From Megasphaera coli (GTDB taxonomy: Bacteria; Bacillota; Negativicutes; Veillonellales; Megasphaeraceae): DNA of 64,000 bases. The stretch lies in contig NZ_FMIY01000002.1 in NCBI RefSeq assembly GCF_900095855.1, forward strand, positions 735,322-799,321, written 5' to 3'. A model generated the notes under the pieces. It did not search any database. It was not told the DNA's origin and worked only from the letters and a program-made list of their open reading frames with translations. Shown here in pieces: positions 1-64,000 of this stretch. The position numbers and the translations under genes were made by a program. Positions within the stretch are counted from its first letter, which is position 1. Every line of letters begins with the position of its first letter.

Positions 1-4095
<4,095 letters not shown>

Positions 4096-4121
4096 ATCCT
4101 TCCCTCTCCCCAGTTACAGAT

Positions 4122-4154
4122 AAAAAGACCCACACCGTCATGATGAGGGTCTTT
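4122..4154 (-). terminator. Rho-independent terminator after ppaC
   Basis: On the minus strand AAAGACCC pairs with GGGTCTTT across a 15-base loop and is followed by a short T run. It lies between the ppaC stop and the pcrA ribosome-binding site, so it should partly separate the two genes while leaving pcrA dependent on read-through. Confidence 0.75.
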
Positions 4155-4169
4155 GTCACGGCAAGCACC

Positions 4170-5441
4170 TTACATGGAAGATAAGATTTGCGGAATAATC
4201 TGCTTTTTACGGCTCATGACACCGGGCAAGTACACTTCGCTGTCAAGGACGTCTTTGTCGAAGGCCTTGGCCACGACGCCGTCCATATTGCCGGCGTAAA
4301 CGAGATTCGTCGCTTCATCGATGATGCTCGTAATCATGAGAAATGACGCAATATAGCCGTTATCGGCGCGCAGTTTCTCCAAAGCATTGAGCAGGACCTG
4401 TTTTTGCGCCAACAAATCGGTCGTATCCATGACCTGTACCTGCGCGACCGTAAAGGTTTGGCCGTTGCCGTTAAATTCCTTCATGTCGTTGCGGACGATC
4501 TGGTCCGGCGTAAGGTCGGACACGTTGGCTCCGGCCTTGAGCATTTCCATTCCGTATTCCGCAATATCCACACCGGCAATGGCCGCAAGCTTTTCCGCTG
4601 CAGCCTTGTCGAGCCCCGTACACGTAGGCGAACGGAAGAGGACCGTATCGGAAATAATGGCCGAAAGGAGAAGCCCGGCCACCTCTTTAGGGATCTCGAT
4701 ACCCGCTTCGGCATACAAATCCGTTACCAGTGTTGCGGAGCAGCCGACCGGACGGAAGTGAATGAAAATAGGACCGTCCGTGGCGAGCGTACCGCCAATG
4801 CGGTGATGGTCGACGACGCCGACGATTTCCGCTTCGTCAATACCGTCAATAATCTGCTTCTTTTCGTTGTGGTCGACGAGGAAGACCTTCTTCTTCGCCG
4901 CTTTGGCAATGCAGTCGGCGCAAACGACACCTATGTACTTTGTGCCGTCGACGACGACATATCGCCCCGTTTCCGGAACGTCATGACCGTTATCGGACGG
5001 TGCGAATACCGTTTTCGCCTCATGTATCAAATCTTTGACCATGGTGAGTTCCTGACCTGTTACGGTCTTGATAAATTCTTCCGCCAGGGCGACGCGGTCC
5101 AAGAGGCCGACAAACGCACCGCCCGTAACGACGGGAGCAAAATCAAAGCCCTCATGACTTTCAAACCAAAGGGCCGCGTCTTTTAGGGATGCTTCCGTCG
5201 TAAGCGGCGCTACATCACGGTGAACGGCGTCTCCGATTTTAATGTAAAAATCCGTTACAATCGGTTGGGGCATGACATTGAAATAATTCAAGGCAAAGGC
5301 CGTTTCCTTATTAATATCGCCTGCCCGTACGGCAAGTGCGTTTATTCCCTGTAATTGTTTTAAGCGCGCCAATGCATAAGAAGAGCAAATCGTATCCGTA
5401 TCGGGGCTCTTATGACCGGTTACCAAGATTTGTTCAGACAC
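4170..5441 (-). CDS. ppaC: Manganese-dependent inorganic pyrophosphatase with CBS insert (family II)
   Basis: Hydrolyses pyrophosphate to two phosphates in the cytoplasm, pulling biosynthetic reactions forward. Family II signatures are clear: GHKSPDTDTICSS at the N-terminus, the DHH motif in VVDHHRIGG, and SRKKQIIP near the C-terminus. At about 423 residues it is some 115 longer than the 310-residue plain enzyme. The extra piece (roughly residues 65-180) reads like a CBS pair, which in known family members binds AMP/ADP/ATP and adjusts activity. The start is taken as the GTG at 5441, because GAGGTGA sits five bases before it. The upstream GTG at 5450 would overlap that Shine-Dalgarno site. 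It has its own promoter and terminator. Confidence 0.93.
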   Translation of the reverse strand: MSEQILVTGHKSPDTDTICSSYALARLKQLQGINALAVRAGDINKETAFALNYFNVMPQPIVTDFYIKIGDAVHRDVAPLTTEASLKDAALWFESHEGFDFAPVVTGGAFVGLLDRVALAEEFIKTVTGQELTMVKDLIHEAKTVFAPSDNGHDVPETGRYVVVDGTKYIGVVCADCIAKAAKKKVFLVDHNEKKQIIDGIDEAEIVGVVDHHRIGGTLATDGPIFIHFRPVGCSATLVTDLYAEAGIEIPKEVAGLLLSAIISDTVLFRSPTCTGLDKAAAEKLAAIAGVDIAEYGMEMLKAGANVSDLTPDQIVRNDMKEFNGNGQTFTVAQVQVMDTTDLLAQKQVLLNALEKLRADNGYIASFLMITSIIDEATNLVYAGNMDGVVAKAFDKDVLDSEVYLPGVMSRKKQIIPQILSSM

Positions 5442-5479
5442 GTAAATCACCTCATCATTTCCTGTAATATATGGTATAA

Positions 5480-5485
5480 ATTATA
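5480..5485 (-). promoter_or_regulatory. Extended -10 promoter of ppaC
   Basis: Minus-strand TGCTATAAT (TG-N-TATAAT) lies 39 bases before the chosen ppaC start. No good -35 hexamer is visible, which fits the extended -10 class. Confidence 0.55.
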
Positions 5486-5670
5486 GCACAGCCGCCCTGC
5501 AAATACTAGAAAACCCGTACGCTTCAAGCGAGCAACTGTCGATATGTCCCATATTCATTAATCAACGATCATTACAAAGCCGACTGTTGTTTTCCCGCTT
5601 CTTTACTATTTTTCCACATATAAGCGCGAAGATTAAAAAAGGTTTGTCCTCCTTGCCTTTCAGGAAAAAG

Positions 5671-5699
5671 AAAAAAGAGACCCGGATAACCGAATCTCT
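5671..5699 (-). terminator. Rho-independent terminator after rplS
   Basis: Minus-strand stem AGAGAT-T-CGG / CCG-G-GTCTCT with a TTAT loop, followed by six T residues, begins 14 bases after the rplS stop codon. The remaining stretch down to the ppaC promoter (5486-5670) shows no gene. Confidence 0.85.
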
Positions 5700-5712
5700 T
5701 TCTCTTGATTTC

Positions 5713-6054
5713 TTATCTGCGTTCCCGAATACGGGCCGCCTTGCCTGTAAGACCGCGAAGATAATGAAGCTTCGCACGACGAACAATACCGCGACGGGAA
5801 ACTTCGATTTTTGCAAGTCTCGGAGAATGAACGAGGAAGGTACGCTCTACGCCTACACCGTAAGAAAGACGACGAACCGTAAACGTTTCGCGAACACCGC
5901 CGTTTTGGCGGCCGATTACAACGCCTTCAAACACCTGAATACGTTCACGACTGCCTTCAACGACCTTTACGTGAACCTTTACGGTGTCACCGGGGCGGAA
6001 TTTAGGGATATCCGTGCGAAGCTGTTCCTGTTCAAGTACACTGATTACATTCAT
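5713..6054 (-). CDS. rplS: 50S ribosomal protein L19
   Basis: Structural protein of the large subunit at the interface with the small subunit. All 113 residues fit L19: [16 protein letters not shown] near the start, [13 protein letters not shown], the basic stretch [14 protein letters not shown], and [20 protein letters not shown] at the end. RBS AGGAGG lies ahead of the ATG at 6054. In many bacteria rplS closes the rpsP-rimM-trmD-rplS operon. Here it stands alone with its own promoter and terminator, while rimM and trmD lie about 57 kb away. Confidence 0.97.
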
Positions 6055-6060
6055 TTTTTT

Positions 6061-6182
6061 CTTTCCTCCTATAAGACATTCGTGTCTACCGTTACCGCCG
6101 CTTTCACGGTAATCGTCTGACCGTACAGAGGAATGCCCAGATTAACGTAGATATTTTACCACGGCGCGGCAAGAAATTGCAA
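6061..6182 (-). promoter_or_regulatory. rplS promoter and structured leader
   Basis: Minus-strand -35 TTGCAA (6182-6177), an 18-base spacer and -10 TAAAAT (6158-6153) precede an approximately 90-base leader. The leader can form two hairpins, TTACCG...CGGTAA and AGACA-CGAA-TGTCT, just before the Shine-Dalgarno site. An autoregulatory L19 leader is known in some Firmicutes; whether this is homologous cannot be told by eye. Confidence 0.45.
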
Positions 6183-6195
6183 CCTGAATTTTTAC

Positions 6196-6759
6196 TTATT
6201 TACCCGTATAAACGGCACCTGTCGGAATGAAAGATGCCTGCATATGAGTACAATAGGCATCGTACGTCGCTTTTTCTTTTACCGGATAGACGACGGAAAA
6301 CGACGTGTATGTGCCGTTGTCGTTGACGCAGACGGCTTCGTAATAGACCTTATCCTTCTTTACCCATGAAATAACGTAGCTCTTGTCGGTCAGTTCGTTC
6401 TTCGTAAGGGTCGGTTTACCGTTTCTGCTCAAGTCAATGCGGTACAGCTGAGCAGCCGTAAAATTCATCATATTTTTTGTGCCGTACACGGATATGACCG
6501 CATGTGCCTGCGGGTCCTGAAAATAGCAACCGTCGCCGGACGACGTGGGCTCCACATCGGATGCGGCGTCGGGAATATCGAGGGAGTAGCCGAAGGGTTC
6601 ATTATAGTATGTTCTATACCCTGCCGTCTGTGACGACATCAGGATAACCTCCACGTCGACCATGCCCCGGCCGTATCCCGGTGCGGACGCGGCCATGACA
6701 CCGCCCGTACCGACAACGGCAACGGCGGCCAATAAAAGTACCGTCTTTTTAAGATTCAT
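6196..6759 (-). CDS. Small secreted protein of unknown function
   Basis: A 187-residue protein with a classical signal peptide: MNLKK, a hydrophobic core, then VMAASA as the probable cleavage region near residue 24. The mature part is mixed alpha/beta-like, without a motif I recognise. Features include YYNEPFGYSLDIPD, which resembles the opening of secreted lipoprotein-like domains that handle folded cargo, and a paired QASFIPTG near the end. Two ATGs are adjacent; the one at 6759 has the better six-base spacing from AGGAGG. It starts 26 bases after glyS with no terminator between, so it may be transcribed with glyQS. Its job is probably extracytoplasmic; no specific function is claimed. Confidence 0.8.
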   Translation of the reverse strand: MNLKKTVLLLAAVAVVGTGGVMAASAPGYGRGMVDVEVILMSSQTAGYRTYYNEPFGYSLDIPDAASDVEPTSSGDGCYFQDPQAHAVISVYGTKNMMNFTAAQLYRIDLSRNGKPTLTKNELTDKSYVISWVKKDKVYYEAVCVNDNGTYTSFSVVYPVKEKATYDAYCTHMQASFIPTGAVYTGK

Positions 6760-6785
6760 CATATACCTCCTCTTTGCGTAAATAT

Positions 6786-8834
6786 TTAGGACAACCTTTT
6801 AATATCACCCATGGGCCGAATCAAATCAAAGGTCTTTGTAAGCAAATGAATGCGGTTGTTTTTAACGGCTTCGTCTTCATGCATGACGAGAACTCTGTCG
6901 AGAAAGGCATTAATCTGAGGGACGGCCTTCTTCAAAATTTCAACGGCCGTCCCGTAGTCGTAAACGGCATAGGCCGCCGCAAGGGGATCGGCCAAATTCA
7001 GGCAGGCATCGTAGAGGCTCTTTTCTTCTTCCGTTTCAAAGAGCGCCGGCTCAATGTCCGCTGTAACCGTATCTTTTACCATATTTCCTACACGTGTGTA
7101 TGCCTGCAGCAATTCTTCCTGCACAAGAATATCTGCGTCCCGCAGTGCCGCAGCGCGCTTGAGAGCGGCCGCCGCGTTAAGTGAATCATCCTGAAGGACG
7201 CAGTCAATGAGACGGTAGTCAAAGCCCATATCCTGCAAAATATTCTTTAAGCGGAGCGTAAAGTACTCGTGCAGACTTGCCGTCACGTCCGCCCGGTTTT
7301 CCGCCGGCGTACCCAGAGCTTCCAAAATAAAGGCAAACACTTCATCGCAGTTGAGGTTCCAGCCTGCATCCAAAATGATATTGAGCGTACCGATGGTCTG
7401 GCGCCGCAGGGCGAAGGGATCCTGTGAACCCGTCGGAACGAGACTCATGCTGAATGAACCCGTAATGGTGTCAAACTTGTCGGCTATGCTGAGGATCATG
7501 CCCAAGGTCGTGTGCGGCAGCTCGTCGCCGGCAAAGCGCGGCAAATATTGTTCATACAAGGCTGCAGCAATTTCCGGTGTTTCCCCGTCAAGGAGGGCAT
7601 ATTCACTGCCCATAATGCCTTGGAGCTCCGTAAATTCCTGAACCATTTGCGTGAGCAGGTCCGTCTTGGCGAGCATGGAGGCACGTGTCAATTCTTCACT
7701 GTCCAAAGGAAGGTCCAGTTTATTTTTCAAAAATTCCGTAATCGCTGTCAGGCGCTGCGCCTTGTCGTGCAAGGTGCCGAGGCCGTCTTGGAAGACGATT
7801 TTCCGTAAATCGTCCACGCGGTCCGCCAGCCTTTTCTTTCTGTCTTCGGTAAAGAAAAACTCCGCATCGGCCAAACGCGCGCGCAGAACCCGTTCATTGC
7901 CGTGCCGTACCGTTTCCAAATGAGCCGCATCGCCGTTTCGGACGGTGAGAAAGCGATTCATCAAATTGCCTGCGCCGTCATGCATAGGAAAATAGCGCTG
8001 ATGGTCCTTCATGGGCGTAATAACTGCCGCTTCGGGAAGTTTCAAATATTTTTCATCAAAGGTACCGCACAGGGGTGTCGGATACTCGACGAGGTAAACC
8101 ACCTCTTCCAAAAGGTCTTCGTCCATAATGACGGTGCCGCCTTCTTGTATCGCCAAATCCGTCAGGCCCTGCAAAATAAGCTCTTTTCGTTCTGCCGGGT
8201 CGACGATGAGAAAATGCTCCCGCGCAGCCGTTTCATAGCCGGCGGGTTCAGCGATTTCAAAGTCGCCGCTGCCGAGGAAGCGGTGACCGCGGCTGACACG
8301 ACCGGATTTTACGTGCGCAATTTCAAAGGGGATGACGTCCGTCCCGTAAAGGGCTGCGATCCAACGAATAGGACGGGCGAAGCGCACCGTCTCGTTACCC
8401 CAGAGCATGCTCTTCGGAAAGGTTAAAGAGAGAACGAGGGACTTGAGCATTTCCGGCAATAAATCTGCCGTTTTCTTGCCTACTGTCGTCACATCGGCAT
8501 AAATATAACCGTCCTCGACTATGAGATCGGCCACGGCGATGTTATGTCCCCGCGCGAAACCGATGGCAGCCTTTGTCGGTCTGCCGTCGCCGTCAAAAGC
8601 GATTTTAGCGGAAGGGCCCTTATTTTTTGCGAAAACATCTGCCTGTTTTTCCGCAATACCTTCTATGCGGAGAGCCAACCGCCGCGGCGTTCCCATCGTG
8701 CGAATATCTTTATAAGCAATATGGGCTTCCGTCAATCGGGCGGCAGCCGCTTCTTTTAACTGCTGCAGCGCGCCCGGCATATAATGGGCCGGCAGTTCTT
8801 CCGTACCGATTTCCAATAATACGTCTTTATTCAT
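6786..8834 (-). CDS. glyS: Glycyl-tRNA synthetase beta subunit
   Basis: Beta subunit of the bacterial heterotetrameric (alpha2beta2) glycyl-tRNA synthetase, which recognises and binds tRNA-Gly. The 682-residue product begins MNKDVLLEIGTEELPAHYM, the family signature. It contains GTPRRLALRI, FPKSMLWG, the HD-like region MLAKTDLLTQMV...ELQGIMGSEYA, and a C-terminal anticodon-binding domain (FLDRVLVMHEDEAVKNNR). The family length is about 690. The ATG at 8834 immediately follows the glyQ stop at 8835, so translation is coupled, and both are governed by the T-box leader upstream of glyQ. Confidence 0.97.
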   Translation of the reverse strand: MNKDVLLEIGTEELPAHYMPGALQQLKEAAAARLTEAHIAYKDIRTMGTPRRLALRIEGIAEKQADVFAKNKGPSAKIAFDGDGRPTKAAIGFARGHNIAVADLIVEDGYIYADVTTVGKKTADLLPEMLKSLVLSLTFPKSMLWGNETVRFARPIRWIAALYGTDVIPFEIAHVKSGRVSRGHRFLGSGDFEIAEPAGYETAAREHFLIVDPAERKELILQGLTDLAIQEGGTVIMDEDLLEEVVYLVEYPTPLCGTFDEKYLKLPEAAVITPMKDHQRYFPMHDGAGNLMNRFLTVRNGDAAHLETVRHGNERVLRARLADAEFFFTEDRKKRLADRVDDLRKIVFQDGLGTLHDKAQRLTAITEFLKNKLDLPLDSEELTRASMLAKTDLLTQMVQEFTELQGIMGSEYALLDGETPEIAAALYEQYLPRFAGDELPHTTLGMILSIADKFDTITGSFSMSLVPTGSQDPFALRRQTIGTLNIILDAGWNLNCDEVFAFILEALGTPAENRADVTASLHEYFTLRLKNILQDMGFDYRLIDCVLQDDSLNAAAALKRAAALRDADILVQEELLQAYTRVGNMVKDTVTADIEPALFETEEEKSLYDACLNLADPLAAAYAVYDYGTAVEILKKAVPQINAFLDRVLVMHEDEAVKNNRIHLLTKTFDLIRPMGDIKRLS

Positions 8835-9710
8835 TTATCGTCCCTCCTTCAACATGGGGAATCCCAGTTTCTCACGTTCCGACAAGTAGGCTTTGGCACA
8901 GGCCCGCGCCATGCTGCGGACGCGGCCGATAAAGGCGGCCCGTTCGCTCACGCTGATAGCGCCGCGGGCGTCGAGAAGATTGAAGGCATGCGAACATTTA
9001 AGGACATAATCATATGCCGGCAGGACCCGGCCCGCGTCAATAACGCGCAGCGCTTCTCTTTCATATGTATCAAAAAGACGGAAAAGCATATCCGCATCGC
9101 TCAGCTCAAAAGCATATACGGACTGCTCCACTTCGTTTTGATGAAAAATATCGCCGTATGTAACGCCTGCCGTCCATTCTAGATCGTACACGTTTTCCAC
9201 ACCTTGAATGTACATGGCAAGTCGTTCCATACCATATGTAATTTCCGATGAAACCGGCCGTACATCGATGCCGCCGACTTGCTGAAAGTATGTGAACTGC
9301 GTGATTTCCATACCGTCGAGCCATACTTCCCAACCGAGCCCCCATGCACCCAAGGTCGGCGACTCCCAGTTGTCTTCGACAAAACGGATGTCGTGCTCCT
9401 GCGGATTAATGCCCAATACCTCCAAGCTCTGCAAATAAAGCTCCTGAATGTTATCGGGTGACGGTTTGCAAATAACCTGGAACTGATGATGCTGGTACAG
9501 ACGGTTCGGATTATCGCCGTACCGTCCGTCTGCAGGGCGACGGGACGGTTCCACGTATGCCACGTGCCACGGTTCCGGACCGAGAGCCCGCAAAAACGTG
9601 GCCGGGTTCATCGTACCCGCTCCCTTTTCCACGTCATAAGGCTCCTGAATAATGCAGCCTTGAGAGGACCAGAATTTTTTCAACGCAAAAATCATATCTT
9701 GAAAATTCAT
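8835..9710 (-). CDS. glyQ: Glycyl-tRNA synthetase alpha subunit
   Basis: Catalytic class II subunit that forms glycyl-adenylate. The 291-residue protein opens [19 protein letters not shown] and shows motif 2-like [38 protein letters not shown] and the conserved [11 protein letters not shown]. Length and order match the family. The ATG at 9710 follows AGGAGGT. An open frame continues upstream to 9884 but runs through the T-box leader and is not coding. Expression should rise when uncharged tRNA-Gly accumulates. Confidence 0.97.
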
Positions 9711-9725
9711 GCTTTTACCTCCTGA

Positions 9726-9945
9726 CAAAAAAAGCCCCTGCAACACGCTGTGTGTTACAGGGACGAGTATATTGCTTACCCGCGGTTCCACCCCGATTGG
9801 CCCGAAGACCCTCTCATGTATACCATCGGCCATACACATCCGCACGGACTTCCTGCCGCAGCCTTCAGAGCGCCTTCGACACATCGGTAAGCTCTCACTC
9901 TCCTTACCTCGCTGACAGAGTCTACTTATTCTCCTGCATCGCTGT
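9726..9945 (-). promoter_or_regulatory. T-box riboswitch (glycine) ahead of glyQS
   Basis: The transcribed strand contains the T-box core GGGGTGGAACCGCGG (9793-9779), followed by a terminator with stem CCCTGTAACAC / GTGTTGCAGGG and a run of seven T residues (9763-9727). Further upstream lies an irregular stem I region with an AGTAGA loop-E-like element. By established T-box logic, uncharged tRNA pairs with the specifier and with the T-box core to give an antiterminator. A GGC triplet near 9870 could be the glycine specifier, but the fold was not computed. The leader fills the 279-base gap between glyQ and the preceding gene. Confidence 0.93.
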
Positions 9946-9951
9946 GGTTTT

Positions 9952-9981
9952 ATAATAGCAAAAGGCCCCGTATAAAGTCAA
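9952..9981 (-). promoter_or_regulatory. glyQS promoter
   Basis: Minus-strand TTGACT (9981-9976), an 18-base spacer and TATTAT (9957-9952) sit directly before the T-box leader, giving a transcript start near 9945. Confidence 0.65.
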
Positions 9982-9989
9982 TACAATGC

Positions 9990-10733
9990 CTATTTCAGTC
10001 CGATTCCTTCTTTTTCGACAGCCTGCGTCACAATACTGTCAATGTCGGCCATGTCCGCTTCTTTAATATCCGGTCCGGCTACAACCGTCGCCTGCGGCGC
10101 CAATTTTTGCACGGCCTCCGCCGTATCGCCGGCACCGCTGTTATACGAATCGGATACGGTAATTACCTTTTTCCCGGCCAAGTTCGTTTCTGCAAGGAAC
10201 GTATTGAGAGCTTGCGGCAGTTCGCCCCACCAAATAGGATATATGAAAATAACCGTATCGTAATCGCTTATATCATCGATTTTCGTAGACACGCCCACTT
10301 TCGTGTTGTTGTCCAATTCTTCCTTGCCCGTATCCGTCGCTTCTTCATATTTGGAGGAGTAAGCCTTATCGGCCCGTATGGAGAAAATATCACCGCCCGT
10401 CTTTTCGGCAAATGTCTTGGCAATAACGGCATTGTTGCCGACCATTTCATTTTTGTCGAGCTTAACGCTGGCAGCCGTCAAAATATCATACTGATCCGAA
10501 TGAACCGGCCGCCCGCCCGTATTTTCGACGTACGAAAAATACGCGATCAATATTTTCTGCTTATTATTTTCGCTCTTCACCAAGCCGGGCTGTACGTTTG
10601 CAATCTTCGCGTCGCTGATGCTCGTCGCTTCCTTAGGATTTTCGGCAGCGCTCTTCGACTCCCCCGTCAGACCGCAGCCGGCAATAAGACCGGCCGCTGC
10701 CAACGCGGCCAATAGAGTACTTACTTTTTTCAT
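9990..10733 (-). CDS. Exported flavodoxin-like lipoprotein
   Basis: A 247-residue protein with a lipoprotein signal peptide: MKKVSTLLAALAAAGLIAGC, lipidated cysteine at residue 20. A short low-complexity linker follows, then a flavodoxin fold beginning QKILIAYFSYVENTGG. The phosphate-binding loop carries an insertion of about 30 residues before NNAVIAKTFAEKTGGDIFSI. The classical FMN-ring segment is DTVIFIYPIWWGELPQAL. Fold and export both read clearly; the redox partner and whether FMN is bound are unknown. Flavodoxins are normally cytosolic, so a surface or periplasmic electron carrier is inferred. RBS GGGAGGA precedes the ATG at 10733. A TATAAT box and a 13-base palindrome lie upstream. 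Confidence 0.85.
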   Translation of the reverse strand: MKKVSTLLAALAAAGLIAGCGLTGESKSAAENPKEATSISDAKIANVQPGLVKSENNKQKILIAYFSYVENTGGRPVHSDQYDILTAASVKLDKNEMVGNNAVIAKTFAEKTGGDIFSIRADKAYSSKYEEATDTGKEELDNNTKVGVSTKIDDISDYDTVIFIYPIWWGELPQALNTFLAETNLAGKKVITVSDSYNSGAGDTAEAVQKLAPQATVVAGPDIKEADMADIDSIVTQAVEKEGIGLK

Positions 10734-10772
10734 CCTGCTTTTCCTCCCCGTTCAAATAACTTCCTTTTGAAT

Positions 10773-10785
10773 TGACATTATGTCA
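10773..10785. promoter_or_regulatory. Palindromic operator candidate at the lipoprotein transcription start
   Basis: TGACATTATGTCA is a perfect 13-base inverted repeat. It lies just downstream of the minus-strand -10 TATAAT (10794-10789), so it covers the expected transcription start of the flavodoxin lipoprotein gene. A repressor bound there would block initiation. The cognate regulator is not identifiable here. Confidence 0.5.
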
Positions 10786-10788
10786 TTT

Positions 10789-10794
10789 ATTATA
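10789..10794 (-). promoter_or_regulatory. -10 box of the flavodoxin lipoprotein gene
   Basis: Minus-strand TATAAT, preceded by a weak upstream region, lies about 55 bases before the start codon at 10733. Confidence 0.5.
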
Positions 10795-10853
10795 GTATAG
10801 CAAATCCGAGCCGCCTCATACAAGAATACGGCCTCGATTCTTATGCACGTTTA

Positions 10854-11984
10854 TCATGTACCCGCTTTATCCTTGCGGGCGTTTTCGCTTCGCACCGTAA
10901 TGACGATAATTTCCGGCGACACGCCCAGCCGAAAAAGAGCGCCCCACGAGCCGTAGCCCGAGGAAACGACAGCCGTCATGGAGCCGTACTTTTTCATGCC
11001 GTAGTCGAGTTCAAAGATTCGCTTCGTCGCCGCCCGATTCGGCCAAAACTGGCCGGCATGGGTATGACCGCTCACATACAGGTCGTATCCGGCCCTGGCG
11101 GCCGGTCTTATCTGTACCGGCTCGTGTTCCATAAAAATCGAAAAAGTCTCATCCGGTGCTTTCCGTATACGCTGCAGCGGCACATGCATGTGATCGGCCA
11201 TACCTGCAATATAGAAACCGTCCTTCGTCGTATAGGACTCGCCGGCCAAGCAGAGAATGCCGCTCTCCGACAAAACTCGCCGTTCCATACCGATATCGAT
11301 GCCGTAATGGTCGTGATTGCCGAAGACGGCAATGCACTCGGGCACCGCATCCCGGAGAAGCCTCAATTCCGACAGCGAGCCGTCACGGAGGACAAATTCC
11401 AAATTGCCGTCAATAATGTCGCCGCCTATGAGAAGAACGTCGGGCACCGCTTCTTTCAGCTGTGCCGCCAATTTTCGTACAAAGGGCTTGCCCAGGACGA
11501 TTCCCAAGTGGAGGTCACTGATAAAGGCGATACGCCGCTCTTTCGCAAGAGGCTTGCCCGTCGCCACCTCCACGCGGCGGACGACGGGATGCCTCGCCAC
11601 ATAGGCACCATAGCAAAGGAGAATGATTAAAATAAGCGCCGTCAGTCTGCCGTACCATTCCGTCAAAGATACTAACCCGCCATTTTTCGTAAGCATTGCG
11701 GCAAGACGCAAAAGGAAAAACGGAATCATGACGATCAGCCCGTAATACGTTGCAATAAACCAATAGCCGCCGATATGAGCCAACACCTTTGTCAACGCTC
11801 GCGGCAGTTTCAAAGCGCCCACATAGGGGATAACGAAGAGAAGCGGCGACAACGCAAAAAACACAAACCCTCTATGGCCCGCCAATACGGGAAAGGCCGT
11901 TCCGTACATCTGCCACTGCCCGATCGCTGCCAATGAGCCGAGGACGCCTAAAATAACATAAAAAATGTATCTGTGTCGATTCAT
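10854..11984 (-). CDS. Membrane-anchored metallophosphoesterase (YaeI/YkuE-type)
   Basis: A 376-residue protein with an N-terminal membrane domain of about four helices (residues 5-130). It is followed by a calcineurin-like phosphoesterase domain with all metal motifs: ISDLHLG, GGDIID, GNHDHYG, and the late SGHTHAGQFWP. Similar enzymes remove phosphates from lipid or nucleotide substrates such as UDP-diacylglucosamine or undecaprenyl carriers, but the substrate here cannot be read from sequence. The ATG at 11984 follows AAAGGA. A related two-part protein lies at 16022-17248; the two share layout but little sequence. Confidence 0.88.
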   Translation of the reverse strand: MNRHRYIFYVILGVLGSLAAIGQWQMYGTAFPVLAGHRGFVFFALSPLLFVIPYVGALKLPRALTKVLAHIGGYWFIATYYGLIVMIPFFLLRLAAMLTKNGGLVSLTEWYGRLTALILIILLCYGAYVARHPVVRRVEVATGKPLAKERRIAFISDLHLGIVLGKPFVRKLAAQLKEAVPDVLLIGGDIIDGNLEFVLRDGSLSELRLLRDAVPECIAVFGNHDHYGIDIGMERRVLSESGILCLAGESYTTKDGFYIAGMADHMHVPLQRIRKAPDETFSIFMEHEPVQIRPAARAGYDLYVSGHTHAGQFWPNRAATKRIFELDYGMKKYGSMTAVVSSGYGSWGALFRLGVSPEIIVITVRSENARKDKAGT

Positions 11985-12082
11985 ACTGCATTTCCTTTAT
12001 TCATTCATCATCAACGGCAGGATATCTTTTATCATCTCGCAACGCTTCATATTCGGCTCTGTCAAAATCCGAATCAATCCGC

Positions 12083-12112
12083 TTACACGGCCTTTGCAAA
12101 AACGCCGTGTAA
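12083..12112. repeat. Isolated inverted repeat downstream of the M19 peptidase gene
   Basis: TTACACGGC and GCCGTGTAA form a perfect 9-bp stem with a 12-base loop in the 177-base gap between the metallophosphoesterase and dipeptidase genes. No T run follows on the minus strand, so it is not a textbook terminator; it may stabilise the 3' end of the dipeptidase transcript. Confidence 0.6.
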
Positions 12113-12161
12113 AAATATAAGTCCGCTTCCTCCGCACGAGATTCTCTCCAACCGAGTTTTT

Positions 12162-13136
12162 TTACAACACCTGCCGCAAATAGCGAATTGCATTTTTATA
12201 GGCGATTTTATCCAAATCCTCCTGCGAATAGCCGCGCTTGCGCAGAACGTCAAAGAAATTCGGCACTTCTCCCGCATGAAAAAGGCCCTTTGTAAAACTT
12301 CCTGCAGCAGACGCGAAAAAAGGTATACGCCCTTCCAGGTAATCGCAGAAGTCGAAGCCGCAGGCCACACAGTCAATACCGACAAGGCCGGCAATATAGT
12401 CCACATGGTCGGCCAAGTCTTCTACAGTCGGCTGCTTACTCTCACTGACAAAGGTCGGCCAGGCATTCATACCGATAATACCCTTTGAAGCGGCAACGGC
12501 TTTGATTTGTTCGTCTTTCAGATTCCGCTTGGCCGGGCATACGGCATACGCATTGGAATGAGACGCCATAAGCGGTTTGGTCGCTATCTTTTCAATGTCC
12601 CAAAAGGTTTTTTCACTGGCATGGGATACGTCGACGATCATACCGAGCTCTTCCATCAGCTTTACAGCCTCCACACCTGCCTGTTTCAGGCCGGTCACAC
12701 CGAGTTCATCGCCGACACCGACGGCAAACTCGTTTTCTTCATTCCACGTGAGCATGCAGTGGCGTACACCCATACGATAGAGTGCCTCCAAGAAGATCGC
12801 CCTGCCTTTAAGGCCGCTCAGTCCTTCCATGCCGAAAAGAATCGCCGTCTTGCCGACCGCACGGATGCGCTCCACATCATTACCGCTTAAGACAAGGCCT
12901 AGGACTTCTTTATTCTCCCGCAATTCCGCTGCGGCGGCGCCGAGTATTTCCAGCATGCGTGCCGTCGGGTCGTCCGTATACTGCGTTTCAATCCACACGG
13001 CCGCAATCAACGCACCCACATTTCCCTCCTGCAGGTGCGGCAAATGATATTTTTTAAAGACGTTCCGCTCTCCTGCCAAGCGCCGCATCGTTATATTGCA
13101 CCACATATCGGAGTGGCCGTCGAATACGAATGACAT
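12162..13136 (-). CDS. Membrane-dipeptidase-type metallopeptidase (family M19)
   Basis: Zinc peptidase of the renal dipeptidase family, cleaving dipeptides, often with D- or dehydro-residues. The 324-residue protein begins MSFVFDGHSDMW, where H-x-D are the first metal ligands. It carries FGMEGLSGL with the bridging glutamate, IVDVSHASEKTFWD, and MASHSNAYAVCPAKRNLKDEQ, which supplies the later histidines. No signal peptide is present, so the bacterial enzyme is cytosolic. The ATG at 13136 follows AGAAGGGGA, and an upstream extension to 13238 lies inside the preceding gene region and is rejected. It follows the DUF819 gene by 23 bases, suggesting that a transporter and a peptidase work on the same compounds. 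Confidence 0.92.
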   Translation of the reverse strand: MSFVFDGHSDMWCNITMRRLAGERNVFKKYHLPHLQEGNVGALIAAVWIETQYTDDPTARMLEILGAAAAELRENKEVLGLVLSGNDVERIRAVGKTAILFGMEGLSGLKGRAIFLEALYRMGVRHCMLTWNEENEFAVGVGDELGVTGLKQAGVEAVKLMEELGMIVDVSHASEKTFWDIEKIATKPLMASHSNAYAVCPAKRNLKDEQIKAVAASKGIIGMNAWPTFVSESKQPTVEDLADHVDYIAGLVGIDCVACGFDFCDYLEGRIPFFASAAGSFTKGLFHAGEVPNFFDVLRKRGYSQEDLDKIAYKNAIRYLRQVL

Positions 13137-13159
13137 ATTATATCCCCTTCTTAATTTTC

Positions 13160-14371
13160 CTATAATCCCAACATACTGCCCACAATAACACCCAAATACG
13201 TACCGATGACATAGCCGAAGGTGCCGACGAGCATGCATGGCCCGACGAGCTTATACCAGCCCTGAGAAATAGCCATGCCCGCAGCCGTCGTCGGTCCGCC
13301 GATATTGGCGTTCGACGCGAGAATGATGTCTTCCAAGTCGAACCTAAAGATCTTGCCGCCAATGAAGCAAAAGGCCATATTGACAATGACGACAATGAGA
13401 CAGAAGGCGAGCAGCAAGGGGGCATTCTGCACGATTTCAATAATCGACGCAGGCACGCCGATGACGAAGAAAAAGAGATAAATAAGATACGTCCCCAGTT
13501 CCTGCGCGCCGTGCATGGTTGCCGCGTACTTATGACAAAAGGTGGCAAAGCACATGGCAATGAGCGTTATCCACACGTATTGACTGCCGAAGAAGGTGTT
13601 GCACATCTGCAGGAACCAACCGGTCTTCGGAATGGCGCCGGCCAAGGCTGCGGCAAAAAATTTGGAAATCGTGACGACAATAACGGCATACATGAAATTG
13701 AAAGCAATATCTTTGAGAGAAATTTCCTTTCTGCCCCAATATTGAGCCGCCAAAGTTTCACCTTCTTCGGACTTGCCGTTGGCAATGACATCGTCAATAT
13801 GGGGATGCGTATAATATTTACGGAAAAAAGCACTGCCCGCAGTACCGATAAGAATCAAGAAATAAATGGCCATGTTCAGATTGTCGGCGACAACCGTTGC
13901 CGATATGAGGCCGCCGTCTACCTTAAAAGCATCGGCCAAAGCCGTGAAGTTGACGCCGCCGCCGATATAAGAGCCCGTAATCATGGCGGCAACCTGATTG
14001 AGGCCTTTTATGCAGTCGCCGAGGGCCACATACCCGATGAGAGTCCCCGCCACCGTGCCGGCGGCACCGATGAGGAAGATGAAGAGCATCCGCCCCGTTT
14101 CGCGCCAAATTTTTTTCATATTCGCCTGCAGGAGCAGAAGCGGAATGGCGATAGGCACGGCAAATCCCCAGACAACGTCGTCAAAGATAGGGGCCGACGT
14201 AGGAATAATATTCAAATTGACCAGAAGCAGCGCAAAAATCAAGGCAATGACGGCTCCCGATATTTTTGAGGCCCATGCATATTTTTGCTCCAAGTAAATG
14301 GATATACCGGCAGCGGAAAGCATAATCGCCATCAAGACCCACGTGTTTTCAGGACTTACTAATGTATTCAT
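13160..14371 (-). CDS. DUF819-family membrane protein (putative transporter)
   Basis: An integral membrane protein of 403 residues with about ten to eleven hydrophobic segments. It has the family's glycine-rich signatures GSYIGGGVNFTALADAF and ASNANIGGPTTAAGMA, repeated in the two halves as in inverted-repeat transporters. DUF819 members lack an agreed substrate. Its position directly ahead of an M19 dipeptidase suggests import or export of peptides or amino acids (inference). The ATG at 14371 has AAAGGAG at good spacing; an upstream TTG in frame at 14389 overlaps this site and is not used. Promoter TTGACA-N17-TATCAT lies just upstream. Confidence 0.88.
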   Translation of the reverse strand: MNTLVSPENTWVLMAIMLSAAGISIYLEQKYAWASKISGAVIALIFALLLVNLNIIPTSAPIFDDVVWGFAVPIAIPLLLLQANMKKIWRETGRMLFIFLIGAAGTVAGTLIGYVALGDCIKGLNQVAAMITGSYIGGGVNFTALADAFKVDGGLISATVVADNLNMAIYFLILIGTAGSAFFRKYYTHPHIDDVIANGKSEEGETLAAQYWGRKEISLKDIAFNFMYAVIVVTISKFFAAALAGAIPKTGWFLQMCNTFFGSQYVWITLIAMCFATFCHKYAATMHGAQELGTYLIYLFFFVIGVPASIIEIVQNAPLLLAFCLIVVIVNMAFCFIGGKIFRFDLEDIILASNANIGGPTTAAGMAISQGWYKLVGPCMLVGTFGYVIGTYLGVIVGSMLGL

Positions 14372-14409
14372 ATCATCCACTCCTTTCAAAGTATGATTAC
14401 TCTTTATTT

Positions 14410-14438
14410 ATGATATTCAATACATTTATATGTGTCAA
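14410..14438 (-). promoter_or_regulatory. Promoter of the DUF819-M19 operon
   Basis: Minus-strand TTGACA (14438-14433), a 17-base spacer and TATCAT (14415-14410), about 40 bases before the DUF819 start codon. Confidence 0.75.
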
Positions 14439-14501
14439 TCAAGCCGGTCCGTGTATACATTATTCTTTACCGCTTACGCTCCGTTTCCCCCTGCCTTCAT
14501 A

Positions 14502-14530
14502 TGGACATTTACAAAGGGAATGAGTACAAT
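14502..14530 (+). promoter_or_regulatory. Promoter of the cytosolic flavodoxin gene
   Basis: TGGACA, a 17-base spacer and TACAAT on the plus strand, 35 bases before the start codon. It is divergent from the DUF819 promoter in the same 190-base gap. Confidence 0.6.
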
Positions 14531-14564
14531 AAGGATACGCTTTTTGCTAAAGGAGATGATACTC

Positions 14565-15038
14565 ATGAAAGCGATGATTCTCTATTACTCCAAATCAGGA
14601 AAGACGGAAAATCTGGTCCATAAAATCTGCGAAATCCTTCCTTGCGACACGCTCAAGGTGGAACCGCAGGATCCGTACGGCAACTACCTTATGTCGGTCA
14701 TTCGCGTCCGCAGGGAACGTAAGCATCATCTCGTTCATAAGGCGGTTACGGCCATTCCTGATTTACAGGCGTACAACCTCGTCTTCGTCGGCTTCCCCGT
14801 TTGGTTTAACGATGTGCCCGCTTTCTTTGCGGATTTTCTCTCCAACTGTGATTTACAGGGAAAGATCCTCGTCCCCTTCGCCACCTCCGGCATGGACAGT
14901 ATTACAAAAAGTTTGTCTACCTTGGAAACGGTCTGTGCCGGTGCGACCGTAAAGTTTCCCTTCACAAAAATTAAATGGAAAAAGAGCGATACCCAAGATT
15001 GGTTGAACACTCTTAAAACAGAGTTCGCCCATAAGTGA
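14565..15038 (+). CDS. Flavodoxin-family protein
   Basis: A cytosolic protein of 157 residues with a flavodoxin-like fold, opening MKAMILYYSKSGKTENLVHK. SKSGKTE is the FMN phosphate loop, and LVFVGFPVWFNDVPAFFADF is the ring-binding segment. Such proteins reduce quinones or act as one- or two-electron carriers; the partner is not apparent. The ATG at 14565 follows AAAGGAGA at correct spacing; the longer frame starting at 14430 is upstream noise. It is monocistronic, ended by a bidirectional terminator shared with the convergent RseC-like gene. Confidence 0.88.
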   Translation: MKAMILYYSKSGKTENLVHKICEILPCDTLKVEPQDPYGNYLMSVIRVRRERKHHLVHKAVTAIPDLQAYNLVFVGFPVWFNDVPAFFADFLSNCDLQGKILVPFATSGMDSITKSLSTLETVCAGATVKFPFTKIKWKKSDTQDWLNTLKTEFAHK

Positions 15039-15057
15039 TTAGCTTTCCCATATGTAC

Positions 15058-15104
15058 AAAATATCCCGTAACGGGCGACATACATCGCCTATACGGGATA
15101 TTTT
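15058..15104. terminator. Bidirectional terminator between flavodoxin and RseC-like genes
   Basis: AAAATATCCCGTA and TACGGGATATTTT form a perfect 13-bp stem flanked by A and T runs on both sides, between two convergent genes. Confidence 0.85.
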
Positions 15105-15113
15105 ACGTTCTCA

Positions 15114-15533
15114 TCAATCTTCCTCTACGAGCTTAATAATTTCCGATTTGGGACCCTTCGGTTTCATCATCAAATCATAGGTTTTAATTGCCGTAACCGC
15201 CAGGGGAATACCTGCGAGAAATCCGCAAATCGCGCTGTTTTGCGCATCATAGCCATAACCGACACCGATATACCGCCCGGCGGCCGCACAAACAAGCATC
15301 AGCAAAAGAGGCAGACCGAAACACAGCACCGCTCCTGCTACCATATTGTCGTCGGGAATCGTAAATTCCACATATTCACCTTTTTTTGCGCCGATAAGAT
15401 TAACCGCGTCAATGACGACATTATCCTTACACATGGACGTGCTGCAAGGTGAATACAAGCTGTTTCTGTTGGTCTGAATTTTTGCCGTTCCATCGGGAAA
15501 TACGGCTTCAACCGTTCCCGTATTGGTTCTCAT
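15114..15533 (-). CDS. RseC/MucC-like integral membrane protein
   Basis: A small membrane protein of 139 residues resembling the RseC/MucC (SoxR-reducing) family. It has an N-terminal beta-rich cytoplasmic part with a cysteine pair (SPCSTSMC), GEYVEFTIPDD, then two hydrophobic helices at about residues 65-90 and 97-115, and a short charged tail. In Rnf-bearing anaerobes such proteins accompany electron-transfer complexes, but no rnf gene is nearby. The start is taken at the ATG 15533, six bases after GAGGTG; the in-frame GTG at 15542 overlaps that site. An extended -10 (TGATATAAT) lies at 15580-15575. Confidence 0.8.
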   Translation of the reverse strand: MRTNTGTVEAVFPDGTAKIQTNRNSLYSPCSTSMCKDNVVIDAVNLIGAKKGEYVEFTIPDDNMVAGAVLCFGLPLLLMLVCAAAGRYIGVGYGYDAQNSAICGFLAGIPLAVTAIKTYDLMMKPKGPKSEIIKLVEED

Positions 15534-15574
15534 CAAAAACACCTCGTTTATTGAAGCAACTAATTCATATTGCT

Positions 15575-15580
15575 ATTATA
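15575..15580 (-). promoter_or_regulatory. Extended -10 promoter of the RseC-like gene
   Basis: Minus-strand TG-A-TATAAT lies 42 bases before the chosen start codon; no clear -35 hexamer is seen. Confidence 0.5.
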
Positions 15581-15600
15581 TCATGCTCTTCTTTCCATTG

Positions 15601-15963
15601 TTACCGGCAAACGTGAGGCGAGTCGTCTGCAGGGCCGGGACAGCCGGCATCGGGATCATAAGCCAGATTATTTGTTAAAAAAGCGTTTACCGCGTCGTCG
15701 CAGCGCGCGTATACACCGCCATATAATTCCATGCCCGCTTCGCGAACCGCTTTTTGCGCGCAGCCGCCGATATTGCCGCAAATAACGACATCAATGTCCA
15801 AGGCCTTCAAAAAGTCCGTCACGGCCTCGTGCCCCTCACCCGTGTTCTCGGCAATATGAGCAGCCGTGACCGCTCCGTCTTCCACTGTATATACTTTTAC
15901 CTTCTTCGTCTTGCCGAAGTGTTGAAATACTTTTCCGTCTTCATAAGGTACTGCAATTTTCAT
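15601..15963 (-). CDS. NifX/NifB-like (dinitrogenase FeMo-cofactor family) protein
   Basis: A single-domain protein of 120 residues from the family named for nitrogenase cofactor carriers. MKIAVPYEDGKVFQHFGKTKKVKVY gives the typical first strand with the HFG motif, and VVICGNIGGCAQKAV the conserved cysteine loop. The tail ends in a cysteine/histidine-rich stretch (DAGCPGPADDSPHVCR). Many anaerobes without nitrogenase carry these proteins, probably as iron-sulfur or metal-cluster carriers. No nif gene is in the window. A good RBS (AAGGAGG) and a TATAAT at 15999-15994 precede the ATG. Confidence 0.85.
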   Translation of the reverse strand: MKIAVPYEDGKVFQHFGKTKKVKVYTVEDGAVTAAHIAENTGEGHEAVTDFLKALDIDVVICGNIGGCAQKAVREAGMELYGGVYARCDDAVNAFLTNNLAYDPDAGCPGPADDSPHVCR

Positions 15964-15993
15964 GATACATCCTCCTTACGTTTTATTCTTAAA

Positions 15994-15999
15994 ATTATA
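15994..15999 (-). promoter_or_regulatory. -10 box of the NifX-like gene
   Basis: Minus-strand TATAAT, 31 bases before the start codon, just after the terminator of the preceding metallophosphoesterase gene. Confidence 0.5.
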
Positions 16000-16007
16000 A
16001 TATAAAG

Positions 16008-16040
16008 AAAAAAGGCCCGCGTCAATACGAAACATGGGCC
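16008..16040 (-). terminator. Terminator overlapping the end of the metallophosphoesterase gene
   Basis: Minus-strand GGCCC and GGGCC bracket a loop that contains the stop codon of the upstream gene and are followed by six T residues. The stem is short, so strength is uncertain. Confidence 0.55.
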
Positions 16041-17248
16041 GTCCCGTCGCCGCAGTGCAGCTCAAAGACATTCATTTCCCGCGAGCAGCCCAGGCGCAGA
16101 GGCAGCCAGTGGCCCGTGCCGCGGTTGACATAACAAAGAGATTCTCCCTGTTTATAGAAGCCGCGTAAATACTTGAAACGCTTCTTGACAATTTCACCGA
16201 GGGGCATCACCTGCGCGCCGTGTGTATGTCCGGACAGGGTAAGCGGGATCTTGCGTTCCGCAGCAGCGTCGAAGAAATCCGGATGATGAGCCAAAAGGAC
16301 GGTGAACATTTCACCCTGCCGCCTGCGCAGAGACCGTCCCGTATAGAGGCGGCATTCTTCACGAAAGGCGTCGTCGCCCCTGGTAAAACTGTAGTCCGTG
16401 CCGGCCAGATAAAAAGCCGTATCTTTAAAACGCTGCGGTCTGACAACTATGCCGTCGTTGCGCAAAACCGCAACGCCCGCCTTTTCAAGCATGGCTGTTA
16501 TCTCGCGAATATTATGATAATACTCGTGATTTCCGTAGCAAAAGTAGACGCCGTCCGGGAAAAGGCCGACGGTCTCCGCCAGGACACGGCCGCAATCGGG
16601 ATTTAAGCACATTTCGTCAATAAGGTCTCCCGTAATGACCAACATATCCGGATTTTCGGCGGCCATGGCGAGCACGCATTCACGCAAATCGCCGGCATTA
16701 AGAAATACGCCTATATGAAAATCGGAAATCTGTCCGATTCTGTAGCCGTCCAGCCCCTTGGGCAAAGCCGCAAAGGTACACGCATAGCGCAGGGTCTCAA
16801 CGATGTTGTTGCCTGCAAAAAGCCCCCATCCGTTTACGGCACCCAAGGCAAGGGGCAACGCCGCAAGTCCTTTCACAAAGGTGCGCCGCGAAAAGGTATG
16901 CTCCTGCCCTTCCTTTACATCTTTTTTATGCTTCGATCTTCTTCTGAATACATAGACGAAAAAGGCCGCAATGGCGGCAACGGGAAAAAAGACGAAAAGC
17001 GTAATAAGCCAGTCCAGGGATAAAGCGGCCGCGTATTGTGCAGCCTTTACGTACGGCAAATTGCGGATGAGGTGATAGCTCTCTTCATAGAGCCCTACAA
17101 TACCTACTGCCGATGCCGTTACGGCAAGAGCCGCAACAATATATTTTCTCTTTCGCCGCTTCCCGCCCGCATAGGCCCACAAAACTGCCGTTCCGGCGGA
17201 AACGACAGACATAATACTTAAAAAAATAAGTAAAAAAAGACCTCTCAT
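16022..17248 (-). CDS. Metallophosphoesterase with N-terminal membrane domain
   Basis: A 408-residue protein with two parts. Residues 1-105 hold about three membrane helices and end in a basic stretch. After SRRTFVKGLAALPLALG, a twin-arginine-like motif followed by a hydrophobic helix (about 122-140), comes a calcineurin-like phosphoesterase domain. Its metal motifs are ISDFHIG, TGDLID, YGNHEYYH and LSGHTHGAQ. The internal RR motif suggests that the catalytic domain ended up fused behind an older signal-type segment. The substrate is unknown; lipid phosphates at the membrane surface are a guess from relatives. Its ATG overlaps the mutY stop by one base (TAATG), so it is co-transcribed with mutY. 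Confidence 0.87.
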   Translation of the reverse strand: MRGLFLLIFLSIMSVVSAGTAVLWAYAGGKRRKRKYIVAALAVTASAVGIVGLYEESYHLIRNLPYVKAAQYAAALSLDWLITLFVFFPVAAIAAFFVYVFRRRSKHKKDVKEGQEHTFSRRTFVKGLAALPLALGAVNGWGLFAGNNIVETLRYACTFAALPKGLDGYRIGQISDFHIGVFLNAGDLRECVLAMAAENPDMLVITGDLIDEMCLNPDCGRVLAETVGLFPDGVYFCYGNHEYYHNIREITAMLEKAGVAVLRNDGIVVRPQRFKDTAFYLAGTDYSFTRGDDAFREECRLYTGRSLRRRQGEMFTVLLAHHPDFFDAAAERKIPLTLSGHTHGAQVMPLGEIVKKRFKYLRGFYKQGESLCYVNRGTGHWLPLRLGCSREMNVFELHCGDGTAHVSY

Positions 17249-18306
17249 TATAACAAGGCAGTCAGTTTACCGTGCGGCCCTGCCCAGGGAATTTTCGTAT
17301 AGTCCGCAAGAGGCAACCACTGCCACACCTCACTTTCTTTCAATGAACCTTCTTCCACATAGCCCTCATAGACGACAAGGTGCCACTTTTTATGGGAAAA
17401 GACGTGGCGCAGCTCCTGTACTGCGGCAGGTTCCATACGCGCTGTAAGCCCCTGTTCCGTCAAACAGTCCTGCAATAATTTCACGTCCGCTTCCGCCCGT
17501 TCCGACCGGACGGACGGAAATTCCCACATGGCTGCGAGCAGTCCCTTCGCCGGCCGCCGCCGAACGAGACATTTGCCGCCCCGAATGCAGACGGCAACGG
17601 CATACCGCTCCGTAGGGATGTTTTTCTTCGTCATACGCCGGGGCAGAACCCTTTCCAGATTGACCGCCTTGGCCTCACAGAGATGTACCAAGGGACAGAT
17701 ATCACACTTGGGATTTTTGGGAATACATACTTGAGCGCCGAAATCCATAAGCGCTTCATTAAATTTACCGGGACAGTCTTTCGGAAGTTGACCTTCCGCC
17801 AAGGCGGTTACCCTCTTTTTCACGGTATTTGACAAAACATTGTCCTCTATTTTATAAAGACGTGCGAAGATGCGCAGCACGTTGCCGTCGACGGCCGTTA
17901 CGGGCCGATTATAGGCGAGACTGGAAATAGCACCTGCCGTGTAATCACCGATACCCTTCAAGGTCAAAAGCGTCTCCTTGTCTTCCGGTATGTGACCGCC
18001 ATACCGGACAACCACTTCTTTTACGGCGGCGTGCAGGTTTCTGGCGCGTGAATAATACCCCAGCCCCTGCCACTGACGCAAAACGTCGTCATCTGCGGCA
18101 CTCGCCAAGTCCCGAACCGTCGGAAAGCGCTCCATCCAATTTTCGTAATAGGGTTTAACCGCCTCCACCTTGGTCTGCTGCAGCATGATTTCCGACACCC
18201 AGACGGCATAGGGATTCCGAGTCGCCCCCGTCCGCCAAGGCAAGTCGCGGCCATGCGCGTCAAACCAATGTATAAGCAAATCACTCCACTGTGAATTCGT
18301 ATGCAC
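17248..18306 (-). CDS. mutY: A/G-specific adenine glycosylase MutY
   Basis: Removes adenine mispaired with 8-oxoguanine. The 352-residue protein opens with the catalytic region LPWRTGATRNPYAVWVSEIMLQQT. It contains the helix-hairpin-helix LKGIGDYTAGAI followed by VDGNVLRIFARL, which carries the catalytic aspartate. The 4Fe-4S site follows with cysteines spaced 6, 2 and 5 (CIPKNPKCDICPLVHLC). The C-terminal half is the NUDIX-like 8-oxoG recognition domain (RRRPAKGLLAAMWEFP). Length is normal for the family. The ATG at 18306 is preceded by an extended -10 promoter; the downstream phosphoesterase overlaps by one base. Confidence 0.96.
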   Translation of the reverse strand: MHTNSQWSDLLIHWFDAHGRDLPWRTGATRNPYAVWVSEIMLQQTKVEAVKPYYENWMERFPTVRDLASAADDDVLRQWQGLGYYSRARNLHAAVKEVVVRYGGHIPEDKETLLTLKGIGDYTAGAISSLAYNRPVTAVDGNVLRIFARLYKIEDNVLSNTVKKRVTALAEGQLPKDCPGKFNEALMDFGAQVCIPKNPKCDICPLVHLCEAKAVNLERVLPRRMTKKNIPTERYAVAVCIRGGKCLVRRRPAKGLLAAMWEFPSVRSERAEADVKLLQDCLTEQGLTARMEPAAVQELRHVFSHKKWHLVVYEGYVEEGSLKESEVWQWLPLADYTKIPWAGPHGKLTALL

Positions 18307-18344
18307 TCATACCATCCTTACCTGTTTTTTCATAGGTGTATTAA

Positions 18345-18350
18345 ATTATA
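18345..18350 (-). promoter_or_regulatory. Extended -10 promoter of mutY
   Basis: Minus-strand TGGTATAAT (TG-G-TATAAT), 39 bases before the mutY start, in the divergent gap shared with the DUF4931-type gene. Confidence 0.55.
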
Positions 18351-18417
18351 CCACATGATTTTTAAAATTATATTCAGTATGCTACAATAGAAAATGCGAG
18401 AAACGGAGGCGTGTTTG

Positions 18418-19212
18418 ATGAGTACCGGCGACGACGAAAGAGTTCTGGAATTTAATTTAAACATAGGCAAAAAAAAGCCGGATACGATCCATCGCCATGA
18501 ATCGTACTGCCCTTTTTGCGACGTTGATAACTTAAAGGGTATTTTAGCCAAAGACGGGCCTATTATTTGGCTGAAAAACGCCTTTCCCGTCTTAAAAAAC
18601 ACGTACCCCACCTTAATTATTGAAACGGAAAACGACGACGGTGAGTTTTCCACGTATGAGCCGGTCTATGCGGAACGACTCCTGCGCTTCGCCCTGGACA
18701 AGTGGCGTCAATTGGAAGAATCGGGACGCTTTAAGTCGGTTCTTTTTTACCGCAACTACGGCTCCATGTCGGGCGGCACCATTCGCCACCCGCACATGCA
18801 AATCGTCGGCCTTGAAGAACACGACTACCGCGAAGACGTGCACCTCCGTCATTTGCAGGGTACGCCCGTTCTCGTAACGAAAACGCTGGAAATCAACCTC
18901 TCCGACAGGCCGCTCCTCGGCTTTTACGAAATCAACCTGATACTGCGCGATCACGCCGACTTTTCTGTCTTCAGCCGCCGTTTGCAGGGCATCGCCCTGT
19001 ATATGACCCGGCAATTTTCCAAGTACACGAACAGTTACAACCTGTTTTTCTACGATTTTCCCGAAGAAGCCGGTCTTTTCGTAAAAGTAGTGCCCCGCTT
19101 CCTCACCAACCCCCTTTATGTGGGTTATAAAATACCGCAAATCACCGACACTGTGTCGCGCCAACGGCTGATTGACGCGGTGCGCCGTTTTTTAACCGAA
19201 GAAAAGGAATAA
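18418..19212 (+). CDS. DUF4931 protein, galactose-1-phosphate uridylyltransferase-like
   Basis: A 264-residue protein of the HIT/GalT-like superfamily. It has a zinc-like CPFCDVDN near residue 30, WLKNAFPVLKN, and the active-site-like SGGTIRHPHMQIVGLE, where the H-P-H-x-Q arrangement resembles the nucleotidyl-transfer histidine of GalT. NPLYVGYKIPQ ends the fold. Relatives are annotated only as DUF4931, and substrate is unknown; a nucleotide-sugar or dinucleotide reaction is inferred. The start is the ATG at 18418 because ACGGAGG lies seven bases before it; the earlier ATG at 18394 has no such site. It heads a three-gene plus-strand set with a metallophosphoesterase and a 76-residue protein. 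Confidence 0.85.
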   Translation: MSTGDDERVLEFNLNIGKKKPDTIHRHESYCPFCDVDNLKGILAKDGPIIWLKNAFPVLKNTYPTLIIETENDDGEFSTYEPVYAERLLRFALDKWRQLEESGRFKSVLFYRNYGSMSGGTIRHPHMQIVGLEEHDYREDVHLRHLQGTPVLVTKTLEINLSDRPLLGFYEINLILRDHADFSVFSRRLQGIALYMTRQFSKYTNSYNLFFYDFPEEAGLFVKVVPRFLTNPLYVGYKIPQITDTVSRQRLIDAVRRFLTEEKE

Positions 19213-19215
19213 TAT

Positions 19216-19947
19216 ATGCGTTTATTTGCCATAGGTGATCTCCACTTATCGGGCAATCCGCCGAAGAAACCGATGGAAATTTTCGGTGAACGTTGGAAAA
19301 ATCACTGGCAGCGAATTAAAGAAGACTGGAAAAACCGCGTATCCGCCGAAGATACGGTACTCATTGCAGGCGACACGTCCTGGGCCATGCACCTAAATGA
19401 GGCACAAGAAGACCTGGATGAAATCCGCGCCTTGCCGGGAAAAAAGATTATTATCCGCGGCAACCATGATTACTGGTGGGAAAGCGCAGGCAAACTGAAC
19501 CGCATGGACAATAAAAATAACATGTATTATCTTTACGGCACGGTTATTCCTACGGATGACGGAGAATTTGCCGTCTGCGGCACTCACGGCTGGGTCTGCC
19601 CGGGGGATATACACTATCATTCTCCGGAAGATGACAAGCCTTACCGCCGCGAACTCCTGCGCGTGGAGCGAACCTTGCAGGAAGCGGCCGACCTCGGCTG
19701 CCGCCGCACTCTTCTTCTTCTCCACTACCCGCCTGTATGTGATTTGACCGGACCGAGCGGCTTTACGGAATTGTTGGAGCAATATAAGGTGCCGATCTGC
19801 ATATTCGGCCATCTCCACGGCATGAAACCGAACACCATGTTCCCCCGCGTCTATAACGGCACGCTTCTCCATCTCGTGTCGGCAGACTATAGGGATTGCA
19901 AATTATTGGACGTAACGGAAACCATAGAGCAAGGAGCAACACAATGA
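19216..19947 (+). CDS. Cytosolic metallophosphoesterase
   Basis: A soluble calcineurin-like phosphoesterase of 243 residues with every metal motif: MRLFAIGDLHLSG, IAGDTSWAM, IIRGNHDYWWES, LLLHYPP and IFGHLHGM. It has no membrane segment, unlike the two other phosphoesterases in the window. The WWES extension after the NHD motif marks a subfamily found in clostridia, annotated only as serine/threonine phosphatase-like. The ATG starts three bases after the DUF4931 gene and its stop overlaps the next start (ATGA), so the three are translationally coupled. This suggests a shared substrate, perhaps a nucleotide or sugar phosphate. Confidence 0.88.
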   Translation: MRLFAIGDLHLSGNPPKKPMEIFGERWKNHWQRIKEDWKNRVSAEDTVLIAGDTSWAMHLNEAQEDLDEIRALPGKKIIIRGNHDYWWESAGKLNRMDNKNNMYYLYGTVIPTDDGEFAVCGTHGWVCPGDIHYHSPEDDKPYRRELLRVERTLQEAADLGCRRTLLLLHYPPVCDLTGPSGFTELLEQYKVPICIFGHLHGMKPNTMFPRVYNGTLLHLVSADYRDCKLLDVTETIEQGATQ

Positions 19948-20174
19948 GTCAAATCGCAAAAAAGCACCTTCTCGCCGGTATTATCTTCGGTGATACGGCG
20001 ACAGCCGAATACGTTTACCTGCCCGGCGGCGAAGTCGGCGCCGATCAGCCTCTCTGTCTGTATGAACACGACGGCAAAACGGAGGATATCGGCCTGGATG
20101 AAGCAGGCTACCTGGTGGAGCATCTGACATTAAAAAAATGCTCCCACCCCAAACTGGGAAAAAGAGCATTTTAA
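19944..20174 (+). CDS. Small protein of unknown function
   Basis: A 76-residue acidic protein (MSQIAKKHLLAGIIFG..., LYEHDGKTEDIGLDEAGYLVEHL) with no recognised domain. The start is set by the ATGA overlap with the phosphoesterase stop and by the upstream AAGGAG. The last 14 codons lie inside the stem of a bidirectional terminator, so the C-terminal LKKCSHPKLGKRAF may be a by-product of that overlap rather than a selected sequence. Its coupling to the two upstream genes is the only hint of function. Confidence 0.6.
   Translation: MSQIAKKHLLAGIIFGDTATAEYVYLPGGEVGADQPLCLYEHDGKTEDIGLDEAGYLVEHLTLKKCSHPKLGKRAF
20133..20172. terminator. Bidirectional terminator inside the end of the 76-residue gene
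   Basis: AAAATGCTC and GAGCATTTT pair around an inner CCCA/TGGG stem, with A and T runs on both flanks. It serves the plus-strand gene ending at 20174 and the histidine kinase ending at 20179 on the other strand. Confidence 0.85.
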
Positions 20175-20178
20175 CATA

Positions 20179-21705
20179 TTATCGGGGCTTGGCGACGGTG
20201 AACCAGAAGGTAACACCGTCTTTTTCATTGCGCAAACCGTAGCGCTGCTCATGCAGTGCCAGCAAGGATGCCACAATCCCCAGACCCAGGCCGTGACCGC
20301 CGAACATGCGCTTCCCGTCGCGGCTGTGAGACGAGTCGACCTTATAAAAGGGCTCCCAAATGCGCCGGTGGTATTCTTCCGGTATTTGTTCGCCCTGATT
20401 GAAAACTTCCACCATGTAATCCGTTTCTTCTTCCACGACAGTGACGCGAATCTCGCCGCCTTCCTTCGCGTAATCGATGGCGTTGGAGAGAAAGTTGTTC
20501 ATAATGATGTTATAGCGGCCGGGATCGCCATACACGGGCATTTCTTCAGGAAATAGCCACGTAAGCCGCAAGTGCTTCTCTTCCGCAGGTCCTTTAAAGC
20601 GATACTGCGCCTCGTCCATGAGAGCGCCGAAATCGAAGTCGGTCAATTCCAAATGCAGTCGTCCCGCTTCGAGGCGCGACAAATTGAGCAAGTCCTTGAC
20701 GAGACCGTCCATTTTGCGCGTTTCCGAGCGGATGACATAGCAATAATATTCCTGCGTCTCCTGCGGCACGTCACGCAGATCTTCCAAAGCCTCCGCATAG
20801 CCCTGAATAATGGCCAGCGGCGTCTTAAGCTCGTGAGACACGGCAGAAATGAAGGACTTGCGCATATACTCGATTTCATTGGCCTTGTCGAGCTGTTGCT
20901 GCAAGGCCGCATTGCTCTGCTGAAGTTCATCGAGAGCCGTAGCCAGACGGGACGACAGGATATTGAGACTCTCGCCGACCATATCGATTTCGTCATGAAC
21001 CGGAGAAACGTCGTTCCATTTACGGGAGAAATTAAGGTGCGCCATGTCCGTCGCAATGCTTTTCAGCTCATCCAAAGGTTCCGTAAGCCGCCGCGAAAAG
21101 CGCAGGGCCCCCAAGATCGCGACGACGACCCAAAGGATGCCGAAAAAGAGAATGAACCGCTGTACGATTCTGACATTTTCCCGCAAGGGTGCCAACGGCT
21201 GGCTGATGATGACATAAGCATTTTCGCCCATACGCGTAATAAGGCTGAAGAAGCGAATGTGCTCGCCGTTCTCGTCCGTATAGTACATGACCTTGCCCAA
21301 GTCCGCGTCCTGCGGTTTGTATCCATTGAGGAGAGACGCGATAATGCGAATGTGCTGCGGCATATTCGCCTTGATGCGCTGCCTGTCTTTTTTATCGCCT
21401 TCGCTGCTGCCGGACTCAAAAATCTTGTCCGGTCCGGACGAGTAGACCAATACGCCCTGGTCGACAATAAAAATATCCGTCCCGACAGAATGCGTTATTT
21501 CATTGATTTCGTCAAAACCCGTCGGCCCTCTGACCCCGTATATTTCACTGATTGAACGCGCCGCCGTGACCATGTTGTGCTTCTGAATGCTGTAATAAAT
21601 AGGCTCGAAACCGAAGCCGATGGCCATGATTAGCGTAAGGACGAAAAAAAGAGTAAAGCCGACCAGATTAAAGCCGACTTTAGCACGCAAGGAAACATTT
21701 CTCAT
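20179..21705 (-). CDS. Sensor histidine kinase (HAMP, HisKA, HATPase)
   Basis: Membrane sensor of a two-component system, 508 residues. Helix 1 is at about residues 10-32. An extracytoplasmic sensing domain spans about 33-180, and helix 2 about 183-202. Next come a HAMP region (RFSRRLTEPLDELKSIATDMA), a coiled coil, the H-box FISAVSHELKTPLAIIQGY with the phospho-accepting histidine, the N-box IIMNNFLSNAIDYA and the G-box region GGHGLGLGIVASLLALH. The ATG overlaps the response regulator stop by four bases. The signal is unknown. The pair sits at the end of the folate operon and ends at a terminator. Confidence 0.95.
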   Translation of the reverse strand: MRNVSLRAKVGFNLVGFTLFFVLTLIMAIGFGFEPIYYSIQKHNMVTAARSISEIYGVRGPTGFDEINEITHSVGTDIFIVDQGVLVYSSGPDKIFESGSSEGDKKDRQRIKANMPQHIRIIASLLNGYKPQDADLGKVMYYTDENGEHIRFFSLITRMGENAYVIISQPLAPLRENVRIVQRFILFFGILWVVVAILGALRFSRRLTEPLDELKSIATDMAHLNFSRKWNDVSPVHDEIDMVGESLNILSSRLATALDELQQSNAALQQQLDKANEIEYMRKSFISAVSHELKTPLAIIQGYAEALEDLRDVPQETQEYYCYVIRSETRKMDGLVKDLLNLSRLEAGRLHLELTDFDFGALMDEAQYRFKGPAEEKHLRLTWLFPEEMPVYGDPGRYNIIMNNFLSNAIDYAKEGGEIRVTVVEEETDYMVEVFNQGEQIPEEYHRRIWEPFYKVDSSHSRDGKRMFGGHGLGLGIVASLLALHEQRYGLRNEKDGVTFWFTVAKPR

Positions 21706-22382
21706 TGTTGTTTATCATATCTGTAGCCGTAACCGCGAACGGTCCGGATGTAAGAGCCGCGGTTGCCAAGCTTGATGCGCAGGCGATTGATGTGCGTATC
21801 CACTGTACGCAAATCGCCGTAGTATTCATAGTTCCAAACTTTGTTCAAAATCTGGCGGCGGCTCAAGGCCTTGCCGGCATTGGTCATCAAGTAGTTGAGC
21901 AGCTTGTATTCCGTCGGGCTCAAATCCGTACTCTTGCCGTCAATAAGAACCTGGTGCGCTTCCCTGTCGATCGCCACGCCCTCCTTGGGAACGGCGGACG
22001 CGTCCTTTTCATCCTGTTCGCCGTGGATATGGCGGAGAAGCACTTTTAACTTCGCTACCAACAGTTTCGGGCTGAACGGTTTCGTAATATAGTCGTCCAC
22101 GCCGAGGTCATAGGCAAAGAGCTGATCAATTTCTTCGTCCTTCGCCGTAATCATGACGATGGGAACCGTCGAGGTACGGCGAATTTCCCGGCATACGGTC
22201 CAGCCGTCGTAACCGGGCATCATGACGTCCAATAAAATCAAATCCGGCCGCTGTTCGTTAAAAATTTCCAAGGCCTGCTTGCCGTCAGTGGCTTCCAATA
22301 CTTCAAACCCTTCAGGCCGCAAAAAATCGGCAATAAGTTGTCTCATTAATTCTTCATCGTCGGCAATTAAAATCTTTTCCAT
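21702..22382 (-). CDS. OmpR-family response regulator
   Basis: A 226-residue regulator. The receiver domain has DDEE at residues 9-12, the phospho-accepting aspartate in LILLDVMMPGYDG, the threonine in PIVMITAK, and DDYITKPFSPKLL with the conserved lysine. The C-terminal winged helix (DLSPTEYKLLNYLM...RTVDTHINRLRIKLG...RTVRGYGYRY) is OmpR/PhoB type. GGGGGA precedes the ATG at 22382. The gene starts 16 bases inside the folK coding region and is coupled to the kinase that follows. No binding sites for it were identified in the window. Confidence 0.96.
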   Translation of the reverse strand: MEKILIADDEELMRQLIADFLRPEGFEVLEATDGKQALEIFNEQRPDLILLDVMMPGYDGWTVCREIRRTSTVPIVMITAKDEEIDQLFAYDLGVDDYITKPFSPKLLVAKLKVLLRHIHGEQDEKDASAVPKEGVAIDREAHQVLIDGKSTDLSPTEYKLLNYLMTNAGKALSRRQILNKVWNYEYYGDLRTVDTHINRLRIKLGNRGSYIRTVRGYGYRYDKQQ

Positions 22383-22882
22383 ATAAGCTTCCCCCTTACA
22401 GGCTTTTTTATTTCTTTGATCACATTTTGTTCCGGCAAGTTCTCAAGCAAAGAGCTGATGCGCTCACCGTCAATGCGTATGTCACCGGCCACCTGCAAAA
22501 GCGGCACGAGGACAAAAGCGCGTTCTTTCAAATAGGGATGAGGCAGTTCCAAAAAAGGAGTGTGACACTCTTCGTCTTCCCCATAAAGAAGATCCAGGTC
22601 AATCGTGCGCATGCCCCATTTCTCCCGGCGTACGCGGCCCAACTCGCGTTCAACGGCCAGACAGCGCTGTAAGACAGCCTCACCGGGAAAGGCGGCACGG
22701 ACGGCGACGACGGCATTCAGAAAATCGGGCTGATTCGTCTTGCCCCACGGCGGCGTCTCGTACAAAGACGAATAGTCCTGCACGTCTATACCCGGCTCTG
22801 CCGCCAAAGCGTGCAGGGCAGACGTCATCATGCCCTCTCTGTCACCGCTGTTGGAACCGAGGCCGATGTAAAGTCTACTCAT
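22367..22882 (-). CDS. folK: 6-hydroxymethyl-7,8-dihydropterin pyrophosphokinase
   Basis: Transfers pyrophosphate from ATP to hydroxymethyl-dihydropterin, the step before dihydropteroate synthesis. The 171-residue protein shows the HPPK signatures: YIGLGSNSGDREG, YETPPWGKTNQPDFLNAV, and WGMRTIDLDLLYG with LPHPYLKERAFVLVPL. Length is usual. It overlaps folB by 8 bases upstream and the response regulator by 16 bases downstream, so all are one message. Confidence 0.96.
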   Translation of the reverse strand: MSRLYIGLGSNSGDREGMMTSALHALAAEPGIDVQDYSSLYETPPWGKTNQPDFLNAVVAVRAAFPGEAVLQRCLAVERELGRVRREKWGMRTIDLDLLYGEDEECHTPFLELPHPYLKERAFVLVPLLQVAGDIRIDGERISSLLENLPEQNVIKEIKKPVRGKLIWKRF

Positions 22883-23240
22883 GTCGAACCCGTTCCATGT
22901 GCACGGCTATATCGGAGAAATTCCGCCGCACAGGTGCCTGCGGCTTGTGAAGCGTCACAGCGACCGAAGCAAGCGGCGCAAACTCCCGCAGCAGGGCATC
23001 ACATACGGACGAGGCAACCGTTTCGATCAAATTACGGGGTATGCCTTCGACAACTGCAGCCGTGATTAAACACACTTTATCGTAGTCTACGGTATTCGTC
23101 AAGTCATCGGTTGCCGCGGCAGCCGACAAATCCAGCCGCAAGGCCAAATCGATAATAAAGGGCTGCGGCGCCTTGCGTTCTTCCGGCAAACAGCCGTGGT
23201 ACCCTTGAAAGGTCAATCCGGTAATCAAGATTTCGTCCAT
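22875..23240 (-). CDS. folB: Dihydroneopterin aldolase
   Basis: Converts dihydroneopterin to hydroxymethyl-dihydropterin and glycolaldehyde. The 121-residue protein has LTFQGYHGCLPEER with the active-site tyrosine and glutamate region, DLTNTVDYDKVC, and LIETVASSVCDALL, as well as the closing KPQAPVRRNFSDIAV. It begins 12 bases after folP and overlaps folK by eight bases. Confidence 0.95.
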   Translation of the reverse strand: MDEILITGLTFQGYHGCLPEERKAPQPFIIDLALRLDLSAAAATDDLTNTVDYDKVCLITAAVVEGIPRNLIETVASSVCDALLREFAPLASVAVTLHKPQAPVRRNFSDIAVHMERVRHE

Positions 23241-23252
23241 AATTCCCCTTCT

Positions 23253-24107
23253 CTATTGTATACCATGTTCACAAGTGCCGAGCAGCTCGTCGGCCACACG
23301 GCACATACGGGCAATAGGTTTTACGTCGTGAACACGCATAATGGCACAGCCCGCAAGAACACCGGCCACACAAGTCGCACCGGTTCCTTCCATGCGCTCC
23401 GTTACGGGCAAATCGAGAATCCGGCCAAGGAAGCCCTTGCGTGACGTCCCCAAGAGGACGGGATAGGGCAATGCCGTTATTTCATCTAAGTGACGAAGTA
23501 TATGAAGATTCTGTTCAAAAACTTTACCGAAGCCGATACCCGGATCAAGAATGATATTTTCACGGCGTACGCCGGCATCCTCGGCAATTTGCAGGGATTT
23601 TGCAAAAAAGTTCTTCATATCCGTTATTATGTCCCCATAGTTTGTATTGTCCCGATTATGCATTATTACGACGGGGACATCATATTTCGCCGCAACTGCC
23701 GCCATGCGTCCGGGCTCTTCACTATACTGCAGCCCCCAAATATCGTTCATCATATGGGCACCTTCGCCCATAGCCCATTCGGCCGTCTCCGCCTTAAACG
23801 TGTCCACGGATACGGGAAGCGGACAATTTCTAATGATTTCCGGCAGGAACTCGGCCAACACGCTCAGTTCTTCTGCCGCATTGACGGGGACAAAGCCGGG
23901 GCGGGACGATTCGGCACCGATATCGATAATGTCCGCGCCGTCCCGCACCATTTCTTCCATATGGTATAAAGCTTTATCAAGTGTATTCCACTTGCCGCCG
24001 TCGGAAAAAGAATCGGCCGTTACGTTAAGGATACCCATGATTAAGGTCCGCTCGCCGACAGTCAGGTTTTTCCCGTCACGCCATGCGTAGGTTATACTCG
24101 ACTTCAC
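23253..24107 (-). CDS. folP: Dihydropteroate synthase
   Basis: Joins pterin pyrophosphate and p-aminobenzoate; the target of sulfonamides. The 284-residue protein has MGILNVTADSFSDGG, DIIDIGAESSRPG, MNDIWG, VIMHNRD, ILDPGIGFGK and LLGTSRKGFLG. The start is the GTG at 24107, nine bases after GGAGGAGG; the frame upstream to 24140 runs into folE. It begins four bases after the folE stop. Confidence 0.96.
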   Translation of the reverse strand: MKSSITYAWRDGKNLTVGERTLIMGILNVTADSFSDGGKWNTLDKALYHMEEMVRDGADIIDIGAESSRPGFVPVNAAEELSVLAEFLPEIIRNCPLPVSVDTFKAETAEWAMGEGAHMMNDIWGLQYSEEPGRMAAVAAKYDVPVVIMHNRDNTNYGDIITDMKNFFAKSLQIAEDAGVRRENIILDPGIGFGKVFEQNLHILRHLDEITALPYPVLLGTSRKGFLGRILDLPVTERMEGTGATCVAGVLAGCAIMRVHDVKPIARMCRVADELLGTCEHGIQ

Positions 24108-24111
24108 CGTA

Positions 24112-24687
24112 TTATTCCTCCTCCAATAAGCGCAGAGCACTTTCGTATAGAGTTTCTCCTTCTTTCAGAGCACCGCAGGCGGAAACCGTCACGATGTCCG
24201 CCAGGCCGGTCTTTTCACTGCACATGGCGAGGCAGAGGTGGCGCGCCTTGACGAGCACCAACACACCGGCAGGCGTCAAGCTTTCGGCAACGGCAGCGCA
24301 AATTTGTCCGGTCAGTCGTTCCTGAAGCTGCGGCCGCTGCGCAAAGACGCGTACAACTTCGGCAAAACGTCCGAAACCGGCAATTTTCCCGTCACACGGC
24401 AAATAAACAATACTCACGGTGCCGAAAAAAGGCAGCAGGTGATGTTCACAAATAGAATAAAACGGCAGCCGCCGCACGGCAATAAGGCCTGACGACTGCG
24501 TATGTATGGGCTCGCCCAAAACGGCAACGCCGTCTTTCCGCAGACCTGCAAAAAAACTGCCGAACGCGGCGGCAACCCGTTCGGGAGTCTCTTCCATGCC
24601 TTGCGCCTTAAGGTCCAAGCCGAGAGCTTCCAAAAACTGACGGATACCGGCTGCAGCCAAATCCGTTCGTATTTCCTTTTGCATCAT
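24112..24687 (-). CDS. folE: GTP cyclohydrolase I
   Basis: Opens GTP to dihydroneopterin triphosphate, the first step of folate synthesis. The 191-residue enzyme shows GMEETPERVAAAF, FYSICEHHLLPFFG (zinc ligands), KIAGFGRFAEVVRVFAQRPQLQERLT and the final ARHLCLAM, which supplies the last metal cysteine. The ATG at 24687 follows GGGGTGA; the longer frame from 24780 overlaps the preceding gene. It heads folE-folP-folB-folK. A separate phosphatase for the triphosphate is not seen nearby. Confidence 0.96.
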   Translation of the reverse strand: MMQKEIRTDLAAAGIRQFLEALGLDLKAQGMEETPERVAAAFGSFFAGLRKDGVAVLGEPIHTQSSGLIAVRRLPFYSICEHHLLPFFGTVSIVYLPCDGKIAGFGRFAEVVRVFAQRPQLQERLTGQICAAVAESLTPAGVLVLVKARHLCLAMCSEKTGLADIVTVSACGALKEGETLYESALRLLEEE

Positions 24688-24704
24688 GCCAATCACCCCG
24701 GCTC

Positions 24705-25112
24705 TTAATGAATATAGTAGGTACAATAAAAAATAATACCGCCTACGATTATACAAACGGGAGATAAATACTGTTTCCACAAGGGCAGACTGTGGTATAA
24801 GTAGATTTCCTTCGGACTCAGTTCATTATAGCGAATAGATACTTTATCGCCTTTTTTAAACTCCCACTCGGTGCTGCCGAAGCGGTATTCACTCTCATAG
24901 GTCTTCCCTTTGGCCTCAAAACGGACGACGGGATAATACATCGTGCCGCTGCGTGTCTTTTCCGCACGAAAACCCAAGAGGATGCCGTCGGCATGAATCT
25001 TGCAGCGGCGCACGACACTACGCAGCTTCCAGCCGTGAAAAGCACCGAGTAAAATAAAAATTGTGCCCATCACCAAAGGGATGTCATATAATATATCCAT
25101 TATCGATTTCAT
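24705..25112 (-). CDS. DUF3592-like membrane protein
   Basis: A small protein of about 135 residues with hydrophobic helices near each end (IPLVMGTIFILLGAFHG; LSPVCIIVGGIIFYCTYYI). Between them is a beta-rich domain (YYPVVRFEAKGKTYESEYRFGS and KGDKVSIRYNELSPKEIYL) that matches the DUF3592 pattern. Function is unknown. The start is uncertain: ATGs at 25112 and 25100 both have weak Shine-Dalgarno sites, and 25112 is given. It ends 17 bases before folE and may be the first gene of that operon. Confidence 0.75.
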   Translation of the reverse strand: MKSIMDILYDIPLVMGTIFILLGAFHGWKLRSVVRRCKIHADGILLGFRAEKTRSGTMYYPVVRFEAKGKTYESEYRFGSTEWEFKKGDKVSIRYNELSPKEIYLYHSLPLWKQYLSPVCIIVGGIIFYCTYYIH

Positions 25113-25143
25113 CCGTTTCTTTATAAAAACACACACTTTTTGT

Positions 25144-25149
25144 TATAAT
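25144..25149 (+). promoter_or_regulatory. Extended -10 promoter of the acyltransferase gene
   Basis: Plus-strand TG-T-TATAAT, 79 bases before the start codon at 25228. The intervening leader is AT-rich. Confidence 0.5.
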
Positions 25150-25227
25150 CAATTATATCATTATGCGGCTGCACCGGTTTATATATCCGTATATAACTAT
25201 ATGTATTGTATTCTATTGAGGTATGCC

Positions 25228-26334
25228 ATGTCAAAACGATTCATTCCCGCCATAACGTATATGCGCGGTCTTTGCATGCTGGGAGTCATTGCCATCCACG
25301 TCGGCTCGGCAGCTTTGACGAACCCGACGCCGAATTTGGCGCTCATCGGTATATTGGAAATACTTTCCCGTTTTTCCGTACCGGCCTTCTTTTTTCTTTC
25401 CGCCTTCGGTATGTTTTACAGTCAGCCCTTGTCGGCACCGTTTATCTATAAAGATTATTTAAAGCGACGTCTGCGCACGGTTCTTCTGCCTTACCTGACA
25501 TGGTCGCTCTTTTATCTGCTCTACTCGGCCCTTCTCGGTCATACTTGGACGGGCTTTCAGCCGGCCAATCTGGTGAAAACACTTTGGTACGGCCTGGCCA
25601 TGTACCATATCTACTTTCTCGTCATCCTTCTGTGGTTTTATCTCCTCATGCCCTTATGGCGCCGCCTCTTACGCCTCATGATGAAGTGTCCTGTGCACAG
25701 TTTTGCGATTCTCTTCACAGGCAATTTGATTTTTAACTTCTATTCCAGCTATATATGGACCTTCACGGGAACAAGTCAAGTCCTGCAGGACGCCTTTAAC
25801 TACCGTTTGAATTGGGTCGTCTTTCATTATTTGTTCATCTTCATGTTCGGTGCCTTTGCGGCCGAGAAATTCACGCCCTTCATGGAGAGAATCAAACGGC
25901 TCGGTACACTCGTCAATGTCCTGCAAATACTTTCTGCGGCCGGAATGTTGTTCGCCTACTGGGGAGTCATGCATTATCTTCATTACGACGCCCTTTCCGC
26001 CGTCTACACAGTCCACCAGCTCAGCCCCGTCGGCATGATCTATACGGCAACGACCATGATTTTCCTTCTCTATCACTGGCAGTGCCGCCCCGTGGGAACT
26101 CTTACGGACAAAATTTTCTCTCACCTGGGCAACTTCTCCTATCCCATCTACCTGGTCCACCCCGTATTCCTCAGTATTTGCACCGGCACGGCAGCCCGCT
26201 TCGGCATTCCCTTGCGGGCGAGTTTAATTATAGTCATCTATATTTTCGTTACCCTTTCTTCGTTCTGCTTTGCGGCACTTCTGCAAAAGCTTCACCTGCC
26301 AAAATCCCTCTCCTGTTGCCTGCGCGGAAAATAA
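25228..26334 (+). CDS. Acyltransferase 3 family membrane protein
   Basis: A polytopic protein of 368 residues with about ten helices, of the acyltransferase 3 (O-acetyltransferase/OafA-like) family. The typical first helix is TYMRGLCMLGVIAIHVGSAA, where R and H are the conserved pair. SVPAFFFLSAFGMF follows, as does a late NFSYPIYLVHPVFLSI. Members O-acylate surface polysaccharide, peptidoglycan or other acceptors; the acceptor here is unknown. The ATG at 25228 follows TTGAGG; the longer frame from 25063 overlaps the divergent gene's start. Single gene with its own promoter. Confidence 0.9.
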   Translation: MSKRFIPAITYMRGLCMLGVIAIHVGSAALTNPTPNLALIGILEILSRFSVPAFFFLSAFGMFYSQPLSAPFIYKDYLKRRLRTVLLPYLTWSLFYLLYSALLGHTWTGFQPANLVKTLWYGLAMYHIYFLVILLWFYLLMPLWRRLLRLMMKCPVHSFAILFTGNLIFNFYSSYIWTFTGTSQVLQDAFNYRLNWVVFHYLFIFMFGAFAAEKFTPFMERIKRLGTLVNVLQILSAAGMLFAYWGVMHYLHYDALSAVYTVHQLSPVGMIYTATTMIFLLYHWQCRPVGTLTDKIFSHLGNFSYPIYLVHPVFLSICTGTAARFGIPLRASLIIVIYIFVTLSSFCFAALLQKLHLPKSLSCCLRGK

Positions 26335-26758
26335 AACAACTTATAAACAAGGTTCAAACGCTCCCCGTTTTGTCGTTTACGGTCAAAAGAAGGAGTGTAA
26401 TTTTATGTGTTAAAGGCATTTTTAGTATAATATTTTCTTATTGATTACATTTCTTCATTGCTCAAGTAATTTTTAGGAATATAGCTGTTTATACTTTTAT
26501 TTGTTCTAAAAATATTCGTTTTTAGATAAAAATAATATAAATATTTATTTTTTACATGTGTTTTCAATTAAACCGTTAAACCTTATACCTGTTTTCAAGA
26601 GTCCGGAAAAATGCTATGCTATAGTGAGTTAAGAGAAACGGCGGGGAAACGCAAGTATTGAAATGAAGGGAGAGAATTACGAGCATCCCTGCAACGAAAG
26701 ACAAGCGCCGCAAGATGTACAAAAAGTGAGTGCAAACGTATTAAGGAGGTTTCTGTTT
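26335..26758 (+). other. AT-rich intergenic region with the gdhA promoter
   Basis: A 424-base gap with no gene. The middle (about 26400-26580) is very AT-rich, with A/T tracts that could act as an upstream activating element. Near the end TTTTCA (26592-26597), a 17-base spacer and TATGCT (26615-26620) form one promoter candidate, and TG-C-TATAGT (26620-26625) another. A frame running from 26663 into gdhA lacks a ribosome-binding site. No terminator for the acyltransferase gene was recognised. Confidence 0.6.
26743..26749 (+). promoter_or_regulatory. Strong ribosome-binding site that fixes the gdhA start
   Basis: AAGGAGG lies nine bases before the ATG at 26759 and decides against the in-frame upstream ATG at 26663. 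Confidence 0.8.
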
Positions 26759-28108
26759 ATGAACAAGTATCTTGCATCCGTAATCGAAAACGTCAAAGCA
26801 AAACACGCAAATGAACCGGAATTCGTGCAAACTGTCGAAGAAGTATTGTCTTCTTTGGAACCGGTCATTGAAAAACACCCGGAATACGAAAAATATGACT
26901 TATTAAATCGTATTGTCGAACCGGAAAGAATGTTTACGTTCCGCGTTGTCTGGCAGGACGACCAAGGCGCATATCATACGAATATCGGCTATCGCTGTCA
27001 GTTCAACGGCGCTATCGGACCGTACAAAGGCGGTTTGCGTTTCCAGAAAAACGTATACCCCGGTATCATTAAGTTCCTCGGCTTCGAACAAATTTTCAAA
27101 AACGCTTTGACCGGTCTGCCCATCGGCGGCGGCAAAGGCGGCTCCGACTTCGACCCTGCAGGGAAATCGGACGCAGAAATCATGCGTTTCTGCCAGAGCT
27201 TCATGCAGGCTCTCTATCGCTACATCAGCCCGGACATCGACGTCCCTGCCGGCGATATGGGCGTAGGCGGACGTGAAATAGGCTTCCTCTACGGCGAATA
27301 TCGTCGTCTCAAAGGCACCTTTGAAAACGGCGTTCTCACGGGCAAGGGCTTCAGCTACGGCGGCTCCCGCATTCGTCCGGAAGCAACGGGCTACGGTGCC
27401 GTTTACTACTTGGAAAACGTGTTGAAGCACGACAATGTCGATATTAAGGGCAAGACCATTGCCGCTTCGGGCTTCGGTAATGTTTGCTGGGGTATTTGTA
27501 AAAAGGCTGCCGAATTGGGCGCTAAAGTCGTTACCCTCTCCGGTCCGGACGGATACATTTACGATCCCGACGGTGTCACAACACCCGAAAAGATCGACTA
27601 CCTCCTGGAAATGCGCACAAGCGGCCGCAATCTCGTACAGGACTATGCCGACAAGTTCGGCGTCGAATTCCACGCAGGCCAGAAGCCTTGGGGCGTGAAG
27701 GCGGACATCGTCATGCCGTCGGCTATGCAGAATGACGTTCACATGGAAGAAGCAAAACAAATCGTTGCCAACGGTGTTCGTTACTACATTGAAGTTGCCA
27801 ACATGCCGACAACAAACGAAGCCTTGAAATTCTTAATGGAACAAAAAGACATGGTTGTCGCTCCGTCAAAGGCTGTAAATGCCGGCGGCGTATCCGTATC
27901 GGCTCTGGAAATGAGCCAGAACAGCGAACGCCTGGTTTGGACAGCAGAAGAAGTCGATGCTCGCCTAAAAGAAATTATGGACACTATCTATAAGAACTCC
28001 GTTGACGCGGCTGAACGCAACGGCTTGGGCTACAATCTCGTAGCAGGTGCCAATATTGCCGGCTTCGAACGCGTTGCTACGGCTATGATTGAACAAGGCG
28101 TATTCTAA
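26759..28108 (+). CDS. gdhA: NADP-type glutamate dehydrogenase
   Basis: Interconverts 2-oxoglutarate plus ammonia and glutamate. The 449-residue, hexamer-type enzyme has PYKGGLRFQKNVYPGIIKFLGFEQ and the catalytic lysine region LPIGGGKGGSDFDP. It also has DVPAGDMGVGGREIGFLYG, the nucleotide-binding AASGFGNVCWG and the closing YNLVAGANIAGF. The class I length (about 450) points to the NADP form. It is well expressed by appearance: a strong AAGGAGG site, optimal codons and a long regulatory upstream region. A strong bidirectional terminator follows. Confidence 0.97.
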   Translation: MNKYLASVIENVKAKHANEPEFVQTVEEVLSSLEPVIEKHPEYEKYDLLNRIVEPERMFTFRVVWQDDQGAYHTNIGYRCQFNGAIGPYKGGLRFQKNVYPGIIKFLGFEQIFKNALTGLPIGGGKGGSDFDPAGKSDAEIMRFCQSFMQALYRYISPDIDVPAGDMGVGGREIGFLYGEYRRLKGTFENGVLTGKGFSYGGSRIRPEATGYGAVYYLENVLKHDNVDIKGKTIAASGFGNVCWGICKKAAELGAKVVTLSGPDGYIYDPDGVTTPEKIDYLLEMRTSGRNLVQDYADKFGVEFHAGQKPWGVKADIVMPSAMQNDVHMEEAKQIVANGVRYYIEVANMPTTNEALKFLMEQKDMVVAPSKAVNAGGVSVSALEMSQNSERLVWTAEEVDARLKEIMDTIYKNSVDAAERNGLGYNLVAGANIAGFERVATAMIEQGVF

Positions 28109-28187
28109 AAGCTCCCCCCTGACGGGTCGCAAACACCCCGTCCGTCAAACGGACCTTTTACTGTGATGATTATAGTTTCGGCCCGCA

Positions 28188-28232
28188 TAAAAAAAGACGA
28201 GTCAATACAATCGTATTGGCTCGCCTTTTTTA
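28188..28232. terminator. Bidirectional terminator between gdhA and the secreted BamE-like gene
   Basis: GACGAGTCAATAC and GTATTGGCTCGCC pair around AATC, with seven A residues before and six T residues after, between convergent genes. Confidence 0.88.
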
Positions 28233-28236
28233 TTAT

Positions 28237-29034
28237 TTAACGGCCGAGCAAGGCTCTAAAGGAACCGTCCCGCGTATCTGACTCTTCTCTCGGATGAACG
28301 TTGTAAATGGAGAGCGTCAAAGCGTCCGGATAGTTCGTAAAGTCCAAAAATTCACCGTCTGCAATATAGTAGACGCCGCCCTTTACCGGAACCGCTCCCA
28401 TCGGATAGAGGCGGGCAAATTCTTCCGGTGCCGTTTTGCAGTCAAAGCCCGTCCGGTCAAGACGACGGTCGCTCGTTGACTTGAAGGTGACGGAAACGAC
28501 CCGCCCCACTTCAAAATCCATTTGGAAGCCGACTTTGTCGTAATACCACGTTTCTTTCTGCGGCGTATAGCGGGAACGGTCGGGCTTGCCGTAAATTGCT
28601 TCTACTGCAGCCATGGTCATGCCCAGATGCACGTCGCCTATCGATTCGTAGTACGCGTCATAGCTGTACGGCGAAAGGTTCCAAATATCATCAATAATGA
28701 GCTGTTCATGCATGCCCATGCCGCTGTGTTTTACTTGAATGTCGCGGATACGAGCGGATTCACGGATTTTAAAATTACCGATCGTTTCCGTCGGCGTATA
28801 GGTTACTGTGCCGCTAAGTACGGGGCACCCGTTAATGTATCCGCCCTCAAGAGACATGATATATCGGCCGTCGCTGTCGTACCAGTTTTTATTCCACTGA
28901 CTCATCATTGCTTCGGCGGCTGCCCCGTCGACGGGCTGAGGCACTGTATCCGCACCTTGCCCGAATGTTGCCGATCCGACCGTAAGAGCTACGGTAAGAA
29001 TGCCGAAAACAAAGCTCTTCCATACTTTTTTCAT
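28237..29034 (-). CDS. Secreted BamE/SmpA-like protein
   Basis: A 265-residue exported protein: signal peptide MKKVWKSFVFGILTVALT..., cleavage likely near GQGA at about residue 28. The mid-region GDVHLGMTMAAVEAIYGKPD matches the repeating G-x-x-x-GMT...V...G-x-P pattern of BamE/SmpA-type folds. YYIADGEFLDFTNYPDALTLSIYNV closes the protein. There is no lipobox, so it is probably free in the periplasm. Function is not known; a protein-protein interaction role in the envelope is inferred. The start at 29034 is supported by GGAGGA; the frame extending to 29337 crosses the divergent promoter region and is rejected. Confidence 0.78.
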   Translation of the reverse strand: MKKVWKSFVFGILTVALTVGSATFGQGADTVPQPVDGAAAEAMMSQWNKNWYDSDGRYIMSLEGGYINGCPVLSGTVTYTPTETIGNFKIRESARIRDIQVKHSGMGMHEQLIIDDIWNLSPYSYDAYYESIGDVHLGMTMAAVEAIYGKPDRSRYTPQKETWYYDKVGFQMDFEVGRVVSVTFKSTSDRRLDRTGFDCKTAPEEFARLYPMGAVPVKGGVYYIADGEFLDFTNYPDALTLSIYNVHPREESDTRDGSFRALLGR

Positions 29035-29072
29035 ATAATAGTCCTCCTTCCGCAAAAACTTAATTTCGTCTA

Positions 29073-29100
29073 TGATTACATACTTTTTCCGTTTCGTCAA
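29073..29100 (-). promoter_or_regulatory. Promoter candidate of the secreted BamE-like gene
   Basis: Minus-strand TTGACG (29100-29095), a 16-base spacer and TAATCA (29078-29073), about 40 bases before the start codon. Confidence 0.45.
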
Positions 29101-29158
29101 ACCGTCCTGCTTCTTCCCGGCAGCGCTCCGTTTTTGAAAGGCGGCATGATACACCGCC

Positions 29159-29187
29159 TTGACAAGGCTTTTTTCCGTGTTTATAGT
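29159..29187 (+). promoter_or_regulatory. Promoter of the LPS-kinase-like gene
   Basis: TTGACA (29159-29164), a 17-base spacer and TATAGT (29182-29187) on the plus strand, about 70 bases before the start codon. Confidence 0.75.
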
Positions 29188-29256
29188 AATCTTAATATTT
29201 AAGTTATATAGGATATTTCTCAGCCGATCCGTTTTTCCTGTAAAGAAGGTTTGATA

Positions 29257-29982
29257 ATGAACAAGACCGATTTGGAAACTGCCGCCTTTGCCGCCGTCCG
29301 TGCGGCGAAAGGCAAACGCGTCTTTTCCTTTTCTCATAAAAACCGCTTATATTACGTAAAATGCCGTAAACGGAACGGCCGCAACAATTTTGCCAAAAGC
29401 GACACCGACACGGCCTTTTATCGGGAGGTTTACAAAATAGACGCCGTCAACAGTCGCCTCCCTTTGGCGCCGGTCATCGTCTTTCGGGCCGACGACTTCT
29501 TCGTCATGGAAGAAAGCGGCACACCGCTGCAGGTCATTGCCAAAAAACAGCCTCTTGAAGAAGCAACAACCGTCTTTTATGAAGCAGGCAAGACCCTGGC
29601 CCTCCTGCACAGCCGTAATTTATGGCACGGCCGCCCTGCTCTGCGGGATATTGTGTGGGACGACGAAGAAAAGAAGATCACCTTCCTCGACTGGGAAAAT
29701 GTGGTGCCTCTCGTTAAAACGGATTACCGCGTTACGGATCTCTTTCTTTTTCTGCACAGTTGTTTTCGCGAAGAATGGCCTACGGCGGAACGCATTGACA
29801 GCGCCGTAGCCGGATACCGCTCCGTCCCGTCCGAGGCGTCCCGTTTTTACGACGTCGATGCCTTTATCAGGAGCCACAACCGCATTTTTTCCATTTGCCG
29901 CGCCCTGTCGGCTTTTCACTGGATTGACGTCGTCTCCGTCACTGCAACGGCGGCGTACATAAAAAAAATATTGGCAAAGTAA
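29257..29982 (+). CDS. Lipopolysaccharide kinase (Kdo/WaaP)-like protein
   Basis: A 241-residue protein of the small protein-kinase-like fold that phosphorylates sugars of the LPS core. It shows YYVKCRKRNGRNNFAKS (ATP lysine region) and TAFYREVYKIDAV with the helix C glutamate. LAL-LHSRNLWHGRPALRDIVWDDEEKKITFLDWEN follows, where H-G-R-P...D-I resembles the catalytic loop and LDWEN the metal-binding D-x-E motif. This supports an outer membrane in the host. The start is the ATG at 29257, after GAAGG; a TTG six bases earlier is less likely. Single gene with a promoter and a bidirectional terminator. Confidence 0.8.
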   Translation: MNKTDLETAAFAAVRAAKGKRVFSFSHKNRLYYVKCRKRNGRNNFAKSDTDTAFYREVYKIDAVNSRLPLAPVIVFRADDFFVMEESGTPLQVIAKKQPLEEATTVFYEAGKTLALLHSRNLWHGRPALRDIVWDDEEKKITFLDWENVVPLVKTDYRVTDLFLFLHSCFREEWPTAERIDSAVAGYRSVPSEASRFYDVDAFIRSHNRIFSICRALSAFHWIDVVSVTATAAYIKKILAK

Positions 29983-29984
29983 GC

Positions 29985-30022
29985 TGAAAGAGCCGCATAT
30001 AAAAGTGTATGCGGCTCTCTTC
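29985..30022. terminator. Bidirectional terminator ending the corrin operon
   Basis: AGAGCCGCATA and TATGCGGCTCT form a perfect 11-bp stem with A and T runs on the flanks. It closes the LPS-kinase-like gene on the plus strand and the corrin operon on the minus strand. Confidence 0.88.
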
Positions 30023-30031
30023 ATTTCCCTT

Positions 30032-30676
30032 TTATGCCTCGTTGTCCTCACTGCGCGTAATTTTGTACAAAAGTGCGTTGCAAACGGCGGCAGCCACGTT
30101 GCTGCCCCCTTTACGGCCGCGGGCGACAATATACGGGACGGGATACTTCGTAATCAGTTCCTTTGCCTGAATGACATTGACGAAACCGACGGGGACGGCA
30201 ATGATAAGCTCAGGCTTAATCTTATCCTCATCCATAAGTTCCGCCAGTCGGACGAGGGCTGTCGGCGCGTTGCCGACGGCAATAATGACAGGACCTTCGA
30301 TTTCGGCGGCTTTTTCCATGCACGCCGCGGCCCGCGTCGTCCCTGCTGCCGCGGCCTTTACGGCAACGTCGGCGTCGGCCATAAAGCAGGCCTTCGTGCA
30401 GCCTGTTTTTTGCAGGGCTGAGCCGTTAATTCCCATAAAGGCCATATTTGTGTCCGTCACGAAAGTGCAACCGCCGCGAATAGCCTTCAGGGCCGATTCT
30501 ACAGCATCGTCGCTGAAGGAGAGATTACGGGCGTAGTCAAAATCGGCGCTCGTGTGGATGACACGCATAATAATATCCGCCTTTTCCGCATCCAACGTAA
30601 TTTCACCGAGCTCTTCCCGAATTATTTCCATACTCCGCTTTTCTATATCCGCCGGTAAAACGTGGTCCATTTCCAT
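30032..30676 (-). CDS. cbiC: Cobalt-precorrin-8 methylmutase
   Basis: Moves the methyl group from C-11 to C-12, giving cobyrinic acid. The 214-residue protein has IEKRSMEIIREELG, VIHTSADFDYARNL (catalytic histidine region), VTDTNMAFMGIN, VGNAPTAL and IVARGRKGGSNVAAAVCNALL, all typical of CbiC/CobH. It is the last gene of the corrin operon, three bases after cbiA. Its place at the distal end means its level depends on the riboswitch 14 kb upstream unless an internal promoter exists; none was evident. Confidence 0.96.
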   Translation of the reverse strand: MEMDHVLPADIEKRSMEIIREELGEITLDAEKADIIMRVIHTSADFDYARNLSFSDDAVESALKAIRGGCTFVTDTNMAFMGINGSALQKTGCTKACFMADADVAVKAAAAGTTRAAACMEKAAEIEGPVIIAVGNAPTALVRLAELMDEDKIKPELIIAVPVGFVNVIQAKELITKYPVPYIVARGRKGGSNVAAAVCNALLYKITRSEDNEA

Positions 30677-30679
30677 CGT

Positions 30680-32059
30680 TTATTTCTCCTCTTTACGCCA
30701 CAGGGCACAGGCATTTACCAAGTTTTCCGCCACATGGGGGGCGCCGCAAAAATGAATGTGCGCATATCCTGCCCAAAGGTTTTTCTCTACATGCAGATCC
30801 CGCCAAATTCGCCTGCTTCCTTCCTTGGTCACCGTAAAAGCCGTGCCGTCTTCACTTGTTTCAGAATAATGAAACTCATGAGCATGCAATACGTCGCCTG
30901 CTTTACACAAAAAATTGTCTTTCCGAGCCGTCAAGGTTTCATACCCGAAGCGTTTCAGCGACCGAGTCATTTTCACGACACCCGGCACTGCTCCGACCAT
31001 GGGCAATACAGTATTATTGTACTTAATGGCTGCCGCTAAATACATAAAACCGCCGCATTCGGCAAAGCAGGGCATGCCGGCTTCTATGGCTGCGGCAATG
31101 TTCTTTCTCATAGCCTCGTTGCCGCTTAATTCCCGGGCGTACAGCTCGGGATACCCGCCGCCTATATAAAGGCCGTCGCAATCCGGTAAAGCAGCATCCC
31201 GTACGGGGCTGAACGGAATGAGGTCGGCGCCGAGATGCTCCAGAAGCCTCAAGGCCGCATCGTAATAAAAGCAAAAGGCTTCATCTTTCGCTACGGCAAT
31301 ATGTACTCGCTTTGCTGCAGGCGCCGTCTGCATTTCGTACGTCAAGGGCGGCGCCGACTCGGCCAAAGACAGAAGACCGTCCACGTCGAGAGCTTTTTCG
31401 GCCGCCTGTCCCAATATGTCTACACGATTCGTCAAATCCTTTATTTCGTTGGCCGTCACCAATCCCAGGTGACGGCTCGCTATGACCGCTTCTTCCATAT
31501 AAGGCAGACAGCCGTACGCTTTAAGGCCCGACTCTTTCTCCCACAGTGCCTTATAGTGTTCATAAACGGATTGACGCACATTATTGACAACGAATCCTTT
31601 TATGCCGCTGTCGGCGCGAAAACCGGCCATACCTTTCAGCACGGCCGCAATCGACGCGGCCGCACCCTTGCCGTTGACGACAAGGACTACGGGAGTCTGC
31701 GTCACCCGCGCTAAGTCGTAGGCGCTATAGTCGCACGAAAGTCCGAGGCCGTCATAAAATCCCATGGCCCCTTCGAGAACGGCTACAGTTTTCTCTTCTC
31801 CCGCCTCACAGAGAAGACGTTTGGCCACTGCCTCTCCCCTGCCGTGACCGCCGAAGAGAAAAAGGTCCAAGTTATCCGACCGGGTACCCGTCACGACGGA
31901 ATGAAACATGGGATCAATGTAATCGGGACCGCTTTTAAAGGCACAGACGGCACATTTTCGCTTAACGAGCGCCCGCAGAAGAGCGCAGGTCACGGTCGTC
32001 TTGCCGCTGCCGCTGGCAGGCGCCGTCAAAAGCAGGCGCGGCACGGCCTTACGCGCCAT
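30680..32059 (-). CDS. cbiA: Cobyrinic acid a,c-diamide synthase
   Basis: Glutamine-dependent amidation of the a and c side chains of cobyrinate. The 459-residue protein begins RLLLTAPASGSGKTTVTCALL (P-loop) and has FKSGPDYIDPMFH, YDGLG, and the class I glutaminase part with CDGLYIGGGYPELYA and FAECGGFMYL, where the cysteine is the nucleophile. The start is the ATG at 32059 behind GGGAGGCGGA; it overlaps the end of cbiET by 11 bases. CbiP, the enzyme for the remaining amidations, is not in the window. Confidence 0.95.
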   Translation of the reverse strand: MARKAVPRLLLTAPASGSGKTTVTCALLRALVKRKCAVCAFKSGPDYIDPMFHSVVTGTRSDNLDLFLFGGHGRGEAVAKRLLCEAGEEKTVAVLEGAMGFYDGLGLSCDYSAYDLARVTQTPVVLVVNGKGAAASIAAVLKGMAGFRADSGIKGFVVNNVRQSVYEHYKALWEKESGLKAYGCLPYMEEAVIASRHLGLVTANEIKDLTNRVDILGQAAEKALDVDGLLSLAESAPPLTYEMQTAPAAKRVHIAVAKDEAFCFYYDAALRLLEHLGADLIPFSPVRDAALPDCDGLYIGGGYPELYARELSGNEAMRKNIAAAIEAGMPCFAECGGFMYLAAAIKYNNTVLPMVGAVPGVVKMTRSLKRFGYETLTARKDNFLCKAGDVLHAHEFHYSETSEDGTAFTVTKEGSRRIWRDLHVEKNLWAGYAHIHFCGAPHVAENLVNACALWRKEEK

Positions 32060-33272
32060 GATCCGCCTCCCGAACCGCAGCACTCATGACATAGACCGGG
32101 TTCTGTCCTTCCATGAGCGTATACGCGCCGACCTTACGGTCTCTCGCCGCAAAGAGCTGTACCGTATTCAGCACGCAGGACGGCTTATCCTTATAATACT
32201 CCGTCACGGCGGCAACCGTCTCAAGCGTAATAGCCGTAATGACAATACGGCAGGACGGATTTTTGCCGTACAGCTTGTCTAAAATAAGGGCAATCTCTCC
32301 CTTCGTGCCGCCTATAAAAGCGCAGTCCGGCCGTTCTATGCCGTCCATTGTTTCCGTGGCATTGCCGGCTATCAGGTGCAGATTTTCCGCGCCGAAGCGT
32401 TCCTTATTTTGCTGCACCGAGCTGAGAGCTTCAGCTTTCAGTTCAAAAGCATATACTCTTCCCAGCGGCGCCTGAAAAGCAAGTTCCACGGAGCACGACC
32501 CCGTCCCGGCGCCTATATCATATATGATGTCCGTCACTTGCGGCTGCAGCTTTGAAATGGCAAGAGCACGCACTTCCTGCTTTGTCATGGGAACTCTGCC
32601 GCGGTGAAAGAGCTCGTCCTCCCAACCGTGAACGGGCCGCACAGGTAAAGATGCGTTATCATTAAAAATCATCATAACCGCCAAGGATGAAAAATCTTTT
32701 TCCCTGATATCGGCTGCCGCAGTACGCGTAATTTTCTCATTATCATAAGACAGGTTTTCGCCTACCGCCACCTGTACATTTTCCAAGCCTGCTGCACAAA
32801 GTTCGGCACACAAAGCGCGTACGGAATTATCTCCTCCGGTCAGGCAGAAAACTTTCTCATGTGTCATAACCGCCGCAGTGAGCGGAGTCTGCCTGCCGTG
32901 GCGGCTGATGACAAAGGCATCTTCCCACGCCGTCCCGATAAGGGCGGCAAAATAGACAAGGCTGCTTATACCGGGATGGCGTATAATCCGGCAATCCGGA
33001 AAATCCGCGATCCCCTTGGCCAGGCTGAAAAAACCGACATCTCCCGAGACGAGAACGGCCAGGCAGTCTTTCTCTCCGTCCGCAGCAGCGGCGATGTCAC
33101 GAATTTCCGCTGCCTTGAAAGTAGACACAAGCCGCTTTCCCCGGCACAGCGCCTCATCCAGAAGGCGCACATCGCCGACGAGTATGGTCGCTTCCGCCAA
33201 GGCACGGCGCGCTTTTTCCGTCAATAATTCGGGATTTCCCGGTCCCATGCCGATTACATGTACTGTGAGCAT
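32049..33272 (-). CDS. cbiET: Cobalt-precorrin C5,15-methyltransferase/decarboxylase, CbiE-CbiT fusion
   Basis: A two-domain enzyme of about 407 residues. Residues 1-200 are CbiE, a tetrapyrrole methylase with VHVIGMGPGNPELLTEKA and VSGDVGFFSLA. Residues 210-407 are CbiT with MTKQEVRALAISKLQ and the SAM-binding IYDIGAGTGSCSVELAF. The fusion corresponds to CobL. Two ATGs are close together; the one at 33272 has GGAG eight bases upstream, while the one at 33278 overlaps the cbiJ stop as ATGA. Either gives a functional protein. It lies between cbiJ and cbiA. Confidence 0.94.
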   Translation of the reverse strand: MLTVHVIGMGPGNPELLTEKARRALAEATILVGDVRLLDEALCRGKRLVSTFKAAEIRDIAAAADGEKDCLAVLVSGDVGFFSLAKGIADFPDCRIIRHPGISSLVYFAALIGTAWEDAFVISRHGRQTPLTAAVMTHEKVFCLTGGDNSVRALCAELCAAGLENVQVAVGENLSYDNEKITRTAAADIREKDFSSLAVMMIFNDNASLPVRPVHGWEDELFHRGRVPMTKQEVRALAISKLQPQVTDIIYDIGAGTGSCSVELAFQAPLGRVYAFELKAEALSSVQQNKERFGAENLHLIAGNATETMDGIERPDCAFIGGTKGEIALILDKLYGKNPSCRIVITAITLETVAAVTEYYKDKPSCVLNTVQLFAARDRKVGAYTLMEGQNPVYVMSAAVREADHGA

Positions 33273-33274
33273 TC

Positions 33275-34030
33275 TCATTTCTCCGCATAAGTCTCTAAAA
33301 ATTTTACCATTTCATCATACGCAATACCCGTATCTTCCGGCCGCTCAATGACGATAAGCCTGGCACCGGCCTCACGGGCGGCAATGAGCTTTTCTTCAAA
33401 GCCGCCGACGGCGCCGGAATTTTTCGTCACTACAAAGGCTGCCCCGGCGCTCTTGAACATTTCCCTGTTCAAGGCTACGGAAAAAGGCCCTTGCATGCAA
33501 ATGAGCTGCGCCGGCGAGAGGCCGAGGTTCAATGCTTTATCCAAAGAATCGCGAACCGGTAAAATTCGGACAATGAGCCGTTCTTTAAAATGACGCAGCT
33601 TTATAAAGACGGGCAAGTCCTTGCTGCCTGTCGTTAAAAAAATCTTCCCTTCCTGCCGTCCCAGCCAGTCTGCAGCTGCTTGAGGGGACGAAAAGCGCAA
33701 GCATTCCGCCTCATCTCCTTCCGGCCGGAGCAGGCGTTTATAAAGGACTTCTTTTTCAGCGCAAACGCGGCGCAACGTCTCCGTCACAACGGCAGCATAA
33801 GGGTGCGTCGCGTCGACGACAAGATCCGGCGCGCAGTCGTCCAAAAAGCGGCACATATCGGCCTCATCGAGGCGCTTGTCAAAGACGGTCACATGTTCTC
33901 CCGCCTCGACGAGAGAGGCGCCGTATTCCGTGGCAACCGTAACGAAAATCTCCCAATTCTTACGGGCCAACTCCTCTGCAAGACGCCGCCCTTCCGTCGT
34001 CCCTGCAGCTATCCAAATGCGCCGGTTCAT
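33275..34030 (-). CDS. cbiJ: Cobalt-precorrin-6A reductase
   Basis: Reduces the corrin macrocycle using NAD(P)H. The 251-residue protein starts IWIAAGTTEGRRLAEELAR, the nucleotide-binding signature of CbiJ/CobK. It also carries VVDATHPYAAVVTE, IFLTTGSKDLPVF, QGPFSVALN and VTKNSGAVGGFEEKL. The start codon overlaps the cbiH stop (ATGA) and lacks its own clear Shine-Dalgarno site, so translation is coupled. Confidence 0.95.
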   Translation of the reverse strand: MNRRIWIAAGTTEGRRLAEELARKNWEIFVTVATEYGASLVEAGEHVTVFDKRLDEADMCRFLDDCAPDLVVDATHPYAAVVTETLRRVCAEKEVLYKRLLRPEGDEAECLRFSSPQAAADWLGRQEGKIFLTTGSKDLPVFIKLRHFKERLIVRILPVRDSLDKALNLGLSPAQLICMQGPFSVALNREMFKSAGAAFVVTKNSGAVGGFEEKLIAAREAGARLIVIERPEDTGIAYDEMVKFLETYAEK

Positions 34031-34758
34031 AGGCGATAGCCGCGCGGCGTCACGAGTCGGCCTTTGAGGTTCCGCGTTTGACTGTTGCCGATAATGACGG
34101 TCGTAAACATATCGGCTTTTGCCTCTGCCAGTTCGGCCAAAGTTGTAAGGACGGCCGACTCGCCGTCCCGGCCGATATTGCGGACAAGGCCGCAGGGCGT
34201 GTCGCCCGTTCTGTACTCGCGAATATGGGCACAGGCCCTGGCCAAATAATCGGGCCGGCCTTTGCTGCCCGGATTATAGAGACAAATAACGAAATCCGCG
34301 TCGGCCGCCGCTTGCAGGCGCTTGACGATTTTTTCCCACGGCATCATTAAGTCGCTGAGCGAAATAAGGCAAAAATCGCTGCAAAGAGGCGCACCGAGGA
34401 GTGCCGCGCCGGAGCAGGCAGCCGTAATACCCGGGACGACTTCCAGTTCCACATCGCCGTAAGGCTCGGCCACTTCATACATAATGCCGGCCATGCCGTA
34501 TACACCGGCGTCGCCGCTGGAGACAAGGACAACGACCTTTCCTTTTTGCGCTTCTTCCAGGGCCATGCGGCAGCGGTCAATTTCTTTTTTCATGCCCGTA
34601 ACGATATATTCTTTTTTGGGAAAGCGATCTTTAATAAGGTCAATATATGTCGTATATCCGGCAATGATGTCGCATTCCTGCAAGGCCTCGACGGCACGGT
34701 ACGTCATTTCCTCCGCTTTTCCCGGTCCGAGGCCGACTATATAAATTTTTCCGGACAT
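34027..34758 (-). CDS. cbiH: Cobalt-precorrin-3 C17-methyltransferase
   Basis: Methylates C-17 with ring contraction to the corrin framework. The 243-residue protein has IYIVGLGPGKAEEMTYRA, AGYTTYIDLI, VLVSSGDAGVYGMAG, VPGITAACSGAALLGAPLCSDF and GLVRNIGRDGE. The start is set at the ATG 34758 because GGAGGA precedes it by four bases. The plain, unfused length argues against the CbiGH or CbiH60 variants. Confidence 0.95.
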   Translation of the reverse strand: MSGKIYIVGLGPGKAEEMTYRAVEALQECDIIAGYTTYIDLIKDRFPKKEYIVTGMKKEIDRCRMALEEAQKGKVVVLVSSGDAGVYGMAGIMYEVAEPYGDVELEVVPGITAACSGAALLGAPLCSDFCLISLSDLMMPWEKIVKRLQAAADADFVICLYNPGSKGRPDYLARACAHIREYRTGDTPCGLVRNIGRDGESAVLTTLAELAEAKADMFTTVIIGNSQTRNLKGRLVTPRGYRL

Positions 34759-34770
34759 GCTCTCCTCCAA

Positions 34771-35817
34771 TCAATACTCCCACGCAATGGCGCCCGTCTC
34801 ACAGGCAACGGCAACGGTTATGCCGTTTTTTGCGTATTTTTTCACTATAAGCTCGGCCGCATCGGCACCGGCCAGGGCAGCCCGTTCACAAACGTTATCG
34901 ACGCCGACCGCAGCCGCTACAAAGTCTGACGACGCTTCGGTCCCTTCAACCGCCCCCAGCTCGGCGGCATCGTAAAAACGCAGGGGCACATCGAAACAGG
35001 CGGCCGTTTCGGCAATCCCCGCCTCGTCGGTTTTAATATCAATCGTATTTATATCTTTTACAGACTGCAGGGCCAAGTGATTATCCTGAAAGACGGCTCT
35101 GATAAGTTCACAAATGGCGGTTCCTTTCTTGCCGCGCCGGCAACCGACACCGACATGGAGCACCTTCGGATAAACGGCAACGGTGACCGCAAAGGGGCAT
35201 ACATCCGTATGCGCCGTGAGGGCAATGCCGACAGGGCCTTTATCGGCAACAAACAAACCGGACGGCATCGTTCCCGTCAACGGAAACTCGCTGAAAACGG
35301 CGGCACCTTCATGTTCCAAAGCAGCAGAGGCAAAGGCCTTTGCCTCTTTAAGAGACGATAAGGCGAACCCTTTGCGGGCAGCCCATTCATCTACGGCAAA
35401 AAGGCCGTTCACATCGGTCGCCGTCGTAAGGATCGGTATCGCCCCCAAAGGCGCGGCTAAAAGTCGCGCCAACCCGTTGGCTCCGCCTATGTGGCCGGAA
35501 AGAAGCGGTATAACGAAGCGGCCGCTTTCATCGCTAAGAAGAACCGGCGGATCCGACGCTTTATCCTTAATATGCGGCGCAACTGCACGGACGGCGATTC
35601 CCGCCGCGCCGATAAAAATGAGGGCATCCTTCTCTTGAAAACCCTTGCCGACAATTTCATATAGAGACGGCACAATTTCCGTAAAAGCATCATCACGGCC
35701 GGCCAGACGGGAAACGGTATATATTCGGCTCTCATATCCGTACAATCGCAAGGCCCGCCCGATGCACAAGGCCGTCTGCCCCGCCTTGGCCGTAAAAAAG
35801 AATATTCGCGCCTTCAT
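34771..35817 (-). CDS. cbiG: Cobalt-precorrin-5A hydrolase
   Basis: Opens the lactone with loss of acetaldehyde. The 348-residue protein has the N-terminal domain (IGAAGIAVRAVAPHIKDKASDPPVL, LLSGHIGGANGLARLLA), a middle linker and the C-terminal domain (VGVGCRRGKKGTAICELI, ERAALAGADAAELIVKKYAKNGITVAVA). This fits the anaerobic, cobalt-early pathway. It lies between cbiF and cbiH. Confidence 0.95.
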   Translation of the reverse strand: MKARIFFFTAKAGQTALCIGRALRLYGYESRIYTVSRLAGRDDAFTEIVPSLYEIVGKGFQEKDALIFIGAAGIAVRAVAPHIKDKASDPPVLLSDESGRFVIPLLSGHIGGANGLARLLAAPLGAIPILTTATDVNGLFAVDEWAARKGFALSSLKEAKAFASAALEHEGAAVFSEFPLTGTMPSGLFVADKGPVGIALTAHTDVCPFAVTVAVYPKVLHVGVGCRRGKKGTAICELIRAVFQDNHLALQSVKDINTIDIKTDEAGIAETAACFDVPLRFYDAAELGAVEGTEASSDFVAAAVGVDNVCERAALAGADAAELIVKKYAKNGITVAVACETGAIAWEY

Positions 35818-35829
35818 TATATCACCTGC

Positions 35830-36597
35830 TCAATCCTTTTTCTCGACTGCGGCCCTGCGGCAGGCATGAGAAAAGGTCGGATCATAGAGCCGGCTCCGCT
35901 CGTAAGCACTCGCCAGGAAAGGGCCGACAAGGACGAGAGCCGTTTTGATAATGCCCGCATCCGATGCGGTTTGCGCCAATTCGCCTACAGTGCAGCGGAA
36001 GACCTTTTCATCGGGCCACGACGCCTTGTATACGATGGCAGCCGGCGTTGCAGCCTTGTAACCGCCGCGAATGAGTTCACTCGTCAACTTATCGAGAAGT
36101 CCCGCACTCAGGAAAATGATCATTGTCGCCCGATGGGCACTGTAATCCGCGATAGTCTGTCTGTCGGGAACGGACGTACGCCCTTCCATACGCGTAATAA
36201 TGACGGACTGACTCACGCCGGGCAGTGTGTATTCGCAGCGAACGGCAGCTGCCGCTGCGGAGAAAGAGCTGACGCCGGGCACATTTTCATAAATAATTCC
36301 CAGTTTGTCGAGCTCGTCCATTTGCTCACGAATAGCACCGTATAAGCTCGGGTCGCCCGTATGAAGGCGGACAACTATTTCATCCCGTGCGGCCGCCTCC
36401 TTCATCGCCCCGATGACTTCTTCCAGTGTCATGGACGCACTGTTCATGACGCGGCACTTCTTGCGGGCGTAATGCAAAAGTTCCGGATTGACGAGAGAAC
36501 CCGCGTAAATAATGAGATCCGCCCGTTCCAGGAGCGCTTTGCCGCGGACCGTAATCAAGTCGGCCGCACCCGGCCCGGCACCGACAAAATATACCAT
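35830..36597 (-). CDS. cbiF: Cobalt-precorrin-4 C11-methyltransferase
   Basis: Methylates C-11. The 255-residue SAM enzyme shows MVYFVGAGPGAADLITVRG, IYAGSLVNPELL, VRLHTGDPSLYGAIREQMD, NVPGVSSFSAAAAAVRCEYTLP and SVIITRMEGRTSVP. Its first base is shared with the last base of cbiL. All hallmarks of CbiF/CobM are present. Confidence 0.96.
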   Translation of the reverse strand: MVYFVGAGPGAADLITVRGKALLERADLIIYAGSLVNPELLHYARKKCRVMNSASMTLEEVIGAMKEAAARDEIVVRLHTGDPSLYGAIREQMDELDKLGIIYENVPGVSSFSAAAAAVRCEYTLPGVSQSVIITRMEGRTSVPDRQTIADYSAHRATMIIFLSAGLLDKLTSELIRGGYKAATPAAIVYKASWPDEKVFRCTVGELAQTASDAGIIKTALVLVGPFLASAYERSRLYDPTFSHACRRAAVEKKD

Positions 36598-37310
36598 TAC
36601 GGCTCATCCCCCTTTTTTACAAGGATAACGGAAAAGTACGAGTTCTCCAGCGCATCGACCAAACGGGGATACAACGCTTCTCCTTCAAGACCGCACCGTT
36701 CCGCCAGGGACGCCCTGTCTATGAGTTTCTTGCGCCGCAGTATGTCCTTAATTTCTTCCAATTTACCGGACGGTTTCATAATAACCGCATTGTCCGCCTC
36801 GTCAAGGAGCGTTTCCACCTTTTCATGCATTGCCGGCACGATGATAAGGGACTCATTTTTCTTGCATAAATCCGTCTTTAAGGCAGCGGCGGCAGCTGCA
36901 AAGGATGTAACACCGGGCACTGTTTCCGTATAGAACCCGTCCGCCGCAACACGACGCCGTACGTACGTGCTCGATGCGTATACCGTCGGACAGCCGAGCG
37001 TAAAGAGGGCCACATCTTTACCGTCCCGTAAACGGGCTTCCACTGCAGCCGCATTCTCGCCGTGAGCTCTCGCCAAAACGGCTTCGTCTCCGGTCATGGG
37101 AAAATGCAGGGTCACAACTTCCTTGTCTTTCATTTCAAGACTGTCTATCAGCCGTATAATATTTTCCAGTATGAATTTGGCAGTCATCTTGCCGGCATGT
37201 CCCTGAGGCAGGGCCCAAACGGGGCATGACTTCATGCAGCGCACCGCTTTCAGCGTAACCAGCTCCGGATCTCCCGGTCCCACACCGACAGAAAAAAATT
37301 TTCCCTTCAT
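36597..37310 (-). CDS. cbiL: Cobalt-precorrin-2 C20-methyltransferase
   Basis: First methylation after cobalt insertion. The 237-residue protein has FFSVGVGPGDPELVTLKAV, FTLGCPTVYASSTYV, ETVPGVTSFAAAAAAL and AVIMKPSGKLEEIKDIL. It is coupled to cbiD upstream by a four-base ATGA overlap and to cbiF by one base. Confidence 0.95.
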   Translation of the reverse strand: MKGKFFSVGVGPGDPELVTLKAVRCMKSCPVWALPQGHAGKMTAKFILENIIRLIDSLEMKDKEVVTLHFPMTGDEAVLARAHGENAAAVEARLRDGKDVALFTLGCPTVYASSTYVRRRVAADGFYTETVPGVTSFAAAAAALKTDLCKKNESLIIVPAMHEKVETLLDEADNAVIMKPSGKLEEIKDILRRKKLIDRASLAERCGLEGEALYPRLVDALENSYFSVILVKKGDEP

Positions 37311-38455
37311 AGTCTTTTCCTTCCGTTCCCATGAAATACCAGCAAGTTCTCCGCGCCGGCCGTCATACCGAGAACGCCATACGTATTGGAAAAGATAATA
37401 GCCTCCGTTTTGAGAGCACCGTGCACACGGTCGTCCATATAATAGGCAATTTTTTTCAAAGCTTTGTCCATGACCGCCTCGAGCAGGTTCTCCCGCTTCA
37501 GTATGTCAACGGCAACATCCGTCGTCACGCTCTCGTATATGGCTCGCCCTATTTTCCTGTCGGCACCGGCAAACATGGCTTCCATAGCCAGAAACGTTGT
37601 TCTCCCGTCGGCATAACGGGAGTGCGTGTTCATAATTCCCTGAGCCAATTTAAGGAGTTTGCCCGCATGGCCGATGAGGAGGATGTCTTCAAAGCCGCAA
37701 TAAGCGGCGTAGTCCAAGAGCTCGCCTACATAGTTGCTGCACGTAATTCGATTTTCCGCAGTAATGCCCCATTCTTTCCGGCTGAAGTCGACGCCGTAGT
37801 TGCCGAAAAAAGCGAGGACGTGACGGTCTCCGGCAGCGCGGCGGGAATCCATTTCCACGTGAATCGTATCGACGAGAGCCTGTTCGCTCATAGGGTCTAC
37901 AATTCCCGTGGTGCCCAAGACGGATAACCCGCCTTCAATGCCCAACTTGGGATTGAAGGTCTTCTTGGCAAGCTCGGCACCGCCCGGAATGGAAACGGTC
38001 ACCTTCATGCCGCCACGATAGTCGTACTTGTTCATGACGGCCTGTACTGCTTCCGTAATCATACGTCGCGGCGTCTTATTGATGGCCGGACCGCCGACAG
38101 GGGAAGAAAGGCCCGGTTTCGTCACCGTGCCGACTCCTTCACCGCCGCAAAGAATGATGCCCGTGTCCGCCGTAAGTTCGGCCGTCACAAAAATAAGGAG
38201 GCCGTCCGTTATGTCCGGGTCGTCACCTGCGTCCTTTCGGACAGCCGCGCGGGCGCCGTGCAAAAGAAATGTCGCTTCTTCCGGCTCAAGCTCCAGGACA
38301 ATTCCCTTGGGCGTCTTGATGCGGACCAGGTTGACAGGTTTACGGGACAAGCTCATTTCCGCAGCCACACTTGCGGCGGCAGCGGCACACGTACCCGTCG
38401 TATACCCATAACGAAGCGTCTTTCCTTCTTTTACGGCATAGTGTTCCCATTTCAT
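37307..38455 (-). CDS. cbiD: Cobalt-precorrin-5B C1-methyltransferase
   Basis: Methylates C-1; specific to the anaerobic pathway. The 382-residue protein begins LRYGYTTGTCAAAAASVA and has PVGGPAINKTPRRMI, VTVSIPGGAELAKKTFNPKLG, LGTTGIVDPMSE and ILLIGHAGKLLKLAQGIMNTHS. It opens the run of ring-building genes, 56 bases after cbiK. RBS GAGG precedes the ATG. Confidence 0.96.
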   Translation of the reverse strand: MKWEHYAVKEGKTLRYGYTTGTCAAAAASVAAEMSLSRKPVNLVRIKTPKGIVLELEPEEATFLLHGARAAVRKDAGDDPDITDGLLIFVTAELTADTGIILCGGEGVGTVTKPGLSSPVGGPAINKTPRRMITEAVQAVMNKYDYRGGMKVTVSIPGGAELAKKTFNPKLGIEGGLSVLGTTGIVDPMSEQALVDTIHVEMDSRRAAGDRHVLAFFGNYGVDFSRKEWGITAENRITCSNYVGELLDYAAYCGFEDILLIGHAGKLLKLAQGIMNTHSRYADGRTTFLAMEAMFAGADRKIGRAIYESVTTDVAVDILKRENLLEAVMDKALKKIAYYMDDRVHGALKTEAIIFSNTYGVLGMTAGAENLLVFHGNGRKRL

Positions 38456-38511
38456 AACAGAGGCCTCTTCATATTTTTATTTTAAATTCCCATCCATTCT
38501 ATCACGAATGA

Positions 38512-39513
38512 TTATCGTTTTTCCAGAGCATTCCATGCTTCGTTAGCGCGTTCTACAAACATCTTACGAACCGCACCGTTTTCACCCAGACCGTGAATGT
38601 ACGTATTCACGGTGAATCCTTCCGCTTCAAGAACACTCTTGTGCGAATCCGGTTCGGCACCGGCCATATCGTTGTTTGCGTGATCGCCTGCGACCATCAT
38701 CATGGGCATAAGCGTCACCTTCTTGATACCTTTGGCTTTAAGCTGCGGCATTACCGTATCAAGGTGAGGCCAGCCTTCAACGGAATAAACAAAGACATTA
38801 CCGAGATTTGCCGCATCCAACCGGTTCTGAACGACCGAATAGTAAGCATTTGCCGGATGGGGCGTACCGTGTGCCATAACGAGAATCGCTTCGTCTTGCG
38901 CAAGTTTCGGGAACTGCGTGGATAAAGCCTGTACGAATTCTTCCACGTCATCACGCTGCTCTTCCTGACCCATCCAGTACATAATCGGCGTGCCGACAGT
39001 CATTTTTTTGAAGTCTTTCTTGTACAGATCATAAATAGCCGTATCATAAGCATATTCCATGCCCGGAATGACGTCGAGAGACGTAATGGCCACACGTGTA
39101 TAGCCGTCTTTCTTCAAATCGGCCAAGGCTTTTTCCGGTGTCGGAATCATAAGGCCTTCGTTTTGCCCGATACGGTCTACGATAATGTGGGACGTAAACG
39201 CGAGAACAACTTTCGTATCGGGATGAGCCGCCTGAATTTCGGAAACGGTCTTGTTAATCGTCTTTTCCCGGCTGTCCTTAAAAGTCGTGCCGAAGCTGAG
39301 CACCAAAATGGCATCTTTATCGGGCGCATTCTTCATCGCTTCATTTTCGTATACGCGCACACCGATTTCAGCGGCTTGCTTCAGTGCGGGCGTAGCGTCC
39401 TTAACTTCCGGATTGAGCGAATACCCTGCCTGTGCGGGCACGCCCGTAATCACACCGAAGGATGCAACTGCAAGCGTTACGAGGCACATTCTTTTCAACA
39501 TTGTCTTTTTCAT
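38512..39513 (-). CDS. cbiK: CbiK-type sirohydrochlorin cobaltochelatase with signal peptide
   Basis: Inserts cobalt (or iron) into sirohydrochlorin. The 333-residue protein is CbiK family: DAILVLSFGTTFKDSREKTI, VLAFTSHIIVDRI with one metal-binding histidine, EEAILVMAHGTPHPANAYY-like sequence, and TLMPMMMVAGDHANNDMAG with the second conserved histidine. Unlike the cytosolic enzyme it opens with a signal peptide (MKKTMLKRMCLVTLAVASFG..., likely cleaved after AQA at residue 29), so it should act outside the inner membrane. An exported CbiK is known in Desulfovibrio. Here it lies between an ABC importer and cbiD. Both chelation for B12 and a role in metal or tetrapyrrole uptake are possible. Confidence 0.93.
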   Translation of the reverse strand: MKKTMLKRMCLVTLAVASFGVITGVPAQAGYSLNPEVKDATPALKQAAEIGVRVYENEAMKNAPDKDAILVLSFGTTFKDSREKTINKTVSEIQAAHPDTKVVLAFTSHIIVDRIGQNEGLMIPTPEKALADLKKDGYTRVAITSLDVIPGMEYAYDTAIYDLYKKDFKKMTVGTPIMYWMGQEEQRDDVEEFVQALSTQFPKLAQDEAILVMAHGTPHPANAYYSVVQNRLDAANLGNVFVYSVEGWPHLDTVMPQLKAKGIKKVTLMPMMMVAGDHANNDMAGAEPDSHKSVLEAEGFTVNTYIHGLGENGAVRKMFVERANEAWNALEKR

Positions 39514-39541
39514 AACGACACTCCTTTTATAAAATAATGTA

Positions 39542-40324
39542 TTATTTATTTACCGGCAGAAAAGCTTTTTCCCCCGAAAGAGACATAAACTCTCCGACAG
39601 TAATACAAAACACGGAATGAATCAGTTCCGGCACGATAACCTCCCTTGCATTGCCGGCAGCCGCAATACGGCCATACTTCATGGCAACGGTCTTATCCGT
39701 ATACTTGATGGCCTGGTTGATATCGTGCAGGACAACAATGACGGTTGTCCCCGTTTCTTTTTGCAGCTGCCTGAGCAGTTCCATAATTTCCAGCTGATGG
39801 CGAATATCAAGATAGGTTCCCGGCTCGTCGAGGAGTAATATTTCCGGTTCCTGCGCCAAGGCCATGGCGAGCCAGACACGCTGCTGCTCGCCGCCCGAAA
39901 GGGTATGGACCGGCCGTTCGGAAAAACCGGCCGTCCGCGTGATTTCCATGGCCTTTTGTACAGCCAGACGGTCTGTCCTGCGGGCCGCACGAAAGGGACG
40001 TATATGGGCAAAGCGGCCGAGCTCGACAAGCTCCTTTGCCGTCACCTTTCCCGGCAGTTCATGCTGCTGCGGTAAAATAGCAATATGCCGCGCCAGCTCT
40101 CTGCGGCCGTACGAATGTAAATCCCGGCCGCCTACGCTAATCGTACCGTCGTATGTACCGATGAGACGACACATGCAGCGAAGGAGTGTGCTTTTCCCGC
40201 AGCCGTTCGGACCGATGACGGAGATTATTTTCCCTGCTTCAATATTCAGACTTATGTTATGCAGAATTTCCTTATTGCCTGCAGTACAGGACAGGTTCTT
40301 TATTTCCATGGCGACGGGACTCAT
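39542..40324 (-). CDS. ABC importer ATPase (B12/iron-complex family)
   Basis: Nucleotide-binding subunit, 260 residues: Walker A GPNGCGKST, Q-loop ILPQQHELPG, signature LSGGEQQRVWLAMAL, Walker B LLLDEPGTYLD and the switch histidine in VVLHDINQAIKYTD. It belongs to the FecE/BtuD/HmuV group. The ATG at 40324 overlaps the permease stop by one base (TAATG); the frame extending to 40369 lies inside the permease. Given the riboswitch, corrinoid or cobalt-complex transport is likeliest. Confidence 0.93.
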   Translation of the reverse strand: MSPVAMEIKNLSCTAGNKEILHNISLNIEAGKIISVIGPNGCGKSTLLRCMCRLIGTYDGTISVGGRDLHSYGRRELARHIAILPQQHELPGKVTAKELVELGRFAHIRPFRAARRTDRLAVQKAMEITRTAGFSERPVHTLSGGEQQRVWLAMALAQEPEILLLDEPGTYLDIRHQLEIMELLRQLQKETGTTVIVVLHDINQAIKYTDKTVAMKYGRIAAAGNAREVIVPELIHSVFCITVGEFMSLSGEKAFLPVNK

Positions 40325-41313
40325 TACACTTCCCTCCTCAATAGAAATAAAAAGAACGGTGCACCCCAAAAAGCCATGATAATGCCGACGGGAAGCTCCA
40401 TAGGCGCGAAGAGAAGCCTAGCCAATGTATCGCTGCCCGTGACGACGGCAGCACCCAAGAGAGCCGACGCCGGCATAATATATCGATAGTCCGTGCCGAT
40501 TAAAAGGCGTGCCATATGCGGTATAATAAGGCCGACAAAGCCGAGCAGTCCCGCCACGCTGACGGCACTGGCCGCAAGCAGTGCCGCAAGAGCTGTAAAA
40601 ATAATGCGCGTCCCTTCCACATTGAGGCCGATGCCCTTAGCCGCTTCATCGCCCAATTGGAGGATATTTAAATAGTACGCGCCTAAACAGCTGAGAAGCA
40701 GCCCCGCAATTGTGTACGGCAAGATGAGCTGCACGTCCGTCCAGCTCTTGGCGGCAAGGCCGCCGACCATCCAGAGAAGGGCACCATGGACGCGGTCACT
40801 GAAAAAGATGAGAAGTCCCGAAATACAGGCACCCAACAAGGCCGAAACGGCAACGCCCGCCAGAATGAGGCGCACAGGCCTGATGCCGTTTTTCCAGGCT
40901 AGGAGGTAGACAATACCTGCCGCCGCCATAGCGCCGCAGAAGGCACTCGGCACGATAAGGGCCGTATAGGCCGGCAGGACTAAAATAACGGCAATGCCGG
41001 CCAGGCCGGCTCCCGAAGAGACGCCGATAATATGAGGATCCGCCAAGGGGTTGTGCATGACCGCCTGCAGGATGGCTCCGGCAAGAGCCAGGTTGATGCC
41101 TACGAAAACGCCGGTAACCGTCCGGGGCAGGCGAATATTCCAAATAATCTGATCCGTCGTCGTCGACTGCGGCATTACGAGAGACTCTGCAACCCGTTCG
41201 AGCACAATATCGGCCGCGCCAAAAGAGACGGAGAGGACGAAGAGGCAGAGAGCCGCACCCGTAAAGAGAAGAAGCATCCCCCACTTACGCCGCCGTATAG
41301 AAGAAATTATCAT
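40324..41313 (-). CDS. ABC importer permease, FecCD/BtuC family
   Basis: Membrane subunit of 329 residues with about ten helices. It carries the family's IRLPRTVTGVFVGINLALAGAILQAVMHNPLADPHIIGVSSGAGLAG motif region near the start and GLLGFVGLIIPHMARLLIG near the end. FecCD members import B12, haem and iron-siderophores. The gene overlaps its binding protein by four bases and its ATPase by one. Confidence 0.94.
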   Translation of the reverse strand: MIISSIRRRKWGMLLLFTGAALCLFVLSVSFGAADIVLERVAESLVMPQSTTTDQIIWNIRLPRTVTGVFVGINLALAGAILQAVMHNPLADPHIIGVSSGAGLAGIAVILVLPAYTALIVPSAFCGAMAAAGIVYLLAWKNGIRPVRLILAGVAVSALLGACISGLLIFFSDRVHGALLWMVGGLAAKSWTDVQLILPYTIAGLLLSCLGAYYLNILQLGDEAAKGIGLNVEGTRIIFTALAALLAASAVSVAGLLGFVGLIIPHMARLLIGTDYRYIMPASALLGAAVVTGSDTLARLLFAPMELPVGIIMAFWGAPFFLFLLRREV

Positions 41314-42260
41314 AAACCGCTCTCCGGATAAACGAGTTTGGCCATATATGATACGCTTTGGGGATAATGAAGCCCCGGATTTAAGAGGAAGAGATTTTCC
41401 GGCAATGTATACACTCTGCCAGCCCTGACAGCGGAAAGAACGGACCAGGCCGGACTGTTCTCAAAGGTTTCTTTCATTATTTTCTCTATTTTTTCTTTTC
41501 GCCCCATGGTCGTAATGAAAATGACATCCGGATCCGCCTCGGCAAGACGTTCCATGCTGTATGGTACTTGCGCAGCGTCCGTCTTTACTTCACCTGCGGC
41601 GGCAACATTCGTAAATCCGAGCAGTTCGGCACAGGAGCCGGCAATAGAGTTGGGCATTTCTACGGAAACCTGACTGGGCGTGGCATGAATAATGACTATT
41701 TTTTTCCCTTCTTGCGGCACCCTCGCCTTTATAGCGGAAATTTCCGCATCCATCAGATCCATATGGGCCTTGGCCATATCGGCCTTGCCGTAGACTTTGC
41801 CGAAAATTTCCATATTGCGCTTAACATCGGCATATGTTTTGGACGAAAGGACGATGACGGGAATGTCGTTTTGCTCGAATAACGCCACCAGCTCGCCGTG
41901 CTGCGACTTACTGGCAATGACGAGGTCCGGATTAAGGTCCAAGGCGGCTTCCATGCTGACGTTGTAAACAGGCCCTACTTCGGGTACTGCTTTATACCGT
42001 TCGGGTACGACGGCATCGGCGGATTTAACAGCAACGCGGCCGACCAAATTACCGTCAACGGCATCGGCAAAATTCATGAGCGAAGAAGATAGGACAACGA
42101 CGCGCTGCGGTTTTTCCGCAAGCGTCACGGTCCGCCCCAAATCATCCGTAATGACGGCGTAAGCGCTGCCGTCCTTGTTGCCGTCAACCTGCTGCGGCCC
42201 GCAGCCGGAAAGAAATACGGTTGTTATGAGAATACATAAAATAATAATTTTCTTCAGCAT
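41310..42260 (-). CDS. Substrate-binding lipoprotein of the ABC importer (BtuF-like)
   Basis: A 316-residue lipoprotein: MLKKIIILCILITTVFLSGC with the lipidated cysteine at residue 20. The body is a helical-backbone binding protein: ITDDLGRTVTLAEKPQRVVVLSS, ALDLNPDLVIASKSQHGELV, LAEADPDVIFITTMG and the end AVRAGRVYTLPENLFLLNPGL. This is the family of BtuF and FhuD. The ATG at 42260 follows AAGGAG; an in-frame upstream ATG at 42350 is inside the receptor gene. The substrate is inferred, from the riboswitch and neighbours, to be a corrinoid. Confidence 0.93.
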   Translation of the reverse strand: MLKKIIILCILITTVFLSGCGPQQVDGNKDGSAYAVITDDLGRTVTLAEKPQRVVVLSSSLMNFADAVDGNLVGRVAVKSADAVVPERYKAVPEVGPVYNVSMEAALDLNPDLVIASKSQHGELVALFEQNDIPVIVLSSKTYADVKRNMEIFGKVYGKADMAKAHMDLMDAEISAIKARVPQEGKKIVIIHATPSQVSVEMPNSIAGSCAELLGFTNVAAAGEVKTDAAQVPYSMERLAEADPDVIFITTMGRKEKIEKIMKETFENSPAWSVLSAVRAGRVYTLPENLFLLNPGLHYPQSVSYMAKLVYPESGL

Positions 42261-42270
42261 ACCCTGCTCC

Positions 42271-44142
42271 TTAGAACGCATATTTGACGCCGAACGACCA
42301 ATTGCGGCCCGCATCAGGATATCCGTGATAAAGATCGTAACCGTCGTCACCGATGTTTTGAACGGTCATATAAAAGGTCGTATCGGCATTGGCCGCATAG
42401 CTGGCATTGGCATCCCAGCGGATGTACGAACGGTTCATATAATATGAATCATTTCGCCCCGTTCCGGCCGTAATCATTAAATTGGCACGCCACTTTCCTG
42501 TATGATAACGCAAGGCTGCGTGATAACCGTTCGGACTGCTGTTGGACGGATCGAGGCGCATACCGCGGCGCTCGTCGATTTTTGTCTTAGTGTATGAATA
42601 CCCCGCTTCGTAATCCCAAGCGGCATTCACCCTCTTTTGCAGGGAAATATCAATGCCCCTCTTGTCTTCACGGTTGAGGTTGCGCACCTGATAGGGCGTA
42701 ACGCTTCTGTCCCAGCGAATGGCATCATTCAAATAGCTGTGAAAGGCGCTGAAACGCAGCACGGATTTTTTATCAAAGGCCCAATCAAAGCCGAGAGTTT
42801 GAGAATAGCCCGTTTCGGGCCGTAAATTCGGATCTCCGTGAGAACGGGCGCCGTTGTAATACATGTCATTCAGACGCGGTGCCGTATAGACGCGGCTCCA
42901 CGAAGCATAAGCGTTAAAAGTACCGCTTGCCCTGTATTCTACGGCAAGACGCGGCGTCTTATGGAAGCCGAAATTGCTGTTATCGTCGAGACGCAGGCCC
43001 GGCGTAATCGTCCATTTATTAAAAACTGTCATATCTTCCACATAAACGGCCCGATTGGTCTTCTTACGGTCTTTATAATTGGCACCGTCATTGGAACCTG
43101 CATCCTTCGTCCATTCCAAGCCGGCAGTAACGAAATGGTGCGCATTCATCCAAGACGTCTCCGCCTGCACACCCTGTGTGCGCGTGTGAAAACGGTTGGT
43201 CCACCGGGTGCGTGTATAATCATTAAAATAACGAATAAATCCGGGCGTACCCGTGTTTTCCCCGAAGTGATAGGTCAGGCTGTAATTATTTACCAACCGT
43301 TCAAGGGGCTTAATCGCTTTGATTTTAAATTCGTTATGATTGACGCTGTACCCCGAGTCGAAGGTCACGGCATGACCGCGATACGTTTTATGAAAGAGGT
43401 TGAAGGTAAGAGAATCGCTCTTGCTGAGGCGCTGATCAATACGGGCGGAAATATTTTTCGCAGAAAAGTCGCCGCGAGCTTCATTACCTTTAAAGGCGTT
43501 CGGAAATTTATAGTATTCCCGCTTTTCCAAACTGCCGGCCACCATCCAGCTCGTATTGCCGGCAGAGCCTTCTTGCGTAAGGCCGTAGCGATGTCTCTTC
43601 CACGAACCCGTGCTGAGATCAAAGACGGTGCGATTTTTTTTGCCCTTTTTCGTAACGATGTTGATCGTGCCGCCTACGGCACCGGCTCCGTAGCGAACGG
43701 AACTGCCGCCCTTGACGACCTCAATTTCGGCAATCGAATCAACTCCCGGCAAGGTTCCCAAATCCACCGTGCCCCGCCCGTACGACGAGCCCTGGACATT
43801 GCCTATGTTTTGTCCGTCCACGAGAATGTTGACACGGTCGTCGCCGTTCAATTTTACGAAAGATGTAGCACCGGGAATCATACTATTAATGACGACGCCG
43901 TTTATTTGCCGCAATACGTCTTCCACGGATTTGTAATTGTCGGCGCTGATTTCCTTCTCCGTAAGGACGGTCGTCTGCGCATCCGGCAGATTTCGCTGTT
44001 TGCCGTCATAGGCATTGACTATAACCGGCCGTGTAGCCACGCGAATAATATCGTTGTTACCCGCCTGCACGGCCCGGGGACAGGTGCTGACGCCGACCAG
44101 GATCGTGTATATGCCTGCCCGTACTAATCGATTGAGTTTCAA
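42271..44142 (-). CDS. TonB-dependent outer membrane receptor
   Basis: A 623-residue receptor with signal peptide (MKLNRLVRAGIYTILVGVS...AVQA) and a TonB-box-like DIIRVATRP. The plug domain shows SVEDVLRQINGVVINS, RVNILVDGQNIGNVQG and VKGGSSVRYGAGAVGGTINIVTKKG, and a 22-strand barrel ends in SFGVKYAF with the C-terminal phenylalanine recognised for outer membrane assembly. It is shorter than siderophore receptors and close to BtuB in size. It is first in the operon under the cobalamin riboswitch, so import of B12 or cobinamide is the best reading. No tonB-exbBD in the window. Confidence 0.93.
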   Translation of the reverse strand: MKLNRLVRAGIYTILVGVSTCPRAVQAGNNDIIRVATRPVIVNAYDGKQRNLPDAQTTVLTEKEISADNYKSVEDVLRQINGVVINSMIPGATSFVKLNGDDRVNILVDGQNIGNVQGSSYGRGTVDLGTLPGVDSIAEIEVVKGGSSVRYGAGAVGGTINIVTKKGKKNRTVFDLSTGSWKRHRYGLTQEGSAGNTSWMVAGSLEKREYYKFPNAFKGNEARGDFSAKNISARIDQRLSKSDSLTFNLFHKTYRGHAVTFDSGYSVNHNEFKIKAIKPLERLVNNYSLTYHFGENTGTPGFIRYFNDYTRTRWTNRFHTRTQGVQAETSWMNAHHFVTAGLEWTKDAGSNDGANYKDRKKTNRAVYVEDMTVFNKWTITPGLRLDDNSNFGFHKTPRLAVEYRASGTFNAYASWSRVYTAPRLNDMYYNGARSHGDPNLRPETGYSQTLGFDWAFDKKSVLRFSAFHSYLNDAIRWDRSVTPYQVRNLNREDKRGIDISLQKRVNAAWDYEAGYSYTKTKIDERRGMRLDPSNSSPNGYHAALRYHTGKWRANLMITAGTGRNDSYYMNRSYIRWDANASYAANADTTFYMTVQNIGDDGYDLYHGYPDAGRNWSFGVKYAF

Positions 44143-44171
44143 TCCGTGCTTCCCCCTAAGATTTTACACGC

Positions 44172-44202
44172 AAAAAAGGCCGCAAGGTATCACCTCACGG
44201 CC
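44172..44202 (-). terminator. Riboswitch expression-platform terminator
   Basis: Minus-strand GGCCGTGAGGTG / CCTTGCGGCC with an ATA loop, followed by six T residues, 30 bases before the receptor start codon. By position it is the ON/OFF hairpin of the cobalamin riboswitch. Confidence 0.85.
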
Positions 44203-44425
44203 ATAAGCCATCGTCATCGCCTTCGCAATCTCCATCCCCATCGCTCGCAGGTCCATCGGTGATTATCAGTCAGGCAGTTCTTCCGGCTCGGCTTCATTGC
44301 GCGATTGCGCCTTCCCATACAAACGTACAGTGACATCATGCAATCGCCCTCATCCTTACGGCGGCGGGACCGCGCCGGTTTCGCACCGGACTTCTCTGTT
44401 AGGTCATAGACACCTGACTTCTTAT
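44203..44425 (-). promoter_or_regulatory. Cobalamin (B12) riboswitch
   Basis: On the transcribed strand the order is AGTCCGGTGCGAAACCGGC, GGTCCCGCCGCCGTAAGG, TCACTG, TATGGGAAGGCGC and AAGCCGAGCCGGAAGAACTGCC, then CTGACTGATAATCACC. This is the ordered set of conserved blocks of the B12 riboswitch. It is followed by a terminator. When the cofactor binds, transcription into the 14-kb uptake and synthesis operon should stop. It fills the 305-base gap between engB and the receptor gene. Confidence 0.93.
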
Positions 44426-44441
44426 ACGCTTTTTCGTAAAA

Positions 44442-44470
44442 ACTATATCATACCCCTATTTCAGTGTCAA
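44442..44470 (-). promoter_or_regulatory. Promoter of the corrin operon
   Basis: Minus-strand TTGACA (44470-44465), a 17-base spacer and TATAGT (44447-44442). The -35 hexamer lies inside the last codons of engB. No terminator separates engB from the riboswitch, so engB transcripts can also enter it. Confidence 0.8.
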
Positions 44471-45104
44471 CGACAGGCTCCGCTATAGCATCATAGAGTC
44501 TCTCCAAGAGTTTGGCGCGCCCGTTTTGCTTCAGCGATGAAGAAGCGATGACAGGGTATACCGCAGGAAAAAACTTATCTACAGCCGCCATATTCCGCTG
44601 TTTTTCCGACTGGTTCAGCTTATCCGACTTCGTTCCGACAATTTGCAGAGACACGCCTACCTCACACAGCCACGCATAGGCTTCCCGATCTATAGGAAGG
44701 CCGGGATGCCGTAAATCGATGAGCAGGCAAAGCAGTGCCAGGCGCGGCGATTTTTGTATATAATCGCCGACAAAACGGCTCCACAAATCACGGTTTTTGC
44801 CGCCAGTTTTGGCAAAGCCGTAGCCCGGCAAATCGACTAAATAGAGGGGGCGGCGAGTTGATTTATCGCCTTCCCGCAGCCGTAATTCACCGAAAAAATA
44901 ATTTATGGTCCGCGTCTTGCCCGGCGCACCGCTGACCTTCGCCAAGCCGCGTTGATTACACAAGGAGTTAATCAGGCTCGACTTGCCCACGTTGGAGCGG
45001 CCGATAAAGGCTATTTCCGGGAGTTTCGCTTCCGGATACTGATCTTCCCGTACTGCCGAAGCTACATACTTTGCGTTAATCAGTGCTATATCCCGTTGTG
45101 TCAT
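44448..45104 (-). CDS. engB: Ribosome-biogenesis GTPase EngB (YihA/YsxC)
   Basis: GTPase needed for assembly of the large ribosomal subunit. The 218-residue protein has G1 GRSNVGKSSLIN, the G2 threonine in PGKTRTINYF, G3 LVDLPGYGFA, G4 VGTKSDKLN and G5-like IASSSLKQNG. Its ATG overlaps the lon stop by one base (TAATG), the common lon-engB pair. Its final codons carry the -35 box of the corrin operon promoter. Confidence 0.96.
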   Translation of the reverse strand: MTQRDIALINAKYVASAVREDQYPEAKLPEIAFIGRSNVGKSSLINSLCNQRGLAKVSGAPGKTRTINYFFGELRLREGDKSTRRPLYLVDLPGYGFAKTGGKNRDLWSRFVGDYIQKSPRLALLCLLIDLRHPGLPIDREAYAWLCEVGVSLQIVGTKSDKLNQSEKQRNMAAVDKFFPAVYPVIASSSLKQNGRAKLLERLYDAIAEPVVDTEIGV

Positions 45105-47416
45105 TACTTCACCAGCGCCTGTTCCAAAACCTGATCCATATGATGTACAAAGACAAAGGACATGTCTTCTTTTACGCGCAGCGGCACATCAACCATATCG
45201 CGCTTGTTTTCTTCGGGCAGGAGTACTTTTTTAATGCCTTCGCGGTGGGCGGCAATGACCTTTTCCTTAATTCCGCCGACGGGCAGCACAGTACCGCGCA
45301 GCGTAATTTCTCCGGTCATGGCCACATCGTGGCGTACGGCTTTTCCGGTCAGGGCCGAAGCAATAGCCGTCGCCATCGTAATACCTGCAGACGGGCCGTC
45401 CTTGGGAATGGCCCCTTCCGGCAGATGGATATGCAAATCCGTTTTCGTGTTGAAATCTTCGGGAAGCTCCAGCTCGGCTGCACGCCGGCGAATATAGGTT
45501 ACCGCTGCCGTCGCCGATTCCTTCATAACCTCGCCCAGCCGGCCCGTCAAGGTAAGGCCGCCTTTGCCCTTGACCGCGACAGCTTCCGTTTCCAGCACTT
45601 CGCCGCCTGCTTGTGTCCAGGCCAGTCCCGTTACAAGTCCCACCTCATCGTGTTTGCTGCGGTTCATGGGCAGGAATTTTACCGGTCCCAACAACTCGGG
45701 CAACCGTTTTACTGTAATGGATAAATCGGGTGTTTGCTCGATAAGGAGTTTTTTCGCCAACTTACGGCACACTGCACCGATGGTTTTTTCCAAGGCACGC
45801 ACACCCGCTTCACGCGTGTAATCTCGAATAATATGACGCAATACGGAGTCGGAGAAACGCGCTTCCTGAGGGGTCAAGCCGTTTTCCCGTTGCTGCTTCG
45901 GCACGAGGTACTTCTTGGCAATCTGCAGCTTCTCATCTTCCGTATAACTGGAAAAGTCGATGACTTCCATGCGGTCCAAGAGCGGCGTAGGTATATTGCC
46001 GACCACATTAGCCGTCATAATCCAAAAAACCTTGGACAAGTCAAAAGGCAGGTCGATGAAATGATCCGTAAACGTGTCGTTTTGTGCCGGATCCAATACT
46101 TCCAGGAGAGCTGCCGACGGATCACCGCGCAGGTCCGATGCCAGTTTGTCCACTTCATCCAGGAGAAAGACGGGATTTTTCGTGCCCGCCTGTTTCAGAC
46201 CCGTTATGATACGGCCGGGCATGGAGCCGATATACGTGCGGCGGTGGCCGCGTATCTCCGCTTCATCGCGGATGCCGCCTAAGGACACGCGCACGTATTC
46301 CTTATTCATGGCCTTGGCAATGGAGCGGGCAATACTCGTTTTCCCTGTTCCCGGCGGCCCGACGAGGCACAGGATAGGGCCCTTTGCCTTATGCGTCAAC
46401 ATACGCACGGCCAAATACTCAATAATTCGTTCCTTTACTTTTTCCAACCCGTAGTGATCTTTTTCCAATACATCCCGCGCTACCTTGAGATCCTTGTTAT
46501 CCCGCGATTCTTTCGTCCAGGGCAGTTCCATGACCCAGTCGATGTACGTGCGGATAATGGCGGATTCGGCCATCATGGGCGGCATCTGATCAAGACGGTC
46601 GATTTCTTTTGCCAACGCTTTGGCCACGTGCTTCGGCAAGTCGAGGCCGCGCATTTTTTCACGCAGCTCTTCCACTTCCGATTCTTTATCGACCTTATCG
46701 CCCAGCTCGCCGCGAATAACGCGTATTTTTTCGCGCAAATAATACTCTCGCTGCTGTTTGTCCATTTGTGTACGCACTTCCTGCGAGATTTCCGCTTCCA
46801 AACGGGCAATATCCGCTTCTATATCAAGGAGACCCGTAACGCGGCGAATTCGTTCGCTTACGGAAGTCATTTCCAGTATCTGCTGTTTTACGAGGACACG
46901 AATGGGCAGCTGCGATGCCACAAAGTCGGCAAGTACTGCCGGCGAGTCGATGGTCGACAGCCTTTCGCTCAGTTCGTCGGCATTTTTCAGGCGCCGGAGC
47001 CAATCTTCGAAGCGGGCATACATGACGCGGCGCAGCGCTTCTTCTTCCAATGAATCGATGCTGTATTCCGGTATTTCTTCGACAGCCGCTTTCATATAGC
47101 CGTCCCGTTCAGAAAATCCGTTGATTGCGGCACGGCAAATGCCGTCTACGAGAATGCGTACACCGCCGCCGGGAACACGCAGCATTTGCTGAACTTTCAC
47201 GAGCGTACCGACGTGATAAATATCATCGAAGCCGGGTTCTTCATCGTTTTCGCGCAGTTGTGTCACGACCATCAAGAGGCGGTTATGATCCATCGCCTCT
47301 TCCACGGCGGCAAGAGATTTTTCCCTGCCTATGTCGATATGGCTGACGAGCTTCGGATAGACCACAATTCCCCGCAGCGTAATAAGCGGTACGGACAATA
47401 CATTTATTTCTTCCAT
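45104..47416 (-). CDS. lon: ATP-dependent protease Lon
   Basis: Homohexameric AAA+ protease that removes damaged and regulatory proteins. The 770-residue product has the N-terminal substrate domain ([16 protein letters not shown]), Walker [12 protein letters not shown], Walker [11 protein letters not shown], and the protease domain with [12 protein letters not shown] (catalytic serine). [20 protein letters not shown] supplies the catalytic lysine. RBS GAAGGTG precedes the ATG at 47416. There is no evident promoter between it and the clpX terminator, so read-through is likely. Confidence 0.97.
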
Positions 47417-47446
47417 GTTTTCACCTTCTTTTCAGAGCAGTCCCGG

Positions 47447-47483
47447 AAAAACAAAACTCATTTTCCTTGGCAGAAAATGAGTT
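47447..47483 (-). terminator. Terminator after clpX
   Basis: Minus-strand AACTCATTTTC and GAAAATGAGTT form a perfect 11-bp stem followed by TTGTTTTT, between clpX and lon. Confidence 0.85.
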
Positions 47484-47492
47484 CTACATGTA

Positions 47493-48740
47493 TTACTTGG
47501 ATGATCTCAATTTTAGCTGAGGAGGTTTTCCGTCAACGACACTATCTTTTGTGACGACGCATTCTTCCATGTCCTTGCGGGAAGGAGCGTCAAACATGAC
47601 ATCCAACATAATTCGTTCAATAATGGAGCGCAATCCGCGCGCCCCCGTTTTACGTTTCAGTGCCTCTTCGGCAATGGCCTTCAACGCGTCTTCCGTAAAT
47701 GTGAGTTTCACGTCGTCCATGCCGAGCATCTTCTGATACTGTTTGACGAGGGCATTCTTCGGCTCCGTCAAAATGTGCATCATCGCCTCTTCGTCCAAGG
47801 GATTCAACGTGACGAGAACGGGCAGGCGTCCGATTAATTCCGGTATTAAGCCGAACTTCTGCAAGTCCGTCGGGATGATTTCTTTTAAAAGCTCTTCGAC
47901 GGACTCTTCATTCTTCTTGTGAATATCCGCACCGAAACCCATATTTTTTTCCGTGCGCCGGCTTCTGATAGTCTTGTCGATACCGTCAAATGCGCCGCCG
48001 CAAATGAAAAGAATGTTCGTCGTATCAATCTGAAGCATTTCCTGATGGGGATGCTTCCGTCCGCCTTGAGGCGGCACATTTGCTTCCGTCCCTTCAAGAA
48101 TTTTCAGTAATGCCTGTTGTACGCCTTCACCGGATACATCCCGCGTAATGGAAGGATTTTCCGATTTTCTGGCAATTTTGTCAATTTCGTCTATATAAAT
48201 GATGCCCCGTTCCGCTTTGGCAATGTCAAAGTCTGCCGCCTGAATCAGTTTAAGCAGACAATTTTCCACATCTTCACCGACATACCCCGCCTCGGTCAGG
48301 CTGGTGGCATCGGCAATGGCAAAGGGAACATCGAGAAACCGTGCCAAGGTCTGTGCCAACAAGGTTTTGCCGCTCCCTGTGGGGCCGACCATGACGATAT
48401 TGGACTTTTGCAATTCCACATCATCATCTTTTTTACCGCTGCTGTTTGACTGCAGCCGTTTGTAATGATTGTATACGGCAACGGACAAGGTCTTTTTGGC
48501 AGCTTCCTGGCCGATAACATAATCGTCGAGGTTCTTCTTTATTTCACGAGGCGTCGGTAATTCTTTCATTTCAAAAGCCGGTTTTTCTTCTTCACCCAGT
48601 TCATCGGCTAAAATCGTTTCCGCCACATTAATGCATTCATCGCAAATGTATACGCCCGGGCCGGCAATCAACTTTTTAACTTCATCTTGTGTGCGGCCGC
48701 AAAAACTGCAGCGCGGCTCGTCTTTATGTTCTTTGGTCAA
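47493..48740 (-). CDS. clpX: ATP-dependent Clp protease unfoldase ClpX
   Basis: AAA+ unfoldase that feeds ClpP. The 415-residue protein has the zinc-binding domain with cysteines at 11, 14, 33 and 36, Walker A GPTGSGKT, Walker B IIYIDEID, the pore-loop region GYVGEDVE, and the arginine-finger end [12 protein letters not shown]. It sits 26 bases after clpP in the usual tig-clpP-clpX order. Confidence 0.97.
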
Positions 48741-48766
48741 TCCGCCTTACCTCCTTGTTGAGCGCC

Positions 48767-49375
48767 TTATTCCTTTACAGCCGCAGCATCGGGTCTGCTA
48801 AGAATTTCATCAACGAGGCCGTATTTCTTGGCGTCTTCACTGGTCATAAAGTTATCCCTTTCCGTATCTTTTTCAATGACCTCCAGGGGTTGACCGGTGT
48901 GAGCGGCTAAAATCCCGTTCAATTCCTTGCGCATGCGCAGGATTTCGCGCGCGTGGATTTCAATTTCCGTAGCTTGTCCCTGCACGCCGCCCAAGGGTTG
49001 ATGAATCATAATCTGAGAATGGGGCAAGGCAAACCGTTTCCCCTTCGTGCCGGCAGTCAACAAGACCGAAGCCATGCTGGCCGCGGAGCCGACGCAAATG
49101 GTAGAAACGTCAGGCTTAATATACTGCATTGTATCATAAACGGCCATGCCGGCAGTGACAACACCGCCGGGGCTGTTAATATATAAATGAATATCCTTGT
49201 CCGGATTATCCGCTTCGAGAAAAAGCAATTGTGCAATTACACTGTTTGCCGTTACATCGTCAATAGCGCCGCTGAGAAAGATAATACGATCCTTCAACAG
49301 GCGGGAATATATGTCGTAACTGCGTTCGCCTTGGGATGATTGCTCTACGACAATCGGTACATACTGCATTTTCAT
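48767..49375 (-). CDS. clpP: ATP-dependent Clp protease proteolytic subunit ClpP
   Basis: Serine protease chamber of the Clp complex. The 202-residue product has the catalytic serine (about S100) in [11 protein letters not shown], the histidine (about H125) in [11 protein letters not shown] and the later DRDNFM-like [22 protein letters not shown]. The ATG at 49375 is chosen because GGGGG lies five bases ahead; the in-frame TTG at 49387 overlaps that site. It begins 15 bases after tig. Confidence 0.97.
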
Positions 49376-49390
49376 TATTTCCCCCAAATT

Positions 49391-50743
49391 CTACGCTTCC
49401 GACGCTTCTTCCTTCTCGGCCGGTTCTTCAGCCGCTTTTTCTTCTTTCGCATTCGTATCTACGGCATTGGAGAGAATAAAGCCTGCCGCTTTTTTACGAC
49501 CGACCGATTGAATCAGCATGGGAACACGTCGTTCTTTTAAAATAATCTTATAAACTTCCTTCGGATCGGCACCGAAATTCTGTGCCATCATAAAGATTTC
49601 AGCCTGCAAATCCGTATCATTGACTTCGATTTTCTCTTCTTTGGCAATCTTTTCCAGTATGAGGTCCATCTTGACATTTTCTTCGGCATTATCCTTGTAC
49701 CGCGCTCTGAACTCATCCATGCTCTGCTTTACATGTTGCAGATAATCATTGAGATTCATATTCTGCGCTTCCAGTTTTAAAGAAAACTCTTCCACCATCT
49801 GGTCAATTTTTTGTTCCACCATGACGTCGGGAATATCCACGCTCGCATTGCCGATAGCCTGTTTCAGAACTTCATTGTTGAAAGCTTCGGTCACTTTAAA
49901 ACGAGCGCTCCGTTCCAACCGTTTACGAACGTCTTCTTTCAATTCGTCGACAGACTTAAACTTGCCTACGAGTTCTGCAAAATCCGCATCGACAGGCGGC
50001 AATTCACTGTGTTTAATATCCTGTATCGTCACTGCAAACACGGCTTCTTTGCCGGCCAAATCTTTTTGGAAATATTCTTCCGGGAACGTAACTTTTACGT
50101 CCTTGCTGTCGCCGACACAAAGGCCGATGAGCTGTTCTTCAAAGCCGGGTATAAAGCTGTCCGAACCGATTTCAAGCGGATATGCCTTGCCTTCGCCGCC
50201 TTCAAAGGGAACACCGTCAACGCTGCCCTTAAAGTCGATAACCGCAAAATCTCCTTTGCCTATTTTTGCGCCTTCCGGAGCGGGAGCCAGGCGGGAATGA
50301 TTCTTTTGCAGATTAACCAATTCTTTTGCAATATCTTCTTCCGTTACGCTGACTTCTTCCTTAGCCGCTTTAATACCTTTGTATTCGCCGAGCGTAACCT
50401 CCGGTTTCTTCGTTACTGTCGCTTCAAAGACGACGTCCGCACCTTTTTCGTCGGCAATCCGTTTAACGTCCGGCTCCGTTACGGGCACGATATTTTGTTC
50501 TTTCAGCGCATCGTTATATGCCTTCGATGCTACCGCTTCAAATATTTCTTCTTTTACGGCGTCTTTGCCCAAGAAGCTTTCCAACACCATACGCGGGGCT
50601 TTGCCCTTACGAAAGCCGGGAATATTCACACGCCCGGCCAAATTTTTGCAAGCCGCCTCTGCACCCTTGGCAGCTTCTTTGGCAGGCACCTCGATATGCA
50701 GGGTCACTTTATGTTGGTCTACTTCATTTACAGTTACTTTCAT
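49391..50743 (-). CDS. tig: Trigger factor
   Basis: Ribosome-bound chaperone with peptidyl-prolyl isomerase activity. The 450-residue protein shows the ribosome-binding loop GFRKGKAPRMVLE near residue 45 and the FKBP domain (DFAVIDFKGSVDGVPFEGG, FIPGFEEQLIGLCVGD) at about 155-235, with the C-terminal helical arms after it. It ends in an acidic alanine/glutamate-rich tail (EEKAAEEPAEKEEASEA). The ATG at 50743 lies 11 bases after GGAGG. First gene of tig-clpP-clpX, with a promoter whose -35 element is tandemly duplicated. Confidence 0.96.
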   Translation of the reverse strand: MKVTVNEVDQHKVTLHIEVPAKEAAKGAEAACKNLAGRVNIPGFRKGKAPRMVLESFLGKDAVKEEIFEAVASKAYNDALKEQNIVPVTEPDVKRIADEKGADVVFEATVTKKPEVTLGEYKGIKAAKEEVSVTEEDIAKELVNLQKNHSRLAPAPEGAKIGKGDFAVIDFKGSVDGVPFEGGEGKAYPLEIGSDSFIPGFEEQLIGLCVGDSKDVKVTFPEEYFQKDLAGKEAVFAVTIQDIKHSELPPVDADFAELVGKFKSVDELKEDVRKRLERSARFKVTEAFNNEVLKQAIGNASVDIPDVMVEQKIDQMVEEFSLKLEAQNMNLNDYLQHVKQSMDEFRARYKDNAEENVKMDLILEKIAKEEKIEVNDTDLQAEIFMMAQNFGADPKEVYKIILKERRVPMLIQSVGRKKAAGFILSNAVDTNAKEEKAAEEPAEKEEASEA

Positions 50744-50813
50744 GCTGAACAAATCCTCCTCACGAGTCATCACGCCGTAGCGGTTTTCTTAAATCATTAT
50801 CATACCGCTTACC

Positions 50814-50855
50814 ATCATACCATACAATACAAGCATTGACAACAAGCATTGACAA
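50814..50855 (-). promoter_or_regulatory. tig promoter with duplicated -35 element
   Basis: Minus-strand -10 TATGAT (50819-50814), a 17-base spacer and -35 TTGTCA (50842-50837). A second identical TTGTCA lies 13 bases further upstream (50855-50850), because AAGCATTGACAAC is repeated in tandem at 50831-50856. The duplicate could be a decoy or an alternative -35 site. Confidence 0.65.
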
Positions 50856-50887
50856 GAAACGGCACTGTCTTCTTTAACCTTTTGTCC

Positions 50888-50915
50888 TTGCAAAATAGAC
50901 GGGATATATTATAAT
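50888..50915 (+). promoter_or_regulatory. Promoter of the dihydrolipoamide-dehydrogenase-like gene
   Basis: TTGCAA (50888-50893), a 16-base spacer and TATAAT (50910-50915), 45 bases before the start codon; divergent from the tig promoter. Confidence 0.7.
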
Positions 50916-50960
50916 ATCACTAAAGTATACATTTTATGTATAGAAAGGGTTGAAAAAAGA

Positions 50961-52478
50961 ATGACAGAATCATATGATTTGATAGTAATCGGCACGGGCG
51001 CGGCAAATATCGTCGTCGACGCGGCGGCTCGCCAAGGCCTGCGCATCGCCCTCATTGAAAAAGGCAAGTTCGGCGGCACCTGTTTGAACCGCGGCTGTAT
51101 TCCCACGAAAATTCTCGTAACGGCAGCCGACTATATTCGCGAAATTGCGGAAGCAAAACGCATCGGCGTCATGGCTGACAACGTCACCATGGACTGGTCC
51201 GTCGTCTCCAGGCGTCTCTGGGACAAGGTGGACGGCGGCGCCGAAGGCACAAAGCACTATTATGCCGCCATGGAAAATATTGATATTTATGAAGGTACGG
51301 CCTCCTTTACAGGCAAAAAGGACTTGCACATTGCTCTTAACAACGGCTCGTCCGTCGATATTACCGGTAAAAAAATTGTCATCGGCACGGGTGCACGCAC
51401 GAACGTGCCCAAACTGGAAGGACTGGAAGAAGCGGGCTATGTCACCTCGGAAAGCCTTTTCGGCGGCAAATACCCCAAAACACCGTATAAGAGCCTCATC
51501 ATCGTCGGCGGCGGTCCCATCGGCTGTGAGTTTGCCCACGTATTTAATGCTGCCGGCACCGAGGTTTCCGTCATTCAGCACAATGTCCGGCTTCTGCCCA
51601 AGGAGGATGAAGATATTTCCGCTTTTCTCTTAACCCAATTGAAAAGTTACGGAATTGATGTCTTCCTCAATAAGGACACGCTCTCCGTCAAGACGGAAAA
51701 GGGGCAGAAAGTATTGTACTTCAAAGACCGCACTACAGGCGAAGAAGCATCTGTCGGCGCCGACGAAATCCTCATTGCGCCCGGTATCGTGCCGACAACG
51801 GATTTACTGCACTTGGAAAATACGGATGTAACGACGGATAAGCGCGGTTACATTGAAACAAATGAATTTCTCGAAACGGCTGCCGAAGGGATTTGGGCCC
51901 TCGGCGACGTGAACGGCCTCGCCCCGTTCCGCCACAAAGCAAACTACGAAGCGGAAATCATTGCGCACAACCTCTTCTCCGGCGAAAAGCCGGAAAACTG
52001 GCGTTGGGCCCGCTATGACGTCGTCCCTGCCGTTACTTATACATATCCGGAAACGGCACACGTCGGACTTACGGAAAAAGAAGCGCTTAAAGCCGGCTAC
52101 GCAGCGGATATTGCCTATAACCATTACTCTGCGTCCGCAAAGGGCTACGCGCTCGGTTATCTCCCGGATGCTCCCGATGACGGATTTATCAAGCTCGTTG
52201 TCGACAAGAAGACCAAACATCTCCTCGGTGCCCATATCGTCGGTCATGAAGCTTCCATTCTCATTCAACCGTTCATCAATCTTTTGAATGCGGGAAAAGC
52301 GAAAATCGCAGTGCGTCATAAAGAAATCGCCTCTCCCACGGCAAAAGAACTGCGGGCAACCGGTCTGTCCAGAAATTTATTGCCCCAATCGGTTTATACG
52401 ATCGGCGAAACCATGACGCCTCACCCGTCCCTGCAGGAAGTCACCATGTGGACGAGATATTATTACGAAAAGAAATAA
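50961..52478 (+). CDS. Dihydrolipoamide dehydrogenase-like pyridine nucleotide-disulfide oxidoreductase
   Basis: A 505-residue flavoprotein. The FAD site is YDLIVIGTGAAN, the redox disulfide is GGTCLNRGCIPTK, the NAD(P) site is SLIIVGGGPIGCEFAHVF, and the second FAD contact is IWALGDVNGLAPF. The C-terminal dimer domain ends in the active-site base region TPHPSLQEV. About 30 residues longer than Lpd and most like the mycothione/mercuric-reductase-like group found in anaerobes; the true disulfide substrate is unknown. No 2-oxoacid dehydrogenase genes adjoin it. RBS GAAAGG, own promoter, and a strong bidirectional terminator. Confidence 0.88.
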   Translation: MTESYDLIVIGTGAANIVVDAAARQGLRIALIEKGKFGGTCLNRGCIPTKILVTAADYIREIAEAKRIGVMADNVTMDWSVVSRRLWDKVDGGAEGTKHYYAAMENIDIYEGTASFTGKKDLHIALNNGSSVDITGKKIVIGTGARTNVPKLEGLEEAGYVTSESLFGGKYPKTPYKSLIIVGGGPIGCEFAHVFNAAGTEVSVIQHNVRLLPKEDEDISAFLLTQLKSYGIDVFLNKDTLSVKTEKGQKVLYFKDRTTGEEASVGADEILIAPGIVPTTDLLHLENTDVTTDKRGYIETNEFLETAAEGIWALGDVNGLAPFRHKANYEAEIIAHNLFSGEKPENWRWARYDVVPAVTYTYPETAHVGLTEKEALKAGYAADIAYNHYSASAKGYALGYLPDAPDDGFIKLVVDKKTKHLLGAHIVGHEASILIQPFINLLNAGKAKIAVRHKEIASPTAKELRATGLSRNLLPQSVYTIGETMTPHPSLQEVTMWTRYYYEKK

Positions 52479-52496
52479 GGAGTATCGGTTTGTTAT

Positions 52497-52549
52497 AAAA
52501 AGAGGGGGACTGCCGCACATGAACAGTGTGCGATAGTCCCCCTCTTTTT
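52497..52549. terminator. Strong bidirectional terminator between the Lpd-like gene and cfa
   Basis: AAAAAGAGGGGGACT and AGTCCCCCTCTTTTT enclose an inner GCCGCAC/GTGTGCG stem, between convergent genes. Confidence 0.92.
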
Positions 52550-52581
52550 ACAGGCTGCCCGTATAACGGCAGTCCAAGCAC

Positions 52582-53748
52582 TCAATACCAGCGTATCATC
52601 GGCAGCTCATTATTTGTCCCCCTGGTCATCAGGATCTGATGGACATCAATATTACCGATCTGGAAAGACACTGCGCAACCGCATAAATAGAGTTCCCACA
52701 TCCGTGCGAATTCTTCGCCTTTATCGGCAATAACTTGCTCGCGAACAGCCTGAAAATTATGATACCAACACATGAGTGTCCTATAATAATGCCGCCGCAG
52801 GCTTTCAACGTCAATGACCTGAAAATCATAATCGTAAGCTTTGGCGATGATCTCTCTCAGGGACGGCAGCATGCCGCCGGGAAAGATATATTTGCGCATC
52901 CACGGGTTGCCGACGGATTCATCGTGTCCGCTGATGTAATGAAGAAGAAAGAGGCCGCCCTTCTTGAGCATATGGCTTGCAGTTTTCATATACAAGGAGT
53001 AATTGGAACGGCCGACATGTTCAATCATACCGACACTGACGATACGGTCATATTTCCGGCCTTCCTCCGCCAAATCACGGTAGTCGATGAGATCAATCCG
53101 GACTTGTCCCTCCAGTCCCAGCGCCTTAATACGTTCCTGCCCTTTTTTCCATTGCTCCCGGCTCAACGTGCAGCCGTACCCTTTCACCCCATATTTTTGA
53201 ACCGCCTCGATGAGAAGATACCCCCAACCGCAGCCTATATCGAGAAGCTTCATCCCCTTCTTTAAATGCAGCTTCTCCAAAGTATAATAAATTTTATTAT
53301 GTTGCGCCGTTTCCAACGTATCCGTATCATTTTTAAAATACGCGCAGGAGTAGCTCATGGAAGGATCGAGCCAAAGGCCGTAAAAATCATTACCCAAATC
53401 ATAATGAGACGAAACCATTTTTTTCTGATCCGCTTTCGATTCGGAGGAATGAAGCAAATAGCCTAAAGCGCTTTTTTCCAGGGAAAACCGGTCATTTTGA
53501 CTCAAAAGACAACGAAGAGCCGTAAACAAATCGCCTTCTATCTCCAGATCTTTGCGCATATACGCTTCGCCGAGAGAAAGAGAAGTGGAAGTAAGCAGTT
53601 CTTTCTTGGAAATATCCCTGTTGAACACTAAATTGAACAAAGGCGTCCCTTCCCCGACAGTATATGTTTTGCCGTGCAGCTTCACTGTAAAGCAATACTC
53701 ATCGAAACGCTGTAAATAATGAATTAAAAACGTGTCGAAAATATGCAT
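52582..53748 (-). CDS. cfa: Cyclopropane-fatty-acyl-phospholipid synthase
   Basis: Adds a methylene group from SAM across the double bond of membrane lipid acyl chains. The 388-residue protein has the N-terminal lipid-binding domain (LSLGEAYMRKDLEIEGDLF), SSHYDLGNDFYGLWLDPSMSYSCAYF, SAM motif LLDIGCGWGYLL and MIEHVGRSNYSLYM. It ends IRWY. The start is the ATG at 53748, after GAGGTGA; an in-frame GTG at 53757 overlaps that site. Likely a stationary-phase or acid-tolerance enzyme by family knowledge. Confidence 0.96.
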   Translation of the reverse strand: MHIFDTFLIHYLQRFDEYCFTVKLHGKTYTVGEGTPLFNLVFNRDISKKELLTSTSLSLGEAYMRKDLEIEGDLFTALRCLLSQNDRFSLEKSALGYLLHSSESKADQKKMVSSHYDLGNDFYGLWLDPSMSYSCAYFKNDTDTLETAQHNKIYYTLEKLHLKKGMKLLDIGCGWGYLLIEAVQKYGVKGYGCTLSREQWKKGQERIKALGLEGQVRIDLIDYRDLAEEGRKYDRIVSVGMIEHVGRSNYSLYMKTASHMLKKGGLFLLHYISGHDESVGNPWMRKYIFPGGMLPSLREIIAKAYDYDFQVIDVESLRRHYYRTLMCWYHNFQAVREQVIADKGEEFARMWELYLCGCAVSFQIGNIDVHQILMTRGTNNELPMIRWY

Positions 53749-53913
53749 ACGGATCACCTCATTTCGTTTTAAACCGCCTGCAGGGTACAGACAACACGCA
53801 TTTTAAGCTATTATAATTATAACGAAATCAACACCGTGTCCGACAGGATGCCCGGAAAACTATCATCTCTTTTACCGTCACGACAAATACGGCAGCCCGT
53901 ATATAAAAATATT

Positions 53914-55365
53914 TTATAAAAAATTGGCCGATTCTTTGCGCAATACTTCCTGCCGCAACTCGGAAAGTTTGGCACTTCTCTGCACATGCATCGGTTCGGG
54001 ATTGATAAGACGCAGGTATTCGGGCCACAACGTATGTATCTCTTTTTCGGCATATGCTTCTATTTCCGGTAAATCCGGTCGTTCATACACGACTTCCCCG
54101 TTTTTAAAAACAGGCTGCAGCATAGTTCGAACATGATACGAACCGCCTAAAAGAGTACGATAACGCCAAGGCATGTCATCGACGAGAAGATGAAAACTCT
54201 CGGTCTCGTCTATTGTTTCTCCTTCCAGCACTATTACATCGGCTTTCATCTTACCCGTCTTGTCATCATACAGGCGCAAGACGTTTTTCAAGCCCGGGTT
54301 GGATATTTTTTCGGCATTATCGCTCAATTTGATCTTCGGCACGAACGTATCGCCTTCGTACTGCCCGACAAGCTTAAATACTCCCCCTAAGGACGGGCTG
54401 TCTTTCGATGTAATCAGGTTGGTACCGACCCCCCATGAATTGATGGCACTGCCTTGCAATTTTAAACCGCTGATAAGCTCTTCATCCAAGTCATTGGACG
54501 CGGCAATAACGGCATCATTAAAACCGGCGTTGTCAAACATTTTACGCGCTTCTTTCGACAGGTACGCCAAATCGCCGCTGTCCAGGCGAATGCCGTAACG
54601 AGGCGGCAACTTTCCCGCTTCCCGCAATTCCCTGAAAACGGTAATTGCGTCGGGAACGCCCTGTTTGAGCGTATTGTATGTATCCGCCAGGAGAATGAGG
54701 TTGTCATCATATTGGCGGGCATAAGCGCGAAAGGCTTCCAGCTCTGTCGGAAAGCTCATAATCCAGCTGTGTGCCATCGTTCCGAAAACGGGTATGCCGA
54801 ACTTCGCGCCTGCATAGACATTGCTCGTACCGTTGAAACCGCCGATTACGGCAGATCTCGCGCCGTAAACGCCGGCAGACTTCCCCTGTGCCCGTCTGAG
54901 ACCGAACTCCATAAGCGTATCGTTACCGGCAACGGTGCGAACACGGCGTGCTTTCGTAGCAATAAGGCTCTCATGATTCAGAATCATGGACAAACACGTT
55001 TCCAACAGGAGCGCTTCGGCTTTCTTCGTCTCCACCCGCAGCAGTACTTCCTGCGGAAAAGCCACCGTACCTTCGGGCATGGCATAAATATCGCCGGTAA
55101 ACGCAATAGTTTGCAAATACTTTAAAAACTCCGCTTTGAACATGCCCGTACTTTTTAAGTAGTCAATATCATCATCGTTGAAATGCAGATGCTCCACATA
55201 GTCGATGAGATGCTCCAAACCGGCAACTACAGTATAACCGCCGGCAAAAGGATTACTGCGATAGTAACGATCGAATACGCAGCGCTGCTCATGCTTGCCT
55301 TCAAAAAACAGGCCCTGTATCATTGTCAGTTGGTATAAGTCGGTTAAAAGGGCATTTCCGTACAT
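53914..55365 (-). CDS. pncB: Nicotinate phosphoribosyltransferase
   Basis: Salvages nicotinate to nicotinate mononucleotide. The 483-residue protein opens NALLTDLYQLTMIQGLF and has FDRYYRSNPFAGGYTVVAGL and GARSAVIGGFNGTSNV. It also shows GTMAHSWIMSF with the active-site histidine, RLDSGDLAYLSKEARKM and WGVGTNLITSKDSPSLGGVFKLV. It is the long class I form without an adjacent nicotinamidase. GGAGG lies seven bases before the ATG. An apparently AT-rich, terminator-poor gap of 165 bases separates it from cfa. Confidence 0.96.
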   Translation of the reverse strand: MYGNALLTDLYQLTMIQGLFFEGKHEQRCVFDRYYRSNPFAGGYTVVAGLEHLIDYVEHLHFNDDDIDYLKSTGMFKAEFLKYLQTIAFTGDIYAMPEGTVAFPQEVLLRVETKKAEALLLETCLSMILNHESLIATKARRVRTVAGNDTLMEFGLRRAQGKSAGVYGARSAVIGGFNGTSNVYAGAKFGIPVFGTMAHSWIMSFPTELEAFRAYARQYDDNLILLADTYNTLKQGVPDAITVFRELREAGKLPPRYGIRLDSGDLAYLSKEARKMFDNAGFNDAVIAASNDLDEELISGLKLQGSAINSWGVGTNLITSKDSPSLGGVFKLVGQYEGDTFVPKIKLSDNAEKISNPGLKNVLRLYDDKTGKMKADVIVLEGETIDETESFHLLVDDMPWRYRTLLGGSYHVRTMLQPVFKNGEVVYERPDLPEIEAYAEKEIHTLWPEYLRLINPEPMHVQRSAKLSELRQEVLRKESANFL

Positions 55366-55514
55366 CCTATCGCCTCCGGTAGTGTATTTCCTCTATTATA
55401 CCGCTATTGCATAAAGAGAATATATGTGTTTTTGATATTTATTATACATTTTACGTATTTCTTTGAATAAGCAATGCCTTTAACTCATCATATGCATTAT
55501 CACCCGAATAATGT

Positions 55515-55520
55515 TATAAT
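55515..55520 (+). promoter_or_regulatory. Extended -10 promoter of the EamA gene
   Basis: Plus-strand TG-T-TATAAT, 53 bases before the start codon at 55573. The divergent pncB promoter probably uses the TATAAT near 55400 on the other strand. Confidence 0.5.
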
Positions 55521-55572
55521 AATACTACTTTGTCATCCTGTTGCGACATGATGAATGCAGAGGAGTTTTTCT

Positions 55573-56481
55573 ATGCGCTACCGTATTTTTCTGTTTATTA
55601 CCGCCCTTGTCTGGGGCTGTGCATTCGTGGCTCAACGCATCGGTGCGGAATTTATGGGGCCCTTTGCCTTTAACGGTCTTCGCTTTTGGTTCGGCGCCTT
55701 GACTCTTTTACCGCTTACCTTCCTTTCAGGCTCCGAAAAACCGACGTTGCCGAAAAAAGAACGCCCTCCCGTTTCCTTGAAAGGCGCTATATGTATTCTC
55801 GGCTTCTTTCTCTTTACCGGTGCCGCGCTGCAGCAGTTCGGCATTGCGTATACGACAGCCGGAAAATCGGGATTTATTTCAGCCCTTTATATCGTCTGCG
55901 TTCCCGTTGCCGGAATTTACTTCGGCAATGCCTTGCGCCTGACACATCTCATCGGCTGTGCCGTTGCCATGGCGGGAACATATTTTCTTTCCGTTTACGG
56001 CGGCGGCCTTGAAGATATCAATCTGGGCGATGCCGTTACCCTGGCAGGTGTATTCTTTTGGACCTTTCATATTATTTCCATTTCCATCTTCGTCCGTTAT
56101 TATGACGGTCTGAGGCTGGCTGTCGGCCAATTCATCGTCTGCGGCTTCTTCAATTTCATCGCCATGTTCATTGTCGGTGAGCCCTTGACTGTCGACATCA
56201 TCCGCACCGTCGCTTGGCCCTTGGCCTATTGCGCCGTCTTTTCTACAGGCGTCGGCTTTACCTTGCAAATACTGGGTCAAAAAGGACTGTCCCCTACGGA
56301 AGCATCCCTTATCGGCAGCTTGGAAATGATTTTCAGCCTTATGGCCGGTTACGTTTACTTGGGCGAACAGCTGACGACGGCGGAACTTTTCGGTGCCGTC
56401 CTCATGACGTTCGGTATCGTAACGGCACAATTACCGAGCCGTGTCATTTGTGAGCGTAACAGGGCACATAAACCTTCGTAG
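55573..56481 (+). CDS. EamA/DMT-superfamily permease
   Basis: A ten-helix transporter of the drug/metabolite superfamily, 302 residues, with the two EamA repeats. The first opens MRYRIFLFITALVWGCAFVAQRIG, and the closing helices include GLSPTEASLIGSLEMIFSLMAGYVYLGEQLT, the conserved region of the second repeat. Substrate is unknown (amino acids or small metabolites in relatives). The start is the ATG at 55573 because AGAGGAG precedes it; an in-frame ATG at 55555 lacks a site. Confidence 0.9.
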   Translation: MRYRIFLFITALVWGCAFVAQRIGAEFMGPFAFNGLRFWFGALTLLPLTFLSGSEKPTLPKKERPPVSLKGAICILGFFLFTGAALQQFGIAYTTAGKSGFISALYIVCVPVAGIYFGNALRLTHLIGCAVAMAGTYFLSVYGGGLEDINLGDAVTLAGVFFWTFHIISISIFVRYYDGLRLAVGQFIVCGFFNFIAMFIVGEPLTVDIIRTVAWPLAYCAVFSTGVGFTLQILGQKGLSPTEASLIGSLEMIFSLMAGYVYLGEQLTTAELFGAVLMTFGIVTAQLPSRVICERNRAHKPS

Positions 56482-56572
56482 CACCTTGTATCAAAATACG
56501 GCCGGTCGGTTCTTGTTTGCCGCATGAATGAACAACGGCGACTTTCTGTCCAAAGAAGACTTCGGCAAACGC

Positions 56573-56623
56573 AAAAAAGCTGTTGTATCCGCGTTGAACA
56601 CGCTTCAGTACAACAGCTTTTTT
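56573..56623. terminator. Bidirectional terminator between EamA gene and pseudogene
   Basis: AAAAAAGCTGTTGTA and TACAACAGCTTTTTT pair perfectly over 15 bases around a GCGTTGAACACGC inner hairpin. Confidence 0.9.
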
Positions 56624-56657
56624 AATTTTTTATCAACGCCCCGAACCGGGAACATGC

Positions 56658-57474
56658 CTATAATTCATACACCATCGCAAACGCCGGTCCAAGTAAAAGC
56701 AGCGCCAGTATAACGATAAGGAAGAAGATAGAACCGCACCCGCCCCGTTTGACGGCGCCGAGGGCACTCTTGATGCGAGCCGTAATCGGCGTCGCATCTT
56801 CCACGATGTGCCACGCGCCGCCCGTGAGCGGGCGTACGTACGGATAGCTGCAAATGGCTCCGCGCACGACCCGCATCCATCCGAGGAGCGCGGCTGGCAG
56901 CGCCACGAACTCCCATGCCATGAGGAGCCCCAGCCGCTCTCTATCAAAGGACCCGCTTGAGAAATACCGCCGCGCCCGACTTCCCCGCCTCGGGAAAGGT
57001 AATGGGCCCCAGCCACGCGAGGTAAAGAAGCACCGTCAGAAGGATCGGCTCGACGCGGTCGAGGAGATCGTTCGGCAGGTTGTCCGAGGTGACGATCGCC
57101 TTGTGATTCAGAAAGCTCTCTCCCGCAAATTCGCGCTCGCTGCCCTGGGCGCGCCGCACGGTAAGGGAGAACGGCCCCTGAAAGAGCCGATAGGGCAGAT
57201 AGACGCCGCGCAGGCGCGCCTCCCCCTTGCCGGCACGCGCAGATCATTCATATGCACGCGCAGGAGTTCCGCCTCGGGCTTCCCCTTGTTGTCCTCCATC
57301 CATTTTTCGAGGATTGGGAACGCTTCCTCCTCTGCTGCACATAAAATTGTAATCGTCTAAATAAAAAACATACGCTCAGATCGTTTATATTATGGTGAAA
57401 AGCTTGCCGTGCCTTGTGAGGAAATATCTCTCGGGTATCGCGTGCCGCTCATGCGCCATATGCGACCATTGCAT
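56658..57474 (-). pseudogene. GC-rich, multiply frameshifted membrane-protein pseudogene
   Basis: Three minus-strand frames join into one protein of about 270 residues: MQWSHMAHERHAIPERYFLTRHG near 57474, then ...KWMEDNKGKPEAELLRVHMNDLRV, GEARLRGVYLPYRLF...LPNDLLDRVEPILLTVLLYLAWLGP, and MAWEFVALPAALLGWMRVVRGA...GSIFFLIVILALLLLGPAFAMV at the end. The breaks are an in-frame stop at about 57386, a frameshift near 57340, another in the five-C run at 57222-57226, and a fourth near 56950. Its body is far richer in GC than its surroundings, with C/G in nearly all third positions. I do not recognise the family. Decayed foreign gene is the best reading; a sequencing fault is unlikely to hit four times here only. 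Confidence 0.75.
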
Positions 57475-57720
57475 ATGTTGAATATATTGTAACATGCCTG
57501 TAAAATATGAATCAAGCTGAAATTAGTAATCACTACTTACAAAGTATATCTTAATCCGGACTGACAACGACGATACATTCACCGCTGCAGGAAGAGTTAA
57601 TTTACCTTTTATCTAATATTTCGTTAATATATAAAATAAGATATTCAGCCGGGACAATCTTATAAATTCATCAAAATATTATATTCAGAGAAAATGATTT
57701 AGCGAGGATGGTGCTTTATC
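57475..57720. other. AT-rich intergenic region
   Basis: A 246-base AT-rich stretch with no open frame of note. The plus-strand end carries GCGAGGATGG before the orphan gene; the minus-strand side holds TG-T-TACAAT, a possible promoter of the decayed gene. Confidence 0.5.
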
Positions 57721-58137
57721 ATGGAAGACAGGCCAATATTAAATCAGGAAAATTACAGCGTTAAGGAAATTTATCAGGATTTTTATAAATTGCTTGCCGA
57801 AAGAGTTGCTGACAGAGGTTATAAATACCGGAAGTTCAAGCACGATTTACGAAAATCAATTAACAACTATACCATTTTCTTTGACTACCAGACCTTTTCC
57901 TATAACTGTCTGGGTGAGGGCATAGATATTTATATTCATAAACGAATAGACTATCAGGGAAAAGACGGCAAAACCGTATACAGACGGGTTTATGATATGG
58001 ACGGCCGAAAGAATGCCGTAACGGATATATTCAATATCCAACATATAAACGATGATGAGTTGGAGACGCTTCTCGGCGACTGTGAAGCCTATTTGAAATA
58101 TATGGAAGAGCTTGTAAGTAAACTTATTACTCAATAA
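57721..58137 (+). CDS. AT-rich orphan gene, unknown function
   Basis: A 138-residue soluble protein with no recognised domain. FYKLLAERVADRGYKYRKFKHDLRKSINNYTIFFDYQTFSYNC resembles, loosely, the fold pattern of DUF4304-type proteins, which are sometimes immunity-like; this is only an impression. DDELETLLGDCEAYLKYMEEL is a helical tail. Its low GC and A/T-rich third positions differ sharply from neighbours, and its Shine-Dalgarno site is weak (GAGG 14 bases ahead). It sits between a pseudogene and a tRNA gene, where mobile DNA often enters. Confidence 0.65.
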   Translation: MEDRPILNQENYSVKEIYQDFYKLLAERVADRGYKYRKFKHDLRKSINNYTIFFDYQTFSYNCLGEGIDIYIHKRIDYQGKDGKTVYRRVYDMDGRKNAVTDIFNIQHINDDELETLLGDCEAYLKYMEELVSKLITQ

Positions 58138-58188
58138 AATATTTAACTTGACACTTTTAGAGGAGAGTTTACTTTGCAGTCATAAAAC

Positions 58189-58218
58189 TTGACACATATC
58201 GTCATTTTCTTGTATACT
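58189..58218 (+). promoter_or_regulatory. Promoter of tRNA-Val
   Basis: TTGACA (58189-58194), an 18-base spacer and TATACT (58213-58218), 17 bases before the tRNA. The decamer AACTTGACAC that carries the -35 box also occurs at 58145-58154. Confidence 0.75.
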
Positions 58219-58234
58219 TATGAAGTATTCACAC

Positions 58235-58311
58235 GGTCGGTTAGCTCAGTTGGTTAGAGTATCTCGTTGACATCGAGGGGGTCGATGGTTCGAATCCATT
58301 ACCGACCACCA
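58235..58311 (+). tRNA. tRNA-Val (anticodon GAC)
   Basis: GGTCGGT pairs with ACCGACC in the acceptor stem; the D arm is GCTC/GAGT. The anticodon stem TCTCG/CGAGG holds loop TTGACAT, giving anticodon GAC, and the T arm is GATGG-TTCGAAT-CCATT. CCA is encoded. The fold is canonical, with T54-T55-C56 in place. Confidence 0.96.
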
Positions 58312-58321
58312 CGCATTTCGG

Positions 58322-58349
58322 ATCCATCGTTCACGCGATGGATTTTTTA
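58322..58349 (+). terminator. Terminator after tRNA-Val
   Basis: ATCCATCG and CGATGGAT form an eight-base stem, followed by six T residues, ten bases after the tRNA. Confidence 0.85.
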
Positions 58350-58367
58350 TATTTTACGGAGGACTTC

Positions 58368-59009
58368 GTGGCGACATCAATATATTCTTCCGTCTGCGGA
58401 CAGGCAAGCGGCGAATATACGGTAAAAAAATCCCGCTTTATTGCCAACGTCTTTCACGTTACGTCGGAAGAAGAAGCACAGCGGCACCTGGCGGAGATAA
58501 AAAAGAAATACTGGGACGCACGTCACAACTGCTACGCCTATCAGCTCGGCATGCCCGTAAGCATGCAAAAAGCGAGTGACGACGGCGAACCGTCGGGCAC
58601 GGCGGGAAAACCGCTCCTCGAAGTGTTGAAGACCGGGGACTTAACGAATACGCTCGTCGTCGTAACGCGCTACTTCGGCGGCATCAAACTCGGCACGGGC
58701 GGCCTCATCCGAGCCTATATGACAGCGGCTCGGGCCGCAATAACCGCCGCGCCCGTCGACGATTACGTCCCCTGCACCGTTCTTACGTTGCAGGCGGACT
58801 ACTCCTACGTAGCCGTCATCGAGAAACTTGCCGGCGATTTTGCCGTCCCCGTTCGGGACCGAAACTTCACGGACTCTGTTTCCTTCACCATAGAAATTCC
58901 GTCCGACCGTATATCCGAAATTACGGCAGTTCTCATGGATAAGACAAACGGCACGTTAACCGTCACTAACAAAACGGAAGAAACGGTACCGCGCCGGCGA
59001 CAAACATAA
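58368..59009 (+). CDS. YigZ/IMPACT-family protein
   Basis: A 213-residue protein of the YigZ (IMPACT N-terminal-like) family. It begins VATSIYSSVCGQASGEYTVKKSRFIANV. DARHNCYAYQLG...ASDDGEPSGTAGKPLLEVL and VVTRYFGGIKLGTGGLIRAY are the family signatures. Bacterial members have unclear roles, possibly in RNA or translation. The start is the GTG at 58368 after ACGGAGGA; the ATG at 58338 is within the tRNA terminator and is not used. A bidirectional terminator ends it. Confidence 0.92.
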   Translation: MATSIYSSVCGQASGEYTVKKSRFIANVFHVTSEEEAQRHLAEIKKKYWDARHNCYAYQLGMPVSMQKASDDGEPSGTAGKPLLEVLKTGDLTNTLVVVTRYFGGIKLGTGGLIRAYMTAARAAITAAPVDDYVPCTVLTLQADYSYVAVIEKLAGDFAVPVRDRNFTDSVSFTIEIPSDRISEITAVLMDKTNGTLTVTNKTEETVPRRRQT

Positions 59010-59053
59010 AAACTCCTTTTTCCTCGATTATTCGATGAAAAAAGGAGTTTTCT
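59008..59053. terminator. Bidirectional terminator between YigZ and mmdC
   Basis: AAAACTCCTTTTT and AAAAAAGGAGTTTT pair around CCTCGATTATTCGATG, which itself can pair CGAT/ATCG, between convergent genes. Confidence 0.88.
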
Positions 59054-59065
59054 CTTTGTCTGATG

Positions 59066-59503
59066 TTAAGGCTTAATAACCGCCAAAATATCACCGGTCT
59101 TGACGCTGTCGCCGACATCTACACGAACGGAAATAAGTTCGCCGTCTTGCGTAGCCGAAATATCGTTCTGCATCTTCATAGCTTCGAGAACGACGATGAC
59201 GGTCCCTCTCGTTACGGTGCCGCTCGTCATCCTGACGGCCGAAATCTTGCCCGGCATGGGCGCCTTGACGAGAATCGCGTCATCCGGAATCGGTTCCGGC
59301 GGAACAGGCGACGCCGCAGACTCACTTGCCGCCGCGGCAGGTTCGGGAACCGCTGTCGGTGCGGCAGGATGAACTGCCGGAGCCGCGCTCACGGGCCGTA
59401 TCGCTGCAGGTGCCGAAGTCTGTGCGGCAGCAGAAGCACCGCCCATTTCTTCTACTTCAACCTCATAGGCCGTTCCGTTTACGGTAACTTTAAATTTTTT
59501 CAT
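59066..59503 (-). CDS. mmdC: Biotin carrier subunit of a decarboxylase (MmdC-type)
   Basis: A 145-residue biotin carrier protein. The N-terminal MKKFKVTVNGTAYEVEVEEM is the lipoyl-like start. A long alanine/proline-rich linker follows (about residues 22-75), then the biotinyl domain with VVLEAMKMQNDIS, where the lysine (about K110) carries biotin. The proline/alanine linker is typical of the sodium-pump decarboxylase gamma subunits. It is the last gene of mmdA-mmdD-mmdC; a MmdB (membrane carboxybiotin decarboxylase) gene does not follow. Confidence 0.93.
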   Translation of the reverse strand: MKKFKVTVNGTAYEVEVEEMGGASAAAQTSAPAAIRPVSAAPAVHPAAPTAVPEPAAAASESAASPVPPEPIPDDAILVKAPMPGKISAVRMTSGTVTRGTVIVVLEAMKMQNDISATQDGELISVRVDVGDSVKTGDILAVIKP

Positions 59504-59530
59504 ACTGTCCTCCGTGATCTCAATTGATTC

Positions 59531-59962
59531 CTATTTCATACGGGCCAAACGGCCTGCCATACGCCAGTGCGCATTGTACTCTTTCTTCTTTCTGACCGGT
59601 CTGATTGCCAGCGGCACATAGCCGCAGGACGCAAGAACCGCCATGATGGCCGCCACCGTTTCCGGCTCAACACCATCCGCACGGGGCATCTGCACGGGCA
59701 CCGCCGCAGCTTCTGCCGGTACTTCCGCCGACCGTACCGCAGCTGTTTCCTGATCCGCCGTTTCACCGCCTTCCGCGGCAGGTTCTTTTCCCTCAGCCGC
59801 CGGCTTCTCCTCTTTTCGAGTCGCTTCTTCCAGGCGGTTCAGCCGGACTTGCAATGCATTAAAGCGATTGAGCAAGAAAAGAAAGGCAATGAGCAAAATA
59901 AGTACCGCGGCAGTTTGAATCGTCAAAATGATGTCCGTATAAGCAAAAATAGACTCGTCCAT
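59531..59962 (-). CDS. mmdD: OadG/MmdD-like small membrane subunit
   Basis: A 143-residue protein with one N-terminal helix (IILTIQTAAVLILLIAFLFLLNRF), a charged/coiled linker rich in E, A and K, and a C-terminal VEPETVAAIMAVLASCGYVPLAIRPVRKKKEYNAHWRMAGRLARMK. This matches the delta subunit of methylmalonyl-CoA decarboxylase (OadG-like), which anchors the alpha subunit to the membrane part. The ATG at 59962 follows GAGGAGG; the frame starting at 60079 overlaps mmdA. Confidence 0.9.
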   Translation of the reverse strand: MDESIFAYTDIILTIQTAAVLILLIAFLFLLNRFNALQVRLNRLEEATRKEEKPAAEGKEPAAEGGETADQETAAVRSAEVPAEAAAVPVQMPRADGVEPETVAAIMAVLASCGYVPLAIRPVRKKKEYNAHWRMAGRLARMK

Positions 59963-59975
59963 CCTTTTCCTCCTC

Positions 59976-61505
59976 TTACAGCGGAATGTTACCGTGCTTC
60001 TTAGCCGGCCGTTCTTCACGCTTGCTGTATAACATAGCCAGGGCGTCAATAATACGCGGCCGCGTTTCCTTAGGTTCAATGATGCAGTCTACATAGCCGT
60101 GTTCAGCCGCCTTGTAGGGAGTGGCAAATTCCTCGATGTATTCCTTTTTCTTTTCTTCCTTGTCGGCATCGCGTTTAAAAATAATATTGGCCGCACCGTC
60201 GGGACCCATGACGGCAATTTCCGCCGTCGGCCAGGCAAAGACCATATCTGCACCCAGTTGCCGGCAGCACATGGCAATATAGGCACCGCCGTAAGCCTTG
60301 CGCACAACGACGGTCACTTTAGGCACCGTCGCTTCACAATACGCATAGAGCATTTTGGCACCGTGGCGAATAATACCGCCGAACTCCTGCGTCGTTCCCG
60401 GCAAAAATCCCGGTACGTCCACAAAGGTGACCAAAGGAATGTTGAAGCTGTCGCACATGCGAATGAAGCGCGCCGCCTTGTCGGAACCGTTAATATCGAG
60501 GCAGCCGGCAAGAAACTTCGGCTGGTTCGCAATGATACCGACAGTCTGTCCGTCATAACGGGCAAAGCAGGTAATGACGTTTTGCGCGTAGTTTTGCAAG
60601 ACTTCATAGACCTCACCCTTGTCAACAGTCGCCTTGATGAGGTCAATCATATCATAAGGCATATTGCTGTTTTCCGGAATGACGGTATTCAGACTTTCAT
60701 CAGTACGATCGGGTGAATCGTCCGTTTCCACGAGGGGGACTTCTTCCATATTGTTGCTCGGCAAATAAGAAAGAAGGCGCTTAATCTGTACAATACAATC
60801 GTCTTCGTTTTCACAGGCAAAGTGAGCCACGCCGGAAACGGTATGATGCGTTACGGCACCGCCCAGTTCTTCGGCCGTCACTTCTTCAGCCGTTACGGAT
60901 TTGACGACTGTCGGTCCCGTAATAAACATATTACTCGTGTTCTTGACCATGAAGATGAAGTCGGTCAGGGCCGGACTGTACACGGCACCGCCCGCGCAGG
61001 GTCCCATAATAACGGAAATCTGCGGGATGACGCCGGATGCGGACGTGTTGTTCATGAAAATACGCCCGAAACCGGCAAGGGCATCAACACCTTCCTGTAT
61101 ACGCGCACCGCCCGAATCGTTGATACCGATAACGGGAGCACCCATTTTCATGGCCATTTCCTGAACCTGGCAAATTTTATGGGCATGCATTTCGCCGAGA
61201 GAGCCGCCTTCGACGGTAACATCCTCGGCATAGGCATAGACAAGACGGCCATCGATCGTACCGTAGCCCGTAACGACACCGTCGCAGGGTATTTCCTTCT
61301 TCTGCATGTCGAAGTTAACGCTGCGGTGACGAATAAATTGGCTGATTTCCGTAAAACTGCCGGCGTCAAAGAGCCGTTCCAAGCGTTCACGCGCCGTATA
61401 TTTACCTTTTTCGTGCTGCTTGTCAATGCGGCTTTGACCGCCGCCCATTTCAATCTTTGCTAGCTTTTGATGAAATTGGTCAATTTTTTCCTGCACTGTA
61501 GCCAT
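59976..61505 (-). CDS. mmdA: Carboxyltransferase subunit MmdA (methylmalonyl-CoA decarboxylase alpha/PCC-beta family)
   Basis: A 509-residue carboxyltransferase. It opens [43 protein letters not shown] and has [26 protein letters not shown], and [34 protein letters not shown], with [11 protein letters not shown] later. The family covers MmdA, propionyl-CoA carboxylase beta and transcarboxylase 12S. The D and C subunits downstream favour methylmalonyl-CoA decarboxylase, which in Veillonella drives sodium export; glutaconyl-CoA decarboxylase is a less likely alternative. GGAGG precedes the ATG; TATAAT lies at 61564-61559. Confidence 0.92.
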
Positions 61506-61558
61506 TACTTACCTCCGTTACTGTTGCACTGAGGACATCATTTGATTACTTGCTTTCT

Positions 61559-61564
61559 ATTATA
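61559..61564 (-). promoter_or_regulatory. -10 box of the mmdA operon
   Basis: Minus-strand TATAAT, 54 bases before the mmdA start; the -35 region (AGGCAA at 17 bases) is weak, so an activator may be involved. Confidence 0.45.
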
Positions 61565-61589
61565 ATACATTATTAAGCATTTTGCCTGC

Positions 61590-62330
61590 TTATTCTTCAT
61601 CCGTGTCATCAGGCATATCGCCGTTATGATATACATCCTGCACATCATCCAATTCGTCAAAGGCGTCGATCATAGTTTCCAGCTTCTGCGCGTCTTCCCC
61701 GCCGAGAGTGATCATATTGTCGGGAACCATTGTAATCTGCGCATGCTCCGTCGGAATATGGTTGTCTGCCAGCGCCTTTTCAACGTCGTCAAATGCTTCG
61801 GGCGCCGTAATGATTTCAAAGGCGTCACTGTCGCTCTTAATGTCATCGGCACCGGCTTCCAAAGCAAGTTCCATGAGCGTGTCTTCATCTGCCGCGTCCT
61901 TGGCGACGACAAAGATGCCTTTATTCTTGAACATCCAGGCAACGCAGCCCGTTTCCCCCATATTGCCGCCGTACTTGGAGAAAATATGGCGCACGTCTGC
62001 AGCCGCCCGGTTGCGGTTATCCGTCAAAACATTAATCGTAAGCGCCACACCTGCCGGACCGTAGCCTTCGTAAACAATTTCTTCATAGCTCTGTCCTTCG
62101 AGCGTACCTGCTCCCTTTTGAACGGCACGGTTAATGTTTTCTTTAGGAATGTTGTTTTCCTTAGCCTTCTGCAGGGCCAGCTTCAAGCGCATATTGCCCG
62201 TAGGATCGGCACCGCCCATGCGTACGGCAATGGTTATTTCACGACTGATTTTCGTCGTAATTTTGCCGCGAACGGCGTCGTTTCTACCTTTTTTTCGTTT
62301 GATGTTGGCCCATTTTGAATGTCCCGACAT
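61590..62330 (-). CDS. YebC/PmpR-family DNA-binding regulator
   Basis: A 246-residue protein beginning SGHSKWANIKRKKGRNDAVRGKITTKISREITIA, the YebC signature. GVALTINVLTDNRNRAAADVRHIFSKYGGNMGETGCVAWMF and ALADNHIPTEHAQITMVPDN close the domains. Members act as transcription regulators or help the ribosome through proline-rich stretches. RBS AAAGGGAGG precedes the ATG. It lies 17 bases after the RNA methyltransferase gene and is probably co-transcribed with trmD and rimM. Confidence 0.95.
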   Translation of the reverse strand: MSGHSKWANIKRKKGRNDAVRGKITTKISREITIAVRMGGADPTGNMRLKLALQKAKENNIPKENINRAVQKGAGTLEGQSYEEIVYEGYGPAGVALTINVLTDNRNRAAADVRHIFSKYGGNMGETGCVAWMFKNKGIFVVAKDAADEDTLMELALEAGADDIKSDSDAFEIITAPEAFDDVEKALADNHIPTEHAQITMVPDNMITLGGEDAQKLETMIDAFDELDDVQDVYHNGDMPDDTDEE

Positions 62331-62347
62331 ACGCTATTTCCTCCCTT

Positions 62348-62920
62348 TCACTGCCACCACGCCTCACCGGCCAGTCTGTCCAGAATAATGGCGACTGCCG
62401 AGCGGACGGAAAGGTGGTTATACTCACCTGTGCCGTGTATCGGCTCCAGAATATAGTCAAATTTTTCCATCATTTCCCTCGTCATACCGTAACCTGTACC
62501 GAAAAGAAGTAAAATCGGCCGCTCTTCGCTCTGCCGTTTTTGACGCAATTTTTGATATGAAATCGTGTCGGCATAAGTCCTGGCATCGGTCGTAACAACA
62601 TACGGCCGTACGCCCTCGGCTTCCGTCACGGCATTAACGGCCTCATCTACGCACTTTTTAATCTCGACGAGATTAAAGGCCTCCGTGCGGTAAGCATTGT
62701 AAGCCCGACCGGTTTTGCCGCGCCAGAATGACAATATTTTTTGAATCATATCCACCTGACCTTCAATATGGTGGATAAGATAGTATTTTTTCACTCCGTA
62801 CGTCTTGGACGAGCGCGAAATGTCATGCAAATCATAATTTGTCACTGCCGTGGCAACGACGTTAGAATTCTTGTCATATATGGGATAATGTACAAGTCCT
62901 ACATATAAAGGTGCGCTCAT
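62348..62920 (-). CDS. SPOUT-type RNA methyltransferase (TrmD-associated)
   Basis: A 190-residue SAM-dependent RNA methyltransferase of the group often encoded right after trmD. MSAPLYVGLVHYPIYDKNSNVVATAVTNYDLHDISRSSKTYGVKKYYL starts the fold, and ILLLFGTGYGMTREMMEKFDYILEPIHGTGEYNHLSVRSAVAIILDR is the knotted cofactor-binding end. The RNA target is not defined. It overlaps trmD by four bases. Confidence 0.9.
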   Translation of the reverse strand: MSAPLYVGLVHYPIYDKNSNVVATAVTNYDLHDISRSSKTYGVKKYYLIHHIEGQVDMIQKILSFWRGKTGRAYNAYRTEAFNLVEIKKCVDEAVNAVTEAEGVRPYVVTTDARTYADTISYQKLRQKRQSEERPILLLFGTGYGMTREMMEKFDYILEPIHGTGEYNHLSVRSAVAIILDRLAGEAWWQ

Positions 62921-63654
62921 TCCCTCATCTCCCGCTCTATCTCAGTAAGCACGGCCTCATCCGCCTCGGACAGGTTGGCCTCTTTTAATAAGTCGGGACG
63001 CACCTTCGCCGTACGCATAAGAGATGCTCTGCGCCGCCATGCCGCAATTTTGGCATGGTCGCCGCCGCAGAGCACTTCCGGCACGGCAAGATTCCGAAAA
63101 ACTGCCGGCTTCGTGTACTGGGGGTACTCCAAGAGGGACGCGGCAAAGGAGTCTTCCGCGGCGCCTGCAGCCGCACCGAGAACGCCCGGTATCATGCGGG
63201 CCGTCGCATCGGCAACGATCATGGCCGGCAGTTCCCCGCCCGTAAGGATATAGTCGCCTACGGAAACGGTTTCGTCGGCAAGCTTCGTTTCCACGCGATA
63301 ATCAACACCTTCATAGTGGCCGCAAATGAGTATGATCTGGTTATATGCCGCCAGTTCTCTAGCCTTGGCCTGTGTAAACTGCGTGCCTGCCGGTCCCATA
63401 AAGATGACGCGCCGCTTCGGTACATGACGCCGCACCGCTTCGACCGCCGCAAAGAGGGGGCCCGCCTTCATGAGCATGCCGCAGCCGCCGCCATATACCG
63501 TATCGTCCACCATACGGTGACGATCATACGTAAAGCAGCGCGGATTGGTCACGTCAAATTCCATCAGGCCTGCAGCACGGGCGCGGCCGATAATGCTGTG
63601 CCCGTAAAAGGCCTCGATAAATTCGGGAAAAAGAGAAATAATGTCTATCCTCAT
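62917..63654 (-). CDS. trmD: tRNA (guanine-N1)-methyltransferase TrmD
   Basis: Forms m1G37 in tRNAs with G36, preventing frameshifting. The 245-residue protein has MRIDIISLFPEFIEAF, VDDTVYGGGCGMLMKAGP, ICGHYEGVDYRV, VSVGDYILTGGELPA and LLEYPQYTKPAVF. The ATG at 63654 overlaps the rimM stop (ATGA); an earlier in-frame ATG at 63666 lies inside rimM and is not used. Confidence 0.96.
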   Translation of the reverse strand: MRIDIISLFPEFIEAFYGHSIIGRARAAGLMEFDVTNPRCFTYDRHRMVDDTVYGGGCGMLMKAGPLFAAVEAVRRHVPKRRVIFMGPAGTQFTQAKARELAAYNQIILICGHYEGVDYRVETKLADETVSVGDYILTGGELPAMIVADATARMIPGVLGAAAGAAEDSFAASLLEYPQYTKPAVFRNLAVPEVLCGGDHAKIAAWRRRASLMRTAKVRPDLLKEANLSEADEAVLTEIEREMRE

Positions 63655-64000
63655 GAGTCGGCCCACTCCGGCGGATCGGCGACGATTTTTTTCGCTTCAA
63701 TGTCAACGGACACGATGACACTCGGAATAACGGGAAGCAAGATTTCTTCGCCGTCTTCGCCGGTAACGGCATATACGTCGTTACTGCCCGTTTTGAGAAC
63801 ATCCGTAATCGTACCGAGACGTGTACCGCTCGTATCAAAGACGGCGCACCCCATAATATCGAACACATAGTACCTCCCCTTCGGCAGGGGCATCAATTCT
63901 TCACGTGTAACTTGAATCTCCTTGCCCACCATGCGCTCCGAGCCGTCACGGTCATCAACACCTTTAAACTTCATGAGGACAACCCGCTTGTGAAAGCGTG
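63651..64000 (-). CDS. rimM: Ribosome maturation factor RimM, 5' end missing
   Basis: Assists 30S subunit maturation. The visible 116 residues cover the later half of the N-terminal domain and the PRC-barrel: KFKGVDDRDGSERMVGKEIQV, KGRYYVFDIMGCAVFDTSGTRLG and LLPVIPSVIVSVDIEAKKIV. The frame stays open beyond the internal ATG at 63974 (RFHKRVVL just before it), so the gene runs off the right edge. It couples with trmD through ATGA. Confidence 0.93.
   Translation of the reverse strand, partial: RFHKRVVLMKFKGVDDRDGSERMVGKEIQVTREELMPLPKGRYYVFDIMGCAVFDTSGTRLGTITDVLKTGSNDVYAVTGEDGEEILLPVIPSVIVSVDIEAKKIVADPPEWADS

Follow-up and report, generated by a model that had tools for sequence, protein, structure and literature searches.

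The corrin-synthesis operon of Megasphaera coli includes a chelatase gene whose product appears to be exported, raising the question as to how a periplasmic enzyme could contribute to a pathway whose remaining steps are expected in the cytosol. This gene, cbiK (38512..39513, minus strand), is the only cobalt chelatase gene in the window, by which we mean the whole 64,000-nucleotide stretch of DNA that was analysed. The original prediction offered two solutions, a periplasmic chelation step tied to uptake or a second, cytosolic chelatase encoded elsewhere in the genome, and we have examined the operon, its protein products and its relatives with both in mind.

The operon is tightly packed on a single strand (minus, as are all of the features described below), and its order is TonB receptor, binding lipoprotein, permease, ATPase and cbiK, followed by cbiD, L, F, G, H, J, ET, A and C, ending at position 30032; Pfam and NCBIfam matches agree with the order originally proposed for the importer genes, cbiK and cbiD. 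A promoter-like site at 44442..44470 (TTGACA-17-TATAGT with an extended -10 TG) has 11 of 12 matches and is the best in the interval from 29.8 to 44.7 kb. It is followed by a cobalamin riboswitch aptamer at 44256..44432 (Rfam RF00174, 101.8 bits, E = 2.6e-24) and by an intrinsic terminator with an 11-bp stem and T-run at 44178..44202, between the aptamer and the first gene. Terminator-like matches are not enriched across the region (18, versus 19.0 in shuffled sequences); that ahead of the first gene, which outscores the others on the operon's strand, is likely the expression platform of the riboswitch.

The first gene (42271..44142) encodes a BtuB-like TonB-dependent receptor (PF00593, E = 2e-37; PF07715) whose best NCBIfam match, the BtuB vitamin B12 receptor family TIGR01779, scores 182.7 bits, below its cut-off of 599.7. 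Next are a substrate-binding lipoprotein with an LSGC lipobox (41310..42263; PF01497, Peripla_BP_2, E = 1e-32), a FecCD/BtuC-type permease (40324..41313; PF01032, E = 5.4e-92) and an ABC ATPase of the FecE/BtuD class (39542..40324; PF00005, E = 1.3e-33). The best NCBIfam match of the lipoprotein is the heme protein IsdE (140.8 bits) and that of the permease is BtuC (268 bits), while the ATPase scores 272 bits with FecE; all three are below cut-off. By its scores the importer is intermediate between BtuCDF, FecCDE and IsdE, and finished corrinoids could be its cargo. Downstream of cbiK lie cbiD (37307..38455; PF01888, E = 1e-92), cbiL (36597..37310; TIGR01467, 198.3 bits, above cut-off), cbiF (35830..36597; assigned from sequence, position, tblastn synteny and its score as a CobA paralogue), cbiG (34771..35817; best NCBIfam match NF004466, 240.5 bits), cbiH (34027..34770; assigned from sequence and synteny), cbiJ (33275..34030; TIGR00715, 180.5 bits, above cut-off), a cbiE-cbiT fusion (32049..33278; TIGR02467 and TIGR02469, above cut-off), cbiA (30680..32083; NF002204, 436 bits, above cut-off) and cbiC (30032..30676; PF02570, E = 8.2e-73). 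CbiL is the enzyme expected to accept cobalt-sirohydrochlorin.

The cbiK product is a 333-residue protein that matches the Pfam CbiK family (PF06180, E = 3.4e-83) over residues 68-326, with 279 bits against a cut-off of 26.2 and coverage of positions 2-260 of the 262 in the profile. Its score of 230.7 bits with NF047852, the NCBIfam equivalog for sirohydrochlorin cobaltochelatase CbiK, does not reach the 400-bit cut-off, and by this measure it is homologous only. The nearest named cbiK is that of Anaeroglobus geminatus (89%), the next being from a Megasphaera sp. (about 80%). Alignment places Glu153 (39055..39057), His215 (38869..38871) and His278 (38680..38682) at the positions of the catalytic residues Glu89, His145 and His207 of Salmonella CbiK. 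An AF2 model (pLDDT 88) has the CbiK fold and ranks Salmonella CbiK first (1qgo; TM 0.93 by target, rmsd 2.1), followed by the periplasmic CbiK of Desulfovibrio vulgaris (2xvz, 2xvx) and then Porphyromonas gingivalis FetB (9b86). Insertion of cobalt into sirohydrochlorin is predicted for the product of 38512-39513 from its family. The Salmonella enzyme, which it resembles in fold and active-site residues, is cytosolic, has neither leader nor extension, and belongs to a host that makes its own sirohydrochlorin; in each of these respects the Megasphaera protein is predicted to differ.

The N-terminal part of the protein consists of a predicted Sec-type signal peptide and a conserved mature extension. 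Residues 1-29 (39427..39513), MKKTMLKRMCLVTLAVASFGVITGVPAQA, have the standard layout of a Sec leader, the n, h and c regions being recognizable in MKKTMLKRM-CLVTLAVASFGVITGV-PAQA|G with cleavage after AQA, as originally proposed; the call is based on this layout and its conservation in relatives. There is no Cys at +1 of AQA|G and CbiK is therefore not a lipoprotein, the lipoprotein of the operon being the binding protein. Residues 30-65 (39319..39426), a segment of 36 residues absent from Salmonella CbiK in the alignment, contain Y, L, V, T, L, A and G residues that are invariant among 25 exported homologues. A leader of different sequence and the same layout is found in all other full-length congeneric CbiKs but one, that of the relative G005. 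A start-codon error, which would have undermined the signal peptide as first described, is unlikely since a ribosome binding site graded strong, AAAAGGAG (39521..39528), lies 7 nt upstream of the ATG at 39513, whereas none comparable to AAAAGGAG precedes the in-frame ATG of Met60, the sole later start near the beginning of the CbiK domain; we thus rejected a mis-assigned N-terminus. All of these features point to a periplasmic location for CbiK.

Export of CbiK is not in itself new: it is known for Desulfovibrio CbiKP, as the original prediction also recognized, and for P. gingivalis IhtB/FetB. Sec or lipoprotein leaders are also present on most CbiKs that we examined from Negativicutes. The Megasphaera protein shares with D. 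vulgaris CbiKP (2xvx, 2xvy, 2xvz) the exported CbiK fold and the catalytic Glu/His/His, but it has the conserved 36-residue extension and lacks the heme-binding pair: the positions of the heme-binding CbiKP histidines 96 and 103 are Ala and Asp in the alignment, so that the heme-binding CbiKP type can be set aside. There are also regulatory parallels, since in Desulfovibrio one B12-element has been described over cbiK-cbiL and btuCDF (PMC545781), and both systems combine a B12 riboswitch with association of cbiK with cbiL and a Btu-type ABC importer. Unlike in Desulfovibrio, the Megasphaera cbiK shares a TonB receptor gene and the whole set of corrin genes in one operon, and neither precursor synthesis nor a cytosolic CbiK is encoded in the genome.

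A second comparison leads toward a different function. The Iht system of P. gingivalis (IhtA-E) is a TonB-ABC system that includes an exported CbiK-like protein, IhtB (= FetB), thought to remove iron from heme (PMC10913741), and it has the same parts as the Megasphaera locus: TonB receptor, exported CbiK-like protein, binding protein, permease and ATPase together. Since the FetB/IhtB structure (9b86) is a close match to our model and the binding protein is nearest to IsdE, it could be that the importer takes complete corrinoids or cobinamide while the exported CbiK is a periplasmic iron or heme accessory (in iron removal, heme storage or binding, as proposed for IhtB) and the cbi precursor enters in some other way. 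We regard this as unlikely, because a B12 riboswitch rather than an iron signal is found here and at many other exported cbiK genes, because the CbiKP heme-binding histidines are absent, and because cbiK is linked to cbiL and cbiD. IhtB itself is a lipoprotein, and the role proposed for it concerns heme iron; the Megasphaera CbiK is predicted to be Sec-cleaved and soluble, and its gene is under a B12 riboswitch inside a cbi operon.

Genome-wide profile searches of the M. coli assembly (G000) returned one PF06180 match, the CbiK of the operon, and no match to CbiX, CobN, the N-terminal part of SirC/CysG or the ferrochelatase HemH; weak CbiX matches in relatives proved to be the CbiK genes of those genomes themselves. 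These searches count against the second cytosolic chelatase of the original prediction, and congeners with assemblies that are 98-99% complete agree. The same approach gave no match to HemC (PBG deaminase) in G000 and no methyltransferase over the CobA cut-off of 185 bits. The best CobA match (C1:771241-771915), at 146 bits, is the cbiF gene of the operon, so that a CobA hidden among the methyltransferases was also rejected; CobA-profile scores in hemC-positive relatives are 231-320 bits. This early-tetrapyrrole gap is defined by HemC, CobA and SirC. Without these three there is no standard pathway to sirohydrochlorin, which CbiK metallates before CbiL acts, and M. coli should therefore not make the ring that its operon requires. 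From its gene content, M. coli seems to have lost the first half of B12 synthesis and to have kept the second. The original prediction took cytosolic synthesis of the substrate for granted; in this genome the genes for making sirohydrochlorin there appear to be absent.

The G000 assembly is about 90% complete and HMM searches can miss divergent enzymes, so one might suppose that enzymes that escaped recognition, or ones encoded in the tenth of the genome that is missing, produce uroporphyrinogen III, precorrin-2 and sirohydrochlorin, with the exported CbiK forming a side branch. The relatives make this very improbable. HemC, SirC and an over-cut-off CobA are absent, with CbiD and CbiK kept, in six genomes (G000, G001, G003, G005, G008 and G013), of which four are 98-99% complete, one of them (G013) as a single contig, and identical searches recover all three enzymes in sister species such as G014, G002 and G007; in G014 the genes form a contiguous sirC-hemC-cobA/hemD-hemB cluster. 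In a tree of six concatenated Cbi proteins, G000, G008 and G003 fall beside the hemC-positive G014 (support 100) and G013 beside the hemC-positive G002 (support 89), in a second group that is otherwise poorly supported. Because G000, G008 and G003 on the one hand and G013 on the other each adjoin a different hemC-positive genome, it is likely that the precursor genes were lost independently, and at least twice.

Loss of the precursor genes could also mean that the cbi operon is a relic in which only TonB-ABC uptake of B12 is still useful. This would also accord with A. geminatus (G003, locus L152), in which frameshifts split cbiC, cbiK, the binding protein and the TonB receptor genes, while engB and lon are whole; these may be signs of decay or, as this is a draft genome, errors of assembly. 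G000 and G008, which both lack the precursor genes, nonetheless have all 14 operon ORFs intact at near-saturated synonymous divergence (pS 0.63-0.83), with pN ranging from 0.13 to 0.34 over the operon (0.13 for cbiK and 0.14 for the permease, the latter in an alignment beginning at residue 26; lon is 0.14). By this comparison the operon is not decaying in either genome and, as it is likewise kept in separate lineages, we consider its being a relic to be improbable.

The G000 gene order recurs in G008, G014 and G003, but in most congeners cbiK is solitary and away from the importer. In G001, G002 and G013, the other congeners with a CbiK leader in which both loci were examined, TonB receptor, binding protein, FecCD, ATPase, cbiD and the genes beyond form one unit and the exported cbiK is elsewhere. 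In G001 and G002 a separate B12 riboswitch precedes the solitary cbiK and another (Rfam) the receptor unit, while in G013 the riboswitch profile matches 148 nt upstream of cbiK. In congeners that retain hemC, cobA and sirC, too, no CbiK other than an exported one was found, so that export predates the loss of precursor synthesis and did not arise in response to it. In these full-pathway congeners, sirohydrochlorin must either leave the cytosol and return, or receive its cobalt from SirC or some other enzyme.

The exception noted above, G005, warrants closer attention. Its CbiK (L048:8939-9802) has no leader, and the gene lies behind mnmG-rsmG with no riboswitch; its corrin operon (L153) contains the TonB receptor, ABC importer, cbiD, F, G, H, J, ET, A and C, with no cbiL between cbiD and cbiF. 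As G005 has the precursor gap together with a leaderless CbiK, periplasmic chelation is evidently not obligatory and a cytosolic chelatase is workable. The gene content of G005 fits metallation of an imported ring in the cytosol, and shows that chelation can move from one compartment to another. By extension, the M. coli CbiK might be kept wholly or partly in the cytosol through inefficient export, acting there on a metal-free tetrapyrrole brought in by the ABC importer, and the adjacency of cbiK and cbiD would suit such an arrangement. We think this rather unlikely given that the leader layout is shared by the remaining full-length CbiKs of the genus and is widespread among Negativicutes, that the strong ribosome binding site is at the leader start and not at Met60, and that the extension following the cleavage site is conserved.

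Of 300 genomes from the class, 270 have CbiK, 263 CbiD and 263 HemC. An nhmmer profile search finds a B12 riboswitch match within 700 nt upstream of 38 of the 91 CbiK rows called exported and none of the 16 called leaderless. As the simple rule used had wrongly placed at least six leaderless proteins among the 91, the contrast is if anything stronger; the species are related, so that the counts are not independent. The arrangement of riboswitch, exported cbiK, cbiL, binding protein, FecCD and ATPase is also present in Selenomonas, Pectinatus, Anaerospora and others, in several families. Four genomes of one genus (g229 of family f112: G383, G406, G424 and G433; L146-L149) contain CbiD with no HemC match listed, and on the contig with cbiD they have an exported cbiK that follows genes for a binding protein and an ATPase. 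No B12 riboswitch scored above threshold in the three of these loci that were scanned (L146, L148 and L149), and the regulatory argument is weaker for this lineage.

Several other arrangements were seen. Members of the Veillonella group (L156, L157, L186 and L195) have three CbiK-family genes per genome: an exported one adjoining a binding-protein gene, a leaderless one adjoining cbiL and, beside the latter, a very divergent leaderless paralogue (about 22% identity). G231 (family f117), which is 99% complete, has CbiD with neither a HemC nor a CbiK match. In a locus that matches Mitsuokella multacida, an exported cbiK preceded by a B12 riboswitch of its own is closely followed by a molybdenum cofactor riboswitch (L057:10097-10237), and a genome that matches Selenomonas sp. 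F0473 (G183) encodes a full CobN-type chelatase subunit (C1:916796-920101; 1279 bits) alongside one exported CbiK.

Some bacteria are known to have the corrin pathway while lacking part of precursor synthesis, ALA being the precursor that has been tested (Shelton et al., PMC6461909); P. gingivalis is cited there, after Roper 2000, as having a corrin pathway without the steps to precorrin-2. M. coli resembles such salvagers in keeping the corrin ring genes with the early steps missing, and differs from the tested ALA-requiring ones in that its gap extends through CobA and SirC, such that the point of entry would be sirohydrochlorin or later, and in that the operon contains a candidate apparatus for uptake and chelation. 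We tentatively favour, at somewhat short of an even chance, the interpretation that the operon is a corrinoid salvage-and-build unit. When B12 is scarce the riboswitch would let transcription through, and the TonB receptor would admit to the periplasm a sirohydrochlorin-level tetrapyrrole, whether metal-free or already complexed with a metal, as in siroheme. The exported CbiK would there insert cobalt, or exchange the metal first, and the binding lipoprotein, permease and ATPase would carry cobalt-sirohydrochlorin into the cytosol for CbiL, H, F, G, D, J, ET, C and A to convert to cobyrinic acid a,c-diamide. With the genes for making sirohydrochlorin lost, no other way into the corrin pathway would remain for M. 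coli or for four of the five congeners that share the gap; the fifth, G005, would metallate the ring in the cytosol.

The absence of precursor genes, the single chelatase, the intact operon, its B12 riboswitch and the recurrence of operons joining exported cbiK, cbiL and an importer all speak for this salvage interpretation; together with the shared regulation in Desulfovibrio, they lend contextual support to the periplasmic chelation tied to uptake that was originally suggested. There is also evidence on the other side: G005 combines the gap with a leaderless CbiK, full-pathway congeners export CbiK as well, cbiK is mostly solitary, the importer's scores are intermediate, the G003 operon contains split ORFs, and the G000 assembly is incomplete. 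That free sirohydrochlorin or siroheme is a nutrient in the habitat is an assumption. A literature search, mostly outside subscription papers, found no paper describing the Megasphaera case, and what appears to be new is the conjunction of an exported sole chelatase, one B12-regulated operon that combines uptake and corrin genes, and genomes cut off at the level of sirohydrochlorin.

A broader proposal, which we advance as a speculation and consider unlikely, is that the periplasm is where cobalt-sirohydrochlorin is put together and that the cell takes it in already metallated, chelation and cobalt uptake being one step. Sirohydrochlorin, whether from neighbours or sent out by de novo producers, would serve as a cobalt carrier that is loaded by exported CbiK and brought by a Btu-like ABC importer to CbiL, and this would apply to many Negativicutes and to Desulfovibrio with the operon of riboswitch, exported cbiK, cbiL and importer. 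The salvage interpretation would link two puzzles, the export of CbiK in many anaerobes and the feeding of bacteria that have a corrin pathway without its ring precursor (the P. gingivalis 'enigma'). If it is correct, microbes trade B12 precursors as late as sirohydrochlorin, and calling B12 producers from cbi genes alone would mislabel such species; as Megasphaera are host-associated, it would also bear on which organisms supply B12 intermediates in such communities.
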